Notes under the pieces: model-generated
Databases searched by the model: none
Seen by the model: only the letters and a program-made list of their open reading frames with translations
What the model was told of the DNA's origin: nothing
Translations under genes and position numbers: made by a program
Assembly: GCA_017468085.1 (NCBI GenBank)
Contig: JAFUJR010000007.1
Coordinates: 19,439 to 83,438 of the forward strand
Direction: 5' to 3'
Source: Clostridia bacterium
Lineage (GTDB): Bacteria; Bacillota; Clostridia; Christensenellales; Borkfalkiaceae
DNA: 64,000 bases
Shown here: positions 1 to 64,000 of the stretch, one piece after another
Position numbering within the stretch: position 1 is the first letter of the stretch
How the letters are laid out: each line of letters begins with the position of its first letter

Positions 1-4
1 AAAA

Positions 5-661
5 ATGATTGGCGCAGTAATCGCAATGCAAAGTGAAGCGGATATTTTGTTAGACGAAATGCAAATTTTCCGTTCCTTGACGGTAAGCGGTAAAAAAATT
101 CACGTTGGAAAGGCTTACGGCAAAGACGTTGCCGTATGTATATGCGGCGTAGGTAAAGTAAACGCGGCGCTCGGCACGCAAATCCTTATCAGTAAATTCG
201 ACGCGAAAAAGTTGCTTAATTTTGGCGTAGCAGGGAGCTTAAATCCGCAGACGGAACTTTGCTCGGTATACCAAATTTCGGCAGCTACGCAATTCGACTT
301 TGATTTGGTGCAATTGAACGGCACAAAAATCGGTACGCTGAACGAATACCAAGAAAGTTATTTAATGCTCAACGCCCTTCCCCTTGATTTCCCCAAACGC
401 AAATTAGGGACGGCAGACCGTTTTAACGATTCCTTGGACGATTTCAACCTTCTAACCAAAGAATTACAAGCAGATATTCGCGATATGGAAGGCGGCGCAA
501 TCGTACAAGCGGCATTTGCTGCAGAGCTGCCCGTGTATGCTATTAAAGCCATTTCCGACGTGGCGGGCAGCGGCAGTACTACCGAGCAATATTTGATAAA
601 CAAAGACAAGGCGCTTTGTAATTTAAAAACTGCTTTAGCCACCGTTTTTGAATATTTATAA
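5..661 (+). CDS. mtnN: 5'-methylthioadenosine/S-adenosylhomocysteine nucleosidase
   Basis: Hydrolyses methylthioadenosine and S-adenosylhomocysteine to adenine plus the thioribose moiety, recycling the by-products of SAM-dependent reactions in the cytoplasm. The 218-aa product has the family opening MIGAVIAMQSEA, the glycine-rich GVAGSL strand near residue 76, the ribose-binding DMEGGA motif near residue 160 and an ISDVA segment with the expected catalytic Asp near residue 187. Length is slightly short of the usual 228-235 aa. The gene begins four bases into the window, so its ribosome site cannot be seen. It is followed after 21 nt by ung and then a methyltransferase on the same strand, probably one transcript. 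Substrate preference inside the family (MTA/SAH versus futalosine or other nucleosides) is not settled by sequence alone. Confidence 0.88.
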   Translation: MIGAVIAMQSEADILLDEMQIFRSLTVSGKKIHVGKAYGKDVAVCICGVGKVNAALGTQILISKFDAKKLLNFGVAGSLNPQTELCSVYQISAATQFDFDLVQLNGTKIGTLNEYQESYLMLNALPLDFPKRKLGTADRFNDSLDDFNLLTKELQADIRDMEGGAIVQAAFAAELPVYAIKAISDVAGSGSTTEQYLINKDKALCNLKTALATVFEYL

Positions 662-682
662 TGAAAATTTACAGAGGTTAAA

Positions 683-1351
683 ATGATTGATTTAGGCGAT
701 TGGAACGAACGGCTTGCGCCACTCTTTGCTGACGAGCGATATAAAAAAATACGCGCATTTTTAATTGATGAATACCGCAATTATACCGTTTATCCCGATA
801 TGTACGATTTGTATAATTGTTTTAGATATACGCAGTTTGCCGATTTGCGCGTCGTGATTTTGGGACAAGACCCCTACCATAACGTCGGGCAGGCGCACGG
901 GCTCTGTTTTTCCGTGCAAGACGGCATACAAAAACCGCCCTCTCTTGAAAACATTTTCAAAGAATTAAGGGAAGACATAGGCTGCGACGCGCCCAAGAGC
1001 GGCAACTTGACCAAATGGGCAAAAGAAGGCGTGCTGCTTATGAATACCTCTCTTTCCGTGCGCGAACACCAAGCAAATTCCCACTCTAAATGCGGTTGGG
1101 CTTGGTTTACGGACAGCGTTATCAAACTTATTTCCGAGCAAAAAGAACACGTCGTGTTTATTCTTTGGGGCGGGAATGCGCGAAGCAAAAAGCCTTTGAT
1201 TGACACCTCGAAACACCTTATTTTAGAGTGCGCGCACCCCTCGCCCTTGTCCGCTTATAACGGATTTTTTGGCTGCAAGCATTTCTCTAAAACAAACGCC
1301 TATTTACAAAGCCAAGGTTTACCGCCCATTGATTGGGATTTAACGAAATAA
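683..1351 (+). CDS. ung: Uracil-DNA glycosylase, family 1
   Basis: Excises uracil from DNA in base-excision repair. The 222-aa protein carries the water-activating GQDPYH motif (residues about 61-66, with the catalytic Asp), a FSV uracil-pocket segment, VFILWG near residue 157, and the DNA-intercalating HPSPLSA motif with its catalytic His near residue 186. Length is normal for Ung. The start is preceded by an AGAGG ribosome site. It sits 21 nt after mtnN and 10 nt before the methyltransferase, consistent with a three-gene transcript. Confidence 0.96.
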   Translation: MIDLGDWNERLAPLFADERYKKIRAFLIDEYRNYTVYPDMYDLYNCFRYTQFADLRVVILGQDPYHNVGQAHGLCFSVQDGIQKPPSLENIFKELREDIGCDAPKSGNLTKWAKEGVLLMNTSLSVREHQANSHSKCGWAWFTDSVIKLISEQKEHVVFILWGGNARSKKPLIDTSKHLILECAHPSPLSAYNGFFGCKHFSKTNAYLQSQGLPPIDWDLTK

Positions 1352-1361
1352 TATAAAAGCC

Positions 1362-2234
1362 ATGAATACGATTTGGTCAAAAAATATTCAAGGAATACAA
1401 ACCTTGTATTCCAGCCGAAAGTTAAGATTCGACGATTTATTTTCAACGCAATACATTTCTCTTTTTAATCTGGAAACGGATAAGAAATTAAAAATCCTTG
1501 AAATCGGTTGCGGACCGGGCGCACTCGCTATTGCGCTCCAACGTTGGTATCCTAACGCAGAAATCACAACCATTGACCGCGACAGCGATTTTATCCGTTT
1601 TGCAAAGCAAGTCGCACCGCAAATATCCTTTATGGAGGGAGACGCAACTCACCTTCCCTTTCCAAACGAAGAGTTTGACGTTACGATATCTAATACTGTA
1701 AGCGAACACATAAAACCCGAGTTATTTTATCAAGAACAATTAAGAGTGCTAAAACCAGGCGGGATTTGCTTAGTTTTATCCTCACGGAAAGGTATACATA
1801 TCCAATCAACCATTTTAGACGATAATGCATGCGAGCAGGCTTTCTGGCAAAAGGCAAGCGAATTAGACCATTCTTTGGAGCAGTTTCAAATTTGCCGATA
1901 TCCTATGAACGAAGCCGAGCTCCCCACTGCAATGGAACGCTTTGGATTTAAAGATGTTTCTACGGGATATGTCATCGCGGATTTAACTCCCGACAACCCC
2001 AAGTTTTCTCAAGAAAAAGCCCTCGAAATTATAAATGCGAACCGAATAAACGACTTAGAAGCGGTGGAATCGGTTGCTTACAAATTGCCCGACGCTTTTT
2101 CAAGCGAAGAAATTATGAATATGAAACAGCGCATCAACGAAAAATACGACGCAAGAATTAACGATTATTTAGTCAAAAAGAAATATTGGGATACGGACGC
2201 CATAATCACGATGATAGTTCGCGGCGTTAAATAA
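1362..2234 (+). CDS. Class I SAM-dependent methyltransferase, function unknown
   Basis: A 290-aa cytoplasmic protein with a Methyltransf_11-type Rossmann fold. Motif I is ILEIGCGPG (about residues 45-53), motif II is an acidic strand ending in TTIDRD (about 69-74), and the post-motif region contains EGDATHLPF and a later LKPGG turn typical of small-molecule methyltransferases. The C-terminal ~120 residues are family-specific and I do not recognise a substrate. It begins 10 nt after ung, so it is probably co-transcribed, and ends at a strong bidirectional terminator. The substrate could be a metabolite, quinone or tRNA; no choice can be made from sequence. Confidence 0.8.
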   Translation: MNTIWSKNIQGIQTLYSSRKLRFDDLFSTQYISLFNLETDKKLKILEIGCGPGALAIALQRWYPNAEITTIDRDSDFIRFAKQVAPQISFMEGDATHLPFPNEEFDVTISNTVSEHIKPELFYQEQLRVLKPGGICLVLSSRKGIHIQSTILDDNACEQAFWQKASELDHSLEQFQICRYPMNEAELPTAMERFGFKDVSTGYVIADLTPDNPKFSQEKALEIINANRINDLEAVESVAYKLPDAFSSEEIMNMKQRINEKYDARINDYLVKKKYWDTDAIITMIVRGVK

Positions 2235-2243
2235 TAAGCATAA

Positions 2244-2275
2244 AACACGGCTTTCCGCGCTTGGAAAGCCGTGTT
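2244..2275. terminator. Bidirectional intrinsic terminator
   Basis: A 13-bp perfect inverted repeat (2244-2256 and 2263-2275) with a 6-nt loop lies between two convergent genes, the methyltransferase and the XRE regulator. A-rich sequence flanks it on the left, giving a T-rich tract for the minus-strand transcript. Confidence 0.85.
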
Positions 2276-2277
2276 CT

Positions 2278-2925
2278 TCAATCTTCTTGATTGTTTTCTT
2301 GTTCGTTTTCTTTCTTTAAAAGGCTCATTTTTCGCGAGCACCAGCTTCTCTTGCTACATTTAGGGCATTTAAGATAACGCGTGGTAGCCGTATGCGCTCC
2401 TATTAAATACGCACCCACGGTAGGCACGAATCTATGTCCGCATTTACGGCACTCAAACGCACCGCAAGTAATTTCGAGTGCTATAGCAACGCCTATCCCC
2501 ACCAATATAATGATAAAGCTCAAGGCAATTAGTAAAATACGAGTAACCGTTTTCAATTCTAAATGCCCAGCCAACATGATTATCGTAACCCCCGCAAGCA
2601 AGGTAATCCCCACTACGATCACTGCAATTATCGTTTGAAACTTGGTTTTCACCTTTTGTTCTTCAATTAAACTCAAAATATTATCCTCCGCATTTTGTTT
2701 ATACTCGGAGTCGCTCAATTTTCTGCCCGATAACAACTCATTTACGGATATATCTAACTCTTTACAAAGCGGTAACATCAATGAAACCTCGGGTAGACCT
2801 CCCCCTCGTTCCCATTTAGAAACCGTTTTGTCGCTTATGTTTAATAAATCCGCAAGCTCACGCTGCGTAAGTCCGCGCGCCTTACGCCGTTCTGCAATAA
2901 ATTTTCCCGTTGTCATTTGGTCCAT
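2278..2925 (-). CDS. XRE-family regulator with membrane helices and C-terminal zinc ribbon
   Basis: A 215-aa protein with an N-terminal HTH_3 domain (about residues 4-60: RERADL-type helix, then the recognition helix SDKTVSKWERG). Two hydrophobic segments follow at about 95-118 and 125-148, so the HTH is probably anchored at the membrane. The C-terminal ~45 residues contain CRKCGH and CPKCSK, two CxxC pairs typical of a zinc ribbon. The start at 2925 is chosen because AGGAGG lies 6 nt upstream and the HTH begins directly after it; a longer frame to 2976 would run into the neighbouring terminator. Such HTH-TM proteins are common in Clostridia but their ligands are mostly unknown. Confidence 0.8.
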   Translation of the reverse strand: MDQMTTGKFIAERRKARGLTQRELADLLNISDKTVSKWERGGGLPEVSLMLPLCKELDISVNELLSGRKLSDSEYKQNAEDNILSLIEEQKVKTKFQTIIAVIVVGITLLAGVTIIMLAGHLELKTVTRILLIALSFIIILVGIGVAIALEITCGAFECRKCGHRFVPTVGAYLIGAHTATTRYLKCPKCSKRSWCSRKMSLLKKENEQENNQED

Positions 2926-2961
2926 CTTGCGCCTCCTATAAACATAATAGCAGGTTTTTGA

Positions 2962-3017
2962 GAAAAAAACACCCACGGAGCGTAGAGTTTTGCCTTTTTT
3001 CGTTCTATTCTCCGTGG
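2962..3017 (-). terminator. Terminator of the mia/mut operon
   Basis: Inverted arms 2973-2980 (ccacggag) and 3010-3017 (ctccgtgg) enclose a long loop with some internal pairing. On the minus strand the hairpin is followed by a seven-T run (2963-2969). It lies just downstream of the methionine gamma-lyase family gene. Confidence 0.65.
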
Positions 3018-3024
3018 AATTTTC

Positions 3025-4251
3025 TTACATAAGTCTTGATAAAATCTTTTTCAATGCGTATTTGCAATGCTCGTAGGTCAAACCGCCTTGAAAATAAGCC
3101 GTATACGGCTCTTTGACAGGCGCGTCGGCAGAAAGCTCGATTGAAGCCCCCTCCACGAAACAACCAGCCGCCATAATCACCTTGCTATCATAACCGGGCA
3201 TATCCCAAGGCTCAAGCGTAACGAAGCTATCGACAGGTGAAGCCTCTTGCACCGATTGAATAAAATCACAAAGCTCTTTCGCTGTGTTGAAACGGATTGC
3301 GCGTGTGATATCCGAAGGGGTTTTGTCAAGTTTGGGGAAATTTTCGTAGCCGAGCGCCTCCATACATTTACCGATTAAAAAGCCCCCTTTCATGGCTTGA
3401 TTGACCGTATGCGGCGCCATAAATAAGCCTTGATAGAAAAGCCGCCAGCCGTATGCATACGAACCCACCTCGTTTCCAATCGATGGCGCGGTCAATCTTC
3501 TGCCTATCAAATCGATATATTTTTCTTTACCGACAATATAGCCGCCCGTAGGCGCGATACCGCCACCGGGATTTTTGATAAGCGAGCCCACCGCCACGTC
3601 CGCGCCGACGTCGCACGGCTCTTGCTTTTCTACAAACTCCCCATAGCAATTATCGACGAAAATACAGCCCGTAAAACCAAGCCCGCGGACAAAATCGCAC
3701 ATATCGCCGATTTCCGCTACGGTGAACGCGTCGCGGAGTTCATATCCACGCGAACGTTGAAGGTAAACCATTTTTAAGCTGTCGCCCATTGCCGCAACGG
3801 CGTTTTTTACGGCATTTTTATCGAATTTCCCCTCGTCAGTCAAATCCGTGCATTGAAAGGAAATACCGAAATCCTTTAAAGAGCCGTTTCCCTCGCCATA
3901 GATAACGCCATGTAAAGTATCGTATGGCATACCCGAAACGCACAAGACACTATCACCCGTGCGAAGTACGCCGAACAAAGCCACCGTGAGCGCGTGCGTA
4001 CCGCTCAATATAGCAGGCGAAACAATGCCCGCCTCCGCGCCGAGTGAATCCGCAAAAACGTCGCCGAGTACAAATCGCCCCTCGTCGCCGTATCCGTAGC
4101 CCGTAGACGGATTAAAATGGCGTAACGCAATAGAATGCTTGTTGAATGCTTTTAACACCTTCTCTTGATTAAATTCGCTAATTTCGTCTGCGATTGCAAA
4201 CTGCGAACGTAATTCTTCTTCACTTTTTTGGATAAGTTGTTCTACCGTCAT
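3025..4251 (-). CDS. Methionine gamma-lyase family protein (aluminium-resistance family)
   Basis: A 408-aa PLP-dependent enzyme of the Met_gamma_lyase / 'aluminium resistance protein' family, fold type I, cytoplasmic. Visible signs: the ILSGTHAL phosphate-binding segment near residue 82, the aspartate stretch CIFVDNCYGE near 197, and the SLIKNPGGG segment near 224 whose Lys should form the Schiff base. The true reaction of this widespread family is poorly known despite its name; C-S lyase activity is inferred. It is the last gene of a minus-strand operon, 53 nt after miaA, a position it keeps in many Bacillota. Start at 4251 is supported by GAGAGG upstream. Confidence 0.85.
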   Translation of the reverse strand: MTVEQLIQKSEEELRSQFAIADEISEFNQEKVLKAFNKHSIALRHFNPSTGYGYGDEGRFVLGDVFADSLGAEAGIVSPAILSGTHALTVALFGVLRTGDSVLCVSGMPYDTLHGVIYGEGNGSLKDFGISFQCTDLTDEGKFDKNAVKNAVAAMGDSLKMVYLQRSRGYELRDAFTVAEIGDMCDFVRGLGFTGCIFVDNCYGEFVEKQEPCDVGADVAVGSLIKNPGGGIAPTGGYIVGKEKYIDLIGRRLTAPSIGNEVGSYAYGWRLFYQGLFMAPHTVNQAMKGGFLIGKCMEALGYENFPKLDKTPSDITRAIRFNTAKELCDFIQSVQEASPVDSFVTLEPWDMPGYDSKVIMAAGCFVEGASIELSADAPVKEPYTAYFQGGLTYEHCKYALKKILSRLM

Positions 4252-4304
4252 AATTCCTCTCTCATTTATTTATTATGCCACACATAGGTATTCTATCTGA
4301 CATA

Positions 4305-5207
4305 CTACTTATTTAATAAGTCTTCAATCATTGCAAGATTGTCCTCTGTCGGTGATAAATATACGTGATTTTCCATGCGCTTAAAGAAGGTTTGCTGTCT
4401 TTTTGCATAATTTCGGGTGTTTTTCTTGATAAGTTCTTTGATTTCCCCGACGTTTGCACCGATGCGTAATCCCTCCGCAACTTCCTTATAACCTATGCCT
4501 TGCATACTTTGCATATCCTCGGTTACACCGCCTTTTAGCAAGCCCTGTACCTCGTCAATTAAGCCGTTTTGAAACATTTCCTCTACACGAAGATTGATGC
4601 GATGATACAAAATCTCGCGCGGATATTCTATCGAAACGGAAACAAAGTCGAAACGCGGCGTAGGAGTATCGTCCTGCAAGGACTTTGCCTTTCCCGTAAC
4701 CTCGTAAATTTCCAAGGCGCGAATCACGCGCTTCACGTCGTTAAAATGTAGCTTTTGCGCGCTTTCGGGATCCTTTTCGCGCAATATCGCATGGACGTAT
4801 TCCTTGCCCATTTCCTCCGTCAGACGCTCGTATTTTTCACGTATTTCGGGATTTGCGCCAACGTTACCAAACTGCCGCTTATACAGCAAAGAATTTACGT
4901 AAAAACCCGTACCGCCACAAATTATGGGAATTCTCCCCTCTGCAAGTATGCGCTCTAAAATCGGCAAAGCCATCTTTTCGTAATCGCTGACGGAAAAGGG
5001 CGCTTTAGGCGATACGACGTCTATCATATGGTGTGGAATCCCGTTTCGCTCCTCCATCGTAGGTTTCGCCGTGCCGATATCCATACCGCGATATACGAGC
5101 ATGGAATCCGCAGAGATAATTTCCCCGTTAAATTTTTGGGCACACGCAACGGAAAGCGCCGTCTTACCCGACGCCGTTGCACCGCATATTACCAATACTT
5201 TCGACAT
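4305..5207 (-). CDS. miaA: tRNA dimethylallyltransferase
   Basis: Transfers a dimethylallyl group from DMAPP to N6 of A37 in tRNAs reading UNN codons. The 300-aa protein opens with the P-loop GATASGKT, followed by the family segments SADSMLVYRGMDIGTAKP (about residues 34-51), HHMIDV, and ICGGTGFYV with the conserved Thr. A swivel region and the YAKRQQTFF tRNA-binding motif lie near the C-terminus. Its ATG overlaps the mutL stop as TAATG, so translation is probably coupled. The product A37 base is the substrate of MiaB, encoded at the head of the same operon. Confidence 0.97.
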   Translation of the reverse strand: MSKVLVICGATASGKTALSVACAQKFNGEIISADSMLVYRGMDIGTAKPTMEERNGIPHHMIDVVSPKAPFSVSDYEKMALPILERILAEGRIPIICGGTGFYVNSLLYKRQFGNVGANPEIREKYERLTEEMGKEYVHAILREKDPESAQKLHFNDVKRVIRALEIYEVTGKAKSLQDDTPTPRFDFVSVSIEYPREILYHRINLRVEEMFQNGLIDEVQGLLKGGVTEDMQSMQGIGYKEVAEGLRIGANVGEIKELIKKNTRNYAKRQQTFFKRMENHVYLSPTEDNLAMIEDLLNK

Positions 5208-7483
5208 TAGCGAATCCTTTTGAACATTTTTTCAATCGTGCTCTTGGTCATCGTTACTACGATAGGTCTACCGTGAGGACATTTCATGCCCATATCCCCA
5301 TCCATCTGCTTAAACAGCTCGTCAATCTCTTGTTGGCTGATATTCATACCGCCTTTTACCGCTGCTTTGCACGCTGAGGTTGCAAGCTTATCCCGTATAA
5401 GCTCTTCCGCGCGAATGGAGCGATAATTGTTTACGTTTGCCAAAATTTCGTGCATGAAGCTATGAACGTCCATACGCCACGCCTCCACGGGCGTTGTCGT
5501 TACTCTGTAACGATCTCCTTCGTGATGAACGATTGTAATACCGAGATCAAGCAAATCCTGCTCGCGTTCTTTTAAGAAATCCGCCTCCACGTGGTTGACT
5601 TGGATTTCATACGGGGAAATCATCGGTTGCATCACTACGGTGCGGTTACGCATCTTTTCGCGCAATTTATCAAAAATAATACGCTCATGCGCGGCGTGCT
5701 GGTCGATAATGTAAATCACACCGTCGCGCTCGTAAAGCAAATAGGTGTTAAAGAGCTTGCCCGCGAAACGGAAAGTGGAAATGTCCATCTTTTGCTGTTT
5801 GGCTTGCATTTCTTCCTGTTCAAGCAAGCGTTTATTGCTTTCAAATACGTCCGTTTGATATACGGGCATAGGCACGCGCGGGTCTTCTTGGATTGGACGA
5901 GGCTTGGGAGGTTCGACGGGGCGAGGCACATAGCTGGGATAATACGGCCCGTAATTTTCCGTTCCCTCCTCCTTTGCCCCAAGCGTTATAGGTTCGGTTA
6001 AATCGCCGTTTTTTAAGGCGTTCGAATTTTCCGCCCTAATCACACTCGGTTCGAAATATAAATCAGGGAACATCTTGTGCAATTTTTCGGGATCGCGGTC
6101 AGGATTAGGGAAATTCGTAAACTCAAACGTTCTGTGAATATAATTAGGCCCTACCTGTGATGCGGGCGTTAACCCTTTCACGGGTAAATCCAATTCGTAC
6201 TGTGGTTGTAAATTGGAATCATGTACGGAAAAATCGGGTTTGCAAAGCTCTATTTCGCGCCTTGCGTCCTCGTAAGACATCGTCGAAAAACCAACGAGCC
6301 CTTTATCGCTTGCGCTTTTTTCTTGGGCATTTTCTACGTCGGGAACGTCAAATACTTTTTCCTTGGGCGTATGCGGCGGCGCAGAAATATTTTCCGTAGG
6401 TAATTTCGGCATGGCAAACGGCTTCCCATGATTGTCCACGGGAATATCAACCGTCGTTTCTTTCTGCACACTCGTCGGCACTACGTATTCAAGCGCTTTA
6501 CTGTTTCCGTCCAAAACCGCGGAAATGATCGTGTAAATGCACCCGTAAATAATTTTATTATCCGAAAACCGAACGTCTGCCTTATTAGGATGCACGTTAA
6601 CGTCTACGATTTCCTGCGGGACGTCGATATGCAAAACGTAAAACGGATATTGGCGCTTCATCAAATAGGACGCATAGGCGTTGGAAATTGCAGAAGAAAT
6701 CGTTGCGTTCACAATATATCTGCCATTGAGAAATATGCTTTGATAAGTCTTGTTCGCCTTATAATAATTCTGGTTGCCGATATATCCCCGAACGCGTACG
6801 CCGTGTTTTTCCGCGTCGATTGCAATGCATTCACGCAAAACCGCCGCGCCGTACACGCTTACTAACGCCTCCTCGTCGCCGCCCGAAAAGGATTGTAAAA
6901 TTTTCTTCCCGTCCGCATAATAGGTGAACGCGATATCCGAACGATTTAAAATGAAACGGGAAATACAGTTGGTGATTTCCGTTTCCTCGCCTTTGTCCGT
7001 CTTTAAAAAATTTAACCGCACGGGCGCATTGAAAAAGAGCATCTCTACACAGACGTCCGTACCGTTTTCGCCTGCTACTTCCATAATTTGCCCCATTTCC
7101 CCGCCGTTGGAATCCAAGCGATAGCACTTACCGTTCGACGTCTTAGAAGTAATGCTCATCTTGGAAATGGAAGCAATAGAAGCCACGGCTTCACCACGGA
7201 AACCGAGGGTCATGATCCGCTCCAAATCCTCCGCTTCGGCAATTTTACTGGTAGCGTGCGGCAAGAACGCCGATTGCAAATCGTCGCGCTCGATACCACA
7301 ACCGTTATCAATGACGCGAATAAGCTGCTTACCGCCCTTTTCAATGTGTATTTCAATTTCCGTCGCGCCCGCGTCGATAGAGTTTTCAATCAACTCTTTT
7401 ACGACGGAACAGGGTCTTTCTACGACCTCGCCTGCGGCAATTCGGTTATAGACCTTAGACGGCAATATGTTAATTTTACCCAT
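5207..7483 (-). CDS. mutL: DNA mismatch repair protein MutL
   Basis: Mismatch-repair ATPase and nicking endonuclease that links MutS recognition to strand removal. The 758-aa protein has the GHKL ATPase motifs at the N-terminus (E-N-SIDAGA near residue 36, DNGCGI near 59, TLGFRGEA near 93), a variable proline-rich linker (about 340-560), and a C-terminal endonuclease domain with DQHAAHERIIFD, SACKAAVK and CPHGRP. The metal motif usually reads DQHA-x2-E-x4-E; here the last Glu is Asp. The gene follows mutS by 2 nt and overlaps miaA by one base. Confidence 0.97.
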   Translation of the reverse strand: MGKINILPSKVYNRIAAGEVVERPCSVVKELIENSIDAGATEIEIHIEKGGKQLIRVIDNGCGIERDDLQSAFLPHATSKIAEAEDLERIMTLGFRGEAVASIASISKMSITSKTSNGKCYRLDSNGGEMGQIMEVAGENGTDVCVEMLFFNAPVRLNFLKTDKGEETEITNCISRFILNRSDIAFTYYADGKKILQSFSGGDEEALVSVYGAAVLRECIAIDAEKHGVRVRGYIGNQNYYKANKTYQSIFLNGRYIVNATISSAISNAYASYLMKRQYPFYVLHIDVPQEIVDVNVHPNKADVRFSDNKIIYGCIYTIISAVLDGNSKALEYVVPTSVQKETTVDIPVDNHGKPFAMPKLPTENISAPPHTPKEKVFDVPDVENAQEKSASDKGLVGFSTMSYEDARREIELCKPDFSVHDSNLQPQYELDLPVKGLTPASQVGPNYIHRTFEFTNFPNPDRDPEKLHKMFPDLYFEPSVIRAENSNALKNGDLTEPITLGAKEEGTENYGPYYPSYVPRPVEPPKPRPIQEDPRVPMPVYQTDVFESNKRLLEQEEMQAKQQKMDISTFRFAGKLFNTYLLYERDGVIYIIDQHAAHERIIFDKLREKMRNRTVVMQPMISPYEIQVNHVEADFLKEREQDLLDLGITIVHHEGDRYRVTTTPVEAWRMDVHSFMHEILANVNNYRSIRAEELIRDKLATSACKAAVKGGMNISQQEIDELFKQMDGDMGMKCPHGRPIVVTMTKSTIEKMFKRIR

Positions 7484-7485
7484 AC

Positions 7486-10074
7486 TTATTCTCCTTGAAG
7501 CTTATCCTTTAAATCGCTGAGCAGCAAAAATGCTTGCATTGGCGAAAGAGTATTAATATCGATTTCGGCAATAATACGCTCCACTTCGGATAACTGCTTT
7601 TCTTCGGGCGCTTCCTCCTCGTATTCAATCTGTAACTTACCGCGGGCAATATCATTCTTTTCAAGAGATTTCAAAATGCCTTTTGCCCTTGTCGTTACCT
7701 CCTTGGGAACACCCGCCAACGCCGCAACCTCAATACCAAAGCTACGGTTTGCGCCGCCGCGCGCAATTTTACGCAAGAACACGACGCTACCGTTAAATTC
7801 CTTGACTGTAACCTTATAATTTTTAACACCCGAAAGCGTGTTTTCAAGCTCCGTCAATTCGTGATAATGGGTGGAAAATAACGTCTTTGCCTTAACGTGT
7901 TTAACGAGGTATTCAATTACCGCCCAAGCGATGGACAAGCCGTCGTACGTACTTGTACCGCGCCCAACCTCGTCCAAAATCAAAAGGCTGTCCTTCGTAG
8001 CGTGCAACAAAATCGCCGCCACTTCCGTCATTTCGACCATAAACGTACTTTGGTCGAAAATAAGATTATCGCTTGCGCCGACGCGCGTAAATACACGGTC
8101 TATAAGCGGAATTTCCGCCGCTTTTGCGGGCACGAACGAGCCGATATGCGCCATAACCGCAATGAGCGCAACTTGGCGCATATACGTACTTTTACCCGCC
8201 ATATTCGGGCCTGTAATGATTGCACAGCTGTTTTCTTCGTTATCCAAGACCGCGTCGTTAGGCACGAAACGCTCTTTGGAAATCGCTTCCACAACGGGAT
8301 GACGCCCCTCTGTAATACGCAAAGTCTCGCCGCTCTCTTTCATTTTGGGACGAACGTAACGTCTTTCTTTCGCAACCGTCGCTAAACTGACCAAGCAATC
8401 GAGTAGCGCCAACGAAGCTGCAATTTGTTTTAACTGCTCGATACGGCTGGCAAGAAACTCTAAAATCTGCGCGTAAATATGCGCCTCTAATTGTAGCGCG
8501 CGTTCTTCACTGCTCAAAATCTTTTCTTCCAATTGTTTCAATTCTTCGGTGATATAGCGTTCGCCCGTCGTCAACGTCTGCCTACGGATATAATCTTCGG
8601 GCACTTTATCCTTGAAAGAATTGCTGACCTCAATATAGTAGCCAAACACGCGGTTATTGCCGATTTTCAAGTTCTTTATGCCCGTGCGTTCGCGCTCTCT
8701 TTCAGCGATTTGCTGCAATATATTTTGACCGTTTTTTCTCAACTGACGAAGTTCGTCTAATTCCTTGCAGAAACCTTCGCGGATATATCCGCCGTCCTTC
8801 ATCAAAGCGGGCGGATTAGGGTCGATTGCCGCAGTTAAATAGTTTGCCAAATCGCTTACGTCAGGCAAACCGTTAACAATATCTAAAACTACTTGCGAGG
8901 ACAAGCCCGTAAGCTGGAATTTGATTGTAGGCAAAACAGAGAGAGATTTTGCAAGCGCGTTACAATCCTTGGGCATAAAATTCCCGTTGGAAATTTTACC
9001 CGAAAGACGTTCTACGTCCTTGACGTCTTTCAACGTTTCGCCAATTCCCACGCGCACCACGGACGCGTCGAAAAATTCTTGAATGCCGTCCTGCCTATAT
9101 TCAATCGCCGCAACGTCCTTCAATGGCGAAAGCATCATTTGCGTAAGCAAACGGACGCCCATGCCCGTCTTTGTTTTATCCAAAACCCAAAGCAAAGAAC
9201 CGTATTTTTTATTTTCGGCGTTATTTTGCAAAAGCTCAAGATTGCGCACGGCATTGCTGTCTAAAACCACGAATTGCTCGCGGTTGATGCATTTCACCGA
9301 CTTGATGTTGCTAAGCGCGTGTTTTTGTGTTTCCTTTAAATATTCTAAAAGCGCGCCCGCCGCAGAAATCGCTTTTTCTTTACCTGAAATTCCGTAAGGC
9401 GCAAGTGAAGACGTTTCTAACTGTTCAAGCAAAGTTTTTTCCGCACGCTTTACGTTAAACGCCCAAGGTACGTAACAGGAAAACGCGGGCAACATGCCGT
9501 GTTTCACTTCCTTGACGCCCTTGCTTGCAAGCAACATTTCCTCATTGCAAATGATTTCTGCGACGGAAAGCTTGACCAAATGCCCGACGGCTTCTTCTAA
9601 AGCGTACTGCAAAGAAAATTCTTCTACCAAAAACTCGCCCGTCGTAATATCCGCCCAAGCAACGGCAATCGTTTCTCCCTCTTTAAAGACACAGGAAATA
9701 TAGTTATTTTTGCTTTCATCAAGCATATCGTCCTCAATGAGCGTACCGGCAGAAACAATGCGTACAACGTCGCGTTCTACCAAGCCGCGCCCCGGTTGAG
9801 GGTCGGAAAGTTGATCGCAAATTGCAACCTTTTCGCCCACCGCAACGAGTTTTGCAATATAAGTATCCGCCGCGTGATAGGGAATGCCGCACATCGGCGC
9901 GCGCTCTTCAAGCCCGCAATCTCTGCCCGTGAGCGTAAGGTCGAGTATACCCGATACCTTCACCGCATCCTCAAAAAACATCTCGTAGAAATCCCCAAGA
10001 CGATAAAAAAGCACGCAATCTTTATATTTTTCTTTCATTGAAAGATAGTGTTGCATCATTTGTGAAAGCGCCAT
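7486..10074 (-). CDS. mutS: DNA mismatch repair protein MutS
   Basis: Recognises base mismatches and small loops. The 862-aa protein contains the N-terminal mismatch-binding GDFYEMFFEDA segment with the Phe-x-Glu wedge, the connector, lever and clamp regions, and a C-terminal ABC ATPase: Walker A GPNMAGKSTYMRQ (near residue 620), DQSTFMVEM signature region, Walker B LLILDEVGRGTS and FSTHYHEL. A short tail follows. Full length for MutS1. It lies 21 nt after miaB and 2 nt before mutL in one operon. Confidence 0.98.
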   Translation of the reverse strand: MALSQMMQHYLSMKEKYKDCVLFYRLGDFYEMFFEDAVKVSGILDLTLTGRDCGLEERAPMCGIPYHAADTYIAKLVAVGEKVAICDQLSDPQPGRGLVERDVVRIVSAGTLIEDDMLDESKNNYISCVFKEGETIAVAWADITTGEFLVEEFSLQYALEEAVGHLVKLSVAEIICNEEMLLASKGVKEVKHGMLPAFSCYVPWAFNVKRAEKTLLEQLETSSLAPYGISGKEKAISAAGALLEYLKETQKHALSNIKSVKCINREQFVVLDSNAVRNLELLQNNAENKKYGSLLWVLDKTKTGMGVRLLTQMMLSPLKDVAAIEYRQDGIQEFFDASVVRVGIGETLKDVKDVERLSGKISNGNFMPKDCNALAKSLSVLPTIKFQLTGLSSQVVLDIVNGLPDVSDLANYLTAAIDPNPPALMKDGGYIREGFCKELDELRQLRKNGQNILQQIAERERERTGIKNLKIGNNRVFGYYIEVSNSFKDKVPEDYIRRQTLTTGERYITEELKQLEEKILSSEERALQLEAHIYAQILEFLASRIEQLKQIAASLALLDCLVSLATVAKERRYVRPKMKESGETLRITEGRHPVVEAISKERFVPNDAVLDNEENSCAIITGPNMAGKSTYMRQVALIAVMAHIGSFVPAKAAEIPLIDRVFTRVGASDNLIFDQSTFMVEMTEVAAILLHATKDSLLILDEVGRGTSTYDGLSIAWAVIEYLVKHVKAKTLFSTHYHELTELENTLSGVKNYKVTVKEFNGSVVFLRKIARGGANRSFGIEVAALAGVPKEVTTRAKGILKSLEKNDIARGKLQIEYEEEAPEEKQLSEVERIIAEIDINTLSPMQAFLLLSDLKDKLQGE

Positions 10075-10095
10075 AATCTTACCTTCCTTATCCCA

Positions 10096-11421
10096 TCAAT
10101 CCACTACGATTTCGCCAAAAAGCGAAATACCGTTTGCCTTCGTAACTTTCAGCGATATAAATTCGCCGACGAGGTTTTTCTCGCTCTTAAAATAGCCCAT
10201 TCTGCCAAATTCGTCTCTGCCGAGATACAAGCCCTTTTTCTCGTCGTAATCCTCGCAGAGAATTTCCACCGTCTTACCCACGTAAGCCTCCGACTTTTGG
10301 CGTGTTAAAGAATTTACCAACGCCACGAGGCGCATGATTCTATCCTTTTGTATTTCCTCAGGGACATGATTAGGCATTTCCGTCGCTTTCGTACCCTCCC
10401 TGGGCGAATAAACGAAAGTAAACGCCGAGGCAAAGTTCACTTCCTTCACCAATTCTTCCGTAGCAAGATAGTCTTCTTCCGTCTCGCCGGGAAAACCGAC
10501 GATAATGTCCGTCGTCAACTCCGCTTCGGGGAAATAGCTTCTAAGCATCTCCACCTCTTGCAAATATTTTTCACGGGTGTAGCGGCGGTTCATTGCCGAC
10601 AAAACGGAATTTGAGCCCGATTGCACGGGCAAGTGTACAAGTCTGCAAATTTTAGGGTGTTTTTGCATGACCTTGACAACGTCCTCGTTAAAATCCTTAG
10701 GATGACTCGTCATAAAACGAACACGGAATTTTCCCGCAATCGACGCCACTCTGTCCAAAAGCTCTGCAAAGGTAACGCCCGTCGAGCCGTCCGAGCCGTA
10801 AGAGTTTACGTTTTGACCGAGCAAAGTAATCTCGCGATAGCCCTCGGCAACCAACTTTTTTACTTCCGCAACGATATTTTCGGGGTCTCTCGAACGTTCT
10901 CTGCCGCGCACGTAAGGCACGATGCAGTAGGAGCAGAAATTATTACAGCCGTACATAATATTTACCCAAGCATTGGGATAGCTCGTGCGATATGCGTCGT
11001 CAAACTCGACAATTTCCCCCTCTTTCTCACGAATGGAAATCACGCGCTTTTTCTGTAATTTCTTTTTACGGATCAGTTCCTCCAATTCTTCCAAGTTGAG
11101 CGTGCCGAACATAATATCGATGAAAGGGAATTTCTTCTTCAATACGTCCGTTTTTCCCTTTTCCTGCGTCATACAACCGCCGACGGCAATGAGCAAATGA
11201 GGCTTTTGTTTTTTTAATTTTTTCAACGCCCCTATATTGCCGAACGCATGATTTTCCGCATTTTCACGAATACAGCAGGTATTGAACACGATAATATCCG
11301 CCTCCTCTTTTTTCTCGGCTTCCTCTTCGTAACCGATACGACGGAGAATACCTGCGATTTTTTCCGATTCGTGTACGTTCATTTGGCAACCATAGGTTAC
11401 GATAAAATATTTTTCCGACAT
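10096..11421 (-). CDS. miaB: tRNA-2-methylthio-N6-dimethylallyladenosine synthase
   Basis: Radical-SAM methylthiotransferase that converts i6A37 to ms2i6A37 in tRNA. The 441-aa protein has an N-terminal UPF0004 domain with three cluster-binding cysteines (YGCQMN, NTCCIRE and VGGCMTQ), a radical-SAM core with CNNFCSYC (about residues 159-166), and a C-terminal TRAM domain. First gene of the miaB-mutS-mutL-miaA operon, behind a consensus promoter. MiaA and MiaB act in sequence on the same base. Confidence 0.97.
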   Translation of the reverse strand: MSEKYFIVTYGCQMNVHESEKIAGILRRIGYEEEAEKKEEADIIVFNTCCIRENAENHAFGNIGALKKLKKQKPHLLIAVGGCMTQEKGKTDVLKKKFPFIDIMFGTLNLEELEELIRKKKLQKKRVISIREKEGEIVEFDDAYRTSYPNAWVNIMYGCNNFCSYCIVPYVRGRERSRDPENIVAEVKKLVAEGYREITLLGQNVNSYGSDGSTGVTFAELLDRVASIAGKFRVRFMTSHPKDFNEDVVKVMQKHPKICRLVHLPVQSGSNSVLSAMNRRYTREKYLQEVEMLRSYFPEAELTTDIIVGFPGETEEDYLATEELVKEVNFASAFTFVYSPREGTKATEMPNHVPEEIQKDRIMRLVALVNSLTRQKSEAYVGKTVEILCEDYDEKKGLYLGRDEFGRMGYFKSEKNLVGEFISLKVTKANGISLFGEIVVD

Positions 11422-11450
11422 AATAACCCTATTTTTATTTCATTTTTTTT

Positions 11451-11479
11451 ATTATACACTTTTTTTCGCGTTTTTTCAA
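11451..11479 (-). promoter_or_regulatory. Promoter of the miaB-mutS-mutL-miaA operon
   Basis: Minus-strand TTGAAA (11474-11479), 17-nt spacer and a perfect TATAAT (11451-11456), about 30 nt upstream of the miaB start. The intergenic space is shared with the divergent penicillin-binding protein gene. Confidence 0.8.
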
Positions 11480-11545
11480 CTCTTTAACAATGTTAAAGCG
11501 AGTTTTTTCGTGATAAAAACGGAAAAATGAAGAATACTGCTTACG

Positions 11546-13786
11546 ATGAAGACATTAAAACGAATTTTATTGATTACGCTCAGCTTATGCCTAATAGGCA
11601 TAACGACGGCACTTATTTACTATCACGTGGCAACAAAAGACGTAACGTTAAACCCTTCTCGATTGACCATTAACGAAAATATGCTAACCCTACTCGATAA
11701 GGATAAAAATTTGATTTCACTCGGTGCAGAAGCCAACCGCCAAGCCGTAACCACCGAAGAAATCCCGTGGCATACGAAGCAAGCCTTTATCGACGTTGAA
11801 GACAGACGGTTTTATAAACACCACGGCTTCGACGGGAAAGGGATTGTACGCGCCCTCCTGCACAATATCAAATCCCGCTCCTTAAAAGAGGGCGCTTCGA
11901 CCATTTCGCAACAACTCATCAAAAACTCCCACTTATCTCAAGAAAAAACCTTAAAGCGCAAACTGCAAGAATGGAAATTAACCAAACAGTTGGAAAAAAA
12001 ATACAGCAAAGAGGATATTTTGACTCTTTATTTAAACACGATTTACTTTGGGCATAACTGTTTTGGAATCGCCTCGGCGTCGGAGTTCTATTTCGATAAA
12101 AAGCCCAAAGACTTGACCCTTGCCGAAAGCGCAATGCTTGCAGGTTTAATTAAATCCCCCAACAATTATTCCCCTTTTCGCTACGCGGAAAAATGCCAAA
12201 ATCGGCGCGCGTGCGTACTGCGTATTATGCGCAAAAACGGCAGCATATCCAATGAAGAACAGCTTGCCGCAAACGCCGCTCCTCTCCCCGTTTCCCCTAA
12301 AAAGACGGGAAAAGACAAAGGCTACGCTTACTTTGTGATGGACGAGCTTTCCTCCCTTGCCGACGAATATAATTTTAGAATTGGCGGGAAAATTGAAATT
12401 CAAACGTATATGGATAAGCCGTTGCAGAAATACTTGGAAACATTGAGCGCAACGGATGAAAATTGCGGCAAGGCATTCCTTTCTCTCGATCCAAAAACCG
12501 GCGGTTTTACAGCGGCGGTTTCCAAGATAGGAAACGAAAACCGCTTACCCGGCTCGCTTATAAAGCCCCTATTGGTCTATGCGCCCGCATTGGAAGAAAA
12601 TTATCTTTCGCCTGCCACGCCGATTTTAGATGAAAAAATAGATTACGGCGGATATATTCCGCAAAATCACGACGGAAAATATCACGGTTACGTGAGCGTA
12701 AGGGAATGCGTAGAAAGGAGCTTAAATATCCCTGCCGTAAAAGTTTTATCTTCACTTGGCGTTTCAAAATGCGCCGATTATATGCAAAAAATGGGCTTGC
12801 AGGTTGAGGACAGCGAAAAAAATTTAGCGCTTGCATTGGGCGGTATGCAACATGGATACACCCTTAAAGAATTGCTTTCTGCTTATTCCGTATTTCCCAA
12901 CGGCGGCGTCAAAAAGTCGTGCGGATTTATTGAAAGGATAAAAATAAACGGCGCAACCGTTTATAAAAAGCCAAAAACAGAGCAACGGGTGTTTAGCGAA
13001 GACAGCGCATATTTAATGACGGACATGCTGAAAGGCACAGCAAAAAACGGCACGGCAAAAAAGCTACGCTCCCTCCCTTTTGAAGTAGCGGCAAAAACGG
13101 GTACGGTTGGTACGAAAAACGGAAATACGGACGCTTATGCCTTCTCGTACACAACAAGAAATTGTATTGGCGTTTGGTGCGGGAATCCTGACAACACAAA
13201 AATAGAAACTTCGGGTGGCGGTCTGCCTTGCAATTATTTAAAGTCTATCAACGAATTTTTATACAATGAATACGAAAAAAACGGAGAATCGATTTCCCCG
13301 TTTTCCATCCCCCCAAATATTGTAAAAATTGCGCTTGATAAAAACATGTATTATGATACACATACTATGTTACGCGCAGATGAAAATTCCCCTGCTGAAT
13401 TTCGTTTTACAGAACTATTCAAAAAAGAGGCAAGCCCTTTAGAATCAAGCACTTCCTTTACTTTTCCAATCATCCTTTCCCCCTCCGTAACCGTGGAAGA
13501 AAACAAGGTGATTATCACTTTAAATCCGCACTCGCCAAACTATTACCGTTACCGAATCGAACGGAGTGATTATGCGACACATACTACCATATATGAAGGC
13601 GAATTCATTCCGCAATTTGTAGACGAGCATATCGAAAAAGAAAAATGTTACACTTATACCATTACCCCAATTTACAAAGAAAACGTGGGCAAAAAAATTA
13701 TCCTGCCAACCGTTTTTACTACAGCGCAGGATTCCACTCTTATAGAAGATAAACAGATTACGCAAACGGATTGGTGGAATAAATAA
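11546..13786 (+). CDS. Class A penicillin-binding protein (PBP1 type)
   Basis: Bifunctional peptidoglycan synthase: a glycosyltransferase polymerises lipid II and a transpeptidase cross-links the peptides outside the membrane. The 746-aa protein has one N-terminal membrane anchor (about residues 7-27), a GT51 domain with EDRRFYKHHG (catalytic Glu near 87) and GASTISQQL, and a transpeptidase domain with SLIK (near 337, acyl-serine), SLN (near 393) and KTGT (near 520). The last ~110 residues resemble a fibronectin-like fold. No obvious long cytoplasmic tail. The ribosome site is weak. It is transcribed divergently from miaB. Confidence 0.93.
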   Translation: MKTLKRILLITLSLCLIGITTALIYYHVATKDVTLNPSRLTINENMLTLLDKDKNLISLGAEANRQAVTTEEIPWHTKQAFIDVEDRRFYKHHGFDGKGIVRALLHNIKSRSLKEGASTISQQLIKNSHLSQEKTLKRKLQEWKLTKQLEKKYSKEDILTLYLNTIYFGHNCFGIASASEFYFDKKPKDLTLAESAMLAGLIKSPNNYSPFRYAEKCQNRRACVLRIMRKNGSISNEEQLAANAAPLPVSPKKTGKDKGYAYFVMDELSSLADEYNFRIGGKIEIQTYMDKPLQKYLETLSATDENCGKAFLSLDPKTGGFTAAVSKIGNENRLPGSLIKPLLVYAPALEENYLSPATPILDEKIDYGGYIPQNHDGKYHGYVSVRECVERSLNIPAVKVLSSLGVSKCADYMQKMGLQVEDSEKNLALALGGMQHGYTLKELLSAYSVFPNGGVKKSCGFIERIKINGATVYKKPKTEQRVFSEDSAYLMTDMLKGTAKNGTAKKLRSLPFEVAAKTGTVGTKNGNTDAYAFSYTTRNCIGVWCGNPDNTKIETSGGGLPCNYLKSINEFLYNEYEKNGESISPFSIPPNIVKIALDKNMYYDTHTMLRADENSPAEFRFTELFKKEASPLESSTSFTFPIILSPSVTVEENKVIITLNPHSPNYYRYRIERSDYATHTTIYEGEFIPQFVDEHIEKEKCYTYTITPIYKENVGKKIILPTVFTTAQDSTLIEDKQITQTDWWNK

Positions 13787-13789
13787 TAA

Positions 13790-13812
13790 GCGCCCACTTT
13801 TTAGATGGGCGC
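13790..13812. terminator. Hairpin between convergent pbp and thiI
   Basis: A 7-bp GC-rich stem (13790-13796 and 13806-13812) with a T-rich loop lies between convergent genes. There is no clear T run after it on the plus strand, while the minus strand has a T/A-rich tail, so its role as a terminator is likely but not certain. Confidence 0.5.
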
Positions 13813-13827
13813 ACTCCGTGCCGTGGA

Positions 13828-14985
13828 TTATAATTGAATTTTTTCTATTGTAGCAAACGCTTCCTCGATAAGCCCCTCTACGTCAAGCTGCGCCTCTTCT
13901 CGAAGTATGTCTGTAAGTTTAGGACGGATTGCAGGAAAATCGGGCAAGAACACCGTACAGCAATCTTCAAAGGGCAAAATTGACGTTTCGTACGCGCCCA
14001 TTTTGACGGAAATATCAATAATCTCGTTTTTATCAAAACCAATCAAAGGACGAAGCACGGGCAACTCCTCTACGACGGAATTTGAGGAGGTAATCCCCTC
14101 AATTGTTTGGCTTGCAACTTGACCGAGGCTTTCGCCCGTAATCAAACACTGACCGCCGATGCGCTTTGCGTGGCGTTCCGCAATTCGATACATGAAGCGC
14201 CTTAACAGAGTAATCATCAATTCCGGCTTACACTTTTCGTGAATTGCTTCTTGAATATGCGTTACGCTGACGGTGCAGAGCTTTGTTCCGCAAGTATATT
14301 CGGACAAAATTCTTGCCAAATCCACTACTTTTTCCTTTGCCTGCAAATTGGTGTAAGGATAGCTGTGGAAATGCAAACAATCCACGTTCATACCGCGTTT
14401 TGCCATCATATACCCCGCAACGGGGCTGTCAATACCGCCCGAAAGCAACAAAACGCCCTTACCTGCCGTGCCTACGGGCATACCGTTTGCGCCTTGAATA
14501 AATTCACCAAACACGAGCGCTTTGCCGTTTTCACGAATATCTACGCGCACGCTAAACGAAGGATTGTGTACGTCCACGGAAATCGCGCCCTTTGCGTAAT
14601 CCAGCAACATCCCGCCCAATTTTTTACTAATTTCGACGGACGTTAAAGGATATTTTTTATCCCCGCGGTGAGATTCAACCTTAAACGTACCGCTTGTACG
14701 CGCTACGAGCTTTGCTGCCTCGAAGATAGAATCCATGTCCGAGTTTGTTTCATACGCTACGCTTAACGTGTGCAAACCAAACACTTTTTTAAGTTTTTCG
14801 ATGATTTCCTCGATTTCTTCTTCGTTAAACTCGCGCACGGTGTAACGCCCGCATTGTTTGATTAGCTCGTGCTCAAACGAAGATAAGGCGCGATTTAAGT
14901 TATTTTCAAACGCGCGCTCGAAAAAACCTCTGTTTTTTCCCTTTAAGTATATCTCTGAATAACGGATTATAATGACCTTCTTCAT
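13828..14985 (-). CDS. thiI: tRNA 4-thiouridine synthase ThiI
   Basis: Adenylates U8 of tRNA and installs sulfur; also can serve thiazole synthesis. The 385-aa protein has a ferredoxin-like N-terminus, a THUMP domain (about residues 60-165) and an ATP-pyrophosphatase domain with the PP-loop SGGIDSPVAG (about 182-191). It lacks the C-terminal rhodanese domain found in E. coli ThiI, as in Bacillus, where a dedicated cysteine desulfurase feeds sulfur. Exactly such a desulfurase lies 9 nt upstream, so the two probably act as a pair. Confidence 0.95.
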   Translation of the reverse strand: MKKVIIIRYSEIYLKGKNRGFFERAFENNLNRALSSFEHELIKQCGRYTVREFNEEEIEEIIEKLKKVFGLHTLSVAYETNSDMDSIFEAAKLVARTSGTFKVESHRGDKKYPLTSVEISKKLGGMLLDYAKGAISVDVHNPSFSVRVDIRENGKALVFGEFIQGANGMPVGTAGKGVLLLSGGIDSPVAGYMMAKRGMNVDCLHFHSYPYTNLQAKEKVVDLARILSEYTCGTKLCTVSVTHIQEAIHEKCKPELMITLLRRFMYRIAERHAKRIGGQCLITGESLGQVASQTIEGITSSNSVVEELPVLRPLIGFDKNEIIDISVKMGAYETSILPFEDCCTVFLPDFPAIRPKLTDILREEAQLDVEGLIEEAFATIEKIQL

Positions 14986-14994
14986 GTCGTCCTC

Positions 14995-16125
14995 TTATTT
15001 CATTCTCTTTTTTAAATCTCTGCCAATTTCATTAAGCACGGCAATAGCGGTTTGAATTTCTTCCTCAGTCGTCTCTTTCGAAAAGCTAATGCGCAGTACG
15101 CCATCCGCTGTTTTTTCGTCGTAGCCGCATCCCAAAACTACCTTACTATAACGGAGCTTATTATTAGACGAGCAAGCAGAACCCGTACCGATAAGTACGC
15201 CCTTGTCGTCTGCCATTTGTTGTAAAACAGCACCGCGCAAACCTACCGCCGAGACCGTCAAAATATAAGGCGTTCCGTCCAAAGGCGATAAACGGATATA
15301 CACTTCTTTATCCAAACCATCCCAAAGTATTTCACGGTATTCGCGCAAACGTTCGAAATCCGCCTTTAACGTAGCAAATTTTTCTTCTACGGCATAACTA
15401 AACTGCATAATACCGAAAGTGTTTTCCGTGCCACTTCTTCTGCCGCCCTCTTGACCTCCTCCGATAATATAAGCGGGCAAAACGAGGGATTTCCTCTTAA
15501 TCAATGCACCAACGCCTTTCAATCCGCCGATTTTATGCGCGCTGATAGAATATAAATCGATTTCCTTTGCCAAGCGGAAAGGGATTTTTCCGTACGCTTG
15601 TATGCCGTCTACATGGAAAATGACGCGCGGATTTTTTTTCTTTACCTCTTTTGCGATGGCATTCACGTCGTTAATCGCGCCAATTTCATTGTTGACTTGC
15701 ATAACGGAAACCAAGCTCGTCTTATCATCCACGAGCGTAAGCAATTTTTCCACGTCTACCTTGCCGTCTTTTAAGAGCGGAGCGTAACGAGGCTCTACCA
15801 CGCCGCGTATTTTTAGCTCATGAAAAGCCGCTAAAACGGCAGAGTGTTCCCCCTCCGTCGTAACGGCGTTTCCACGCCGTGCGAAAGAGAAAACGGCTTG
15901 ATTGTCCGCCTCCGTCCCGCACGAAGTAAAAATTACTTCAAACGCGCTTTCGTCCGCTACCTTATTAAGCAGAACGGAGCGCGCTTTTTTAAGCTCGCTC
16001 TGCAATGCAAAACCCTCCTTGTATAAAGCAGAAGGATTATAAAATTTTTCCGTAACGTAAATCTGCGCCCGCTCCACCGCCCGCAAAGACGGTTTCGTGG
16101 TTGCCGCATTATCTAAATAAATCAT
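14995..16125 (-). CDS. Cysteine desulfurase (class V aminotransferase, NifS/IscS-like)
   Basis: PLP enzyme that mobilises sulfur from cysteine as a persulfide. The 376-aa protein shows the LDNAATT opening, VMQVNNEIGAI, the PLP-ring aspartate in HVDGIQ, the Schiff-base Lys in SAHKIGG (near residue 200) and the catalytic cysteine in GSACSS (near 318). Its start overlaps the upstream gene by ATGA, and thiI follows after 9 nt, so its main job is likely sulfur supply for tRNA thiolation (NifZ-like role of Bacillus). Supply of Fe-S assembly is an alternative. Confidence 0.93.
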   Translation of the reverse strand: MIYLDNAATTKPSLRAVERAQIYVTEKFYNPSALYKEGFALQSELKKARSVLLNKVADESAFEVIFTSCGTEADNQAVFSFARRGNAVTTEGEHSAVLAAFHELKIRGVVEPRYAPLLKDGKVDVEKLLTLVDDKTSLVSVMQVNNEIGAINDVNAIAKEVKKKNPRVIFHVDGIQAYGKIPFRLAKEIDLYSISAHKIGGLKGVGALIKRKSLVLPAYIIGGGQEGGRRSGTENTFGIMQFSYAVEEKFATLKADFERLREYREILWDGLDKEVYIRLSPLDGTPYILTVSAVGLRGAVLQQMADDKGVLIGTGSACSSNNKLRYSKVVLGCGYDEKTADGVLRISFSKETTEEEIQTAIAVLNEIGRDLKKRMK

Positions 16126-16715
16126 ACTTGCTGTTGTTTTTTCTTCTCTTGCGCAACGTAATCCCTATCCAACGCCGTGCGCTTGGTTACGTGCATTAAG
16201 TTTATTAAAAACTCTTCCCTGCATTCTAACACAAAAAGCTTTCTGCCGTTATAATCCGCCAAAATATACATAAAGAACTTGTCCTCCGCCGCTTCTTCAT
16301 TGGACGTACAAATCACGCTCTTTACGTTGGGGTCCGCCTTGAAACGGTCATAGGAAGTTGAATCCACGTCGCCGACTTGGATAATTGCCTCCGTTGCAAT
16401 GCGCGCAACGAGCTTTCTTTTATTGGTATTCACCACCTTTGAAATACGAATTTCATCGGTTACAATCGCATAATCGTAGGAAACGTTCGTCGAATTTTTC
16501 CATTTAAAGAGAATAAACCACATTCCCCAAGACGTCAATGCACCGGTTCCAAAGAAAATCATAAAACCCACGTCGGGAATAAATAAGACGAAAAAGATGG
16601 AAATCAAAATGCCGATAACCATAAAGACGTTAGAAAGTATATTCAAAACCGCATATTTTTTCTCTTTCTTCGCCTCGTTTTTCGCCTTAGCGCTTTCTTC
16701 GTAAAAAAGATCCAT
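16122..16715 (-). CDS. Small membrane protein of unknown function
   Basis: A 197-aa protein I do not recognise. Residues about 22-43 and 48-70 form two hydrophobic segments separated by a short turn, and the remaining ~125 residues are a soluble domain rich in charged residues, resembling the cytoplasmic part of bacterial PH-domain-like membrane proteins, but without a motif I can name. It overlaps the cysteine desulfurase start by four bases (ATGA) and lies 30 nt after the carB-dapF fusion, so it belongs to that operon. Confidence 0.75.
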   Translation of the reverse strand: MDLFYEESAKAKNEAKKEKKYAVLNILSNVFMVIGILISIFFVLFIPDVGFMIFFGTGALTSWGMWFILFKWKNSTNVSYDYAIVTDEIRISKVVNTNKRKLVARIATEAIIQVGDVDSTSYDRFKADPNVKSVICTSNEEAAEDKFFMYILADYNGRKLFVLECREEFLINLMHVTKRTALDRDYVAQEKKKQQQV

Positions 16716-16745
16716 TTACTTTTCTCCGTTATTAGATAATTTAAA

Positions 16746-19700
16746 TTAAATTTCGAGCATACCCTCGTAGACGGTTTTCACGTTCCCGCTAAGCTCAACT
16801 TCACCATCGGAATGATAATTAACCGTCAAATCGCCGCCGCGAAGTTTGACCGTTACGTTGATATCCATCTCGCAATAGCCGCGAAGCACAGCCGCCACAA
16901 CCGCCGCACAAGCGCCCGTACCGCACGCCCACGTTTCACCGTTGCCGCGCTCGTAAGCGCGCATTTTTAAGGTAACCTTATTGACGACGCGCACAAACTC
17001 CGTACTGATTCCCTTGGGAAAATATTCGCTGTTTTCAAATTCCGCGCCAACCGCCGCCAAATTGATTGCGTCCACTTTATCGCTGAAAATAACGCAATGC
17101 GGATTACCTACGTTGACAAGATTGATTTGATAATCGTTGCCACCCACGCGCACGGTTTTATCGACAATCTGCTTTTCTTTGAATACGCAAGGGATCTTTT
17201 TGCCTTCCAATTCCACCTTGCCAAGATTTACGCTTGCCGTGTTTACCTTACCGCTGAAAGAATATACTTTCACCTCGCAAATGCCTTTACCGACTTCGAT
17301 TTTCATATCGTTCTTGCGGACGATGCCCTTTTCATACAAATACTTACCTACACAGCGGATTGCATTCCCTCCCGTAGGCATTTCCACACCGTCGCCGTTG
17401 AAAAGGCGCATTTTTGCGTCTGCAACCTCGGAATTTTCAATCAATACGATTCCGTCCCCGCCAATGCCGTAATGCGGCAAAGCGTAGTTGACGGCTATCG
17501 ATTCAGGACAAGTGATTTTTCCGTCGCGATTATCAAAAACAATAAAATCGTTTCCGCAAGATTGCATCTTCGTAAAGCTCAATTTTAATTTTTCACCGCG
17601 CAATGCGTTGATGTCTACAAGCTCAGTGTTGTTTTCCGTAAATTTACTTGCGATAATATCCGCGAGCGCATTTGCCGTATCCAACGCCGTAAGCACCGTG
17701 ATACCAAGCAAAATTGCGTGATGGTGTAAACGAATAAAGTCGTTGATGGATTCAATGTCCGTCTTGCCCGTATAAACGATATAGTCAATCTTTCCTTCGT
17801 CCATCAATTTGATGACGGTATCTGTAGCGGAAAGTCTATCCACCACTTGGCAGTCAAAGCCAAGGTCGGTAATGACCTTTGCCGTACCCTTGGTTGCATA
17901 CATGGTACAACCCAAATCGCCAAATTTCTTGGCAATCGTAAGCAAGTCGAGCTTGTCTTGATCGTTTACCGTCATATACACGCCCACGGAACGGCGTTCG
18001 GAAGGATGACACATCTTAAAGCCTGCGGAAACAAGCCCTTTAAACATTGCCTCCTCTATCGTTTTGCCGATACCGAGGACTTCGCCCGTCGATTTCATTT
18101 GAGGTCCGAGCTGAGAGTTTACGTCATTGAGTTTTTCAAAGCTGAATACGGGCACTTTGACCGCCACGTAAGGCGAAGAAGGATATAAGCCCGTGCCATA
18201 GCCGAGTTTTTTGAGTTTTGCTCCGACGATAATTTTCGTAGCAAGCTCTACCATAGGCACGCCCGTTACCTTAGAAATATAAGGCACGGTACGCGAAGCA
18301 CGGGGATTCACCTCGATTACGTAAAGCTGCCCGCGATAAATCAAATATTGAATGTTGATAAGCCCTTTGGTTTTAAGCTCTAACGCAAGCTGAGTAGAAA
18401 CCTCGATAATTCTTTCGAGCATAGAATCTTCAAGGTTATAAGGAGGATATACGGCAATGGAGTCGCCCGAGTGAATACCCGTACGCTCGATATGTTGCAT
18501 AATGCCGGGAATAAGAACGTCCTTTCCGTCCGAAATGGCGTCCACTTCCAATTCCGTACCCATCAAATATTGGTCGCAAAGTACGGGATTTTCGATGCCT
18601 TGCGCCAAGATAACGTCCATATAGCGGCAAACGTCCTCGGGGGTGAACGCAATCGTCATATTTTGACCGCCGATAACGTAGGAAGGACGAAGAAGAACGG
18701 GATATTCCAATGCTTCCGCCGCCGCCAACGCCTCTTCCTTAGTCATAACCGTCATTGCCTTGGGGCGGGGAATTGCATATTTTTCAAGCAAAGCCTCAAA
18801 GCGCTCTCTGTCCTCTGCTCTGTCTACGCTGTCTGCAGGCGTACCCAAAATACGTATACCGTGCGTATTGAAATAGGCGCAGAGGTTGATTGCCGTTTGC
18901 CCGCCGAATGTGATGATGACGCCGTAAGGCTTTTCCACGTCTAAAACGTGTTGCACGTCCTCGGGGGTCAACGGTTCAAAATACAATCTGTCCGCCGTAT
19001 CAAAATCCGTGGAAACGGTTTCGGGGTTGTTGTTAATGATGACAACCTCGTAGCCAAGCTCCTTCAACGTCCAAACGCAATGCACAGAAGAATAGTCGAA
19101 TTCGATCCCCTGTCCAATGCGGATAGGACCGGATCCGATAACGACGATGCGTTTTTTCTTCCCACCGACGAAAGGCTTTGCCTCGTCGTGCTCGTGCGGG
19201 TCGAACGTCGAATAGAAATACGGAGTTTTCGCAGGGAATTCTGCCGCGCAAGTATCCACCATTTTATAGGCAACTTTTTTACGATAAGGAACCTTTTGCC
19301 CGCTGAGCGCGGCAATATCTTTATCCAAATAGCCAAGACGCTTCCCTTCCTCGTAAAGCGCTTTCGTCAGTTTCTCACCCGAAGCAAGACGATTTTCGTA
19401 ACGGATAAGATTGAGGAATTTATTTAAGAACCAACGGTCAATTTTGGTGATTTTGAACACCTCGTCTACCGTAACGCCCTTTTTGAGCGCCGCATATACG
19501 ACAAAAATTCTTTCGTCTGTCATCTCGGGCAACTTTGCCAACAATTCCTCTTTACTGGAATTGATAAATTTCTTATAATTGAAAGTGCTTGTCGAAATTT
19601 CCGCGCCGCGCACTGCTTTCATCATCGCCATTTCAAAGGACGTACCGATGGACATTACTTCGCCCGTTGCTTTCATTCTCGTACCTAATTCGCGCTTTGC

Positions 19701-20801
19701 ATACAAGAATTTGTCAAACGGCCACTTGGGCATCTTTACAACCAAATAGTCGATTGTCGGCTCGAAACAAGCGTAGGTTTTACCCGTAACGTCGTTTACG
19801 ATTTCATCCAAGGTATAACCGAGCGCAATCTTCGACGTAACCTTAGCAATCGGGAAGCCCGTCGCTTTGGACGCAAGCGCAGAAGAACGGCTTACACGGG
19901 GATTTACCTCGATTACGGAATACTCGAAAGAATCGGGATTTAACGCAAACTGCACGTTACAGCCGCCCTCGATGCCAAGCTCGGTGATAATAGACAGAGC
20001 CGCCGTACGGAGCATGTTATATTCTTTGGTGGTGAGTGTTACCGCGGGGGCAACCACGATGGAGTCGCCCGTGTGAATGCCGACGGGGTCGACGTTTTCC
20101 ATAGAGCAGACCGTAAGGCAATTGCCGTTTCTATCGCGAATAACCTCAAACTCAACCTCTTTCCAACCTGCAATATATTTTTCAATCAAGACCTGCGTAA
20201 TGGGCGAAAGCATCAAACCGTTATGAGAAATGAGGCGGAGCTCTTCTTCGTTGTACGCTACGCCACCGCCTGCGCCGCCGAGAGTATATGCAGGACGAAT
20301 GATAACGGGATAGCCAAGCTTATCCGCAATCGCGACGCATTCTTCTACCGTATAAGCAATGTCGGAGGGAACGCAAGGCTGATTGATTTTTTCCATAGTT
20401 TCCTTGAAGAGCTCTCTATCCTCCGAACGATCAATTGCGTCTAATTTCGTACCGATAAGCTTTACGCCGTGTTCTTCCAAAAAGCCCGATTTTGCAAGTT
20501 TACAACCCATAGTAAGACCCGTTTGCCCGCCGAGCGATGCCAACAAGCTGTCGGGTTTTTCTTTTAAAATAATACGCTTTAAGGATTCCTCGGTCAGGGG
20601 TTCGAGGTAAATTTCATCGGCGAGTGCTTTATCCGTCATGATCGTAGCGGGGTTGGAGTTGCAAAGTACAACGTTCACACCCTCGCTCTTCATGACGCGG
20701 CAAGCCTGCGCGCCTGCATAGTCGAATTCTGCGGCTTGACCGATTACGATAGGACCAGAGCCAATCACCAAAACCTTTTTAATATCACTTCTCTTAGGCA
20801 T
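16746..20801 (-). CDS. carB: Carbamoyl-phosphate synthase large subunit fused to a DapF-like domain
   Basis: A 1351-aa in-frame fusion. Residues 1 to about 1070 are a full CarB: the two homologous ATP-grasp halves (EVNPRVSRSSAL and EVNPRASRTVPY motifs) and a C-terminal MGS-like allosteric domain. Residues about 1071-1351 are a diaminopimelate epimerase (DapF) fold with SCGNDF, GNPHC, YERG and ACGTGAC. In this domain the first catalytic cysteine (Cys73 of Haemophilus DapF) is Gly1144 and a substrate Asn (Asn190) is Ser1266, while the second catalytic cysteine (Cys1293), His and Glu remain. So CarB looks active, while the epimerase reaction is doubtful. There is no stop or internal ribosome site at the junction. 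It overlaps carA by 8 nt. Confidence 0.93.
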   Translation of the reverse strand: MPKRSDIKKVLVIGSGPIVIGQAAEFDYAGAQACRVMKSEGVNVVLCNSNPATIMTDKALADEIYLEPLTEESLKRIILKEKPDSLLASLGGQTGLTMGCKLAKSGFLEEHGVKLIGTKLDAIDRSEDRELFKETMEKINQPCVPSDIAYTVEECVAIADKLGYPVIIRPAYTLGGAGGGVAYNEEELRLISHNGLMLSPITQVLIEKYIAGWKEVEFEVIRDRNGNCLTVCSMENVDPVGIHTGDSIVVAPAVTLTTKEYNMLRTAALSIITELGIEGGCNVQFALNPDSFEYSVIEVNPRVSRSSALASKATGFPIAKVTSKIALGYTLDEIVNDVTGKTYACFEPTIDYLVVKMPKWPFDKFLYAKRELGTRMKATGEVMSIGTSFEMAMMKAVRGAEISTSTFNYKKFINSSKEELLAKLPEMTDERIFVVYAALKKGVTVDEVFKITKIDRWFLNKFLNLIRYENRLASGEKLTKALYEEGKRLGYLDKDIAALSGQKVPYRKKVAYKMVDTCAAEFPAKTPYFYSTFDPHEHDEAKPFVGGKKKRIVVIGSGPIRIGQGIEFDYSSVHCVWTLKELGYEVVIINNNPETVSTDFDTADRLYFEPLTPEDVQHVLDVEKPYGVIITFGGQTAINLCAYFNTHGIRILGTPADSVDRAEDRERFEALLEKYAIPRPKAMTVMTKEEALAAAEALEYPVLLRPSYVIGGQNMTIAFTPEDVCRYMDVILAQGIENPVLCDQYLMGTELEVDAISDGKDVLIPGIMQHIERTGIHSGDSIAVYPPYNLEDSMLERIIEVSTQLALELKTKGLINIQYLIYRGQLYVIEVNPRASRTVPYISKVTGVPMVELATKIIVGAKLKKLGYGTGLYPSSPYVAVKVPVFSFEKLNDVNSQLGPQMKSTGEVLGIGKTIEEAMFKGLVSAGFKMCHPSERRSVGVYMTVNDQDKLDLLTIAKKFGDLGCTMYATKGTAKVITDLGFDCQVVDRLSATDTVIKLMDEGKIDYIVYTGKTDIESINDFIRLHHHAILLGITVLTALDTANALADIIASKFTENNTELVDINALRGEKLKLSFTKMQSCGNDFIVFDNRDGKITCPESIAVNYALPHYGIGGDGIVLIENSEVADAKMRLFNGDGVEMPTGGNAIRCVGKYLYEKGIVRKNDMKIEVGKGICEVKVYSFSGKVNTASVNLGKVELEGKKIPCVFKEKQIVDKTVRVGGNDYQINLVNVGNPHCVIFSDKVDAINLAAVGAEFENSEYFPKGISTEFVRVVNKVTLKMRAYERGNGETWACGTGACAAVVAAVLRGYCEMDINVTVKLRGGDLTVNYHSDGEVELSGNVKTVYEGMLEI

Positions 20802-21873
20802 TTTCTTTCTCCTCTTCCATCATCGAAAAGAATTTTGCGTAAATCGGATTTTCCGCATTTCCAATATCGCAACAATCGGGGGTAAATTGCACCGTAATCG
20901 CTTTTAAAGCGTTATATTCAATACCTTCGCAAGTACCGTCGTTTACGTTAATGAAATTCACCGTCCCCGCTTTCACACTGTCGTTTATCACGACGTAGCC
21001 GTGATTTTGCGTAGAGATATAAACCTTGCCGCTTTCCAGGCATTTGACGGGTTGATTGCCTCCGCGGTGTCCGTACTTGTGCTTTTCCACTTTTGCGCCG
21101 AGTGCCAACGCAACAAGCTGATGTCCAAGCCCCAAGCCAAAAATGGGTTTCTTGCCCAAGACCTTTTTTATTTCCTCAACGGACTTTGCATAATCGTTGG
21201 GATTGCCGGGGCCTTCCGAAATCACGATGCCGTCCCCGCCCGATGCCAAAATTTCTTCCGCCGTAGCGTCCCCTCGTAAATTCATAACGTTATAGCCAAG
21301 GGAAAGGAATTTTTCAATCGTACTGTTTTTCGCGCCGAAATTCCAAAGCGTAATATATTTTGTATTCCCTTCACGGCAAACGGAATTCTCAAAAGATTCT
21401 TGGCTGAAATCATGCGCGTGTTGGCGATGGTTTGCAAGCGCTTTAATCTCTGCTTCCGTTAAAGGCTTTAAGCTGATACGTGCGTTCATCGTGCCTTCTT
21501 CGCGAAGTATCTTTGTCAATTGACGGGTGTCCACGCCATAGATGCCAACGACGTTTTGCTCCTTTAAATAGTTTTCTAATTTCCCTTCCATGCGGAAATT
21601 GGACGGTTCGTCGCAGATTTCGCGCACAACGTATGCCGAAACGCTCGCTTTTTTTCCCTCGACGTCCGAATAAACCATTCCGTAATTGCCGATTAAAGGA
21701 AATGTCTGCATAAGAATTTGACCTTGGTTACAAGGATCGCTCAATGCTTCTATATAACCGACCATGCCCGTATTAAAAACGAGCTCGCCCGAAACCTCTC
21801 CTTCGGCGCCAAACGAGTAGCCTTGGAAAACCCTGCCGTTTTGTAACGTCAAATACACCTTTTTCTTTTTCAT
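20794..21873 (-). CDS. carA: Carbamoyl-phosphate synthase small subunit with lost glutaminase triad
   Basis: The 359-aa protein aligns over its whole length with CarA: N-terminal CPSase_sm domain (FNTGMVGY, DTRQLTK) and a class I glutamine amidotransferase-like domain. In the latter the nucleophile motif GICLGHQ is GLGLGHQ, so the catalytic Cys is Gly248. The FHPE motif is FTPD, so the catalytic His and Glu are Thr331 and Asp333. The oxyanion-side SNGPGDP is SEGPGNP. Glutamine hydrolysis is therefore not expected, and the subunit is probably structural or regulatory, with CarB using ammonia. First gene of the car operon, after a 210-nt leader. Confidence 0.92.
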   Translation of the reverse strand: MKKKKVYLTLQNGRVFQGYSFGAEGEVSGELVFNTGMVGYIEALSDPCNQGQILMQTFPLIGNYGMVYSDVEGKKASVSAYVVREICDEPSNFRMEGKLENYLKEQNVVGIYGVDTRQLTKILREEGTMNARISLKPLTEAEIKALANHRQHAHDFSQESFENSVCREGNTKYITLWNFGAKNSTIEKFLSLGYNVMNLRGDATAEEILASGGDGIVISEGPGNPNDYAKSVEEIKKVLGKKPIFGLGLGHQLVALALGAKVEKHKYGHRGGNQPVKCLESGKVYISTQNHGYVVINDSVKAGTVNFINVNDGTCEGIEYNALKAITVQFTPDCCDIGNAENPIYAKFFSMMEEEKENA

Positions 21874-21909
21874 AACGTACCTATATAAAAAAATTTTTTC
21901 GCAATTTTA

Positions 21910-21942
21910 TAAAAAATAAGACTGATTACGAAAATCAGTCTT
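21910..21942 (-). terminator. Intrinsic terminator in the carA leader (probable attenuator)
   Basis: A perfect 10-bp stem (21918-21927 and 21933-21942) with a 5-nt loop is followed on the minus strand by a T-rich run (21917-21910). It sits 36 nt before the carA start and downstream of a consensus promoter, and the stop codon of the leader ORF lies inside the stem. It may also stop argJ read-through. Confidence 0.75.
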
Positions 21943-22069
21943 GTTTTGCTAAAATAAATATTGACTCTTGGAAAAGAGAAAACGAAAGAGAACCGTTCGC
22001 GCGAACGTTGTTACTTTCGCAACGGCCAACCATCGTAGACAAATTTTCAAAAGAGTAAACCGAATACAT
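21935..22069 (-). CDS. Putative 44-aa leader ORF upstream of carA
   Basis: Starts at ATG 22069-22067, about 15 nt after the predicted transcription start, with a modest TAGGTG ribosome site 5 nt upstream, and ends with TGA inside the attenuator stem. The peptide is rich in Ser and Phe and contains two Arg codons and a run of pyrimidine-rich codons (22000-21965). It is not a classic run of one amino acid. It may control the terminator by ribosome position or by transcription speed over the pyrimidine-rich stretch. It could also be a chance ORF. Confidence 0.4.
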   Translation of the reverse strand: MYSVYSFENLSTMVGRCESNNVRANGSLSFSLFQESIFILAKQD

Positions 22070-22092
22070 AACGCACCTACTTGTTTCAACAT

Positions 22093-22121
22093 ATTATACC
22101 ATTATAATACGTCTTTGTCAA
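22093..22121 (-). promoter_or_regulatory. Consensus promoter of the carA operon
   Basis: Perfect TTGACA (22116-22121), 17-nt spacer and perfect TATAAT (22093-22098) on the minus strand. Predicted transcription start near 22085 leaves a leader of about 210 nt before carA. Confidence 0.88.
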
Positions 22122-22164
22122 CGGTTCAACCCGTCTTTTTCTTAAAAAGAAAAATATTTTTTGT

Positions 22165-23397
22165 TTAAATGCACGTATAACCAACCGATTTATAATTCCC
22201 CTGCGCAAGCTGGACGGACAATTCCACGCAAGAAGACGCAAAAATCTTTTTATATTGTTCTCGCATTTCAGGAACTCGTTTATCGTCCTCGTACACGATT
22301 GCCTCACCAAACTCCGAACGGATGCAAATACTCACGTTGTCAAACTCTTTTGTCCCGCCGATTTCCGCAACCGAAAATAATATATTTTCCGCGTTCACGC
22401 TCCCCCGTTTTATATCCTCTTTTACGGCAACCGAGCCGACTATTTTTTTTGCGAGCGCACGGGAGATTTGTGCGGATTGCGCGCCGTAAACGCGACAAAG
22501 CAAAATCCGATCCTTGTCCTTTCTATTTCGTAAAATTCGTAAGGCTATTTGATGGAAAAACTCCTTCAACGCCGACGTAAACTTTCTATAATCGGTGTCC
22601 TCGCAATCAATTCGCCAATTATCAGCCCGTCCGTTTGCCATAATACAAACCATATCATTCGGCGAGGAAATCCCGTCAATATCCATCAAATTCAGCGTTT
22701 CATTGACGGCGTACTGCAACGCTTTGCGAAGCATTTTCGGCGTAATATTTACGTCCGTCGTTACAAAGACCAGGGTCGTTGCCATATTGGGCGAAACGTG
22801 CGTATTCGCCTTAAAAACCGCGCCGATTTTACAAACGATTGCCCCAAGCTCGAAGGAAAAAGAAAGTTGCATAGGCTCCGCCCCACCGTTCGCCATCGCT
22901 TGCGCAACCGAATAGCTCGCCTCGTGCGAGCGCGCCAATTTTTCCGCCGCGGCGCTAACCCCTTTTTCAAAGGTTTGCAGAGAAAGTTCTTGCCCCATAA
23001 TACCCGTCGAAGCCACAACGACGTCCTCGGTGATGACGTTACAGTAATTTTCGACAATACGACACACGTCTTTTGCCAAACGCTCGCCGCCGAATTGAAA
23101 AGTGTTGGCAATGCCGCCGTTAACCACTATCGCGTGCGCATATTCGTTTTCCAAATGTCTTTCCGTAATGAGAATAGGCGCGCCACGCTTTGCGGAAGTC
23201 GTATAAACGCACGCAGTAGGACACCGCCTTTTCGATACGATTACCCCTAAATCCAATTCACCGTTTTGCTTAAAACCGCACGCAGCGCTGCTTGCACGAA
23301 AGTCGTCAGGAGCGCAAACGCCGCCCGGTATAGGCGTCAATTCTCTGTTGACCGCATTTTTTCTAACCGTCATATCATAATACCGTTTATTCTTCAA
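22165..23397 (-). CDS. argJ: Divergent ArgJ homologue (ornithine/glutamate N-acetyltransferase fold)
   Basis: ArgJ normally moves the acetyl group from N-acetylornithine to glutamate and is a self-cleaving Ntn-type enzyme. This 410-aa protein keeps the fold: an early PGG segment, NGGIANT, the oxyanion STGIMG, and the cleavage site PNMAT with nucleophile Thr207. Several family signatures are missing or changed: AKGSGMI before the nucleophile, the GEGATK lysine region, NWGRI, and the last ~12 residues with the INA and terminal Thr. Activity is therefore uncertain. The frame opens with TTG at 23397, overlapping the thioesterase by 11 nt; ATG at 23373 is an alternative. Neither has a good ribosome site, so coupling to the upstream gene is likely. 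Confidence 0.75.
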   Translation of the reverse strand: MKNKRYYDMTVRKNAVNRELTPIPGGVCAPDDFRASSAACGFKQNGELDLGVIVSKRRCPTACVYTTSAKRGAPILITERHLENEYAHAIVVNGGIANTFQFGGERLAKDVCRIVENYCNVITEDVVVASTGIMGQELSLQTFEKGVSAAAEKLARSHEASYSVAQAMANGGAEPMQLSFSFELGAIVCKIGAVFKANTHVSPNMATTLVFVTTDVNITPKMLRKALQYAVNETLNLMDIDGISSPNDMVCIMANGRADNWRIDCEDTDYRKFTSALKEFFHQIALRILRNRKDKDRILLCRVYGAQSAQISRALAKKIVGSVAVKEDIKRGSVNAENILFSVAEIGGTKEFDNVSICIRSEFGEAIVYEDDKRVPEMREQYKKIFASSCVELSVQLAQGNYKSVGYTCI

Positions 23398-24133
23398 AAT
23401 AAATTTGTGATTGCACGACGAGCTCGTCCCCCTCGTTAAAACCGTGTGCGAGATATGTCCCGTCTACGTTCCGCTTTAAATAAAAACGCAGAGTTTGCCC
23501 CTCCTTGCATTGTTTTACGTAATTAATCGAAAAGGATTGTAATCTTTTTTGCACCAATTCAGAAACCGAAAAACAATTAAAGCAATAATCGGCATACCGG
23601 GTATTATTGACGTGCATATTGTGGTCGTACTCGGAATTTGCAATCGTAATCGTAAACTTTAATTTCCCTTCGTTTGGTGAAAAGGTAGGGATTTTCCAAC
23701 GCCAATCTGGAAGCAATTTCGTCGTGTTGTAGGTAGAATAATCCTGCCCCTCCAATATTTTTGAAGGCAGAATTTTATTGTTTTTCAAGTCGATTAAGCA
23801 CCAACGCGAAGTCGTGTTTACCAACAACTCTTCCGCAGCGGAAAAAACTTGATATTCACGCCCGAAAACGACGTGCGACGGCGGCGTAGGCCACGTTGTA
23901 AAGCGCGCTATTTCGCCGAGTGGAATCGGCTTTTTAAATTCACAGCGATAGCCCGTAACGATAAACGCATAACCACGCTCTTTCACGTAGCTATACCCAA
24001 ACCCAAGCTCGTCCGCGCTAAAACAAGAAATCTCTTCGAGGTAAGCGAGCAAAGCCGAGGGTTTTAATTCGTCCTTAAAATCCACGTCGCAATATTTAAT
24101 TTCAAACGGTTTACAAAATTCGTATTTTTCCAT
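23387..24133 (-). CDS. Acyl-ACP thioesterase (FatA/FatB-like)
   Basis: Hydrolyses acyl-ACP to release free fatty acid. The 248-aa protein is a double hotdog of the acyl-ACP thioesterase family: first hotdog with YCDVDFKDELKPS and the later TTWPT segment, second hotdog with HNMHVNNTRYADYC (about residues 180-193), which holds the family's conserved Asn and His. Cytoplasmic. The promoter -10 ends only 6 nt before the ATG and no ribosome site is visible, suggesting a leaderless mRNA. argJ overlaps its 3' end, so the two are co-transcribed though no pathway link is evident. Confidence 0.9.
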   Translation of the reverse strand: MEKYEFCKPFEIKYCDVDFKDELKPSALLAYLEEISCFSADELGFGYSYVKERGYAFIVTGYRCEFKKPIPLGEIARFTTWPTPPSHVVFGREYQVFSAAEELLVNTTSRWCLIDLKNNKILPSKILEGQDYSTYNTTKLLPDWRWKIPTFSPNEGKLKFTITIANSEYDHNMHVNNTRYADYCFNCFSVSELVQKRLQSFSINYVKQCKEGQTLRFYLKRNVDGTYLAHGFNEGDELVVQSQIYFEE

Positions 24134-24139
24134 ATTTTA

Positions 24140-24168
24140 AGTATACTTGATTTTCGCTAAAAAGTCAA
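24140..24168 (-). promoter_or_regulatory. Promoter of the thioesterase-argJ unit
   Basis: TTGACT (24163-24168), 17-nt spacer, TATACT (24140-24145) on the minus strand. Only six bases separate the -10 box from the ATG, so transcription should begin at or next to the start codon. Confidence 0.75.
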
Positions 24169-24240
24169 GGCGTATGCTTAAGTAATTATAGTAAATTATA
24201 TAAATAAGACAAAAGTTTTTTATTTTTTCACACATAATTA

Positions 24241-24269
24241 TTGACAAACAACCTTGCATATGATATAAT
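24241..24269 (+). promoter_or_regulatory. Consensus promoter of the PadR-coiled-coil gene
   Basis: Perfect TTGACA (24241-24246), 17-nt spacer and perfect TATAAT (24264-24269). The leader to the start codon is about 115 nt and contains a small hairpin (near 24352-24366) and an AGGAGG ribosome site at 24382-24387. Such a strong promoter suggests high expression or tight repression. Confidence 0.88.
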
Positions 24270-24391
24270 ACTTTATGTAATGTAGTTGATTACCTGAAAT
24301 CCTTTGTTTCTCAATGGTTTTTGTGGAAAATTGACGAACGATTATATCTCGCAGAGTACTACTCTGTCAGACAAAAACTCAGGAGGTTACT

Positions 24392-27145
24392 ATGAGCGAA
24401 CGCGACACCGTATTAGAAACGGACAGCGCCCTCACCGGCGGCGAAGAACAGAGCTTTGATATCAGCTCCGACCTTATTCGAGGCCACATCAACACCATTA
24501 TTCTCCGTAGCCTTTACGACGGGGATAAGTACGGCTATGAAATCATCTATGAAATCGAAAAGAAAAGCGGCGGCATGTATACGTTAAAACAGCCCACGCT
24601 TTACAGCGCGCTTAAACGTTTGGAAAGTTTAAATTACGTTACGTCCTATTTCGGCGAGCAATCGCTTGGCGGAAGAAGAAAATATTTCTCCCTCACCGAC
24701 CAAGGTAAACGCGTAACCGAACAAAATCTTTCCGAGTGGGAATATTCGAGGACGATTATCGACAGTTTGATTTCCGACGGAGAAGCGCACTACGACTTTT
24801 CGTTTATTACCGACAAACAAAACGAACTTGCCGAAATGAAGCGTGCGCTCGACGCGCGTGAACAGGCGTTCGAAGAAGAGAAAAAAGCGTTTGCAAGCCT
24901 TAAAAACGAACTTCAACGAGAACGTTCCCTCCTTGCCGCACAGAGTTCCACTCTGTCCAACCAAAAATCCGACTTTAACGAATTGCGCGAAAAAGTTGAA
25001 GCCCAAACGCAGGAGTTAGACAGACAACAGCGCGCTATCAATGAAAAACAAGGCGAATTGGACGCAAAGGAAATTGAGCTTCATGAAAAAGAACGTGAAA
25101 TCGGTAACGCAAAGTTAGAGCTTGAACGCTTAAACGAAGAAATCCTTGCATTAAAGCAAAAGCTGACAGAACAGCAAAACGCATATGATGAGCAAGGTAA
25201 CGAGCTCCGCAATGCGAAGCAGGAAATCCGCACCTTGCAAGAGCAAAACGCCCTGCTTACCGAGCAATCGGCAAACAACGAAGAATTAGACGCCGCACGC
25301 CAGGAAATCAGCGAGCTTCAAGAAGAACTTGAAAGCAAGAAAACGGTGATCTCCTCTTTAAATTCTGCGTTGACCACACAAGAAAACGCGTTGAATCTGT
25401 TAAAGACGGATTACGACAATAAAACCACCGATTTTTATAACAAGACCTTAGAACTTCGCGCACAACAAGCGCAAATCGACGCACAAAAACAAAAAATTGA
25501 AAGCGATAAACTACAAATCGAAACGCAAGCAACCGAAACGGAAGAGCTTAGACGCACGTTAGAAGAACGCGAAGCGCAGCTCCTCTCCCGCGAAAGCGAG
25601 TTGAATTTGCTTGAGAGCGAACTAAAAACCAAATCCGAAGCATTCGCGAGCGTTAACCTCATTGAAATGGAAGAAGAAAGACGCGCTTTCGAAGAAGAAC
25701 GCTCCGAACTGCAAAACCGCTTGGAAACGCTTGAGGTGGAACGCAACATTCTCCGCAATGAAAACGAGGCTTTGGAACAAGCAAAAATTGCGCTTGAAGA
25801 AGAACGAGCGTCTTTAAACGCTTTCCAGGAAAGCCTTAAAACCGAACGCGAAGAACTTGATAAGAAAAATTACGAAATCACACAACTCCAATACAGCATT
25901 GAAGAGCAAAAGCGTACGTTGGACAACCAGCAAAACGAGGCGACAGCGTCCAATGAAGTGGTGCAAAGACAATTGACCGATTTGGAAAGCCGCGAAAACG
26001 ACTTGCTTAAGAGCAACAGTAAATTACAAGACGAAATCCTCTCTCTTCAACAACAGCAAAAGGAGCTCGCCGTCCGTCAAGGTATCTATAATCAGCAACA
26101 GTTGGAATTTATTTCCCGCAAAAATGCACTTGCCGCGCAACAATTTGATTTTGCTGAAAAATTGAGCACCTACAATGCGCAAGTTAAGATTTTTAATGAA
26201 AATCTTGAAAAATTAGAAGCCGAACGCCTTGCCCTCCAAAAAGAAAAGGCGCTCCACGAGGAAGAAGTCCGTGAGTTCGAAAGAAAAAAAGCGGAATTAG
26301 AAAAAGAAAGAGCCCGTCTCGAAGAAGAAAAGGACGAACTCGCGCGCAATCAAATGGAAGCGCAGAAACGCGCACATGACGACGCCTCGGGTTTCCAACT
26401 TCGTATGAAACAATTACAAGAATGGGAAACTGCCCTTCAGCAACGCGAAAATGCTATCAACGAGCGTCTCCGCGATGTACAAAACGCACAAAATGCGCAA
26501 CCGTATGCATACGGAACTTTCCCTCAGCAACAGTCCTTCCCCAATCCTCAAAACTTCCCCCCTACGCCTACTGCTCCTAATCCTAAAAACGAATTATTTG
26601 ACAGAGCGCAAAAGGACGGGATCCGTTTGAATACCGTTGGAACGATGCGCGGCACGCAGAGCACTCACGTACCGACTGTCATAGAGAAGCCTATCTCCAC
26701 TTCTACGGCAACGCAATCCACGAAACGCGGTCATTTCAATATGGGGAAAACATTGTTTAAATCCGCATTTATCATACTTTGTATTGTGGCATTTGAAAGC
26801 CTTATCGTTTTCTTTGCTAAAAATTATTTGAACGTTTCAGTGCTTTATCCCATCCTTGGGTTTACGGCTGGATTTATCCCCTTTATTGTTTGCGCAATCC
26901 TTTACGCAACCGGTTATAAAGCAAACGCAAAACTGAAAAAACGGGCTTCGTATATACTCACTTCAACTATCATCTTTGTGATTTGTGTGATTTTAGTAAC
27001 GATGGTTGCCGTTTATATGAAAGCTCAGATTTCCCTTGTTCCTCAGCTTTTGTCTTATATCGTTATTCCCATTGGATACTTGACAAACATTCTGTTTTTC
27101 GTTACTTTCTACTATGTGTTCTCGATAAAGGAAAGCAAGAAATAA
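24392..27145 (+). CDS. PadR-type DNA-binding domain fused to a giant coiled coil and four membrane helices
   Basis: A 917-aa protein. Residues about 26-108 are a PadR winged helix (RGHINTIIL, KYGYEI, QPTLYSALKRLE, LGGRRKYFSLT wing). Residues about 140-690 are an almost unbroken Glu/Gln/Lys/Arg/Leu-rich coiled coil, around 550 residues or roughly 80 nm if fully helical. A Gln/Pro/Asn-rich linker follows (about 695-735), then a basic segment, then four hydrophobic helices (about 787-912) near the C-terminus. The layout predicts a membrane-anchored rod that holds a DNA-binding head far from the membrane. Normal PadR proteins are 100-190 aa with only a short C-terminal helix domain. Single-gene transcript with its own promoter and terminator. 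Function unknown: chromosome anchoring, cell-pole organisation, or a sensor-regulator. Confidence 0.88.
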   Translation: MSERDTVLETDSALTGGEEQSFDISSDLIRGHINTIILRSLYDGDKYGYEIIYEIEKKSGGMYTLKQPTLYSALKRLESLNYVTSYFGEQSLGGRRKYFSLTDQGKRVTEQNLSEWEYSRTIIDSLISDGEAHYDFSFITDKQNELAEMKRALDAREQAFEEEKKAFASLKNELQRERSLLAAQSSTLSNQKSDFNELREKVEAQTQELDRQQRAINEKQGELDAKEIELHEKEREIGNAKLELERLNEEILALKQKLTEQQNAYDEQGNELRNAKQEIRTLQEQNALLTEQSANNEELDAARQEISELQEELESKKTVISSLNSALTTQENALNLLKTDYDNKTTDFYNKTLELRAQQAQIDAQKQKIESDKLQIETQATETEELRRTLEEREAQLLSRESELNLLESELKTKSEAFASVNLIEMEEERRAFEEERSELQNRLETLEVERNILRNENEALEQAKIALEEERASLNAFQESLKTEREELDKKNYEITQLQYSIEEQKRTLDNQQNEATASNEVVQRQLTDLESRENDLLKSNSKLQDEILSLQQQQKELAVRQGIYNQQQLEFISRKNALAAQQFDFAEKLSTYNAQVKIFNENLEKLEAERLALQKEKALHEEEVREFERKKAELEKERARLEEEKDELARNQMEAQKRAHDDASGFQLRMKQLQEWETALQQRENAINERLRDVQNAQNAQPYAYGTFPQQQSFPNPQNFPPTPTAPNPKNELFDRAQKDGIRLNTVGTMRGTQSTHVPTVIEKPISTSTATQSTKRGHFNMGKTLFKSAFIILCIVAFESLIVFFAKNYLNVSVLYPILGFTAGFIPFIVCAILYATGYKANAKLKKRASYILTSTIIFVICVILVTMVAVYMKAQISLVPQLLSYIVIPIGYLTNILFFVTFYYVFSIKESKK

Positions 27146-27155
27146 TCCCAACGAA

Positions 27156-27188
27156 AACCTCCCTGTTTAAACGCAGGGAGGTTGATTT
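27156..27188 (+). terminator. Intrinsic terminator after the PadR-coiled-coil gene
   Basis: Perfect 10-bp GC-rich stem (27156-27165 and 27174-27183), 8-nt loop, followed by a T run from 27186. Confidence 0.92.
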
Positions 27189-27220
27189 TTATCTTTTTTC
27201 TATATACACAGCAAAAAGGC

Positions 27221-27249
27221 TTGACGACTTTCGTATTATCTGTTATAAT
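27221..27249 (+). promoter_or_regulatory. Promoter of the tRNA-Val locus
   Basis: TTGACG (27221-27226), 17-nt spacer and perfect TATAAT (27244-27249), 16 nt before the first tRNA-like sequence. Confidence 0.8.
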
Positions 27250-27265
27250 AACGGAGTAATCGCTT

Positions 27266-27362
27266 GGAGGCGTAGCTCAGTTGGTTAGAGCGAACTTCAG
27301 GTCGGAGTTCGCGCGAGTCCTGCGAAGCCTTGATGCGGAGCATCAAAACGCTCTCGCGTCCA
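27266..27362 (+). pseudogene. Broken tRNA-Val copy
   Basis: The first 29 bases match the start of the tRNA-Val at 27380, then the anticodon arm is lost and the T-loop is interrupted by about 36 extra bases beginning CGCGAG. The 3' acceptor strand returns at 27353-27361, but the CCA is not complete. It cannot fold into a working tRNA. It is transcribed first from the same promoter as the intact-looking copy. Confidence 0.8.
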
Positions 27363-27379
27363 CAAAAAAACACATATTT

Positions 27380-27456
<77 letters not shown>

Positions 27457-27458
27457 CA

Positions 27459-27484
27459 ACAGCACCCACCAGGGTGCTGTTTTT
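27459..27484 (+). terminator. Terminator after tRNA-Val
   Basis: 9-bp stem (27459-27467 and 27472-27480), 4-nt loop and a T run directly after the tRNA. Near-copies of this hairpin end each of the two following repeats. Confidence 0.9.
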
Positions 27485-27521
27485 GCGTGGAAGCGAGAGT
27501 GGCGAAGAAACTACGTATTAA

Positions 27522-27647
27522 CGGAGGTTCGCGCGAGGAGGCAAGCAAACCTTATTCATTATATCTGCTTTATTTTTCCTTGCCGACGAAGCTTTGGCGT
27601 AGCCAATTCCCTCTCGCGTCCACCACAATAGCACCCAATAGGGTGCT
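27522..27647 (+). repeat. tRNA-derived repeat, copy 1
   Basis: A 126-bp unit identical to 27693-27818. It contains the 5' half of the tRNA-Val T-arm, then about 75 inserted bases with inverted ends CGCGAG (27532-27537) and CTCGCG (27613-27618) and inner inverted GGCAAG/CTTGCC, then the tRNA 3' end with CCA and a terminator stem. Confidence 0.95.
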
Positions 27648-27692
27648 GTTTTTCTTTGCAGGATGCGAGAGTAGCGAAGAAAGTCCGCTTAG

Positions 27693-27818
27693 CGGAGGTT
27701 CGCGCGAGGAGGCAAGCAAACCTTATTCATTATATCTGCTTTATTTTTCCTTGCCGACGAAGCTTTGGCGTAGCCAATTCCCTCTCGCGTCCACCACAAT
27801 AGCACCCAATAGGGTGCT
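27693..27818 (+). repeat. tRNA-derived repeat, copy 2
   Basis: Exact copy of 27522-27647 at a period of 171 bp. The 45 bases between the two units are related but diverged, so the duplicated block was about 171 bp. Its terminator stem is followed by a T run and also reads toward the convergent acetyltransferase gene. Confidence 0.95.
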
Positions 27819-27829
27819 TTTTTATTTTC

Positions 27830-28645
27830 TTAAAGTCCTTTCGCTTGAATATTACAAAGACTGCCTACTTGGTAAAAGCCCACTTTTTTATAACAAGAAT
27901 TTGAGGCAATATATCCACCGTCCGCGTATAAAATGGGAATAAGCCCGTCTTTTAAAATTCCTTCCGCTACCTTATAAACAAGATTAATTGCATAACCCAT
28001 TCTACGGTATTGCGGCACGGTATATACAAGCGAGATCTTACTGTATTTTTCTCCATCTTCCTTGGCGGTAGTTGCTACAATATCTCCTTTCACATTTCTC
28101 CAAATAAAGATATTTCCCTTTTCAATCTTTTCTGCTATCAATTCTTTTGACCTTTGGATACTGAATTCCAAACCCTCCATTTCATAAGTCATTTCCTTAT
28201 AATAGCGTGAAAGAATTTCAATATCCACTTTATTTGCAAGTTCTATTTCTCCATCACAAACGTGCGGCGTATTTTCAAGTCTATCTAATCGATAGGATAA
28301 TAAATCCATTTTTAATCGGCAATCATTATACCGTGCGTCATGCTTCTTTAATTTTGCAAGCAGGGCTGTCGATAAAATGATATTATAACCACTTTCTAAA
28401 GGGAAGTTTTCCGCCAAAATTTGCATAATTGTTTCTACGTCTTGCAAATTATTTTCATCCTTACACCACACCCAAACAGGATAAGGCGCACTCGAATAAC
28501 AAACGATAAAACTCTCCCTGTTCGTAAAAATTTTACTGCATTTTCTTTTCAAAATTTTATGTAAAACCACATAGGTTATATTATTTTCAAGCAAGGCAGA
28601 AGAAAGAGCATCGCTTTGGTCGACTATATGCAAATATTTTTCCAT
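27830..28645 (-). CDS. GNAT-family N-acetyltransferase
   Basis: A 271-aa protein whose C-terminal half is a GNAT domain: the acetyl-CoA pyrophosphate loop appears as PQYRRMGYA (about residues 219-227) after a VYTV beta strand. The N-terminal ~110 residues form a second, degenerate GNAT-like or family-specific domain. Substrate unknown. The start at 28645 is chosen because TAGGTG lies 5 nt upstream; a longer frame to 28702 would begin inside the neighbouring terminator. Cytoplasmic, with no operon partner. Confidence 0.8.
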   Translation of the reverse strand: MEKYLHIVDQSDALSSALLENNITYVVLHKILKRKCSKIFTNRESFIVCYSSAPYPVWVWCKDENNLQDVETIMQILAENFPLESGYNIILSTALLAKLKKHDARYNDCRLKMDLLSYRLDRLENTPHVCDGEIELANKVDIEILSRYYKEMTYEMEGLEFSIQRSKELIAEKIEKGNIFIWRNVKGDIVATTAKEDGEKYSKISLVYTVPQYRRMGYAINLVYKVAEGILKDGLIPILYADGGYIASNSCYKKVGFYQVGSLCNIQAKGL

Positions 28646-28663
28646 TTTAACACCTATTAAGCA

Positions 28664-28695
28664 AAAAGGGAGGCAACAATCGCCCCCCCCTTCTT
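28664..28695 (-). terminator. Terminator of the NifU-like/GGGtGRT operon
   Basis: On the minus strand a G-rich arm (28684-28695 region) pairs with a C/T-rich arm (28664-28673 region) around a 7-nt loop and is followed by T residues. It lies between the GGGtGRT gene and the acetyltransferase. Confidence 0.65.
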
Positions 28696-28712
28696 TATTC
28701 AAACAAATTTTC

Positions 28713-29714
28713 TTACGCTTTCATCGCTTCTTCGATAGCAACCGCGCAAGCAACCGTCATACCAACCATGGGGTTGTTACCTGCACCGATCAAGCCCATC
28801 ATTTCTACGTGAGCGGGAACGGAGCTCGAACCAGCGAACTGTGCGTCGGAGTGCATTCTGCCCATCGTATCCGTCATACCGTAGGAAGCGGGACCAGCCG
28901 CCATGTTGTCGGGGTGGAGCGTTCTGCCCGTACCGCCACCGGAAGCAACGGAGAAGTATTCTACGCCGTTTTCGTTGCACCACTTCTTGTACGTGCCTGC
29001 AACAGGGTGCTGGAATCTGGTAGGGTTCGTGGAGTTACCCGTAATGGAAACGCCAACGTTTTCAAGCTTCATGATTGCAACGCCTTCGGGAACGGAGTCC
29101 GCACCGTAGCACTTAACCTTCGCACGAGGACCGTCGGAGAACGCTTTTTCATAAACGACTTCTACCGTTTCCGTAGCAGGATCGAACTTCGTTTCTACGA
29201 AGGTGAAACCGTTGATTCTGGAAATAATATAAGCAGCGTCTTTACCAAGACCGTTCAAAATAACGCGCAAGGGTTGTTTTCTTACCTTGTTTGCATTGAG
29301 CGCAATGGAAATAGCGCCTTCAGCCGCCGCAAAAGATTCATGTCCGGCAAGGAAGCAGAAACATTCCGTTTCATCGGAAAGAAGCTTCGCGCCAAGGTTA
29401 CCGTGTCCAAGACCGACAAGACGGTTTTGCGCAACGGAACCGGGGATACAGAACGCCTGCAAACCGATACCGATAGCCGCAGCCGCGTCGGAAGCCTTCG
29501 TGCAGCCTTTCTTAATTGCGATAGCCGAGCCTACCGTGTAAGCCCAAACTGCGTTTTCAAAACAGATAGGTTGACCTGCGCGAACGATTTTATCGCAGTC
29601 AACGCCTTTCGCAAGGCAGATATCTCTACATTCTTCAACGGAGGAAATGCCGTATTCTTTCAAAACGCCATTGATTTTTTCAATTCTTCTTTCATAACCT
29701 TCAAATAATGCCAT
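28713..29714 (-). CDS. GGGtGRT protein, function unknown
   Basis: A 333-aa member of the GGGtGRT family (Pfam GGGtGRT protein), named after the motif seen here as SGGGTGRTLHPDN near residue 258. It is rich in small residues, has several conserved cysteines (about residues 26, 40, 51, 71) and glycine-rich stretches (AAIGIGLQAF, GLIGAGNNPM), and no membrane segment. The family has no assigned reaction. It directly follows a NifU-like scaffold gene (17 nt), an association I know from other anaerobes, so a role linked to Fe-S or metal-cluster chemistry is inferred. Ribosome site AGGAGG is present. Confidence 0.9.
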   Translation of the reverse strand: MALFEGYERRIEKINGVLKEYGISSVEECRDICLAKGVDCDKIVRAGQPICFENAVWAYTVGSAIAIKKGCTKASDAAAAIGIGLQAFCIPGSVAQNRLVGLGHGNLGAKLLSDETECFCFLAGHESFAAAEGAISIALNANKVRKQPLRVILNGLGKDAAYIISRINGFTFVETKFDPATETVEVVYEKAFSDGPRAKVKCYGADSVPEGVAIMKLENVGVSITGNSTNPTRFQHPVAGTYKKWCNENGVEYFSVASGGGTGRTLHPDNMAAGPASYGMTDTMGRMHSDAQFAGSSSVPAHVEMMGLIGAGNNPMVGMTVACAVAIEEAMKA

Positions 29715-29731
29715 TTGCTTGTCCTCCTTTA

Positions 29732-30442
29732 TTACTCTTTACGAGGGTCGATGAATTTAACCGCACCCTGTTCTGCCGTAAATCTACCGTAATGACCCAT
29801 AGCCTTTGCGTAAGCCTCGTTGGGTTCCATACCTTTCTTGATAAAGTCGGTCATTTTGCCGAGGGAAACGAATTCATAGCCGATAACTTCGTTGTTTGCG
29901 TCAAGCGCAAGACGGGTTACGTAGCCTTCTGCCATTTCGAGATATCTAACGCCTTTTTGAAGGGTGGAATACATCGTACCCACCTGCGAACGGTGCCCTT
30001 TACCAAGGTCTTCCAAGCCCGCGCCGATAACAAGACCGTCATCGGAGAATGCAGACTGCGAACGTCCGTAAACGATTTGCAAGAACAATTCTCTCATTGC
30101 CGTATTGATAGCGTCGCAAACCAAGTCGGTATTGAGCGCTTCAAGGGGAGTTTTTCCCGGCAAAATTTCAGCCGCCATAGCCGCGGAATGGGTCATACCC
30201 GAACAACCGATGGTTTCTACGAGAGCTTCTTGAATGATACCCTGCTTAATGTTCAACGAGAGCTTACAAGCGCCCTGTTGAGGAGCGCACCAGCCGATAC
30301 CGTGGGTAAAGCCGCTGATGTCTTTGATTTCTTTCGCATGAACCCACTTACCTTCTTCGGGAATCGGGGCATTTTCATGACGAGCAACGCCTGCGCCTTT
30401 TGCAACGCAGTACATTTCTTGAACTTCTGACGAAATAGTCAT
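29732..30442 (-). CDS. NifU-like iron-sulfur assembly scaffold protein
   Basis: A 236-aa protein with a NifU/IscU N-terminal-like fold, recognised by IGCSGMTHSAAMAAEIL (about residues 78-94), GWCAPQQGAC near 50-59 and a later YGR segment. Cysteines at about 52, 59 and 80 could bind a cluster. The length is greater than IscU (~130 aa), and the family is often annotated only as an Fe-S scaffold next to GGGtGRT proteins. First gene of a two-gene operon behind a good promoter; no cysteine desulfurase is adjacent. Confidence 0.82.
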   Translation of the reverse strand: MTISSEVQEMYCVAKGAGVARHENAPIPEEGKWVHAKEIKDISGFTHGIGWCAPQQGACKLSLNIKQGIIQEALVETIGCSGMTHSAAMAAEILPGKTPLEALNTDLVCDAINTAMRELFLQIVYGRSQSAFSDDGLVIGAGLEDLGKGHRSQVGTMYSTLQKGVRYLEMAEGYVTRLALDANNEVIGYEFVSLGKMTDFIKKGMEPNEAYAKAMGHYGRFTAEQGAVKFIDPRKE

Positions 30443-30527
30443 TTATGAATTCCTCCAATATTATTTTGCTGTTTACTGATAAGAGGAATTTTGGTAAAAT
30501 TCCAAAATATCCCTTATACCAACTATA

Positions 30528-30556
30528 AGTATAACATATCTTTTTTAAAATTTCAA
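30528..30556 (-). promoter_or_regulatory. Promoter of the NifU-like/GGGtGRT operon
   Basis: TTGAAA (30551-30556), 17-nt spacer, TATACT (30528-30533) on the minus strand. A perfect 8-bp hairpin (30485-30503) lies in the leader of about 80 nt. Confidence 0.75.
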
Positions 30557-30621
30557 CAATTTACAGCAAAAAAATTTGGCAATTCTCATATTTTTTAAGG
30601 CAAAACGAAAGCCCTTGCCCT

Positions 30622-31323
30622 TTAATCTAAAAAATCTTCGGGGCGGAGCGCGGCACGCAGTTTTTCTATCGCGTGCTTTTCTATCCTTGAAATATAGGAA
30701 CGGGATATTTTTAACACGTTTGCCACCTCGCGTTGCGGTAACGGAATCCCCCCTTTCAACGCATAACGTAAGCATATTATTCTATATTCCCGTTCGCTTA
30801 ATACCCGCTTGATTTGTAAAAGTAATTTTTCGCGTTGTACGGAGCGTTCCACCTGCTCGAAAACGCAATCCTCTTTTTCAAAGAGCAAATCCATAAGCGT
30901 AAGCTCGTTTCCGTCTTTATCCATACCTACGGGCTCAGACAATGAAATAGTGCTTTTATGCTTTTTATTGGCGCGAATCAGCATTAAAATTTCGTTTTCA
31001 ATGCACCGCGCCGTATAAGTCGCAAGCGCCGTTCCGTGCCCGATTTTATAAGTACTGATTGCCTTGATAAGCCCTATACTTCCAACAGATATTAAATCGT
31101 CCGTTTCCGCCGCGCCCGAGTATTTTTTGACAATGTGCGCAACCAAACGCATATTGTGCTTTATTAAAATTTCTTTCGCTTGTTTATCGCCCTGCGCTAC
31201 CAACGCAAGATATTTTTCTTCCTCCTCTTTTGACAACGGTTTTGGAAAGGCGCTTTTATTACCGATCATTCCCGTAAAAAAAACAATTTTCCCCAATAAC
31301 ATCCAAATAAAATCTAAAAACAT
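30622..31323 (-). CDS. sigK: RNA polymerase sporulation sigma factor SigK
   Basis: Directs late mother-cell transcription during endospore formation. The 233-aa protein has a hydrophobic N-terminal pro-region (about residues 1-20), the sigma region 2 segment LVAHIVKKYSGA...DDLISVGSIGLIKA, and a region 4 with QREVANVLKISRSYISRIEK. The start at 31323 follows GAGGTG and gives the pro-sequence expected of pro-SigK; a longer frame to 31371 adds an unlikely tail. The gene is continuous, with no skin-type element interrupting it. SigE and SigK are related, but the AFPKPLS junction fits SigK best. Its presence suggests a spore-forming lineage. Confidence 0.88.
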   Translation of the reverse strand: MFLDFIWMLLGKIVFFTGMIGNKSAFPKPLSKEEEEKYLALVAQGDKQAKEILIKHNMRLVAHIVKKYSGAAETDDLISVGSIGLIKAISTYKIGHGTALATYTARCIENEILMLIRANKKHKSTISLSEPVGMDKDGNELTLMDLLFEKEDCVFEQVERSVQREKLLLQIKRVLSEREYRIICLRYALKGGIPLPQREVANVLKISRSYISRIEKHAIEKLRAALRPEDFLD

Positions 31324-31400
31324 TCTTCTCACACCTCGCCAAATATCGTATGCAACGGAATGGTTGTACAATGCAAGCTAAACCTTATTTTAAGTAAAAA

Positions 31401-31446
31401 ACAAAAAGTACTATGTCGCACAGAACAATTCTGTGTGGCATAGTAC
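31401..31446 (-). terminator. Terminator of the guaB-guaA operon
   Basis: A nearly perfect 18-bp inverted repeat (31408-31425 and 31429-31446, two mismatches) with a 3-nt loop, followed on the minus strand by T-rich sequence (31407-31395). A second small hairpin (about 31464-31486) lies just before it. Confidence 0.85.
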
Positions 31447-31545
31447 CAATTCGTCTTTTAAATTTTTATCCCCTATGGGGATAAAGCATATTTCACTCAG
31501 CTGTTATGTGTAATATAATGCGTGGCATAACTCTTTATTTTAGAA

Positions 31546-32526
31546 TTATTCCCACTCAATCGTACCGCAAGGCTTCGGCGTTAAGTCGTACAATACGCGG
31601 TTGACATTTTCGACCTCTGCCGTGATACGCTCCGTAATTTTCTTCAATACGTCGTAAGGAATCTCCTCAATCGTAGCCGTCATTGCGTCCACGGTGTTTA
31701 CCGCACGGATAATTACGGGATAAGCGTACGTTCTCGCGCCGTTTTTTACGCCCACGGATTTGAAATTAGGTACAGCCGTGAAATATTGCCATACCTTACC
31801 GTCCAAGCCCGCCTTTGCAAATTCCTCACGCAAAATCGCGTCGGATTCACGAACGGCTTCCAATCTTTCACGTGTAATTGCGCCAAGGCAACGCACGCCA
31901 AGCCCAGGTCCGGGGAAAGGCTGACGATATACCATCGCATCAGGCAAACCGAGCGCAATACCCACAACGCGTACCTCGTCCTTATAAAGGAATTTAAGAG
32001 GCTCAACTAATTCGAATTGCATATCCTTGGGCAAACCGCCTACGTTGTGATGCGCTTTTACGCCGTCGCTTTCCAAAATATCGGGATAAATTGTACCCTG
32101 CGCTAAGAAGGAAATCCCCGACAGTTTGCTTGCCTCTTCATCAAACACCTTAATAAATTCACCGCCGATGATTTTACGCTTCTTTTCAGGTTCTTCCACG
32201 CCGTCTAAAAGGGAAAGGAAACGGTCAGTTGCGTCTACGTAAATCAAGTTGGCGTCCAGCTGATTTTGGAACACTTCCACAACGTCCTCGCTTTCTCCTT
32301 TACGCATCAACCCATGATTAACGTGCACGCAAACGAGCTGCTTGCCAATCGCTTTGATAAGCAACGCCGCAACGACGGACGAGTCGACGCCGCCCGACAA
32401 TGCAAGCAAAACCTTTTTATCTCCTACTTGCGCGCGGATTTCTTTGATTTGTTCGGTAATAAATTCGTCAGCGAGCGCTTTTGTCGTAATACGAGCCATG
32501 CTCTCGGGACGCACGTTATTTGGCAT
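31546..32526 (-). CDS. guaA: GMP synthase, ATP-pyrophosphatase subunit only (no glutaminase domain)
   Basis: Converts XMP to GMP using ATP and ammonia. The 326-aa protein covers only the C-terminal two thirds of normal bacterial GuaA: PP-loop LSGGVDSSV (about residues 43-51), [29 protein letters not shown] and the dimerisation end KPCGTIEWE. The ~190-aa class I glutamine amidotransferase domain is absent, as in archaeal two-subunit enzymes. The start is real: GGAGG lies 9 nt upstream and guaB ends just before. No separate amidotransferase gene is present in this window. It either takes free ammonia or a partner encoded elsewhere. Confidence 0.93.
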
Positions 32527-32561
32527 AATTCTTTCCTCCGTAAGATAATCTTTCTTGTTAA

Positions 32562-34034
<1,473 letters not shown>

Positions 34035-34107
34035 TTAGTTTAACGTATTTATATCATTTATAAAAACAAAATGGACAGTTTTGACTGCGCGCCAAAACAC
34101 ATCCATT

Positions 34108-34713
34108 TTATTGACTTTCCGTCAGCGCAAGAATCGCATTGAAATACGCCTCATATTCGGCGCGAACTTGCATATTTTTCATTTCCACCTTTATCAAATT
34201 GACCGTATCCGCATCCTTGTGTTGCAACGCGGTAATCAGCACGGCAACCACCGCATTGTTTTTGGGGAACGCATTATCCCCAACCAAGGCAAAGGCGCGT
34301 TCCACCGCCTCCGTTACGCGCGCGCGTTCATACTTAGCAATGCAAACTTGCCCGTATACGTACTGCTCGTAGGTAAGCTCCGCGTTCTGTGGTCCTTTTG
34401 CATTTTTAATCGCGCAAAAATCATCAAACGCCTCGTCTTTAATCAAACGCTCGCCACAGCTATCGATTTTTTCATAATCGTGCTGACCGATTGCCACCTC
34501 AGCCGCGTGCGCAATGTAGTTAATTTCATGGGAGCGGTCATAGGATATTTCCGCAAACCAAATGCTGGCGTCTTCCATACCGAGGTCGTAGGTCAGTTTC
34601 ATCATCGTCTGCGGATAGACGCAAACGAGCGCGGTGAGCATGAACAAGAACAAGATTGCAATCGACGCAAGCGTAGTCAAAACTGCTCTTAAGATAATCT
34701 TGTCGACGCTCAT
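34108..34713 (-). CDS. Small membrane-anchored protein of unknown function
   Basis: A 201-aa protein with one N-terminal hydrophobic helix (about residues 11-33) and a ~165-residue mostly helical domain outside or along the membrane, with TPR-like spacing of Ala and Tyr in the second half. I do not recognise the family. The start at 34713 is preceded by GGAGG and AAGGAG; a longer frame upstream lacks support. It is separated from the guaBA operon by a hairpin (about 34070-34111) with A/T-rich flanks. Confidence 0.7.
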   Translation of the reverse strand: MSVDKIILRAVLTTLASIAILFLFMLTALVCVYPQTMMKLTYDLGMEDASIWFAEISYDRSHEINYIAHAAEVAIGQHDYEKIDSCGERLIKDEAFDDFCAIKNAKGPQNAELTYEQYVYGQVCIAKYERARVTEAVERAFALVGDNAFPKNNAVVAVLITALQHKDADTVNLIKVEMKNMQVRAEYEAYFNAILALTESQ

Positions 34714-34826
34714 ACTCCTTTCCTCCCATCGTATTGATATTATTTTACCACATAAAAAACAAAAAATCAACTGTATAAACGAAATTTATTGGGCATGAAC
34801 GGCGTATTTTTTTAATATAATAAGGT

Positions 34827-35528
34827 ATGAAACATCAACTTCGTCAAAACAATACCGTTTTACGCCCGATTTGCTTACTGAATATCCTTTTATTAGTCCC
34901 TCTTTTCATATGGGTATTTGCGCTTAGCGGCTGCCAAAAATCCGTCGATTATTTTTCCTACGTATCGGAATTCAGAAACAACATATTTCTCGCCGAAACG
35001 GACGGATTATGTCTGTACATCCATTCCGTTTTAAAAGAAACGCCCTATGCCGCAGACGGCGTTGCAAACGAAAGCACGGCGCGTACCGAGGTATTTTTGT
35101 CCGCACCTGAAGGCACGCAAAATTACACCTTATATATTGAGGTAGACGGAAAACAATACGGCGGTGAATTGGCGTTTGACAACGTAAAGGCAGAGTACTT
35201 TTTATCTTTCAGCTTAGATATATCGGAATTGAAAGAGCTGCCCTGCGTTTTACAATGCGGAGAATCAAAATGGCAGTTTGTTGCAAGTTCTGTTTTGCGT
35301 AATGAAACGGTTACGCCAAGGAACATTTTAGATAACGTCCGCGCATACGCCCCCGAGATTTTTGAAAATCTGACGGATAAATACGGATTTAAGGGAGAAA
35401 TTTACCTGCGGCTGCTTTACGAAGACGCGCCGTATTACTACGTCGGCGTTATTGACCGAAACGGCGATATTTACGCTTTCCTCGTCAATGCAACAAACGG
35501 GAAGGTCTTAGCTCGTCGCAACCCCTAA
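34827..35528 (+). CDS. Lipoprotein of unknown function
   Basis: A 233-aa protein with a long N-terminal hydrophobic stretch (about residues 14-34) ending in the lipobox LSGC (Cys about 36), so it should be lipid-anchored on the outer face of the membrane. The last ~50 residues look like a PepSY-type fold (YYYVGVIDRNGD, then NATNGKVL). TATAAT lies at 34816-34821, only 5 nt before the ATG, but no matching -35 box is seen, so a leaderless start is possible but unproven. Single gene with a terminator downstream. Confidence 0.75.
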   Translation: MKHQLRQNNTVLRPICLLNILLLVPLFIWVFALSGCQKSVDYFSYVSEFRNNIFLAETDGLCLYIHSVLKETPYAADGVANESTARTEVFLSAPEGTQNYTLYIEVDGKQYGGELAFDNVKAEYFLSFSLDISELKELPCVLQCGESKWQFVASSVLRNETVTPRNILDNVRAYAPEIFENLTDKYGFKGEIYLRLLYEDAPYYYVGVIDRNGDIYAFLVNATNGKVLARRNP

Positions 35529-35537
35529 GTAACGAAA

Positions 35538-35566
35538 AAAACGGCTTTTTACAGCCGTTTTTTTGT
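35538..35566. terminator. Bidirectional intrinsic terminator
   Basis: An AACGGCT/AGCCGTT stem with a short T-rich loop flanked by A and T runs on both sides, between the convergent lipoprotein gene and the opp operon. Confidence 0.88.
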
Positions 35567-35568
35567 TG

Positions 35569-35886
35569 TTATTGCAACCACACGAGCGCAATCATAAAAA
35601 CAAGAATCGCCGCCGCAAGAATACAACCGATTAACGGAAGCATGGAACGTAGCATACCCCATACCATCGCCCAATATTCCTTGCGAGAAACGTCCACCTT
35701 CTGTTCGCGCTGTTTTTTGAGGTGGGGATTATACCAACTAAACCCCTCCACGTTCATATCCGCAAAAGTAGTTTCGGTGTCAAGCTCAGCATCACGCAAA
35801 CGTTTACGCTCTGCGCGCGCTTTGCGTTTTGCCTCCTTTGCCTGACGCTTTTCCTCTTTTTTTCGTTGCCTTTCCTGTTCGGTCAT
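35569..35886 (-). CDS. Small charged protein with C-terminal membrane helix, end of opp operon
   Basis: A 105-aa protein with a very basic, Lys/Arg/Glu/Ala-rich N-terminal helix (about residues 2-35), a middle segment with WYNPH, and one strong hydrophobic helix at the C-terminus (about 80-103). It looks tail-anchored with its charged part in the cytoplasm. No family recognised. It starts 17 nt after oppF (GAGG ribosome site), so it is the last gene of the opp operon. Confidence 0.7.
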   Translation of the reverse strand: MTEQERQRKKEEKRQAKEAKRKARAERKRLRDAELDTETTFADMNVEGFSWYNPHLKKQREQKVDVSRKEYWAMVWGMLRSMLPLIGCILAAAILVFMIALVWLQ

Positions 35887-35903
35887 ATAACCTCGTACCC
35901 CGC

Positions 35904-37124
35904 TTAAGACTGCGGTTCTTCCGTTTTCTTTGCAAATAAATGGCAAGCACAGAAATGTCCTTCTTCCACCTCAACGTAAGGAGGCACAACCGTTTTGCAA
36001 ACGTCCATACAATGCGCGCAACGGGTGTGGAATTTACAACCCGCAGGCGGATTGACGGGCGAAGGGATATCTCCTTTGAGGATAACTCGCTTCATTTTGA
36101 CGTGTGGATTAGGCACGGGCACAGCCGAGAAAAGCGCCTTGGTATACGGGTGCAACGTATTGTTAAAAATACGCTCCTTTGTGCCGTATTCCACCATACT
36201 TCCCAAATACATAACGCCCACCTCGTCGGAAATATGCTTTACCACCGACAAGTCGTGTGAAATGAAAATGTAGGTCAAGCCAAGCTTTGCTTGCAATTCT
36301 TTGAGCATATTGATAATCTGCGCTTGAATGGAAACGTCGAGTGCGGAAACGGGTTCGTCGCAAATGACGAGTTCGGGATTGAGCGCCAACGCGCGCGCAA
36401 TACAGATACGCTGACGTTGACCGCCCGAAAATTCGTGCGGATAACGCTCGAAATAATGGGGTTGCAAACCGCACATCGTCATGATTTTAAGGATATAATC
36501 CTTGTATTCGTCCTTGGTAACGATGCCGTGCTCTAACGCGGCTTCGCCGATAATTTCCCCAACCGTCATACGCGGCGAAAGGCTCGCATACGGGTCTTGA
36601 AAAATCATTTGCATATTCGGGCGTAATTTGTCAAACTCACGGTTGGGAATTTTAGAAACTTCCTCCCCTTTAAACCACACCTCGCCGCCGGTTACGTCAT
36701 AAAGGCGTAAAATGGTGCGTCCCATCGTCGTTTTACCGCAACCCGATTCGCCTACGATACCAAGTGTTTTACCTTTTTTAAGGGTAAAAGAAACGTCGTC
36801 AACCGCGCGCAAAAACTTGGTAGGCTTGCCAAAGAAATTCGTTCCAACGGGGAAATGCTTTTTTAAGTTTTTCACTTCAAGCAAAACCTCGCCCGCCCGA
36901 ACGGTCTTCGTGTTCCCCGTAGGCTTTTTATTGGAATCGGTTCTTTCAGGTTGCGGTTGTTGTAAGTTTTTCGACGCGTTTACTTGAAGAAACATACCGC
37001 ACTTCGGGCAAAGACAAACGCCCGATTGGCTTACGTAGAGTTTGGTCGCGCACTTTAAGCAAGAAATAATCGCTCTGCCATTTACCACGGAGTTTTGCGC
37101 ATTTGTAGGTTTTTTATCACTCAT
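35904..37124 (-). CDS. oppF: Oligopeptide ABC transporter ATP-binding protein OppF with N-terminal zinc ribbon
   Basis: A 406-aa ATPase that energises peptide import at the inner face of the membrane. Residues about 95-330 form the ABC domain: Walker [10 protein letters not shown], signature FSGGQRQR, Walker B LVICDEP and the H-loop. The C-terminal oligo_HPY region contains cysteines ([14 protein letters not shown]) of the type known to bind a cluster in some Opp/Dpp ATPases. Unusual is the N-terminal ~45-residue extension with CLKC and CPKC, a zinc-ribbon pattern, followed by a Gln/Pro-rich linker. It overlaps oppD by 8 nt. Confidence 0.93.
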
Positions 37125-38403
37125 CTTTCGCTTCCTCCTTGTAAAGATAGCAAGCTACGCTGTGCGTGTCCGAAACCTTGATAAGGTGAGGATAATCGCC
37201 TGCGCACTCCTTGCGGCACATTTCACATCTATCGCGGAAATAACAATAATTGGGCATATCGATAGGATTAGGAACAAATCCGGGGATACAGTACAACTTA
37301 TCTACCTCGCCGTCCACCGTGGGCTTACTCTTCTGTAAGCCAATCGTGTACGGATGCATAGGTCTATCGAAAATATCTTCCGCCGTACCCATTTCAATTA
37401 CTTTGCCCGCGTACATAACCACGACGTAGTCCGCCATTTCCGCCACTACGCCCAAATCGTGCGTGATAAGCATAATAGAACCGCTGATTTTTGCTTTAAT
37501 TTCACGGAGCAAATCCAAAATCTGCGCCTGAATAGTAACGTCGAGCGCCGTTGTAGGCTCGTCTGCGATAATCAAACGGGGGTTGCAGAGCAATGCCATT
37601 GCGATCATAACGCGTTGACGCATACCGCCCGACAGCTCATGCGGGTATTTTTTATATACGCCCTCTGGGTCTGCTATACCGACTAAGTTCAGCATTTCAA
37701 TGCTGCGCTTTTTTGCGTTGGCTTTAGAGATGCCTTCAATATGCAAAAACGCAACCTCGTCAAGCTGATTCCCGATAGTGAACACGGGATTAAGCGAGGT
37801 CATCGGCTCTTGGAAAATCATTGCAATTTCCCTGCCGCGGATATAACGAACGGCGTCCAACGGCATCTTTGCGATGTCGTACACTTTTTCGTTCATCTCG
37901 TACATGTACCCGCCTAATTCGTTCTTTTTACGAATAGGTTTACCCTTTTCGTCCCTTTTAATCACTTCTTCGCCGTCTACGATCTCCGTTTCGTATACGG
38001 GGATTTTTTTTCCGTGCTTATCCAATTTAAAAGCGTTGGTACGAAAACGGATAGCCCCGTCTGCAATTTGACCCGTAGGCCCTTGCACAAGACGCATCAG
38101 GGAAAGGGAGGTTACACTCTTACCGCAACCGGATTCCCCCACCACGCCGACGGTTGCACCCTCGGGGATAGAAAACGTAACGCCGTTGACCGCCTTTACC
38201 ACACCCGTATCCGTATAAAAATAGGTGTGAAGATTGTCAAATTCGACGATGTTCTTTTCGTCTTGCATTTGCGTAACGTATTCGGATTCGTTTTTTTTGC
38301 GTTTCTTTTCCTTTTCAAACGCCTTTGTGATTTTTACATTTTCTCTGGCAATCTTACGGGATTCCTTGGCAGAGATATACCGTTTTTTCTGTTCTTCTGC
38401 CAT
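37117..38403 (-). CDS. oppD: Oligopeptide ABC transporter ATP-binding protein OppD
   Basis: A 428-aa ABC ATPase, partner of OppF. Walker A is GESGCGKSVT (near residue 91), signature LSGGMRQR, Walker B LIIADEPTTALD. A lysine-rich N-terminal extension of about 55 residues precedes the domain, and an insertion of roughly 60 charged residues (about 117-180) separates the Walker A half from the Q-loop FQEPMTSLNP; typical OppD lacks it. The C-terminal cysteines in YCYFRDRCEMCRKEC match the oligo_HPY tail. Confidence 0.94.
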   Translation of the reverse strand: MAEEQKKRYISAKESRKIARENVKITKAFEKEKKRKKNESEYVTQMQDEKNIVEFDNLHTYFYTDTGVVKAVNGVTFSIPEGATVGVVGESGCGKSVTSLSLMRLVQGPTGQIADGAIRFRTNAFKLDKHGKKIPVYETEIVDGEEVIKRDEKGKPIRKKNELGGYMYEMNEKVYDIAKMPLDAVRYIRGREIAMIFQEPMTSLNPVFTIGNQLDEVAFLHIEGISKANAKKRSIEMLNLVGIADPEGVYKKYPHELSGGMRQRVMIAMALLCNPRLIIADEPTTALDVTIQAQILDLLREIKAKISGSIMLITHDLGVVAEMADYVVVMYAGKVIEMGTAEDIFDRPMHPYTIGLQKSKPTVDGEVDKLYCIPGFVPNPIDMPNYCYFRDRCEMCRKECAGDYPHLIKVSDTHSVACYLYKEEAKDE

Positions 38404-38407
38404 TATA

Positions 38408-39484
38408 TCACCTCTTCATCCTCGGGTCGAAGGCGTCGCGCAACCCGTCGCCAACAAAGTTGAACGCCAAAATAGAGAGCGTAATGCAAAGCCCGGGCGG
38501 GATCCAATAATTTGGATAATCGCGCAAGTATTTCATTTGCGAGGCGGAACTGATCATCGCGCCCCACGTCGGCGTACCGAGCGGCGCGCCCAATCCTAAG
38601 TAACCAAGCGTTGCTTCCGTTAAGATAATGCTACCGAGCCCCATCGTCATGGAAACGATAAGCTGAGGCATTACGTTAGGCAACAAATGCTTGAAAATTT
38701 TGCGGTACGTAGACAAGCCCGAGCATTTTGCCGCGAGCATAAATTCCTGTTCGCGCAAGGACAAAATTTGACCGCGCACCAAGCGCGCAATACCAACCCA
38801 ACCAAGCAAAGTGAGAACGATCATCAAATAATACAAACGCTCGATACCCTCAATCTTAAAACCCGTCAAAAGCGCGGACAAAATCAACATGATCGGCAGG
38901 GACGGGATACAGCTTAAAATATCGACGATACGCATAATCAGATTGTCGACCCAGCCGCCGAAATAACCCGCTAAACCGCCTAAAACAACGCCGATAATCG
39001 CCTCTAAAATAATGACGACAAATCCAATCGTTAAGGAAATTCTGCCGCCGAGCATCAGGCAGGTAAACAAATCGTAACCGCCGTCGTCCGTGCCAAGCCA
39101 ATGCTCCCACGTCATATCCCCTCTGTAATTCCAAGCCGAAGGCTTAACGGTGATATCGAAGGCAGAAACAAGCTCGTCCTCGGCGTCGTAATAATCAATT
39201 CGCGAATAGGTGATAATGTCGTTTCCGCGTGCGTTGTCTTTGACCTTTGCACCGTTATCAGCCCAAGGCGAAAAAAGCGGACCGATAAAGGAAAAGACGA
39301 ATAAAATAATGAGCGTAATTAATCCCACCATGGAGAGTTTAGAGCGGAAAAAGCGCTTTGCGACCATCATTCCCGGCGAGAGTACGCGCACTCTGTCCGT
39401 TAAATTTTCGCCGTGCAAATCTTCCTTTGTTTCCGTAGCCGAAGTTTTGGGCAAATCGGTTTTCAATTCTTCATTTTCTTCCAT
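38408..39484 (-). CDS. oppC: Oligopeptide ABC transporter permease OppC
   Basis: A 358-aa inner-membrane permease. The N-terminal OppC_N segment carries the first helix (about residues 50-72), then a ~75-residue external region, then about five helices with the EAA coupling motif appearing as AAKCSGLSTYRKIFKHLLPN (about 258-277). Downstream of oppB (12 nt) and upstream of oppD (4 nt) in the same operon. Confidence 0.94.
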   Translation of the reverse strand: MEENEELKTDLPKTSATETKEDLHGENLTDRVRVLSPGMMVAKRFFRSKLSMVGLITLIILFVFSFIGPLFSPWADNGAKVKDNARGNDIITYSRIDYYDAEDELVSAFDITVKPSAWNYRGDMTWEHWLGTDDGGYDLFTCLMLGGRISLTIGFVVIILEAIIGVVLGGLAGYFGGWVDNLIMRIVDILSCIPSLPIMLILSALLTGFKIEGIERLYYLMIVLTLLGWVGIARLVRGQILSLREQEFMLAAKCSGLSTYRKIFKHLLPNVMPQLIVSMTMGLGSIILTEATLGYLGLGAPLGTPTWGAMISSASQMKYLRDYPNYWIPPGLCITLSILAFNFVGDGLRDAFDPRMKR

Positions 39485-39496
39485 AATTGCCCTCCT

Positions 39497-40477
39497 TTAC
39501 GCAAGTTTGACCCGAGGATCAACGACGGCGTACATTACGTCGGTGATTAAAATACCGATGACCGTCAAAAACGCAATAAACATATTATAGCCCATGATAA
39601 ACGGAATATCGCCCACGAGCATCGCCTGATACGCCGTGTTACCAATGCCGGGGATATTGAATACGGTTTCCGTAATCATGGCACCCCCGAACAAGGACGG
39701 CAACGTACCTGCAAGTAAAGTAACAAGTGGGATCAAGGTATTGCGGAATACGTGCTTATAAACGACGGAATGCTCGGACAAGCCCTTTGCGCGCGCCGTA
39801 CGGATATAATCCGCGTTCAGCACCTCCAACGTGTTCGTTCGCGTATAACGCATCCACGCGCCGATATTTAAAATAACGAGCACGAACATAGGCAAAACGA
39901 GATGCCAACCGAAATTCAAAAGCCACAGGAATATATTTTCACCTTGTCCCGGGTCGGGCGGAAGGCTTCCCGCAGGAAACCAACCCAAGTCTATCGCCAA
40001 AAATTTGATAACGATGCTTCCCAAGAAAAAGGTCGGGAAAGAAATGCCAAGCATCGTAAATACGGTTGCCGTATAGTCCAACTTGCCGTATTGGTTGCAA
40101 GCGCACTTTACGCCAAGCGGAATTGCAATCAGCAACTCTAAAATGAGCGCGACAAACGAGAGCATAAAGGATACGCCCATATTTTCAAAAATAACCTCCT
40201 CGACGGGACGTTGATATTTAAAGGATACGCCAAGATCGCCGCGAAGGAAATCCCACAGCCAACCGAAATACCCTTGAAACATCGTTCCGTCAAGTCCGTA
40301 ATAAGAACGAAGGTTTTGATAAATTTCTTCCACGTTTCCCGTCGTACCCGCCGCCGTAATTGCTTGGTTGTACAGATAATCCGCGGGCATAAACCATACC
40401 AGCGTGTAAAGGATTATCGATACCCCAAACAATATCAGCAGGGACAACAGAATTCGTTTTATACAGTATTTTACCAT
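39497..40477 (-). CDS. oppB: Oligopeptide ABC transporter permease OppB
   Basis: A 326-aa permease of the binding-protein-dependent transport family with about six helices and the EAA loop seen as RTARAKGLSEHSVVYKHVFRN (positions about 226-246, key residues Ala-Lys-Gly-Leu). It pairs with OppC to form the membrane channel. It follows oppA after 72 nt. Confidence 0.94.
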   Translation of the reverse strand: MVKYCIKRILLSLLILFGVSIILYTLVWFMPADYLYNQAITAAGTTGNVEEIYQNLRSYYGLDGTMFQGYFGWLWDFLRGDLGVSFKYQRPVEEVIFENMGVSFMLSFVALILELLIAIPLGVKCACNQYGKLDYTATVFTMLGISFPTFFLGSIVIKFLAIDLGWFPAGSLPPDPGQGENIFLWLLNFGWHLVLPMFVLVILNIGAWMRYTRTNTLEVLNADYIRTARAKGLSEHSVVYKHVFRNTLIPLVTLLAGTLPSLFGGAMITETVFNIPGIGNTAYQAMLVGDIPFIMGYNMFIAFLTVIGILITDVMYAVVDPRVKLA

Positions 40478-40549
40478 CTGTTTTTCTTCACTTTTCTTTT
40501 ATTTTAAAGGGTGCCGTAGAGTTACAATTTATAAAATGACACAGAATTA

Positions 40550-43153
40550 TTAAACGTAATTGACTTCCCAAATTCTGCCCAAAACGCCTACGTAAACCAA
40601 GGAGTCTTTATCGCGGTTTACCGTCTTCAAGTCAATAACATTCGTATTGAGAACGGCGAGATCGTTTCTTTGATAGGTAGGAAGTTCTACCGCAAGCTCC
40701 ATAACCAAATCAAGGGCGTCTCTATAAATCTCCGTTCTTTCCGCTAAACTCAGCGTCTTTCTGCCTGCATCGATTTTTTCACTCAACTCGTTGATGATAC
40801 GGTTTTCCTCGTCGTACGTGCCGACGATGTCTTTTAAGATAACGTCGTAGCCCCAATTGTTTACGCTTGTCGCTTGGCTGTCCTTATGGTACACCTGATA
40901 CATATCCGGGTCAACCGTAGAAGACCAAGCCGCCGCCCATACGTGAAGTTGACCTTCAGCAAGTTTCGACAAAGCGGCAACGTCCGTGTTGACGGTGATG
41001 GTGAAGCCGCATTTTTCCAAAACCTCTTTCGCCAAGAAGAACATTTCGTATGCGGGGTGATCCGTCGATTCGCCTGCAATCGTGAAGGTGTACGTCAAAG
41101 ATTCGCCCGTCGTAACGTGATATGCCTTACCGTCCGAACGCTTTTCATAACCTGCTTGCTTTACCAAAAGTTCTATCTCAGTAGTATCGTAAAAGATTTC
41201 GTCATCCCCTTCGTTTCTCAAGAATACCGATTCGAGATTACCCTCACCTTGAGCGTTGCCCGCATAAACGGTTGCATTTTTCGGGTATGCCCAACTAGTC
41301 GTCGACATAGGTCTATAAATACGCTCTGCAAGCTCGCCGCCGTAATAAACGTTGATAATCGCGTCAACGTCCATTGCTTTCATGATTGCGCGACGGATAT
41401 AGATATTGGGAACGTGCTTAGGATTAACGCCAACGTAACCGTAGCCGTTCGTCTTATAAGGGATGGACGTCAAGTGCTTAATGTTTGCCACGTCGTTGGT
41501 GTTGTCAACGGAAGCGTTGGGTTCGCCATAGTCCACCGTGCCTGCTTCCAACTGTTGCAACAAACCGTCCGTTTTTACTACGTTATAACGGAGTTTCCTA
41601 ATCTTTGCGTTATGTAATTCTTCCCCTACCGTTTCAAAATAAGGATTGCGCTCGAAATATACCCAATCGTTTTTATAGAAAGAAGAACCGTCTGCCTCTC
41701 CGCCGTCCGCGTCGCTTGCCATATATACGCCTGCGCCGACGGGAAATTTGGTTTTATGCGTCGCTTTAAGTACGGTATCGAAGAATTCCTTGTTGCCTAC
41801 CTTTACGCCAAAGCCCGTAGCTTCGGGACCTTCCCAAACGGACGCGTCGATGGCTTCTTGATTGGAATAATAATGCATCGGCGCAACGCCGAACGCAAAA
41901 TTCCAAATTGCTTTGGGGTCGATTTTGTTGATTTTAATCGTGAGTACGTCGTATTCTTCCTTGTATTGCACGCCGTTGAATTCTTTGGTCTTTCTCGTCG
42001 TGATGCCGCTAACGTTAGGAACGCGCAAACCGCCCTCTTGTTGCATTTTATCATAATACGCGGATTTTTCTTCCGCCGCAAATTCTTCAATTGCCCTCGT
42101 ACCGGTCATCCAATATTTAAGTACGTCTGCAATCTGCGCAAAAGTGGTCGTATTGCTCTTATATACTTCTTCCGTACATACGGCTTTGATAAGCGCTTCT
42201 TTTGCTGCCTCCGCGCTCACTTCGTTTTCTGCCACGTAGGCGTCTATTTTATCTTGCGTCGTCGCTTCGGCAATCCACTCTCTTGCGGAAGTATCGTCAA
42301 CGACATAGTTGCCCTGCGTATCGCGGACAGGCTCGTTTTTAGAGTCAAATTGCTTAAAGATAATACCCGAATTATAGAGGTATACCTGCCAATCTTCGGT
42401 AAAGCTGAATTTATTGTCCTGGAAGCTCTTAACCTGCCCAAGGCTGTTTGTCCAGTCGGTATCGATTTCATCCTTTAAAAGTTCCTTAACCGTAGCCAAG
42501 TCTTTCTTAATTTCTTCCGTTTCCACATTATCGGACGGGTCTTCAAGATACGCAAGTAAGTTGTTAAATCTATCCATTGCCGCATCTTTGAATTTGCTTT
42601 GGATTTCCCCCTCCGTCATTTCGCTCATCGTTTCGTCTTGCGCACGGTATGCCTTCAAACCGACGATGTCCGTCGAATAGATAGTTGCAGAGCCCGTATA
42701 GATAGGGTCAAGATAGACGTAGAGATTGAAAAGTACGTCCTTAATGGTGAGCGGCGTGCCGTCGCTGAAACGAATCCCGTTTTTGATAAGAAATTCGTAT
42801 TCCGTATATTTTGCGGACGACGCCTGCGATTCGGGGAGCGGCATATCCGCCGCGCTGATATACGTTTCCGTATAATCCTTTACAACCGTGGGTTGATCTT
42901 CGCCGCAGCTGGGCTTCCCTTTGCCGTCTACGCTGAGCATACCGATTTGCGTCATAGAAATTATTTCCGTGTCGGTTGCCGACGTCGCGAAGAAAGGATT
43001 AAACGTACCGTCTAACGCCTCCGTCGCCAAAACCAAGGGACGTTCTTCAGGGTTGTTCGACTGCGTTTTTCCACAAGCCGCAAAGCTGGAAAGCGAACCC
43101 GACAAAAGCAAGCCGGTAAGCACGCAAGCAAGACCTCTTACTGATTTATTCAT
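40550..43153 (-). CDS. oppA: Oligopeptide-binding lipoprotein (SBP family 5), unusually long
   Basis: An 867-aa extracellular solute-binding lipoprotein. Signal peptide with lipobox FAAC (Cys about 27). Family 5 features include the early PLVLATEALDGTFNPFF segment and IRFSDGTPLTIKDVLF, and later YIRRAIMKAMD. Usual OppA proteins have 530-600 residues; here about 250 extra residues lie between residues 150 and 420, in part a charged, helix-rich region with EDPSDN and repeated Lys/Glu. This may enlarge or cap the binding site. It follows the lipoprotein gene 43183-44517 after 29 nt. Confidence 0.92.
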   Translation of the reverse strand: MNKSVRGLACVLTGLLLSGSLSSFAACGKTQSNNPEERPLVLATEALDGTFNPFFATSATDTEIISMTQIGMLSVDGKGKPSCGEDQPTVVKDYTETYISAADMPLPESQASSAKYTEYEFLIKNGIRFSDGTPLTIKDVLFNLYVYLDPIYTGSATIYSTDIVGLKAYRAQDETMSEMTEGEIQSKFKDAAMDRFNNLLAYLEDPSDNVETEEIKKDLATVKELLKDEIDTDWTNSLGQVKSFQDNKFSFTEDWQVYLYNSGIIFKQFDSKNEPVRDTQGNYVVDDTSAREWIAEATTQDKIDAYVAENEVSAEAAKEALIKAVCTEEVYKSNTTTFAQIADVLKYWMTGTRAIEEFAAEEKSAYYDKMQQEGGLRVPNVSGITTRKTKEFNGVQYKEEYDVLTIKINKIDPKAIWNFAFGVAPMHYYSNQEAIDASVWEGPEATGFGVKVGNKEFFDTVLKATHKTKFPVGAGVYMASDADGGEADGSSFYKNDWVYFERNPYFETVGEELHNAKIRKLRYNVVKTDGLLQQLEAGTVDYGEPNASVDNTNDVANIKHLTSIPYKTNGYGYVGVNPKHVPNIYIRRAIMKAMDVDAIINVYYGGELAERIYRPMSTTSWAYPKNATVYAGNAQGEGNLESVFLRNEGDDEIFYDTTEIELLVKQAGYEKRSDGKAYHVTTGESLTYTFTIAGESTDHPAYEMFFLAKEVLEKCGFTITVNTDVAALSKLAEGQLHVWAAAWSSTVDPDMYQVYHKDSQATSVNNWGYDVILKDIVGTYDEENRIINELSEKIDAGRKTLSLAERTEIYRDALDLVMELAVELPTYQRNDLAVLNTNVIDLKTVNRDKDSLVYVGVLGRIWEVNYV

Positions 43154-43182
43154 ATATGTATCCTCCGTTTCATTTTCTTAGT

Positions 43183-44517
43183 TTAGTTGATTTCTGCCGT
43201 AACCGTGATAAATTCGGCAGGATTGCCTACGACCTTAAAGCCGTTAGGGTGTTGTACGTAATATTCTTCGTCCGCTACGAACGAACCGAACAAGCATCGC
43301 GTGTAGATGGGATTCCCGTTCGAATCGACAAGATTGGTTACTTTTCTGGCATCGGGTTTTATAATCTTTACTGAACCTTGTACCGTAACGTTGTTGATCT
43401 TAGCGCCGTCCACGTACGCGGTGCAGATAAAATATACGCTGACGTCGATTTTGCTTACTCTGTACGTCATATTGAAATTCTCAAAAGAGATATTTTCAAG
43501 GATTGCCGTTTCCTCAATTTTACCAAACAGTGAAGCCGACTCGCCGACGATACGGTTATCGAGCGTAAGATTTTTAATTACCGCACCGTTGCCTTGAATT
43601 TCACAGCCTGTAAACATACTGGGCGAAACCTCGTAGCCCGCACAATCAATCACCGCGTCCTTTAAGAAATAATACCGTTTGGAATTCAAGAGTATTTTAA
43701 ACATACTCACCACGTCGTCCGCCGTACGAACTACCGTCCAATTGCCCGTTACGTATTTTGCATATACGATTTGATCCTCGTCCGTTTTAATCAGCGGATA
43801 TTGAACAGATTGCGTACAATCCTTATCCGCATAATAGGAAACGAAAGTGTATTCGTTGTTCACTACCGCGATAGGGTTGGACGCCAACACGCCCAACATT
43901 CCGTCGTCGTCATAGCGGTAACTTTGGATGACGTCGCCATTGGTTACCGCCGTTTTATACGATTGCGTTTCCGCGTCGTACAACGGGGATTCCGTCGTCA
44001 ATTTTTTGGTATCTACGGGAACGCTGACGTTCGGCTCATCATGCACAAGAACGACGTTTACACGGGATATCTTTGCCCATTTCGCCGCAACGATCCAATG
44101 CTCCCCTTCTTGAATATGTTGGGAAAAATCCACCTTTTTATCGGTCAACTTATACAAATAACAAGTTTCTTTCTCAAAGGTATACGAGCCTGTCGTGACG
44201 GGTTCGCCGTCGTCGTCGAGTTCCACAAAGTACCAACCGAGAATTTCATATCCCTCGTATTCAATGCCCAAGTTACCGTCGTCCGTACCGATATTAAAGG
44301 CTTGCGCGTCTTTTTTGTACCAAAGGTCGCGCATCTTACTCGAATTTGGCGTAAAAAAAGCCTGCTCCGCGTTGGCATAATAGGTGATATGCGATACCAA
44401 GCCGTTTTTATCGAGCACGTCATCAAGGCTTTCTCCCAATTTACATCCCGCCAACGTTAGAATAGCCGCGAGCGCCATTAAGATGACGATTAGTATTTTT
44501 TTGAACTGTTTTTTCAT
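43183..44517 (-). CDS. Surface lipoprotein heading the opp operon
   Basis: A 444-aa lipoprotein with signal peptide and lipobox LAGC (Cys about 25). The middle part contains strand-rich segments resembling Listeria-Bacteroides/InlB-type repeats (EGYEILGWYF, YYADKDCTQ), and the last ~150 residues look like a short right-handed beta-helix (GNGAVIKNLTLDN, ILENISFENF, INNVTVQG), as in GLUG-type adhesins. It should sit on the cell surface next to OppA. Its link to peptide uptake is inferred from operon position only. Confidence 0.78.
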   Translation of the reverse strand: MKKQFKKILIVILMALAAILTLAGCKLGESLDDVLDKNGLVSHITYYANAEQAFFTPNSSKMRDLWYKKDAQAFNIGTDDGNLGIEYEGYEILGWYFVELDDDGEPVTTGSYTFEKETCYLYKLTDKKVDFSQHIQEGEHWIVAAKWAKISRVNVVLVHDEPNVSVPVDTKKLTTESPLYDAETQSYKTAVTNGDVIQSYRYDDDGMLGVLASNPIAVVNNEYTFVSYYADKDCTQSVQYPLIKTDEDQIVYAKYVTGNWTVVRTADDVVSMFKILLNSKRYYFLKDAVIDCAGYEVSPSMFTGCEIQGNGAVIKNLTLDNRIVGESASLFGKIEETAILENISFENFNMTYRVSKIDVSVYFICTAYVDGAKINNVTVQGSVKIIKPDARKVTNLVDSNGNPIYTRCLFGSFVADEEYYVQHPNGFKVVGNPAEFITVTAEIN

Positions 44518-44610
44518 CGATAACCTCTGTAATAAAGAGAATTTTACAATCTGGCAATTTATTAAACGTGGAGAGGGAAATTTGCATTAATCCCCCTTAT
44601 AACACAATTA

Positions 44611-44639
44611 ATTTTATCGAAATTTCCGCCGTTTGTCAA
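44611..44639 (-). promoter_or_regulatory. Promoter of the opp operon
   Basis: TTGACA (44634-44639), 17-nt spacer, TAAAAT (44611-44616) on the minus strand, about 95 nt before the first gene. Confidence 0.82.
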
Positions 44640-44710
44640 TCAATCTTCTTCCTATATTTGAAATAAATTTCAAATGCGAGCTATTTTTCTTAATTTTCAC
44701 AAAACTTCAA

Positions 44711-44744
44711 ACAAAAAACGGACAGGAAATTTATACCTACCCGT
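44711..44744 (-). terminator. Terminator of serA
   Basis: 9-bp stem with G-T pairs (44718-44726 and 44736-44744) followed on the minus strand by a T run (44717-44712). Confidence 0.75.
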
Positions 44745-44773
44745 CTTTTACTTCAATTTATTCTGTTATTCGC

Positions 44774-45937
44774 TCACATATATGCTTTTACGGCAAACAC
44801 CCCTTCGATTGCGGAAAGTTTATCTAAAATTTCCTGCGTAGGCGCGAGATTCGTTTCAACAATCGTATAAGCGACCTCCCCCTTCGAGCCGTTGGCAAGA
44901 TTTTCAATGTTTACGTTCTGCGCCGAAAAGGTTGACGTGATTTGCGAAAGCATATTCGGAACGTTCTTATTCATAATACAAACGCGCGGTTTTTCAGATT
45001 GCGGTATACCCACAGTAGGGAAGTTTACGCTGTTGCGGATATTGCCGCAAGTTAAAAATTCGTCCAACTGCTGCGCCGCCATAATCGCGCAATGGTCCTC
45101 CGACTCCACCGTAGACGCGCCGAGGTGCGGAATAGGAATTACCCCCTCCACGCCCACCGTTTCGTCCGTAGGGAAATCGGTTACGTAAGCGGCGATTTTT
45201 CCGTTTATAAGCGCCGTTTTCAAATCCGCGGCGTTTACCAAATCCGCACGGGAAAGGTTAAGGACTCGCACGCCGTCCTTCATCTGGGCAATCGTTTTTT
45301 GGCAAATTATATTTTTTGTTTGCGGCGTAGCGGGTACGTGCAACGTGATATAATCGCACGTCTTGAAAATTTCTACGTAATCGGAAGCCTGACTGACGGA
45401 CGGCGCCAAGCTCCACGCTGCCTTTGCCGTAATGTAGGGATCATAGCCCATTACGCGCATACCGAGGGAAATTGCCGCGTTTGCAACCATGCCGCCGATT
45501 GCCCCCAAGCCGATAACGCCAAGCGTTTTTCCTGCGAGCTCGTGCCCGACAAACGCAGCTTTTCCCTGCTCTACCGTTTTGGCAATCCCCGTTTGCCCTG
45601 CAAGACTTTTTACCCATGCCACGCCGCCAAGGACGTCGCGGGACGCCAGCACGAGCGCCGCGATAGCAAGCTCCTTCACCGCATTTGCGTTTGCGCCCGG
45701 CGTATTGAAAACGACGATTCCTTTTTCAGTACACCTTTCTAAGGGGATATTGTTTACACCTGCTCCGCAACGCGCAATTGCACGTAAGGTAGGCGAAAAC
45801 ACCGCTTCGTGTAAAGATGCCGAGCGGACCATGATTGCAGACTCATTTTTCACGTTTTCCCCCACCTCGTATTTACTCGGCAGCAGAATATCCGTACCGA
45901 CCTTTGCAATTTTATTCATCAACTTAATTTTCAACAT
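44774..45937 (-). CDS. serA: D-3-phosphoglycerate dehydrogenase with ACT domain
   Basis: First step of serine synthesis: oxidises 3-phosphoglycerate with NAD+. The 387-aa protein has the NAD-binding GLGAIGG motif (about residues 145-151), the catalytic Arg in NLSRADLV, the acidic partner near VTDFPTDE and the catalytic His in PHLGAST (near 276). A C-terminal ACT domain (about 315-387) should give feedback control by serine. It lies 65 nt after serC. Confidence 0.95.
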   Translation of the reverse strand: MLKIKLMNKIAKVGTDILLPSKYEVGENVKNESAIMVRSASLHEAVFSPTLRAIARCGAGVNNIPLERCTEKGIVVFNTPGANANAVKELAIAALVLASRDVLGGVAWVKSLAGQTGIAKTVEQGKAAFVGHELAGKTLGVIGLGAIGGMVANAAISLGMRVMGYDPYITAKAAWSLAPSVSQASDYVEIFKTCDYITLHVPATPQTKNIICQKTIAQMKDGVRVLNLSRADLVNAADLKTALINGKIAAYVTDFPTDETVGVEGVIPIPHLGASTVESEDHCAIMAAQQLDEFLTCGNIRNSVNFPTVGIPQSEKPRVCIMNKNVPNMLSQITSTFSAQNVNIENLANGSKGEVAYTIVETNLAPTQEILDKLSAIEGVFAVKAYM

Positions 45938-46002
45938 ATTTCTCTCCGAACATCAGCTTGTTTACGTCTTAAAAATTTCGTTTCTACGCGTACCTGTATG
46001 CC

Positions 46003-47085
46003 TCATTTTGGATTTTTTTCAGCGAATTCCTTCATAAATGCAACCAACGCTTCCACGCCCTCGTAGGGCATTGCATTGTATATCGAGGCGCGCATACCGC
46101 CCACCAAACGGTGTCCTTTTAGGTTGACAAGCCCCCTCTTTTCCGCTTGCTCTGCAAACCGTTTATCCAACTCGGGATTTTGCGTCAAAAAAGGGACGTT
46201 CATCATGGAACGACTATTTTTTTCGACGGGCGCGATATAATAATCTTGTCCATCCAAATACTCGTACAAAAGCGCCGCTTTGCGCTCGTTAAGCGCCTTC
46301 ATTTTCTGCAATCCGCCCATGGAAAGAAGCCACTCGCAAACGAGCTTTGCAATATATATACAATAGGTAGGCGGCGTATTATACATTGAACCGTTATCCG
46401 CCATAATTTTATAATTGAGCATCGTCGGCGTACAAGCGCGCGCTTTACCCAATAAATCCTCGCGAACGATTACCAACGTCAATCCTGCCGCGGACATGTT
46501 TTTTTGCGCGCCTGCATATATAACGCCAAATTTGGATACGTTGATCGGCTCGCTTAAAATACACGAGGACATATCCGCTACGATTGGTGCGTTCGTTTTG
46601 GGGATATACGGAAATTTTGTGCCGTAAATCGTATTATTGACGCACATATGCACGTAATCGATTCCGTCGCGGAATTTTAAATCTTCTTCGTTTGGAACAA
46701 ACGAGAAATTCCATTCCTTCGTGCTTGCCGCCACAGCCACGTCCCCGTATTTTTTCGCCTCTTGGTATGCCTTGGTGGAAAATTGCCCGGAAAGGATATA
46801 ATCCGCCTTCCCCGTTTCCGAAAGTAAATTCAAGGGTACGGCGGCAAATTGCGTAGACGCACCGCCCTGTAAAAACAGCACCTTGTAATTATCGGGAATA
46901 GCCATAACCTCACGTAAGAGCTTTTCTGCGTCCTTTATAATTTTTTCATATACGGCAGAGCGGTGGCTCATTTCCATAACGGACATACCGCACCCTTCGT
47001 AATTCAACGTTTCTAACGCCGCCTTTTTTAAAACCGCTTCGGGTAACATCGACGGCCCCGCAGAAAAATTATATACTCTTTCCAT
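46003..47085 (-). CDS. serC: Phosphoserine aminotransferase
   Basis: PLP enzyme that converts 3-phosphohydroxypyruvate and glutamate to phosphoserine. The 360-aa protein opens with YNFSAGPSMLPE, has FLQGGAS (near residue 76), DMSSC near 172 and the Schiff-base Lys in YAGAQKN (near 196), and ends with GGMRASIYNAM. Full length. Promoter-like TTGCCT and TAGAAT (17-nt spacer) lie about 60 nt upstream. serC and serA form a two-gene operon; no serB-type phosphatase is nearby. Confidence 0.97.
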   Translation of the reverse strand: MERVYNFSAGPSMLPEAVLKKAALETLNYEGCGMSVMEMSHRSAVYEKIIKDAEKLLREVMAIPDNYKVLFLQGGASTQFAAVPLNLLSETGKADYILSGQFSTKAYQEAKKYGDVAVAASTKEWNFSFVPNEEDLKFRDGIDYVHMCVNNTIYGTKFPYIPKTNAPIVADMSSCILSEPINVSKFGVIYAGAQKNMSAAGLTLVIVREDLLGKARACTPTMLNYKIMADNGSMYNTPPTYCIYIAKLVCEWLLSMGGLQKMKALNERKAALLYEYLDGQDYYIAPVEKNSRSMMNVPFLTQNPELDKRFAEQAEKRGLVNLKGHRLVGGMRASIYNAMPYEGVEALVAFMKEFAEKNPK

Positions 47086-47232
47086 AGATACACCTCAAAC
47101 GAAAAAATAAAACACATCGCGTTTTTTAATCGAAAATATTGATTAAAATATATTCTAACAAATTGCAAATAAAAAGGCAAGGATTTTAAGATGAAAATCG
47201 GATTTTTGCTTTACCGATCCACGTTTTTATAT

Positions 47233-47260
47233 AAAAAAGAGCGATCCCGCGTCGGGTCGC
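47233..47260 (-). terminator. Terminator of the dehydratase/desulfidase operon
   Basis: Stem 47241-47249 with 47253-47260 (one bulged base), 3-nt loop, then a T run on the minus strand (47238-47233). It lies 35 nt after the desulfidase gene. Confidence 0.8.
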
Positions 47261-47294
47261 CCTTTATTAGTGTATGCATTGTTAAATAAAAAGG

Positions 47295-48560
47295 TTATTC
47301 TTCAAGCATTATGCGCAAAATTTCCCTATCCGTTTCGCGCATACCTTCGTGCGCCAAACGGGAAACGCTCTTAATCGTATTTTCAACGCCCTCTTTCACG
47401 ATACCGTCGCCCGCGAAAAATTCGTTGCCGTTATAATACATATTCAAACCAAGCAAGCCGCTTTCCACAGCCGTTGCAATTTTTGCCGCACAGCTTGCCT
47501 TTGCGCCGTCGCAGATAATACCCGAATCGATTGCCAATGCATTGACAAGCGTATGAGAAACCTCTTCGTTGCCGCCGCCCAAAAGATAAGCAATACCGCA
47601 CGCCGCACCTGCGCCCGCCGAAACTACGCCGCAGTATGCAGAAAGCGCCCCAATCCCACTCTTTAAATGAGTGGTTACAAGGTTGGAAACGCACAGCGCG
47701 CGATAAAGTTTTTCTTGTGAAATATGTAATCCGCGCGCATAAACAATGACGGGAACGGAGGCGGTGATGCCTTGGTTTCCGCTGCCAGAATTGATGATGA
47801 CGGGAAGTTCGCACCCGTTCATTCGCGCGTCGCTTGCCGCCGCCGCATAAGCTTTCGCCGTGATTTTGATATCGGGTTGATATGCGCGGAGAAGAACCTT
47901 GCCCACGTTTGCGCCGTAACTATTTTTTAAACCCTCCTCTGCAATCGCCATATTGTAGGAAATTTGACGGTCTAAAAGCGCACGTACGGCTTCGAGATCC
48001 ACCTCGTCGGCAAATGCAACGATATCTTCTACGCTTAAACAACCTCTATCGGCGCGGCGTTCTTCCTTGGGTAAATTTTCATATAAAATTTGCCCGTCCA
48101 GTTTTACGCAAACGATATTGGTATGCGCGTCTGCAATACGGACGTAAGCCTCGTGCCGTTCAGAACGCAGAATAACGCCGATATCGAACACACGCGCATC
48201 GTCGGGGGTAACGACCTCTACGTCAAAATTTTCTTTGATTTTTTTGATTTGCTTGATTTGTTCTTCGTTTACGCACGCAATCACCTCGAGCGCCGCGCCC
48301 GCGTCGCCCGCCACCAAACCCGCCGCAAACGCAGATTTAATGCCGCGCATACCGCCCGTATGCGGTACGGTAACACAACGCGCGTTCTTGACAATGTTTC
48401 CGCTCACCTCTATCCTTGCAGAGATGGGCGTTTCGTTAAGAACGGACTTCGCGCGTGCCGTTGCGTAGGCAATAGAAATCGGCTCGGTACAGCCCATAGC
48501 GGGAACGAGCTCTTCATGGAGAATTTTGACGTATTCCGCATAAATTTCTTTGGTGAGCAT
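47295..48560 (-). CDS. L-cysteine desulfidase / serine dehydratase-like protein (UPF0597)
   Basis: A 421-aa member of the UPF0597/CdsB family, which uses an oxygen-sensitive 4Fe-4S cluster to split cysteine into pyruvate, ammonia and sulfide, or to dehydrate serine. Seen: the cluster cysteine motif AMGCTEPISIAYA (about residues 21-33), GNQGITASVP (near 262), and CDGAKASCAAKI (near 355). It lies 19 nt after the nucleotide-sugar dehydratase gene and next to serine synthesis genes. Substrate (cysteine or serine) is not settled by sequence. Its ammonia product fits the ammonia-using theme elsewhere in the window. Confidence 0.88.
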   Translation of the reverse strand: MLTKEIYAEYVKILHEELVPAMGCTEPISIAYATARAKSVLNETPISARIEVSGNIVKNARCVTVPHTGGMRGIKSAFAAGLVAGDAGAALEVIACVNEEQIKQIKKIKENFDVEVVTPDDARVFDIGVILRSERHEAYVRIADAHTNIVCVKLDGQILYENLPKEERRADRGCLSVEDIVAFADEVDLEAVRALLDRQISYNMAIAEEGLKNSYGANVGKVLLRAYQPDIKITAKAYAAAASDARMNGCELPVIINSGSGNQGITASVPVIVYARGLHISQEKLYRALCVSNLVTTHLKSGIGALSAYCGVVSAGAGAACGIAYLLGGGNEEVSHTLVNALAIDSGIICDGAKASCAAKIATAVESGLLGLNMYYNGNEFFAGDGIVKEGVENTIKSVSRLAHEGMRETDREILRIMLEE

Positions 48561-48579
48561 AGAAAACCCCTTTGCGTTT

Positions 48580-50544
48580 TTACGCGTGTTTTTCTTCCGT
48601 TTCTTCTTTTTCAGTAGGTTGCGTTTTTAAAAAACTAACCGCCACACTCTCGCGCACGTCGATGGTATAGGTAGGTACGAGCTTTTTCACCCACTCCTTC
48701 ATCTGATCCGTTTCGTTATGCGCCTCTACGTAAAGCGCGTCGATATCTTGCCAAAAGCCTTCTTCGTCTAAAGGAATCGGCTGAGCGATGTTGATAAGTC
48801 CGTTTGCGGTTTGCTGCAAACCCTCTTCTTCCATCAATCTCTCTTCAAAGAGTTTTTCGCCCGGACGAAGCCCCGTGCAAACGATGTCGATATCGACGTT
48901 GGGCTCGTAGCCGGAAAGCTTAATGAGGTTATAAGCAAGATCGTAAATCCTGACGGGTTCGCCCATATCCAAAACGAAGATTTGACCGCCTTTAGCGTAT
49001 GCGCCTGCTTGCAAAACGAGGGAAACCGCCTCGGGAATGGTCATAAAATAACGGATAATATCCTTATGCGTAACGGTAACGGGTCCGCCCTCCTCAATTT
49101 GCCGTTTGAACAGCGGGATAACCGAGCCGTTCGAACCTAAAACGTTACCGAAACGAACGGCTACAAAGTTGGTTTTTTTGCTGTATTTACCCAACGTTTG
49201 AATGATCATTTCACAGATACGCTTGGTTGCACCCATGATATTGGTGGGATTTACGGCTTTATCCGTAGAGATTTGCACGAAGGTTTCCGCCTCGAATTCG
49301 TCCGCCGCCTTTGCGACGTTCAACGTACCGAATACGTTATTCTTCACCGCCTCATTGGGGCTAGTTTCCATAAGCGGAACGTGTTTATGCGCCGCCGCAT
49401 TAAATACGATTTGCGGTCTGTATTTATTAAATACGTCGCGGATTTTTACCTTATCGCGAATGCTTGCCACCAAGGTAAGCAAAGGCAAGTCGGGATAGTG
49501 TCGTCTGAGTTCTTGTTCAATGTCGTAAAGATTATTTTCGTAAACGTCGAGAATAATCAATTCCTTGGGACTATGCATTGCAATTTGACGGCAAAGCTCA
49601 CTGCCGATAGAACCGCCGCCGCCCGTAACGAGTACGACCTTATTTTCGATATAACCCGCCACCTCGTTCAGGTTTACGTTGATTTGTTCTCTTCCAAGCA
49701 AATCCCCTATTTCGACGTTGCGGAGCTTGGAAACGGAAATCTCGCCGTTCGTCATTTCGCTAAGCTCGGGGAGCATACGCACGGGAACGCCCAATTTACT
49801 GCAATGCAGTAAGGCTTCCTTTTGCAATTTTTTCTGTGTAGACGGTATGGTGATGAAGATTTCTTCTACTTTAAATTTTTTCGCCGTTTCCTCCAACTCG
49901 TCGAAGGTGGCTACTACACGAACGTCGTAAATGCGCCTATCCATAGAACGGTTGTCCGCGTCTACGATACAAACGGGCTCGTAACGGCTCTTATCGTCGA
50001 AAACCATATGACGAATCAAAGTGAACGTATCGTTATTACAGCCGACAAGCATGACCTTGCGTTTTTTATCTCTAAAATTACAGAATTTACACTTTAAGGT
50101 GGTGTATATTCGTTTGGAAACGCGAATCGCTGAAAGTCCGCATAAAAGCAGAATACAGTAAACAAGTACGGTATAAAAAATAATGCCGGATTCGCTGCGG
50201 AAATCCTTGCCAGCAATCAGTAAAAATATAAAATTGGCAACCGCAACCGTGCCGACTACCGCCGCCAAGCGTAAAAACTCGGGGATACCTACGGAAGAAA
50301 ACTTCATAGAGTAGGTACGGAACAATAAGCCCGACATAACGACAAAAAGCGCGTTGGCAGTCATCCAAATCCATACGGACGTGGATACGCTCCATCTCTT
50401 GGTATTATGTACAAAAAGAAAATAAGCGCCAAGCGCGGCAATCGCTACGCAAAGAATATCCAAAACGACGGTTGCCGTTTTAATGAGCAAACCGCGCCAT
50501 TTTGTATTTCCGTGTTCATTGACCTTTGTTTTTTTAGACATCAC
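48580..50544 (-). CDS. Membrane nucleotide-sugar 4,6-dehydratase (CapD/PglF/FlaA1-like)
   Basis: A 654-aa protein for surface-glycan synthesis. Four N-terminal helices (about residues 18-130) are followed by a CoA-binding-like domain (about 165-275) and a short-chain dehydratase domain with the NAD motif VTGGGGSIGSE (about 311-321), STDKAVNPTN and the MGATK active-site segment, where Met replaces the usual Tyr as in PglF and FlaA1. It likely converts a UDP-GlcNAc type sugar to its 4-keto-6-deoxy form. A consensus promoter lies directly upstream. Confidence 0.93.
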   Translation of the reverse strand: MMSKKTKVNEHGNTKWRGLLIKTATVVLDILCVAIAALGAYFLFVHNTKRWSVSTSVWIWMTANALFVVMSGLLFRTYSMKFSSVGIPEFLRLAAVVGTVAVANFIFLLIAGKDFRSESGIIFYTVLVYCILLLCGLSAIRVSKRIYTTLKCKFCNFRDKKRKVMLVGCNNDTFTLIRHMVFDDKSRYEPVCIVDADNRSMDRRIYDVRVVATFDELEETAKKFKVEEIFITIPSTQKKLQKEALLHCSKLGVPVRMLPELSEMTNGEISVSKLRNVEIGDLLGREQINVNLNEVAGYIENKVVLVTGGGGSIGSELCRQIAMHSPKELIILDVYENNLYDIEQELRRHYPDLPLLTLVASIRDKVKIRDVFNKYRPQIVFNAAAHKHVPLMETSPNEAVKNNVFGTLNVAKAADEFEAETFVQISTDKAVNPTNIMGATKRICEMIIQTLGKYSKKTNFVAVRFGNVLGSNGSVIPLFKRQIEEGGPVTVTHKDIIRYFMTIPEAVSLVLQAGAYAKGGQIFVLDMGEPVRIYDLAYNLIKLSGYEPNVDIDIVCTGLRPGEKLFEERLMEEEGLQQTANGLINIAQPIPLDEEGFWQDIDALYVEAHNETDQMKEWVKKLVPTYTIDVRESVAVSFLKTQPTEKEETEEKHA

Positions 50545-50610
50545 AATTCCTCTGTTCGTTTTTACATTTTTTGCCTTAGCGTTTAAGGCAAGCGCTAATC
50601 AATCCGTATA

Positions 50611-50639
50611 ATTATATCATACAAGTTTCACTTTGTCAA
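50611..50639 (-). promoter_or_regulatory. Consensus promoter of the nucleotide-sugar dehydratase gene
   Basis: Perfect TTGACA (50634-50639), 17-nt spacer and perfect TATAAT (50611-50616) on the minus strand, 66 nt before the start codon, squeezed directly behind the stop of the upstream ATP-grasp gene. Confidence 0.88.
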
Positions 50640-50646
50640 GGCTTTT

Positions 50647-51531
50647 TCAAAATTTGAATATATTAGAAATATATTCGGCATATAAACGCGCTACGTTTAT
50701 TCCCGTCGTGGCTTCCAAACCCTCAAAAAAGGCGTTGGAGTTTACCTCGCATATCCTTGCGCCGTCCTGCGTTTGCAATACGTCTACGCCGCAATAATCC
50801 AACCCGAGCGCCCGTGCCGCTTTCTCCGCAACGCTTGCGACGGTTTCGGAAAGCGCTATCGTTCTCCCCTCGCCGCCGAGCTCGATATTAGAACGGAATT
50901 CGCCCGTTTTTGCAACGCGTTCCATCGCGGCGACAGCTTTTCCGCCGATGACGATTACACGGATATCCCTGCCCGCCGCCTCAGAAATAAATTGCTGAAA
51001 AAAGTGTGGTTCGTGCAAAAATTCGTTGCCGGCTTTGATTAAATCGGGCATACCATGTACGAGTTGAACGCCTGCACCGAAAGACCCGTAGCTCTTTTTT
51101 ACGACAAGCGGAAAGCCAAGTTCTTGAGAGACCTTTTGTAAAAAAAACTCGTTTGCTTTCACATTCGGCGTATAGCAAAGCGGGGCGGGAACACTTTTGA
51201 TAAGCGGTACGTTTGCCTCGCGCAAAGCAAGGTAAGTGAGCATTTTATCGTCGCAAAGCTCGATTGCGGAAATCGGATTGAACAAGCGTAAGCCCAACCC
51301 TTCCAACATTCTGCCGAGATATTTATCCTTATCTAAATACACGGCGAAATTATATTTTTGCGCAACAGACGAAGATATTTTTCCGTCCGCAAACAAGGTT
51401 GCATATACCTCCCCGTTACGCAAAACGTCCGCTTGAACACCAAGCGCACGAAGCTCCTCCGCAATTCTTTCTCCCTGTCTATAAAATTTTTCGCCGTTTG
51501 GATAGCCGTTGATAAGCACCAAGCCTTGCAT
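50647..51531 (-). CDS. RimK-like ATP-grasp ligase
   Basis: A 294-aa ATP-grasp enzyme that should join a carboxylate to an amine. Seen: a preATP domain, the KKSYGSFGAGV phosphate loop (near residue 149), the adenine-contacting QQFI strand, DIRVIVIGGKAV, a late CGVDVL and the metal-binding EVNSNAFFEG. It resembles alpha-L-glutamate ligases (RimK, LysX, MptN). Substrate unknown. It stands between two terminated units, hom upstream with a terminator in between and the dehydratase promoter downstream. Confidence 0.82.
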   Translation of the reverse strand: MQGLVLINGYPNGEKFYRQGERIAEELRALGVQADVLRNGEVYATLFADGKISSSVAQKYNFAVYLDKDKYLGRMLEGLGLRLFNPISAIELCDDKMLTYLALREANVPLIKSVPAPLCYTPNVKANEFFLQKVSQELGFPLVVKKSYGSFGAGVQLVHGMPDLIKAGNEFLHEPHFFQQFISEAAGRDIRVIVIGGKAVAAMERVAKTGEFRSNIELGGEGRTIALSETVASVAEKAARALGLDYCGVDVLQTQDGARICEVNSNAFFEGLEATTGINVARLYAEYISNIFKF

Positions 51532-51550
51532 AGCGTTCTCCTTTACGTAA

Positions 51551-51578
51551 AAAAGCCGAGGCTATAATTTACCTCGGC
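51551..51578 (-). terminator. Terminator of hom
   Basis: 7-bp GC-rich stem (51555-51561 and 51572-51578), 10-nt AT loop, T run on the minus strand (51554-51549). Confidence 0.88.
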
Positions 51579-51585
51579 AAGTCTG

Positions 51586-52872
51586 TTATTCTTCAACGCG
51601 AATAAACGCCTCGACCTTAGCGTAATTCGTTTCGTTAATTTTGGCAATCGCCTTTTTAATGGAATTTTCACGCGTGGCGTGCGTGATAATGATAAGAGGC
51701 ACTCTTGACGTCTCGCTCGCTCTGCCCTTTTGTGCAATTTCGACGACGGAAACGTTGCACTTCGCAAAAATACTCGTCATTTTTGCCAACACACCCACCT
51801 CGTCCGCAACGGAAAGGCGAAGATAATATGCGCTTTCAAAGTCGGTGATGAATTTCGTGTTTTTCTCCGCAGTAGCCTTATTTTTGAAGGTGGAATATTT
51901 AATATCCGAGTGCGTCGCCGCGTAAATAATATCGGAAACGACTGCGCTTGCCGTAGGTAACGCGCCTGCGCCTCTGCCGTAGAGCATTACGTCGTCCACG
52001 GCGTCGCCCGTCATATAAACGGCGTTAAACGAATCGTTTACGCTCGCCAAAGGATGCGAGGATTTGATGAACGTAGGATGCACACGTACTTCAATGCCCT
52101 TTTCCGTATTCTTACCGATTGCAAGCAATTTCAAGGTGTAGCCGAGCTCTTTACCGAATGCAATATCCTTACCGTCCACTTTCGTGATACCCTCACGGAA
52201 AATGTGAGTATGCGGAACTTTGGTGTGGAACGCCATCGACGACAAAATAGAAAGCTTATACGTCGAATCAAATCCCTCTACGTCGTTGGTGGGGTCGAAT
52301 TCAGCATAGCCAAGGCGTTGCGCTTCTTTTAAGGTTTCAGCGTAATCCGCCCCTTCGTTTGCCATTTTCGTCAAAATATAGTTGGTCGTACCGTTGACGA
52401 TACCCATCATTTTTTGGATATGGTTTGCCTGCACGCCGTCAAGTAAAGTACGGATAATTGGCACGCCGCCTACACAGCTTGCTTCGTAATACAAGCCGCA
52501 GCCAGTACGGCGGGCAATTTCTTCCAATTCGTGCGAGTGTTTGCAAATCAGTTCCTTATTCGACGTAACAACCGTTTTCCCCTCGCGAAGCGCCGCGGTA
52601 ACGAACGCCCTTGCCGCGCCTACGCCGCCAATCGTTTCTACAACGATATCAACGTTGGGGTTTGCAATGACTTCTTCAATGCTTTTTGCGCGCGCTTCGG
52701 CGGATATGCCTAACGCGTCTAAACGCTCTGTGGATTTATCCAAAACCATTTCAACCGTCAAATCGACTTGTTGGGTTTTGAGGTAAAAATCATGATGATC
52801 GATCAGCGTTTGGTAGGTGCCGCCACCAACTACGCCCAGTCCTAATATTGCTACACCGACTTTCTTAACCAT
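51586..52872 (-). CDS. hom: Homoserine dehydrogenase
   Basis: Reduces aspartate semialdehyde to homoserine for threonine and methionine synthesis. The 428-aa protein has the NAD(P) motif GLGVVGGGTY (about residues 10-19), TSNKELICKH (near 98), the substrate region EASCVGGVPI and GTTNYILTKM, and a C-terminal ACT domain (about 345-428) for feedback control. Full length. It follows coaX after 43 nt and may be co-transcribed with it. Confidence 0.96.
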   Translation of the reverse strand: MVKKVGVAILGLGVVGGGTYQTLIDHHDFYLKTQQVDLTVEMVLDKSTERLDALGISAEARAKSIEEVIANPNVDIVVETIGGVGAARAFVTAALREGKTVVTSNKELICKHSHELEEIARRTGCGLYYEASCVGGVPIIRTLLDGVQANHIQKMMGIVNGTTNYILTKMANEGADYAETLKEAQRLGYAEFDPTNDVEGFDSTYKLSILSSMAFHTKVPHTHIFREGITKVDGKDIAFGKELGYTLKLLAIGKNTEKGIEVRVHPTFIKSSHPLASVNDSFNAVYMTGDAVDDVMLYGRGAGALPTASAVVSDIIYAATHSDIKYSTFKNKATAEKNTKFITDFESAYYLRLSVADEVGVLAKMTSIFAKCNVSVVEIAQKGRASETSRVPLIIITHATRENSIKKAIAKINETNYAKVEAFIRVEE

Positions 52873-52915
52873 ATTCTACTCCTTACAACTTGCGTTGATT
52901 TCTTCTTTGCCCGTA

Positions 52916-53698
52916 TTATTTTTCCTGCGTATTCAAATCGTAGAGATACTTTAACCCTTTGAGTGTAAGCAACTTGTCCACGACGTCAATTCCTTCGATT
53001 TCTTTAGCGATAATCTTTGAAAAACCGCCCGTTGCAATCGTTTTTACCTTAGGCGCTTTCAATTCTTTTTTGATACGTTTTACGATATATTCCGTCAACC
53101 CTGCAAAGCCGAAAACGATGCCCGCCTGCATATTCGTAACGGTATTTTTTGCAATGATACTTTTCGGCGCTTCGATTTCCACGCGCGGCAATTTCGCAGT
53201 GCCGTTGACAAGGGAATCGAGCGAACCTTTGATACCGGGGGAAATAACGCCGCCGATAAATTCGTTGTTGGCGCTGATGATATTAAAGGTGGTTGCCGTA
53301 CCAAAATCCACGACGATCATAGGCACGTTTTCGCCGTAATTGACGATTGCGGAAACGCAATTTACAATTCTGTCCGCACCCACCTCGCGCGAATCGTCGC
53401 AACGGATATTCAACCCCGATTTTAAACCGGGAGCAACGTGTAGCGGTTCAATTCCCAAATAAAGCGAGCACATTTTTTCAATCGTATAATCGAGAGAAGG
53501 CACGACGGAGGACATAATACCGCCCGTGATTTCGTTTGCCCCGATCCCCTGCGCCGTAAGCATACCGATAAGCTGTGCGCCATACTCGTCCGAAGTCGTT
53601 CTAAAATCGGTTGCAACGCGAAAAGAAACCTTTAATTCGTCCTTATCGTAAATTGCATATTTAATATTCGTATTGCCAATGTCAATGCAGATAATCAT
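52916..53698 (-). CDS. coaX: Type III pantothenate kinase
   Basis: First step of coenzyme A synthesis, insensitive to CoA feedback. The 260-aa protein has the ASKHA phosphate-1 motif DIGNTNIKYA at its N-terminus, GADRIVNCVSA (near residue 104), the FGTATT phosphate-2 motif and GGVISPGI. The start at 53698 is preferred over a longer frame because AAGGAAAGGA lies just upstream and the protein then begins at the conserved strand. It follows an ECF S component gene after 10 nt, suggesting uptake and use of the same vitamin. Confidence 0.95.
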   Translation of the reverse strand: MIICIDIGNTNIKYAIYDKDELKVSFRVATDFRTTSDEYGAQLIGMLTAQGIGANEITGGIMSSVVPSLDYTIEKMCSLYLGIEPLHVAPGLKSGLNIRCDDSREVGADRIVNCVSAIVNYGENVPMIVVDFGTATTFNIISANNEFIGGVISPGIKGSLDSLVNGTAKLPRVEIEAPKSIIAKNTVTNMQAGIVFGFAGLTEYIVKRIKKELKAPKVKTIATGGFSKIIAKEIEGIDVVDKLLTLKGLKYLYDLNTQEK

Positions 53699-53708
53699 TT
53701 TCCTTTCC

Positions 53709-54341
53709 TTATTTACCAATGCGTTTTTCCACAACTTTATATACGGTGTGCAAACCGGGCGCAACAATTAAATTTACGCCGAGCTCCACGAAGAAATTGA
53801 AGGTAACAAGCCCCAATAAGATAAATACAAACGGATTTAAGCCGAGGAATTGCGTCATTCCCAAATCGTTGACCATCCAATCCTGCGTCATGCCGATACT
53901 CTTGTTCATCCAAAGACAGCAAAGGATAAACACGCCCGTGTTGATAATCGGTACGATTGCAGACGCCGTAAATACGGCAACGTAACGGTTTTTCTTTTCG
54001 ATTAATTTAAACAAGAACCCTGCCGCAATCCCCGCCAACGTTGTTTTAGAAAGGCATGTAATTACCGTGATTACGGGATCATTCACCCAAATGATATAGT
54101 AAAATCCCGCAGGGGCGATGATAACTTGAATCAAAATCACCACGCCGCAAGCTAAGCCGAGAAAACCGCCTGCCCAAGGGCCGAGAAGCAACGCGCCCAA
54201 AACGATGGGGATAAGCGTGAAATTCAGCTGCACCGCGCCAATAGGAATTGCGCCGCCGAATGCTTGCAACACGACGACGAGCGCCAACAGCACACCGAGC
54301 GTCGCAACGTTTTTTGCCGTAAAAAACTTTTTAGTTGTCAT
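53709..54341 (-). CDS. ECF transporter S component, probably pantothenate
   Basis: A 210-aa membrane protein with six hydrophobic segments and the ECF S-component pattern near the N-terminus (ALVVVLQAFGG, LNFTLIPIVLGALLLGPWAG). It would bind a vitamin and dock to a shared ECF energising module encoded elsewhere. Pantothenate is inferred from coaX directly downstream (10 nt). Other small vitamins cannot be ruled out. A ~100-nt structured leader precedes it. Confidence 0.82.
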   Translation of the reverse strand: MTTKKFFTAKNVATLGVLLALVVVLQAFGGAIPIGAVQLNFTLIPIVLGALLLGPWAGGFLGLACGVVILIQVIIAPAGFYYIIWVNDPVITVITCLSKTTLAGIAAGFLFKLIEKKNRYVAVFTASAIVPIINTGVFILCCLWMNKSIGMTQDWMVNDLGMTQFLGLNPFVFILLGLVTFNFFVELGVNLIVAPGLHTVYKVVEKRIGK

Positions 54342-54440
54342 AAAACCTCCATCGAGTTCCGTTTAGGATACCCGTAGAAAAAAATGTAGATTTACCCGTT
54401 TGATTGGTAGAACCGCCAAAGGCGTGTTCTCCACGAGCAT
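54342..54440 (-). promoter_or_regulatory. Structured 5' leader of the ECF-coaX transcript
   Basis: On the minus strand the leader holds a hairpin with one bulged A (arms AGAAC-A-CGCC and GGCG-GTTCT, about 54411-54432) and two ACGGGTA direct repeats (near 54374-54402), before GGAGG. This could be a vitamin-responsive RNA. It does not match a riboswitch consensus I can recall. Confidence 0.35.
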
Positions 54441-54446
54441 AACACT

Positions 54447-54475
54447 ATTATAACGCATTTTTTTGGATATGGCAA
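54447..54475 (-). promoter_or_regulatory. Promoter of the ECF-coaX operon
   Basis: TTGCCA (54470-54475), 17-nt spacer, perfect TATAAT (54447-54452) on the minus strand. Confidence 0.82.
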
Positions 54476-54645
54476 GGAATTGAAACGGAAAAACGGACAA
54501 TTTTGCAGATTTTTTTCTTTGAAAAGTCCTTTGATTTACACATTTTTAATCAAATGAGAATATGATGTAATAGAAAGAGAAAACCGCAGGACCTTTACGC
54601 TTTGGCAATTTACATACTCCTGCGGCGAAACACAGGAGGTATTTT
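54476..54645. other. Intergenic space before the cysteine-rich mini-protein
   Basis: AT-rich, no ORF. A weak plus-strand promoter candidate is TTTACA (54535-54540) with GAATAT 17 nt later, and AGGAGG at 54633-54638 serves the mini-protein. Part of it (about 54583-54630) shows short complementary CCGCAGGA/TCCTGCGG arms, which could form a leader hairpin. Confidence 0.4.
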
Positions 54646-54873
54646 ATGACTTGTTGCAATCAGGGTAATATCACCCTTTGGATTCTTATCGCTTTGCTCG
54701 TACTCGGCTCGAAAGACGGGATTTTCTGTTCCAACGTCTTTAGCGGCTGTGGTTTGCCTATCATCATCGCGCTTTTGTTCTGCCTTTACAGAAACGGAAC
54801 GCTCGCCGCGATTTTGACCCCTCAATGCGGTTGCGATAACAACCGTGGTTGTGGTTGCGGTTGCGGCTACTAA
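54646..54873 (+). CDS. Cysteine-rich membrane mini-protein
   Basis: A 75-aa protein with two short hydrophobic segments (about residues 9-22 and 36-49) and about ten cysteines, ending in an alternating Gly-Cys tail (GCGCGCGY) preceded by QCGC. A perfect AGGAGG ribosome site and its own terminator show it is a real gene. No family recognised. The Gly-Cys tail could bind metal or form cross-links, as in some coat or envelope peptides; this is inference. Confidence 0.75.
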   Translation: MTCCNQGNITLWILIALLVLGSKDGIFCSNVFSGCGLPIIIALLFCLYRNGTLAAILTPQCGCDNNRGCGCGCGY

Positions 54874-54924
54874 TTATTATCGTTAGCTTTTTCTTGTTGT
54901 CTCCTTATAATGCTTTAATGGGAA

Positions 54925-54951
54925 AAGGGTCGGTTTAGCCGACCCTTTTTT
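54925..54951 (+). terminator. Terminator after the mini-protein gene
   Basis: 9-bp stem (54925-54933 and 54939-54947), 5-nt loop, T run. Confidence 0.92.
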
Positions 54952-54999
54952 CTACGTATTTTCCATTTTCAACGCGTACATGGTATGCTTGTTTTCCTT

Positions 55000-55536
55000 T
55001 TAAAAGCCCAATTCCTCCAAAAAATAGGCTTGGAGTGCGATCAACGTTTTCCCGTCGCATATCTCCCTGTTTTTCAGCATCTCTTTCACTTTTGCAAGCG
55101 GGAGAAATTCCGCGTCTAAAAACTCGCCGTCGTCAAGGTTAGTTTGCGTTTTTTTGCCGTCGTAAGCGCGATAAATATAAATTTTCTCGTCCGTGTAACC
55201 GGGCGTGGGATAGTCTACGAAAAGCAGTTCTAATTTTTCCGCTTTAATCCCCCCTTCTTCCTCCAATTCACGCGCCGCCGCAAGCATAGGATCCTCCCCC
55301 TTTTCAAGTTTTCCCGCAGGGATTTCGTAAATACTTTCCCCATAAGGGTAACGATATTGACGAACGAGCAAGACCGCGTCGTTTTCCACGTATAAAACGC
55401 ACGCCCCGCCGTTATGCTCGATAATTTCGCGCGTGCAAGGTCTGCCGTCGGGCAAAAGCGCGTCGTCGCAACGAACCGTTAAAATTTTTCCGCGGAATAC
55501 ATAATTTTTATTAACCGTCTTTTCGATATAATCCAT
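55000..55536 (-). CDS. Nudix hydrolase, ADP-ribose pyrophosphatase-like
   Basis: A 178-aa hydrolase of nucleoside diphosphate-linked compounds. The Nudix box is complete: G-x5-E-x7-RE-x2-EE-x-G, at residues about 79-101 (GKLEKGE ... RELEEEGG). YRYPYGESIYEIPAG upstream and the proline PTPGYTDE downstream place it with ADP-ribose pyrophosphatases (NudF type). The start at 55536 is supported by AGGAGGG 7 nt upstream; a longer frame to 55629 overlaps the divergent promoter. Confidence 0.9.
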   Translation of the reverse strand: MDYIEKTVNKNYVFRGKILTVRCDDALLPDGRPCTREIIEHNGGACVLYVENDAVLLVRQYRYPYGESIYEIPAGKLEKGEDPMLAAARELEEEGGIKAEKLELLFVDYPTPGYTDEKIYIYRAYDGKKTQTNLDDGEFLDAEFLPLAKVKEMLKNREICDGKTLIALQAYFLEELGF

Positions 55537-55648
55537 AATACGCCCTCCTGATTTGTCGCCAAATAAGGCAATTTGAACAACTTTTATTGGTTTTGTTATC
55601 ATTATAGCACAAATTGTAAAAATAACCAATGTTTTTTTGCAAAATATC

Positions 55649-55677
55649 TTGATTTTTTTTTGATTTTTTGCTATAAT
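55649..55677 (+). promoter_or_regulatory. Promoter of the DUF4364 gene
   Basis: TTGATT (55649-55654), 17-nt T-rich spacer, perfect TATAAT (55672-55677). Confidence 0.78.
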
Positions 55678-55729
55678 ACAGACGAAATATTTTGCACGAA
55701 CAATTTTCCGTCAAAAGGAGCTTTTACAA

Positions 55730-56257
55730 ATGCAAATTCAGGGTGAGATGTCCGTCAATAAACTGATCGTACTTTTCGTTTTTGATAAAATGGAAAGCGC
55801 GCTTTCCGAGCGCACGGTTGTAGAAATGTGTACGGCGGGCAACAACTGGCTTAATTATATGGATTGCATGGAATTATTCCCCAAGCTGGTTGATAACGGA
55901 TTTTTGTGCCGCGCTTCCTCGCCTGACGACGAGCCCCTTTATACGCTCACAAGCGATGGCAGAGAAACCTTAAACAGCTTTTATATCACTATCCCAAAAA
56001 GTATCCGCGACGAGATTTCCGCATTTATTAAAAGCAACAGCGGAAAACTTCGCACTCGGCAGGAATGTAAGTCCGACTATTATCAAAACACGGACGGCAC
56101 TTACACCGTATATTTAAAAATTCTCGCCCCCACCCAACCCATGTTGGAGCTGAAATTTGTTATTCCCGACAAAAAGACGGCGCAGAGAATTTATAAAAAT
56201 TGGGAACACAAGGCGTCCGACCTGTATTCCGCTATCTACGAAACGTTGGTGGATTGA
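55730..56257 (+). CDS. DUF4364 family protein
   Basis: A 175-aa cytoplasmic protein of the DUF4364 family, found across Clostridia. The N-terminal ~80 residues look like a winged helix (NKLIVLFVFDKM, ELFPKLVDNGFLC, LYTLTSDGRETL), so DNA binding is plausible; the C-terminal ~90 residues form a strand-rich domain. Function unknown. AGGAGC lies 9 nt before the start. It is followed by the TSCPD gene on the same strand after 66 nt. Confidence 0.85.
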   Translation: MQIQGEMSVNKLIVLFVFDKMESALSERTVVEMCTAGNNWLNYMDCMELFPKLVDNGFLCRASSPDDEPLYTLTSDGRETLNSFYITIPKSIRDEISAFIKSNSGKLRTRQECKSDYYQNTDGTYTVYLKILAPTQPMLELKFVIPDKKTAQRIYKNWEHKASDLYSAIYETLVD

Positions 56258-56323
56258 CGCATAGGCGTTTTTCCCCTATCGGCGTTTACGCCAAAATAAT
56301 AACTAACAAGGACGGTTTTTTCT

Positions 56324-56587
56324 ATGTTCACTTATTCTACCAAAGGTACTTGTTCCAGACAAATTCTTTTTGACGTGGATGCAGACGACAAAATGCATAA
56401 CGTTCGTTTCATCGGCGGTTGCGGCGGCAACTTGCAAGGCATTGCGCGCCTTGTAGAAGGCAAAGACATCAACGAAATCGAAGCATTGCTTGCTGGCGTG
56501 CGTTGCAAAGGAAACACTTCTTGCCCCGACCAACTTTCTAAGGCGATTGGCGAATATAAGGCAAGTAAGGCGCAGGAAAACGCTTAA
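56324..56587 (+). CDS. TSCPD domain protein (TIGR03905 family)
   Basis: An 87-aa protein with the domain that also occurs at the C-terminus of some ribonucleotide reductases. It has CSRQI near residue 10, GGCGGNLQGIA (about 30-40) and TSCPDQL (about 65-71), the motif that names the domain; cysteines at about 10, 32, 60 and 67 could bind a metal. No reaction is known for the stand-alone family. Ends at a strong terminator. Confidence 0.9.
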   Translation: MFTYSTKGTCSRQILFDVDADDKMHNVRFIGGCGGNLQGIARLVEGKDINEIEALLAGVRCKGNTSCPDQLSKAIGEYKASKAQENA

Positions 56588-56627
56588 ACGCGTACCTGCC
56601 CTTGTCATTTTTGTTTTTACCTATTTT

Positions 56628-56662
56628 AAGGGCGTTGGGGAAATTTCCCCAACGCCCTTTTT
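56628..56662 (+). terminator. Terminator after the TSCPD gene
   Basis: A 16-bp perfect palindrome (56628-56643 and 56644-56659) followed by T residues. Confidence 0.92.
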
Positions 56663-56667
56663 CAGTA

Positions 56668-56697
56668 GAAAAAAAACCGCGGCTGTATTCGCCGCGG
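56668..56697 (-). terminator. Terminator of purH
   Basis: 7-bp all-GC stem (56677-56683 and 56691-56697), 7-nt loop and a T run on the minus strand (56676-56669). Confidence 0.92.
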
Positions 56698-56720
56698 CTT
56701 TTCGCTATGCTACCTCGAAA

Positions 56721-58259
56721 TTAGTGTTTGAAATGTCTGTCGCCGACGAAAATCATGGCTATACCTGCTTCGTCGCACGCGTCAATGGAAAGCTGGTCCT
56801 TAATACTTCCGCCCGGTTGAATAATTGCCGTAATACCCGCCTTTACGCACTCCTCTACGCAATCGGGGAAAGGGAAGAAGGCATCGCTTGCCATGACCGA
56901 GCCTTTTACCTCGTCGCCGGCGTGCGCAATCGCTTGCTGTGCTGCCCAAATACGGTTGGTTTGCCCCATGCCGATACCCGTCGTTCTGTCCTCTTTACCG
57001 ACGACGATTGCGTTGGATTTTGTGTGTTTTACCACCTTCCAGTTGAAAAGCATCGCCTTCATTTCTTCTTCCGTGGGCGCGCGCTTGGTTACAACTTTAA
57101 GATTTTCGGGCGCGAACAGCGTATTATCGTAGTCCTGCACAAGCAAGCCGCCGTACACCTTTTTCATATCGTACGCGCTCGCCTCGCGCTTTGCCTTAAT
57201 ATCAGGCAATTCAAGCAGTCGAATATTCTTTTTCTGTTTTAAAATTTCAAGCGCACCGTCGGTAAATGCTTCCGCAATAACGATTTCAATGAAAATTTTG
57301 TTAATTTCCGTTGCGGTAGCCTCGTCCACCGTACCGTTGATTGCCAAGATGCCGCCGAACACGGAAACGGGGTCGGATTCGTAAGCCTTGATATACGCTT
57401 CGTAAATGGTTTTGCCCGTACCAACGCCGCAAGGATTTGCGTGCTTACAAGCCACGACGCAGGGCTCGTCAAACTCCTTGACAAGCTCCAACGCGCCGTT
57501 TGCGTCGTTGATATTGTTGTAGGAAAGTTCCTTGCCCCAAAGTTGTTTTGCCTTGGAGAGAGAGCCTGCGCGGATAAATTCTTCGCTGTAATAGCTTGCG
57601 CCCTGATGGGGATTTTCGCCGTAGCGCATATCCTGCGTTTTTTCGTATGCAAAGGTGATGCTGTCGGGGAAACGAATATCAAGCTGTTGCGCCAAATAGT
57701 TGGAAATCATGCTATCGTACACAGCCGTGTGCGCAAATACCTTATATTGAAGATATTTTTTGGTATCGAGCGAAACTTCGCCGCTTTCCAGCTCGGAAAG
57801 TACCTTTTCATAGTCTTTGGGGTCTACTACGACGGCTACGTCTTGATAATTTTTCGCCGCCGCGCGAAGCATTGTAGGCCCGCCGATATCGATATTTTCC
57901 ACCGCGTCCGAAAAGGTAACGTCCGGTTTGGAGATGGTAGCCTTGAACGGATAAAGGTTTACGGCAACGACATCGATGGTGTTGATATTCAGCTTTTCAA
58001 GCTGCGCCATGTGTTCGGGATTGGAGCGCATAGCCAAAAGCCCTGCGTGCACGACGGGGTGAAGCGTTTTCACTCTGCCGTCAAGACATTCGGGAAAGCC
58101 CGTAAGCTCGCTGATGCCGATAACGGGAAGTCCTGCGTCCTGCAACGCCTTTGCCGTGCCGCCCGTGGATATAATTTCGTAATCACACGCGATCAAGCGT
58201 TTACAAAAGTCCACAATGCCAGTTTTGTCAGAAACACTTACCAAAGCTCTTTTTTTCAT
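56721..58259 (-). CDS. purH: Bifunctional AICAR formyltransferase/IMP cyclohydrolase
   Basis: Catalyses the last two steps of purine synthesis to IMP. The 512-aa protein has an N-terminal MGS-type cyclohydrolase domain ([36 protein letters not shown]) and a C-terminal formyltransferase domain with the catalytic KHANPCGV (Lys and His near residue 257) and QPGGSIKD. The start at 58259 gives the usual [12 protein letters not shown] opening; a longer frame to 58301 overlaps the divergent gene. Stand-alone here, away from other pur genes, while guaB and guaA lie 24 kb away. Confidence 0.97.
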
Positions 58260-58310
58260 AATTGAACCACCTATGTTATTTTTTGCGTAATTTTGAGCCA
58301 TACTAAACGT

Positions 58311-58685
58311 ATGATACTACTGTATATATTGCTTATCGCTTATATTATCGCCGTGAATTTTTATGCATTTCTTCTTGTCAAAAGCCTTAGAGATAAGGAA
58401 AAACAAGACGAATTAAACGCACAAGCCGAGCCGTTGCTTTCCGCAAGCGAAAACGCCGAGCAAAAAGCGTCTAGCACATCGAAACTGCCCCTTCGCCCTA
58501 CGGGTAGGTTGTATATAACGGGCGCGCTTGGGGGCGCGATTACCATTTACGTGTGCATGTTTTTATTTAAATATAAGCGCACCGACCTTTTGTTGATGGT
58601 ACTAATGCCGCTGTTGGGCGTTTTAAACGTCTATTTATGGGTCTTGCTCTTCCGCTCGGGCTTGTCCTTTTTCGTAATACGATAA
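58311..58685 (+). CDS. Small membrane protein, DUF1294-like C-terminus
   Basis: A 124-aa protein with an N-terminal helix (about residues 2-22), a charged and Ser/Ala-rich loop, and two C-terminal helices. The segment [22 protein letters not shown] resembles the DUF1294 family, whose function is unknown (residues about 69-90). The ATG at 58311 is preferred to a TTG at 58293. It is divergent from purH with only 51 nt between starts, so promoters must overlap. Confidence 0.65.
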
Positions 58686-58874
58686 AGCAAGAAAAAGCGG
58701 CTTTTTAACGCGATAATTATATTATACCATACTTTTTTTAAATTTGGTATAAAATGGCGAAATTTTTTCGTTTTTTTTAGAAAGTTAAATTTTTACATTT
58801 TTATGAAAAAAACGTTCACTTTGAAAATTATTGAAAATTTTAGCATTTTTTTTGTAAAAAGTGGCGAAAATTAT

Positions 58875-58903
58875 TTGACAATTTAATTTAATAATGCTAT
58901 TAT
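58875..58903 (+). promoter_or_regulatory. Promoter of the tRNA cluster
   Basis: Perfect TTGACA (58875-58880), 17-nt AT-rich spacer, TATTAT (58898-58903), about 40 nt before the first tRNA. The 190 bases before it (from 58686) are AT-rich and hold nothing else I can support. Confidence 0.82.
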
Positions 58904-58943
58904 ATACAAGCGTTGTCGATACAGCGGTGAAGTGCGACGAAAT

Positions 58944-59017
<74 letters not shown>

Positions 59018-59039
59018 ACTAAAAGAGCGTGTCGTTTAT

Positions 59040-59116
59040 GCGCCTGTAGCTCAGTTGGATAGAGCAACGGCCTTCTAAGCCGTGTGTCAGGAGTTCGAAT
59101 CTCTTCAGGCGCACCA
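59040..59116 (+). tRNA. tRNA-Arg (anticodon TCT)
   Basis: Complete cloverleaf; anticodon loop CTTCTAA; acceptor GCGCCTG/CAGGCGC, encoded ACCA. Confidence 0.95.
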
Positions 59117-59126
59117 CAACATATAT

Positions 59127-59204
59127 GGCGGGTGTAGCTCAGTTGGTTAGAGCGCCAGATTGTGGCCCTGGAGGTCGTGAGTTCGATTCTCGTCGCCCGC
59201 CCCA
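59127..59204 (+). tRNA. tRNA-His (anticodon GTG)
   Basis: Anticodon loop TTGTGGC; the extra 5' G (-1) at 59127 pairs with discriminator C73, the tRNA-His identity element; encoded CCA. Confidence 0.95.
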
Positions 59205-59221
59205 CTTTTTTAATCCCATAT

Positions 59222-59297
59222 TGGGGTGTCGCCAAGTGGTTAAGGCACCGGATTTTGATTCCGGCATTCGTAGGTTCAAATCCTGCCACCCCAGCCA
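59222..59297 (+). tRNA. tRNA-Gln (anticodon TTG)
   Basis: Anticodon loop TTTTGAT; acceptor TGGGGTG/CACCCCA, discriminator G, encoded CCA. Confidence 0.95.
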
Positions 59298-59336
59298 CTA
59301 TGTGGCATACACAAAAATGAATAGCGCCCACTATTT

Positions 59337-59412
59337 GGCCCATTAGCTCAGTTGGTAGAGCACAGGATTTTTAATCCTGGTGTCCGGAGTTCGAGCCTCC
59401 GATGGACCACCA
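59337..59412 (+). tRNA. tRNA-Lys (anticodon TTT)
   Basis: Anticodon loop TTTTTAA; T-loop TTCGAGC; encoded ACCA. Acceptor GGCCCAT against ATGGACC leaves a C3-A70 mismatch, where related tRNAs have T3. Confidence 0.92.
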
Positions 59413-59419
59413 GACGTGT

Positions 59420-59495
59420 GGATGATTAGCTCAGTTGGTAGAGCAACTGACTCTTAATCAGTGGGCCCAGGGTTCGAGTCCCTGATCGTCCACCA
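59420..59495 (+). tRNA. tRNA-Lys (anticodon CTT)
   Basis: Anticodon loop CTCTTAA; acceptor GGATGAT/ATCGTCC with one T-G pair; encoded ACCA. Confidence 0.94.
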
Positions 59496-59498
59496 AAT

Positions 59499-59540
59499 GT
59501 AAACAGTTCGATTTTGGACCTCTAAAATCGAACTGTTTAC
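59499..59540. repeat. Perfect 17-bp inverted repeat between tRNA genes
   Basis: Arms 59499-59515 and 59524-59540 are exact complements around an 8-nt loop, directly after tRNA-Lys(CTT). No T run follows on the plus strand, so it is not a textbook terminator. It may end the six-tRNA transcript, be a processing signal, or be an element end. Confidence 0.9.
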
Positions 59541-59576
59541 ATAAAAAACGTATTATACTATGAAAAAATACAACAA

Positions 59577-59651
59577 GGCCTTATCGTCTAGCGGTTAGGA
59601 CGGCGCCCTCTCACGGCGCAAACTCGGGTTCGAGTCCCGATAAGGTCACCA
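59577..59651 (+). tRNA. tRNA-Glu (anticodon CTC)
   Basis: Anticodon loop CTCTCAC; acceptor GGCCTTA/TAAGGTC; T-loop TTCGAGT; encoded ACCA. Separated from the other six by the inverted repeat. It borders the decaying mobile island, making it the probable integration site. Confidence 0.95.
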
Positions 59652-60520
59652 ACTTCAAATAAATCCGAACACTTTTGTTCGGGTTTATTTTTTTGTGCTT
59701 TCACAAAATCTCCAAACCCCGAGTTCTCTATATCGTCAAGTGTGATTTTCGTCGTACCTTCCTTGAAATTGCACGTTAGCAAAGCGTAATCGTCGAATAA
59801 ATATACACTATTCACAAAGCTGTCTATCAACCTTTGCTTGCCTTCTTTCGTGGAAATATCGCATTTTCTAAATTTATGTATTCCGAACAATATCTGCTCT
59901 TTCGTAAGGGCAGGTCTTTTTATTTGTTCTTGCGTTATTTCTATGGTAAGTTCCTTTTGCCGTTCTTCCAAGTCCGCAAGTCGTTTCTTCGTTGAATCAA
60001 GAACGATACCGCTTTGTATGGCGTTGAGCATATTTTCTATGCCTTGTTCTACTTCCGCTAACTGAATTTGCAAGGCGTTCAAAATATTGCTTTCTTGCTT
60101 TTGTAAATCGTAAAGCCGATATGCCAATTCTTCCATTAGGTTATCGTCCATAACCTTTTCCATAACGGCTTTCGCAACGGCATTTTCTATCTTGTCTTTC
60201 GCTATCGTTTTCTTGTCGCAAGTATGCCGTTTCTTTTGGTTGGCGCATTTGTAGTAAGTGTAGGTCTTTCCCGTCTTGCTCGTTCCGCTTTCGCCAAACA
60301 TTATCGCGTTGCACTTGCCGCAAAAAATTTTCGTTGATAACAAATATTCTTCCTTTGCCTTATGCGTAGCAGGGGCGCGAGTATTTACCGCTATTCGCTT
60401 TTGTACCTTTTCAAATAAATCTTTGTCGATAATTGAAGGCATACTATCTCAACCACTGTATCCTTCAACTTCTATTTGCCTATGTATTTACGGCTAGAAA
60501 GAATGTGAAAATAATCCATG
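59588..60520 (-). pseudogene. Remnant of a large serine recombinase
   Basis: The open frame (59588-60442, 284 aa) matches only the C-terminal part of large serine recombinases: the end of the Recombinase domain (MPSIIDKDLFEKVQKR), the zinc beta-ribbon with FCGKCN and YYKCANQ, and a coiled coil. The N-terminal resolvase domain with the catalytic Ser is absent. Upstream of the ATG the expected family sequence continues in shifted frames (SSRKYIGK, then EVEGYSG) back to about 60519, so frameshifts and truncation broke the gene. The frame's last ~20 residues are read from the tRNA-Glu antisense strand and the terminator and are not genuine protein. Confidence 0.85.
59658..59691 (+). terminator. 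Terminator of tRNA-Glu
   Basis: 14-bp stem with one T-G pair (59658-59671 and 59676-59689), 4-nt loop and a T run. Confidence 0.9.
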
Positions 60521-60529
60521 CTTTTAATG

Positions 60530-60573
60530 TTTATTTGACATTTATTTAGTATTTATTTAGTATTTATTTAACA
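60530..60573. repeat. Four 11-bp AT-rich direct repeats
   Basis: Units of the form TTTATTTagta at 60530, 60541, 60552 and 60563, one per helical turn. They lie upstream of the papain-like gene; a TTGACA at 60535-60540 and TATAAT at 60576-60581 fall in the same region. Possible regulator-binding array, iteron remnant or slippage product. Confidence 0.75.
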
Positions 60574-60616
60574 TTTATAATCTATAATCATTTCAATAAA
60601 ATTAAAGGAAATAGAA

Positions 60617-61176
60617 ATGAAACCGTCGCTTGAAAATGAAAATAAAAGTCTTAGAAAAGTGTATGTTTTATTGACCAGATTTTCGGATAACCGTTCAAAA
60701 GCCATAGGTTTTTTTCAGGTTTTTATTATACCCATGCAGCTATCGGACTTGAAGAAGATTTAGACACTTTTTATAGTTTTGTAAACAAAGGTTTTATCGT
60801 CGAAAAAATTTCAAAATACATAAAGTCCAACCGTGAGCCTTTCCCTTGCCAACTCTACGAGTTGAAAGTTACTGAAACGGTTTACAATTCAATTAAAAAG
60901 ATATTAAATGATTTTGTCCTAAATAAAGGACTATACCGTTATGCGAAATTAGGACTAATATTCGGCTTATTCCATATCCCGATAAAGCAAAAATATCGCT
61001 ATTTTTGCTCGCAATTTGTAGCGGAAGTATTGCAAAAAAGTAACGCGGTAGAATTAAAGAAAAACAGCGCAATTTGTTTTCCGCGAGATTTACAAAAGCT
61101 ATCGGAATTGAGATTAAATTTTCAAGGAAATCTAAAAAGTATGCTGGGTCATAGTTTTTTTGGATCGGAAGTTTAA
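60617..61176 (+). pseudogene. Permuted papain-like (YiiX/NlpC-P60 type) hydrolase with a frameshift
   Basis: Read across one frameshift, the region encodes about 186 aa: an N-terminal VYVLLTRFSD strand, the catalytic His in YYTHAAIG, PFPCQLYEL, and the catalytic Cys in YFCSQFVAEV (near residue 133). His before Cys is the order of circularly permuted NlpC/P60 and YiiX-like enzymes, which cut amide or ester bonds in peptidoglycan or lipids. The frame breaks in a seven-T run (60709-60715); one added T restores it. AAAGGAAA before the ATG at 60617 is a good ribosome site. It may be a true pseudogene, a phase-variable gene or an assembly error. Confidence 0.75.
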
Positions 61177-61556
61177 TTTGGAATATTATAAAAATGGATT
61201 TAGAAAAAACAAATAATTTTATAGGATTTTAATAATTCGTTGACCTTATAAGAAATTGCTTGATATAGGACATACTACTTAAAACGCAAATTAGCATGGA
61301 AAAAATTAAGTTCAAAAATATATAAAAGAAAGATTTGCAAATAAATTTGTTATATCAATAGTAGCGATGTATGTATTTACTCTTTTGCATCGATTCGGTT
61401 ATTTATTATCGGGAAAACACTCCAAAACGGTAAATATGGACGGGATTATCAAACCATAATTTATTATGGGGACGGTCAAACTCACACCATTACTTATTCC
61501 GCAGAACGAAAAAGGAAAAACAGAAAAATCATAAACAATAAACAGTTTATTTAAGA
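61177..61556 (+). other. AT-rich degenerate stretch with ORF fragments
   Basis: No intact gene. Coding-like fragments appear in different frames: a hydrophobic stretch (about 61336-61410, VISIVAMYVFTLLHRFGYLL) and, in another frame, about 61430-61554 (GRDYQTIIYYGDGQ then TITYSAERKRKN) ending at TAA. They look like a broken small membrane-protein gene. Confidence 0.45.
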
Positions 61557-61592
61557 ACGGGATTTGGAAATTTATAAATCCCGTTCTGTTTG
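61554..61592 (+). terminator. Hairpin ending the degenerate region
   Basis: Perfect 12-bp stem (61554-61565 and 61576-61587), 10-nt loop, followed by a short T-rich tail. Confidence 0.7.
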
Positions 61593-61601
61593 ATATATAA
61601 A

Positions 61602-61637
61602 AAACGAGATCTGAAAATTTCCAAATCTCGTTTTTTT
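61602..61637. terminator. Bidirectional terminator after the M28 peptidase gene
   Basis: 9-bp stem (61602-61610 and 61625-61633) with A run before and T run after, so it can act on both strands. Confidence 0.82.
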
Positions 61638-61672
61638 CTTACATAGACTTAAACAAAGTTGTGCTAATGGCG

Positions 61673-64000
61673 TTATTCGCGCAACAAATAACTATTCATA
61701 AGCCATAAGTTAAAATGTAATTTATTATCGTCATTCGCGTATTCTTCGGGTATCAATAAAGCATAATCGCGTATCACTTCTTTATATTCAACCTTTGCCG
61801 AGCCACCGTTTACCGTAATCGTACAATCATAATGGATGGCAATATCCCAAGTCTTATTTTCGCCAAATTCATAAGTTTTTACCGTTGTGCCGTCGTCAAT
61901 GGTAAACGATTCCGCCGTTTCGTTTGTAAATGTGAGATACACAATGGTTTTTCCTTCGTTTTTCTTGACCGAAAGCGTATTGTCCTCAAACGTGGAAAGA
62001 ATAGAAACGCCGATATTCTTTTCCTCGCCATCGCCAACGTAATGGTCGGTATCGTATTCCATTTCGGGCGCATACTTTTTCAACGCGCGGTATGCGTTCA
62101 AATCGTAAATGCGGTACTCGCTGTCGCCGTTTTCATCTACGACGTACACGAGCGCGTCGTCCCACGGTAATTTTGCGTTATTTTGCTTGCCTTGCAAATT
62201 CACGCTTGCGTTAGAAGGAATTACGCTAACGACGAAAAGTATTACCAATGCAACGGCTAAAATATGTAATGCACCTTCCCAAGCCGATACTTTTACGTTG
62301 ACCTTTTCAAAGCGACCAACCTCTTTCTTTTCTTGAATAACGTTTTTGCTTGCTTTTATTGCCGTGCGAACGGACGAGTATTCACAAATAGGCGTAATGC
62401 AGATACCCACGCCGAATACGGTAAGCGCAAATACAAGCCCGTAAACGTAAGCCATCGTCATACCCAAAGCGGACGTCGCAAGGAAAATAACGGGAATAAC
62501 GATAGGTAAATACAACGCCGTAGCAAGCAACTCGCCGTGATATTGCGCGAAATCGATCTTCTTTAATCCCGTAACCAACAGTTCGTTGATCATCAGCATA
62601 ATACCGCTGAACATAAATAAATAACTTGCGTCGGGTAAGGCGAAAGAAACGATGATACCTAAAAATACGTGTATATAAGCAAATGCTCTCGTCATATCCC
62701 TGCGCTCGATTTTCAGCCATTTACAAGCGAAATGCGTTGTAAGTGCCGTGATTGCCAACGACAATATACCGATTCCGATAACGATTGCTATATTGGAATA
62801 GGTAATCGTTCCGAGCATATGTATATCAATAACGCCAAACAACGCGGCAATCAGTTGGAAAAGGAAATAGCAAGCATACGTTACTACTGCTGCAATGATC
62901 AATCCGACAACGATAGCTCCGATTGCCTTTGCCGTTTTGCCGACGTTGTTTTCCTTGCGATAGAATATCGAAAGCAAAATATTCGCCGCAAGCATTACGA
63001 TACCGATAATCGCAAACACGATCACGGCGGTATGATTGTAAACGACCGTCGTAATATTCAAATACGAAAAGAAGATAGCGGATTCGTCCGCGTCATATAA
63101 TTTTGATAATTCGTAATTGCCGAGCTTATCGATAAGCCCGTCTACGATTTGCGCCTGTTGAGAAAGATAACTCATACCGATGTTATCGGGCGAATCATTC
63201 TGCGTATGATAATTCTCGCCGCTGCCGATATTCGCCATATTTACGCCTTGATAAGCCGCTTTGAACGTCGTAAAATCGGTATTATTCGGCATCATATCGT
63301 AAACCATCGTTGCAATCGAGCAAGTAAACAAATTCTTATTCACTTCGGAAAATAATTTGACGGTATTATAATTATTTTTGCCCGTTTCAAACATAATGAG
63401 CGTTCCGCTCGTGCCGCGCGATTCGAGATTGGTTACGAATTTCGTGCGCTGTATTACGTTATTAAAGCCCGTAAATTCTTCCGCCATTGCTTCCGAGCCG
63501 TACATACCGAACTCTTCGCCGTTGACGAATGCAAACAACAAGTCGTTGGAAAGCGTATAACCGTTTTGCATTTTATCAAGATAGTACCGAATCGCCTCCA
63601 ACATTACCGAGCAAGATACGCCGTCGTCGGACGAGCCTTGCCCCATTGGTACGGAATCAAAATGCCCCATAAACATAACCGCTTCGCCCGTTTTTTGCGT
63701 TCCGTTTGCAGGAATATGTACGATTAAATTACTCAAATACCAATTCTGATGGTCGGTGTCTTCCGCAACAAAATCTTGAATAACATAGGCGGGTTTTTCC
63801 GTTGTATCGCCTTCGGTTATTCCGTAACTCTCTACCGTAGTTATGAGATATTCAAGCGCCTTTTGATTCGCTTCCGTATCCATAATGGAGCGTGGTCCGT
63901 TTTCGGACAGCTTTTCAATGTGCGTGGTTATATTTGTTTGATTGAAGTTGGTTTTCTTTTGCGTTTCTTCGGTATCTACAATAGAAACCACAAAGAAAAA
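61673..64000 (-). CDS. Membrane-bound M28-family metallopeptidase, 5' end cut by the window
   Basis: At least 772 aa. The N-terminal catalytic domain faces outside: MGHFDSVPMGQGSSDDG gives the first zinc His and bridging Asp, NGEEFGMYGS the catalytic and zinc Glu, and NYHTQNDSPDNI a late zinc His (near residue 261). About nine hydrophobic helices follow (about residues 310-600), then a C-terminal extracellular domain of ~150 residues. This layout resembles the eukaryotic ERMP1/Fxna type and related bacterial aminopeptidases. The frame stays open to the window edge with hydrophobic codons before residue 1, so the true start and an N-terminal signal helix lie beyond position 64000. Confidence 0.88.
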   Translation of the reverse strand, partial: FFFVVSIVDTEETQKKTNFNQTNITTHIEKLSENGPRSIMDTEANQKALEYLITTVESYGITEGDTTEKPAYVIQDFVAEDTDHQNWYLSNLIVHIPANGTQKTGEAVMFMGHFDSVPMGQGSSDDGVSCSVMLEAIRYYLDKMQNGYTLSNDLLFAFVNGEEFGMYGSEAMAEEFTGFNNVIQRTKFVTNLESRGTSGTLIMFETGKNNYNTVKLFSEVNKNLFTCSIATMVYDMMPNNTDFTTFKAAYQGVNMANIGSGENYHTQNDSPDNIGMSYLSQQAQIVDGLIDKLGNYELSKLYDADESAIFFSYLNITTVVYNHTAVIVFAIIGIVMLAANILLSIFYRKENNVGKTAKAIGAIVVGLIIAAVVTYACYFLFQLIAALFGVIDIHMLGTITYSNIAIVIGIGILSLAITALTTHFACKWLKIERRDMTRAFAYIHVFLGIIVSFALPDASYLFMFSGIMLMINELLVTGLKKIDFAQYHGELLATALYLPIVIPVIFLATSALGMTMAYVYGLVFALTVFGVGICITPICEYSSVRTAIKASKNVIQEKKEVGRFEKVNVKVSAWEGALHILAVALVILFVVSVIPSNASVNLQGKQNNAKLPWDDALVYVVDENGDSEYRIYDLNAYRALKKYAPEMEYDTDHYVGDGEEKNIGVSILSTFEDNTLSVKKNEGKTIVYLTFTNETAESFTIDDGTTVKTYEFGENKTWDIAIHYDCTITVNGGSAKVEYKEVIRDYALLIPEEYANDDNKLHFNLWLMNSYLLRE

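Follow-up and report, generated by a model that had tools for sequence, protein, structure and literature searches.

In the part of PMC6245113 available to us, glutamine is treated as the nitrogen donor of all bacterial carbamoyl phosphate synthetases (CPSases), and in the accessible text of PMC4655335 as the donor of every CPS type except CPS1. The latter text describes human CPS1 as retaining its glutaminase domain with the nucleophile replaced by Ser294, and its tunnel as blocked by Gln318 at the position of E. coli Gly293. The stand-alone ATPPase part of the archaeal two-subunit GMP synthetase can use external ammonia in vitro (PMC10526850, partial text), and the NAD synthetase family has ammonia-using as well as glutamine-using forms, of which the ammonia form was proposed to be ancestral (PMC3376133, partial text). 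Here we describe a clostridial CarAB with a CarA subunit that has lost its glutaminase triad, together with its relatives and with other glutamine-using enzymes of the same genomes.

The carA gene lies in a window (the whole stretch of DNA analysed, 64,000 nucleotides) whose features are collected in Table 1. Pfam finds CPSase_sm_chain at residues 8-133 and GATase at residues 179-333 of the product, which also scores 354.9 bits over residues 7-353 against TIGR01368, the model of the glutamine-hydrolysing CPSase small subunit, and thus lies above the curated cut-off of 307.35. It is identical to E. coli MG1655 CarA in 130 of 358 alignment columns. The earlier note had claimed that all three triad residues are replaced, and the alignment bears this out: instead of Cys-His-Glu for glutamine hydrolysis the window CarA has Gly-Thr-Asp at the equivalents of C269, H353 and E355, within the motifs GLGLGHQ (nucleophile) and QFTPD. 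Sequencing error is ruled out, since the CarA of G034, 75% identical, carries the same three residues and none of the 30 CarA rows in the clade described below has the Cys. A search of the window's own genome (assembly 82% complete) for a second, intact carA found this single CarA.

Table 1. Features of the window discussed in the text.
Feature	Positions	Strand	Basis
carA (359 aa), small subunit of CPSase, glutaminase site dead	20794-21873, stop included	minus	Pfam, TIGR01368, alignment to E. coli
Gly248 codon GGG, nucleophile position (E. coli Cys269)	21132-21130	minus	alignment to E. coli CarA
Thr331 codon ACC, catalytic His position (E. coli His353)	20883-20881	minus	alignment to E. coli CarA
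Asp333 codon GAT, catalytic Glu position (E. coli Glu355)	20877-20875	minus	alignment to E. coli CarA
carB fused to dapF domain (1351 aa), CarB catalytic residues intact	16746-20801	minus	profiles, alignment
DapF domain of the CarB-DapF fusion, residues about 1071-1351	16746-17591	minus	profiles, alignment
Intrinsic terminator hairpin in carA leader	21918-21942	minus	
Leader ORF (44 aa), end inside terminator stem	21935-22069	minus	
Sigma-70 type promoter, TTGACA-17-TATAAT (12/12)	22093-22121	minus	
argJ-like gene upstream of carA leader (arginine context)	22165-23397	minus	profile
guaA, GMP synthetase without GATase domain (326 aa)	31546-32526	minus	profile, alignment
guaB (IMP dehydrogenase), 35 bases upstream of guaA	32562-34019	minus	profile

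Compared with E. coli CarAB (1jdb, 1bxr), the locus shares the carA-carB order, homology over nearly the full length and, except at position 207, the residues at 18 CarB positions that we take to be the catalytic ones, and differs in the absence of the glutaminase triad. The bicarbonate and carbamate kinase sites of the window CarB are intact. Over 126 CarB rows, some of them partial and with the fragments G099 and G055a excluded from the counts, the residues present at these positions are those of E. coli apart from 207 (where the displayed rows have Glu instead of Asp) and two rows with R675K. In three relatives (G016, G022 and G029) the CarB frame is split or shortened, possibly through assembly error. 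In the fused DapF domain, Gly replaces the first of the two presumably catalytic Cys (E. coli Cys73) and the second (Cys217) is retained. Like animal CPS I (human CPS1, PDB 5dot), the system comprises CarA-like and CarB-like parts, residues 2-356 of the window CarA matching human CPS1, and its glutaminase domain is retained with the nucleophile replaced. Unlike CPS1 it is bacterial and consists of two chains, encoded by separate genes with an 8-base overlap, with a DapF tail on CarB; His and also Glu are lost in addition to Cys; and the tunnel is not blocked at the Gly293 position, where the window CarA has Gly instead of the Gln318 of CPS1. From the intact bacterial relatives we infer that the dead CarA arose independently of CPS1.

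This CarA/CarB-DapF type occurs in 32 genus genomes. The Cys is missing in 29 of them, and His in all 27 of those that are readable there; the other three, in a sister branch, retain the full triad. The dead CarAs form one clade in the tree (30 rows, SH-aLRT 99), in which Cys is absent from every row and His from 28 of 28 readable rows. The catalytic Glu is retained in 23 of 28 readable rows, so that most relatives lack only Cys and His and the full triple change is an exception within the clade. The check proposed in the earlier note, whether the triple change is fixed in a clade, thus comes out positive for Cys and His and negative for Glu. Eight of the nine sister rows have Cys-His-Glu and the ninth, G121, has Asp-His-Glu. 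In the best CarA tree of the whole order we count at least 11 triad-state changes, 5 of them forced by strong branches (G157_2, a second match in one locus, was excluded from both trees). Internal stop codons occur in seven strong order-level CarA matches (G087, G093, G119, G128, G132, G189 and G193), and one in G029. Two of the 29 dead-CarA genus genomes, G011 and G013, have a further CarA that is intact and unrelated, and whose contigs may be contaminants.

Judging from sequence, we consider it very probable that this CarAB is ammonia-dependent and that CarA persists in a structural or regulatory role, as part of a selective shift from glutamine to ammonia in nucleotide synthesis. CarAB of this lineage would make carbamoyl phosphate from free ammonia; CarA could no longer split glutamine through the known Cys-based mechanism, but as a folded subunit it would keep the synthetase in its active shape and perhaps channel ammonia to it, and CarB would perform both ATP-dependent steps unchanged. 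A single loss event would lie at the base of the dead-CarA clade, and the shift would have taken the PurF nucleophile, the GuaA glutaminase domain and PyrG, leaving PurL, HisH and GlmS on glutamine. We infer alike that ammonia is the donor, that CarA plays a structural role and that the driver would be the gut habitat, an environment rich in ammonia. The CPSase of E. coli requires very high, likely unphysiological ammonia according to the available part of PMC6245113. This speaks against the reading, which would demand CarBs with a higher affinity for ammonia or cells very rich in it.

Gly occupies the nucleophile position in 28 of 30 clade rows and in 12 of 15 other Cys-less rows, and with this near fixation the elbow itself is retained. 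Taken together with Ser184 (30/30 rows, where most intact rows have Asn) and Ser287 (28/29, most intact rows having Thr), both specific to the clade, it might point to glutaminase activity restored by another nucleophile elsewhere in CarA. We find this scarcely credible, as the partner His is gone too, no invariant Cys, Ser or Thr adjoins the elbow, and the conserved Cys87, Cys315 and Cys335 occur in intact sister rows and hence are not new.

The dead glutaminase domain is under purifying selection, with a dN/dS of about 0.08-0.16 (8 pairs, a rough estimate as dS is near-saturated in most), and most of its structural columns are held in the clade, C248, N220, H331 and G337-P338 being lost. These ratios, with the conserved catalytic residues of CarB, agree with the earlier note's view of long-term selection rather than decay; the broken CarB frames in G016, G022 and G029 have to be set beside that support. 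The same selection, and the conservation of Gln289, Asn290, His291 and Gly250, would also suit a CarA that acts as a sensor of glutamine or of a metabolite, binding glutamine without splitting it and gating an ammonia-using CarB. This is unlikely in our view, given that none of the 30 rows still has N220 (E. coli N240), that the G337-P338 region has been remodelled and that the glutaminase domain is less conserved than the N-terminal domain (identity 0.63 vs 0.75); moreover, such a sensor overlaps with the ammonia-dependent enzyme proposed above and does not replace it.

The ammonia gate residues C232, A251 and A314 are retained in 27 of 28 clade rows, the remaining one having a gap, and the Gly293 position is taken by Gly, Ser or Ala in 29 of 30, again with a gap in the other. 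Small residues at 293 are usual in intact CarAs too, so the open tunnel is nothing special to the clade. A conserved gate and glutaminase shell could also serve a separate glutaminase or deaminase that docks on CarA and supplies ammonia in trans, in which case the feed would still be amino-acid nitrogen, and about 7 kb distant (28713-30442) is a pair whose sequences, judged by eye, resemble L-serine dehydratase. Nevertheless such a partner is quite improbable: argJ, beside carA in 23 of 28 clade loci of at least 5 kb, is the sole fixed neighbour seen with arginine and pyrimidine genes as queries, the only match in a class I GATase search of the window's own genome is CarA itself, and the losses in PurF and GuaA would each require a partner of their own.

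Those losses, together with the missing PyrG, further support the interpretation of the CarA loss as a shift to ammonia. PurF starts with MAVxG, without its nucleophile Cys, in each of the 26 dead-CarA genomes where it is readable, and all five genus genomes with Cys-His-Glu have an intact PurF. In the 26 assessable dead-CarA genomes the open frame of GuaA leaves no room for a GATase domain, and six of these frames were read. The window GuaA aligns to residues 212-522 of full-length GuaA, lacking the N-terminal GATase domain and having the ATP-pyrophosphatase and dimerisation domains (TIGR00884, 450.5 bits vs 338.75). It thereby resembles the archaeal GMP synthetase in having the ATPPase part alone; archaea, however, retain a separate GATase subunit, whereas a PF00117 search of G000, G034, G036 and G026 gave no match resembling a GuaA GATase. 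PyrG turned up in two of the 29 dead-CarA genomes and in none of the other 27, against 5/5 of the Cys-His-Glu genus genomes. NAD synthetase offers a precedent for one synthetase in ammonia-only and glutamine forms, with the difference that its ammonia form is proposed to be ancestral and that in the window clade losses in several pathways would have made ammonia use a derived state.

A loss of all glutamine amidotransferases was rejected. All 30 PurL loci read, out of 52 matches, retain the Cys motif, HisH shows the motifs for Cys, His and Glu in each of the three read, and GlmS retains its Cys in 6 of 7 stretches, GlmS not being among the ORFs examined in the seventh (G005); glutamine thus seems to be available to the cells. 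Glutamine synthetase matches occur in 55 of 61 genomes, the exceptions being G000, G005, G015, G023, G025 and G039. Over independent events no statistical link between the CarA and PurF losses was reached: of four pairs, two agree and two show no difference in PurF (p 0.5 by sign test), and G044 and G059 combine a lost CarA triad with an intact PurF. The intact PurL, HisH and GlmS, the few independent CarA-PurF events, these two genomes, the additional CarAs of G011 and G013 and the broken CarB frames were counted against an ammonia-dependent CarAB.

Both promoter and terminator are present in 27 of the 28 carA leaders read. As in the E. coli pyrL-pyrBI attenuator, which works through UTP, a 44-aa leader ORF runs into an intrinsic terminator preceded by a T-rich tract; here the arrangement sits before carA, in Clostridia, and the likeness is one of leader features, with no homology claimed. 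Rfam at gathering scores found only tRNAs in the window. Carbamoyl phosphate is still needed, since the window's own genome retains pyrB and has an apparent pyrB-C-F-K-D-E cluster (names other than pyrB read by eye); 37 of 38 genus genomes have pyrB. On the same grounds a CarAB for arginine only, like CPS I, which the missing PyrG had suggested, was rejected. A decaying locus whose CarAB makes no carbamoyl phosphate would account for the window argJ falling below its curated cut-off (228.6 vs 298), for the lack of an ornithine carbamoyltransferase-like match in the same genome, for the missing catalytic Cys of DapF and for the broken CarB frames. It is nonetheless highly improbable in view of the CarB catalytic positions, intact in the window and, save 207 and R675K, wherever present in relatives, the low dN/dS, the near-universal pyrB and the strong promoter and terminator of the leaders.

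Judged by search listings, the open-licence literature describes neither a bacterial CPSase restricted to ammonia nor a PurF lacking its Cys, a similar PyrG-less bacterium or a CarB-DapF fusion. Annotation hides the loss, because CarA and the GATase-less GuaA both score above the cut-offs of NCBIfam 'glutamine-hydrolyzing' models. If PyrG is gone and UMP is made de novo, CTP would have to be supplied by salvage or by an as yet unrecognised enzyme, which may itself use ammonia. These uncultured gut bacteria probably build their nucleotides from free ammonia. It is rather likely that nitrogen entry into nucleotides has moved clade-wide from glutamine to free ammonia, making this the first bacterial counterpart of CPS I, repeatedly evolved in one order. 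Such a clade-wide, repeatedly evolved loss would contradict the view of glutamine as donor in the parts of PMC6245113 and PMC4655335 cited above. It would provide many natural variants for asking how CarB lives on free ammonia and why a dead glutaminase subunit stays, and the co-loss in PurF and GuaA with the missing PyrG suggests a rule by which ammonia-rich habitats may make channelled glutamine nitrogen dispensable for some enzymes only.

Alignment to E. coli (MG1655) CarA, the small (glutaminase) subunit of carbamoyl phosphate synthase, places Gly248, Thr331 and Asp333 of the window protein at Cys269, His353 and Glu355, which bears out the claim of the earlier note that the glutaminase triad has been replaced. 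The protein exceeds the curated cut-off of TIGR01368 and is a CarA by homology; judged from its sequence, it fails the catalytic test of a glutamine-hydrolysing CarA, and the known Cys-based glutaminase mechanism is ruled out. That note's reading presupposed that the genome lacks a second, intact CarA, and the window's own assembly (82% complete, 5% contaminated) indeed yielded a single CarA, which is also its one match to the class I glutaminase (GATase) domain.

Features of the window considered here
Feature	Positions	Strand	Remark
carA	20794-21873	-	359 aa, from ORF reading
Attenuator-like carA leader	21918-22121	-	Strong promoter, leader ORF, T-rich tract, terminator
DapF domain	16746-17591	-	Fused to CarB; part of carB-dapF, 16746-20801
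guaA	31546-32526		Aligns to residues 212-522 of full GuaA

A first search for CarA covered 61 genomes and gave matches in 53; the genus label used for these genomes is a code of the tool and also takes in genomes with another CarA type, 38-41% identical (relatives' genomes G001, G002 and G031). The window's CarA type is borne by 32 genomes of the genus, 29 of which, the window's included, lack the nucleophile Cys (dead CarA), and Cys-His-Glu is retained in G007, G010 and G028. These 29 and one named sheep-colon record form the 30 rows of the clade, with Gly (28), Asp (1) or Glu (1) at the Cys position. The threefold replacement is therefore fixed only in part: Cys is lost in 30/30 rows and His in all 28 readable rows, the other two being fragments, but the catalytic Glu is retained in 23 of 28. 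Named relatives comprise 12 MAGs titled Clostridia or Clostridiales bacterium and one Peptococcaceae, and deer or sheep gut is named in nine of the 13 titles.

An order-level search of 161 genomes gave a CarA match in 102. Together with the earlier searches, E. coli and the window included, 147 CarA sequences were aligned, 94 of them with Cys-His-Glu. In a tree of 144 rows, built with the triad columns masked, the 30-row clade is supported (SH-aLRT 99), and its sister group of nine rows retains the triad except for G121 (Asp at Cys). The best tree requires at least 11 triad-state changes, five of which are forced by strongly supported branches alone, and 12 changes when Cys alone is counted. 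Single-residue departures, such as Cys-Tyr-Glu or Cys-His-Asp, need not abolish activity, and the very long rows G073 and G109b, which group together, may be misplaced. Six genomes with a departed CarA (G038, G075, G087, G109, G152 and G193) have a second, intact one as well. Gly is the usual replacement of Cys outside the clade too (12 of 15 rows), as would be expected if the nucleophile elbow is strained and accepts Gly most readily.

Selection on the dead GATase domain was estimated by dN/dS from close pairs, which gives rough values since synonymous sites are near saturation. In the clade the ratio was 0.08-0.16 for the GATase domain (eight pairs) and 0.04-0.07 for the N-terminal domain (the seven pairs with finite dS); the corresponding values from the four intact pairs of finite dS were 0.07-0.12 and 0.06-0.13. 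Identity between pairs of dead rows (27 rows) is 0.63 for the GATase domain versus 0.75 for the N-terminal domain, and between pairs of intact rows (11 rows) 0.71 and 0.72. Hence the dead GATase domain is relaxed yet retained. Lost columns concentrate at the active site (C248, H331, N220, G337-P338, D340); those that stay include the QNH motif, Q329 and the majority of the glycines. A search of the dead CarAs for a new invariant Cys found none, Cys87, Cys315 and Cys335 being shared with intact sister rows.

The large (synthetase) subunit CarB was checked at 18 catalytic positions, whose residues were verified in the E. coli sequence; the 126 rows used count E. coli and the window among them, and some are partial. 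Residues present match those of E. coli save at position 207, Glu instead of Asp in the rows printed, and for R675K in G043 and G074; G042 has a gap at position 285. G016, G022 and G029 have a split or shortened CarB frame, perhaps through an error of assembly, perhaps through genuine damage. The ammonia-tunnel gate residues C232, A251 and A314 are present in 27 of the 28 clade rows, and the last row has a gap. The sequence evidence supports a working synthetase in the window's CarAB. Position 293 of CarA is small in the clade, as in most intact CarAs, whereas a Gln at the equivalent position blocks the tunnel of human CPS1, according to PMC4655335.

Fusion of CarB with DapF is spread over several families of the order, and among the papers that a literature search listed none reported it. 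In every genus row read, G007, G010 and G028 included, the fused DapF has Gly in place of its first catalytic Cys, and G108 and G109b have Ala; the Cys is retained in G041, G049, G078 and others, and G042 has lost both catalytic Cys. A separate DapF was seen in only five dead-CarA genomes (G003, G011, G017, G020 and G026).

Carbamoyl phosphate is in demand in the window's genome, given that one cluster holds purF, purM, purN, purD and purL (purF and purL by models, the rest by eye) and another pyrB, pyrC, pyrF, pyrK, pyrD and pyrE (pyrB by model, the rest by eye). Among the 28 clade loci that span at least 5 kb, 23 have argJ close to carA, and carA lies within an arginine cluster in sister rows G007 and G028 and in the clade's G015. 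The window encodes an ArgJ-like protein that scores below its curated cut-off (22165-23397, minus strand), and its genome gave no match resembling ornithine carbamoyltransferase; these two observations may point to a change in, or decay of, the arginine pathway. Of the 28 clade leaders read, 27 carry a consensus promoter and a terminator (stem G(A/G)CTGA) ahead of carA, and mechanical tracing gives 26 of those 27 an open leader frame that stops inside the terminator stem. The stretch before the hairpin is T-rich, with a mean of 0.48 against 0.24 elsewhere in the leader and the higher value in 27/27. Such a hairpin was looked for in G007, G028 and G015 and not found. The layout is that of the E. 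coli pyrL-pyrBI attenuator, which works by a UTP mechanism; the analogy suggests, without proving, that carAB is under pyrimidine control and hence active. Elsewhere in the window, a mechanical ORF at 27487-27942 (plus strand), whose translation contains one 43-residue stretch twice (a direct DNA repeat), adjoins a tRNA at 27380-27453, and seven tRNA genes cluster at 58944-59648 (plus strand).

Other glutamine amidotransferases are affected as well. PyrG (PF06418) was matched in eight of 38 genus genomes, namely G001, G002, G007, G010, G028, G031, and G011 and G013, the two holding both dead and intact CarA; this CTP synthase synthetase domain was unmatched in the other 30 (e.g. G034, G036, G026), pyrB being found in 37 of 38, and PyrG was not found in the assemblies of 27 of the 29 dead-CarA genomes. 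The GuaA C-terminal domain is present in 35 of 38, and its open frame measures 321-348 aa in all 26 assessable dead-CarA genomes (G003 is a fragment; G008 and G022 gave no match), into which a GATase domain would not fit; its absence was read in six (G000, G004, G006, G009, G013, G025). PurF starts with MAVxG in 26/26 readable dead-CarA genomes (G009 is a fragment; G020 and G021 gave no match) versus ECGVFG in intact relatives, which places the initiator Met in the Cys column; the motif AHNGN is changed in nearly all of the dead-CarA genomes. Of 51 PurF rows, 49 have an unaltered PRPP motif and two a near variant, and PurF is intact in all five Cys-His-Glu genus genomes. G011 and G035 carry an additional full-length GuaA and G035 an intact PurF; the contigs that bear intact CarA, GuaA, PyrG or PurF in genomes with the dead set (G011 C38/C46, G013 C33, G035 C14) are either contamination or real second copies, between which their GC content does not discriminate. 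Beyond the clade, G042 (another family, 51% complete) combines dead CarA with Cys-less PurF, and G031 pairs a CarA from another lineage (Gly-Gln-Glu) with GuaA that likewise has no GATase. Against joint loss, G044 and G059 have lost the CarA triad but keep PurF intact; a test over four independent pairs is too small to show an association either way (p 0.5). A second, divergent PurF-like family (L393-L396, loci in G031, G047, G048 and G045) starts with MGGFFG and has Gly at the position expected of the PurF nucleophile Cys.

Glutamine synthetase occurs in most genomes, in the genus mostly in a form of ~700 aa, and was not found in the window's own assembly. Glutaminase motifs are retained in PurL (Cys, 30/30 loci read), HisH (Cys, His and Glu, 3/3) and GlmS (Cys, all six read), so the shift away from glutamine is selective. 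E. coli CPSase is described in PMC6245113 as requiring very high ammonia; human CPS1 provides a biochemical precedent for ammonia as donor. The simplest consequence of the replaced triad would be that ammonia is the nitrogen donor of the window's CarAB, which would then work like the animal enzyme CPS I without being CPS I.
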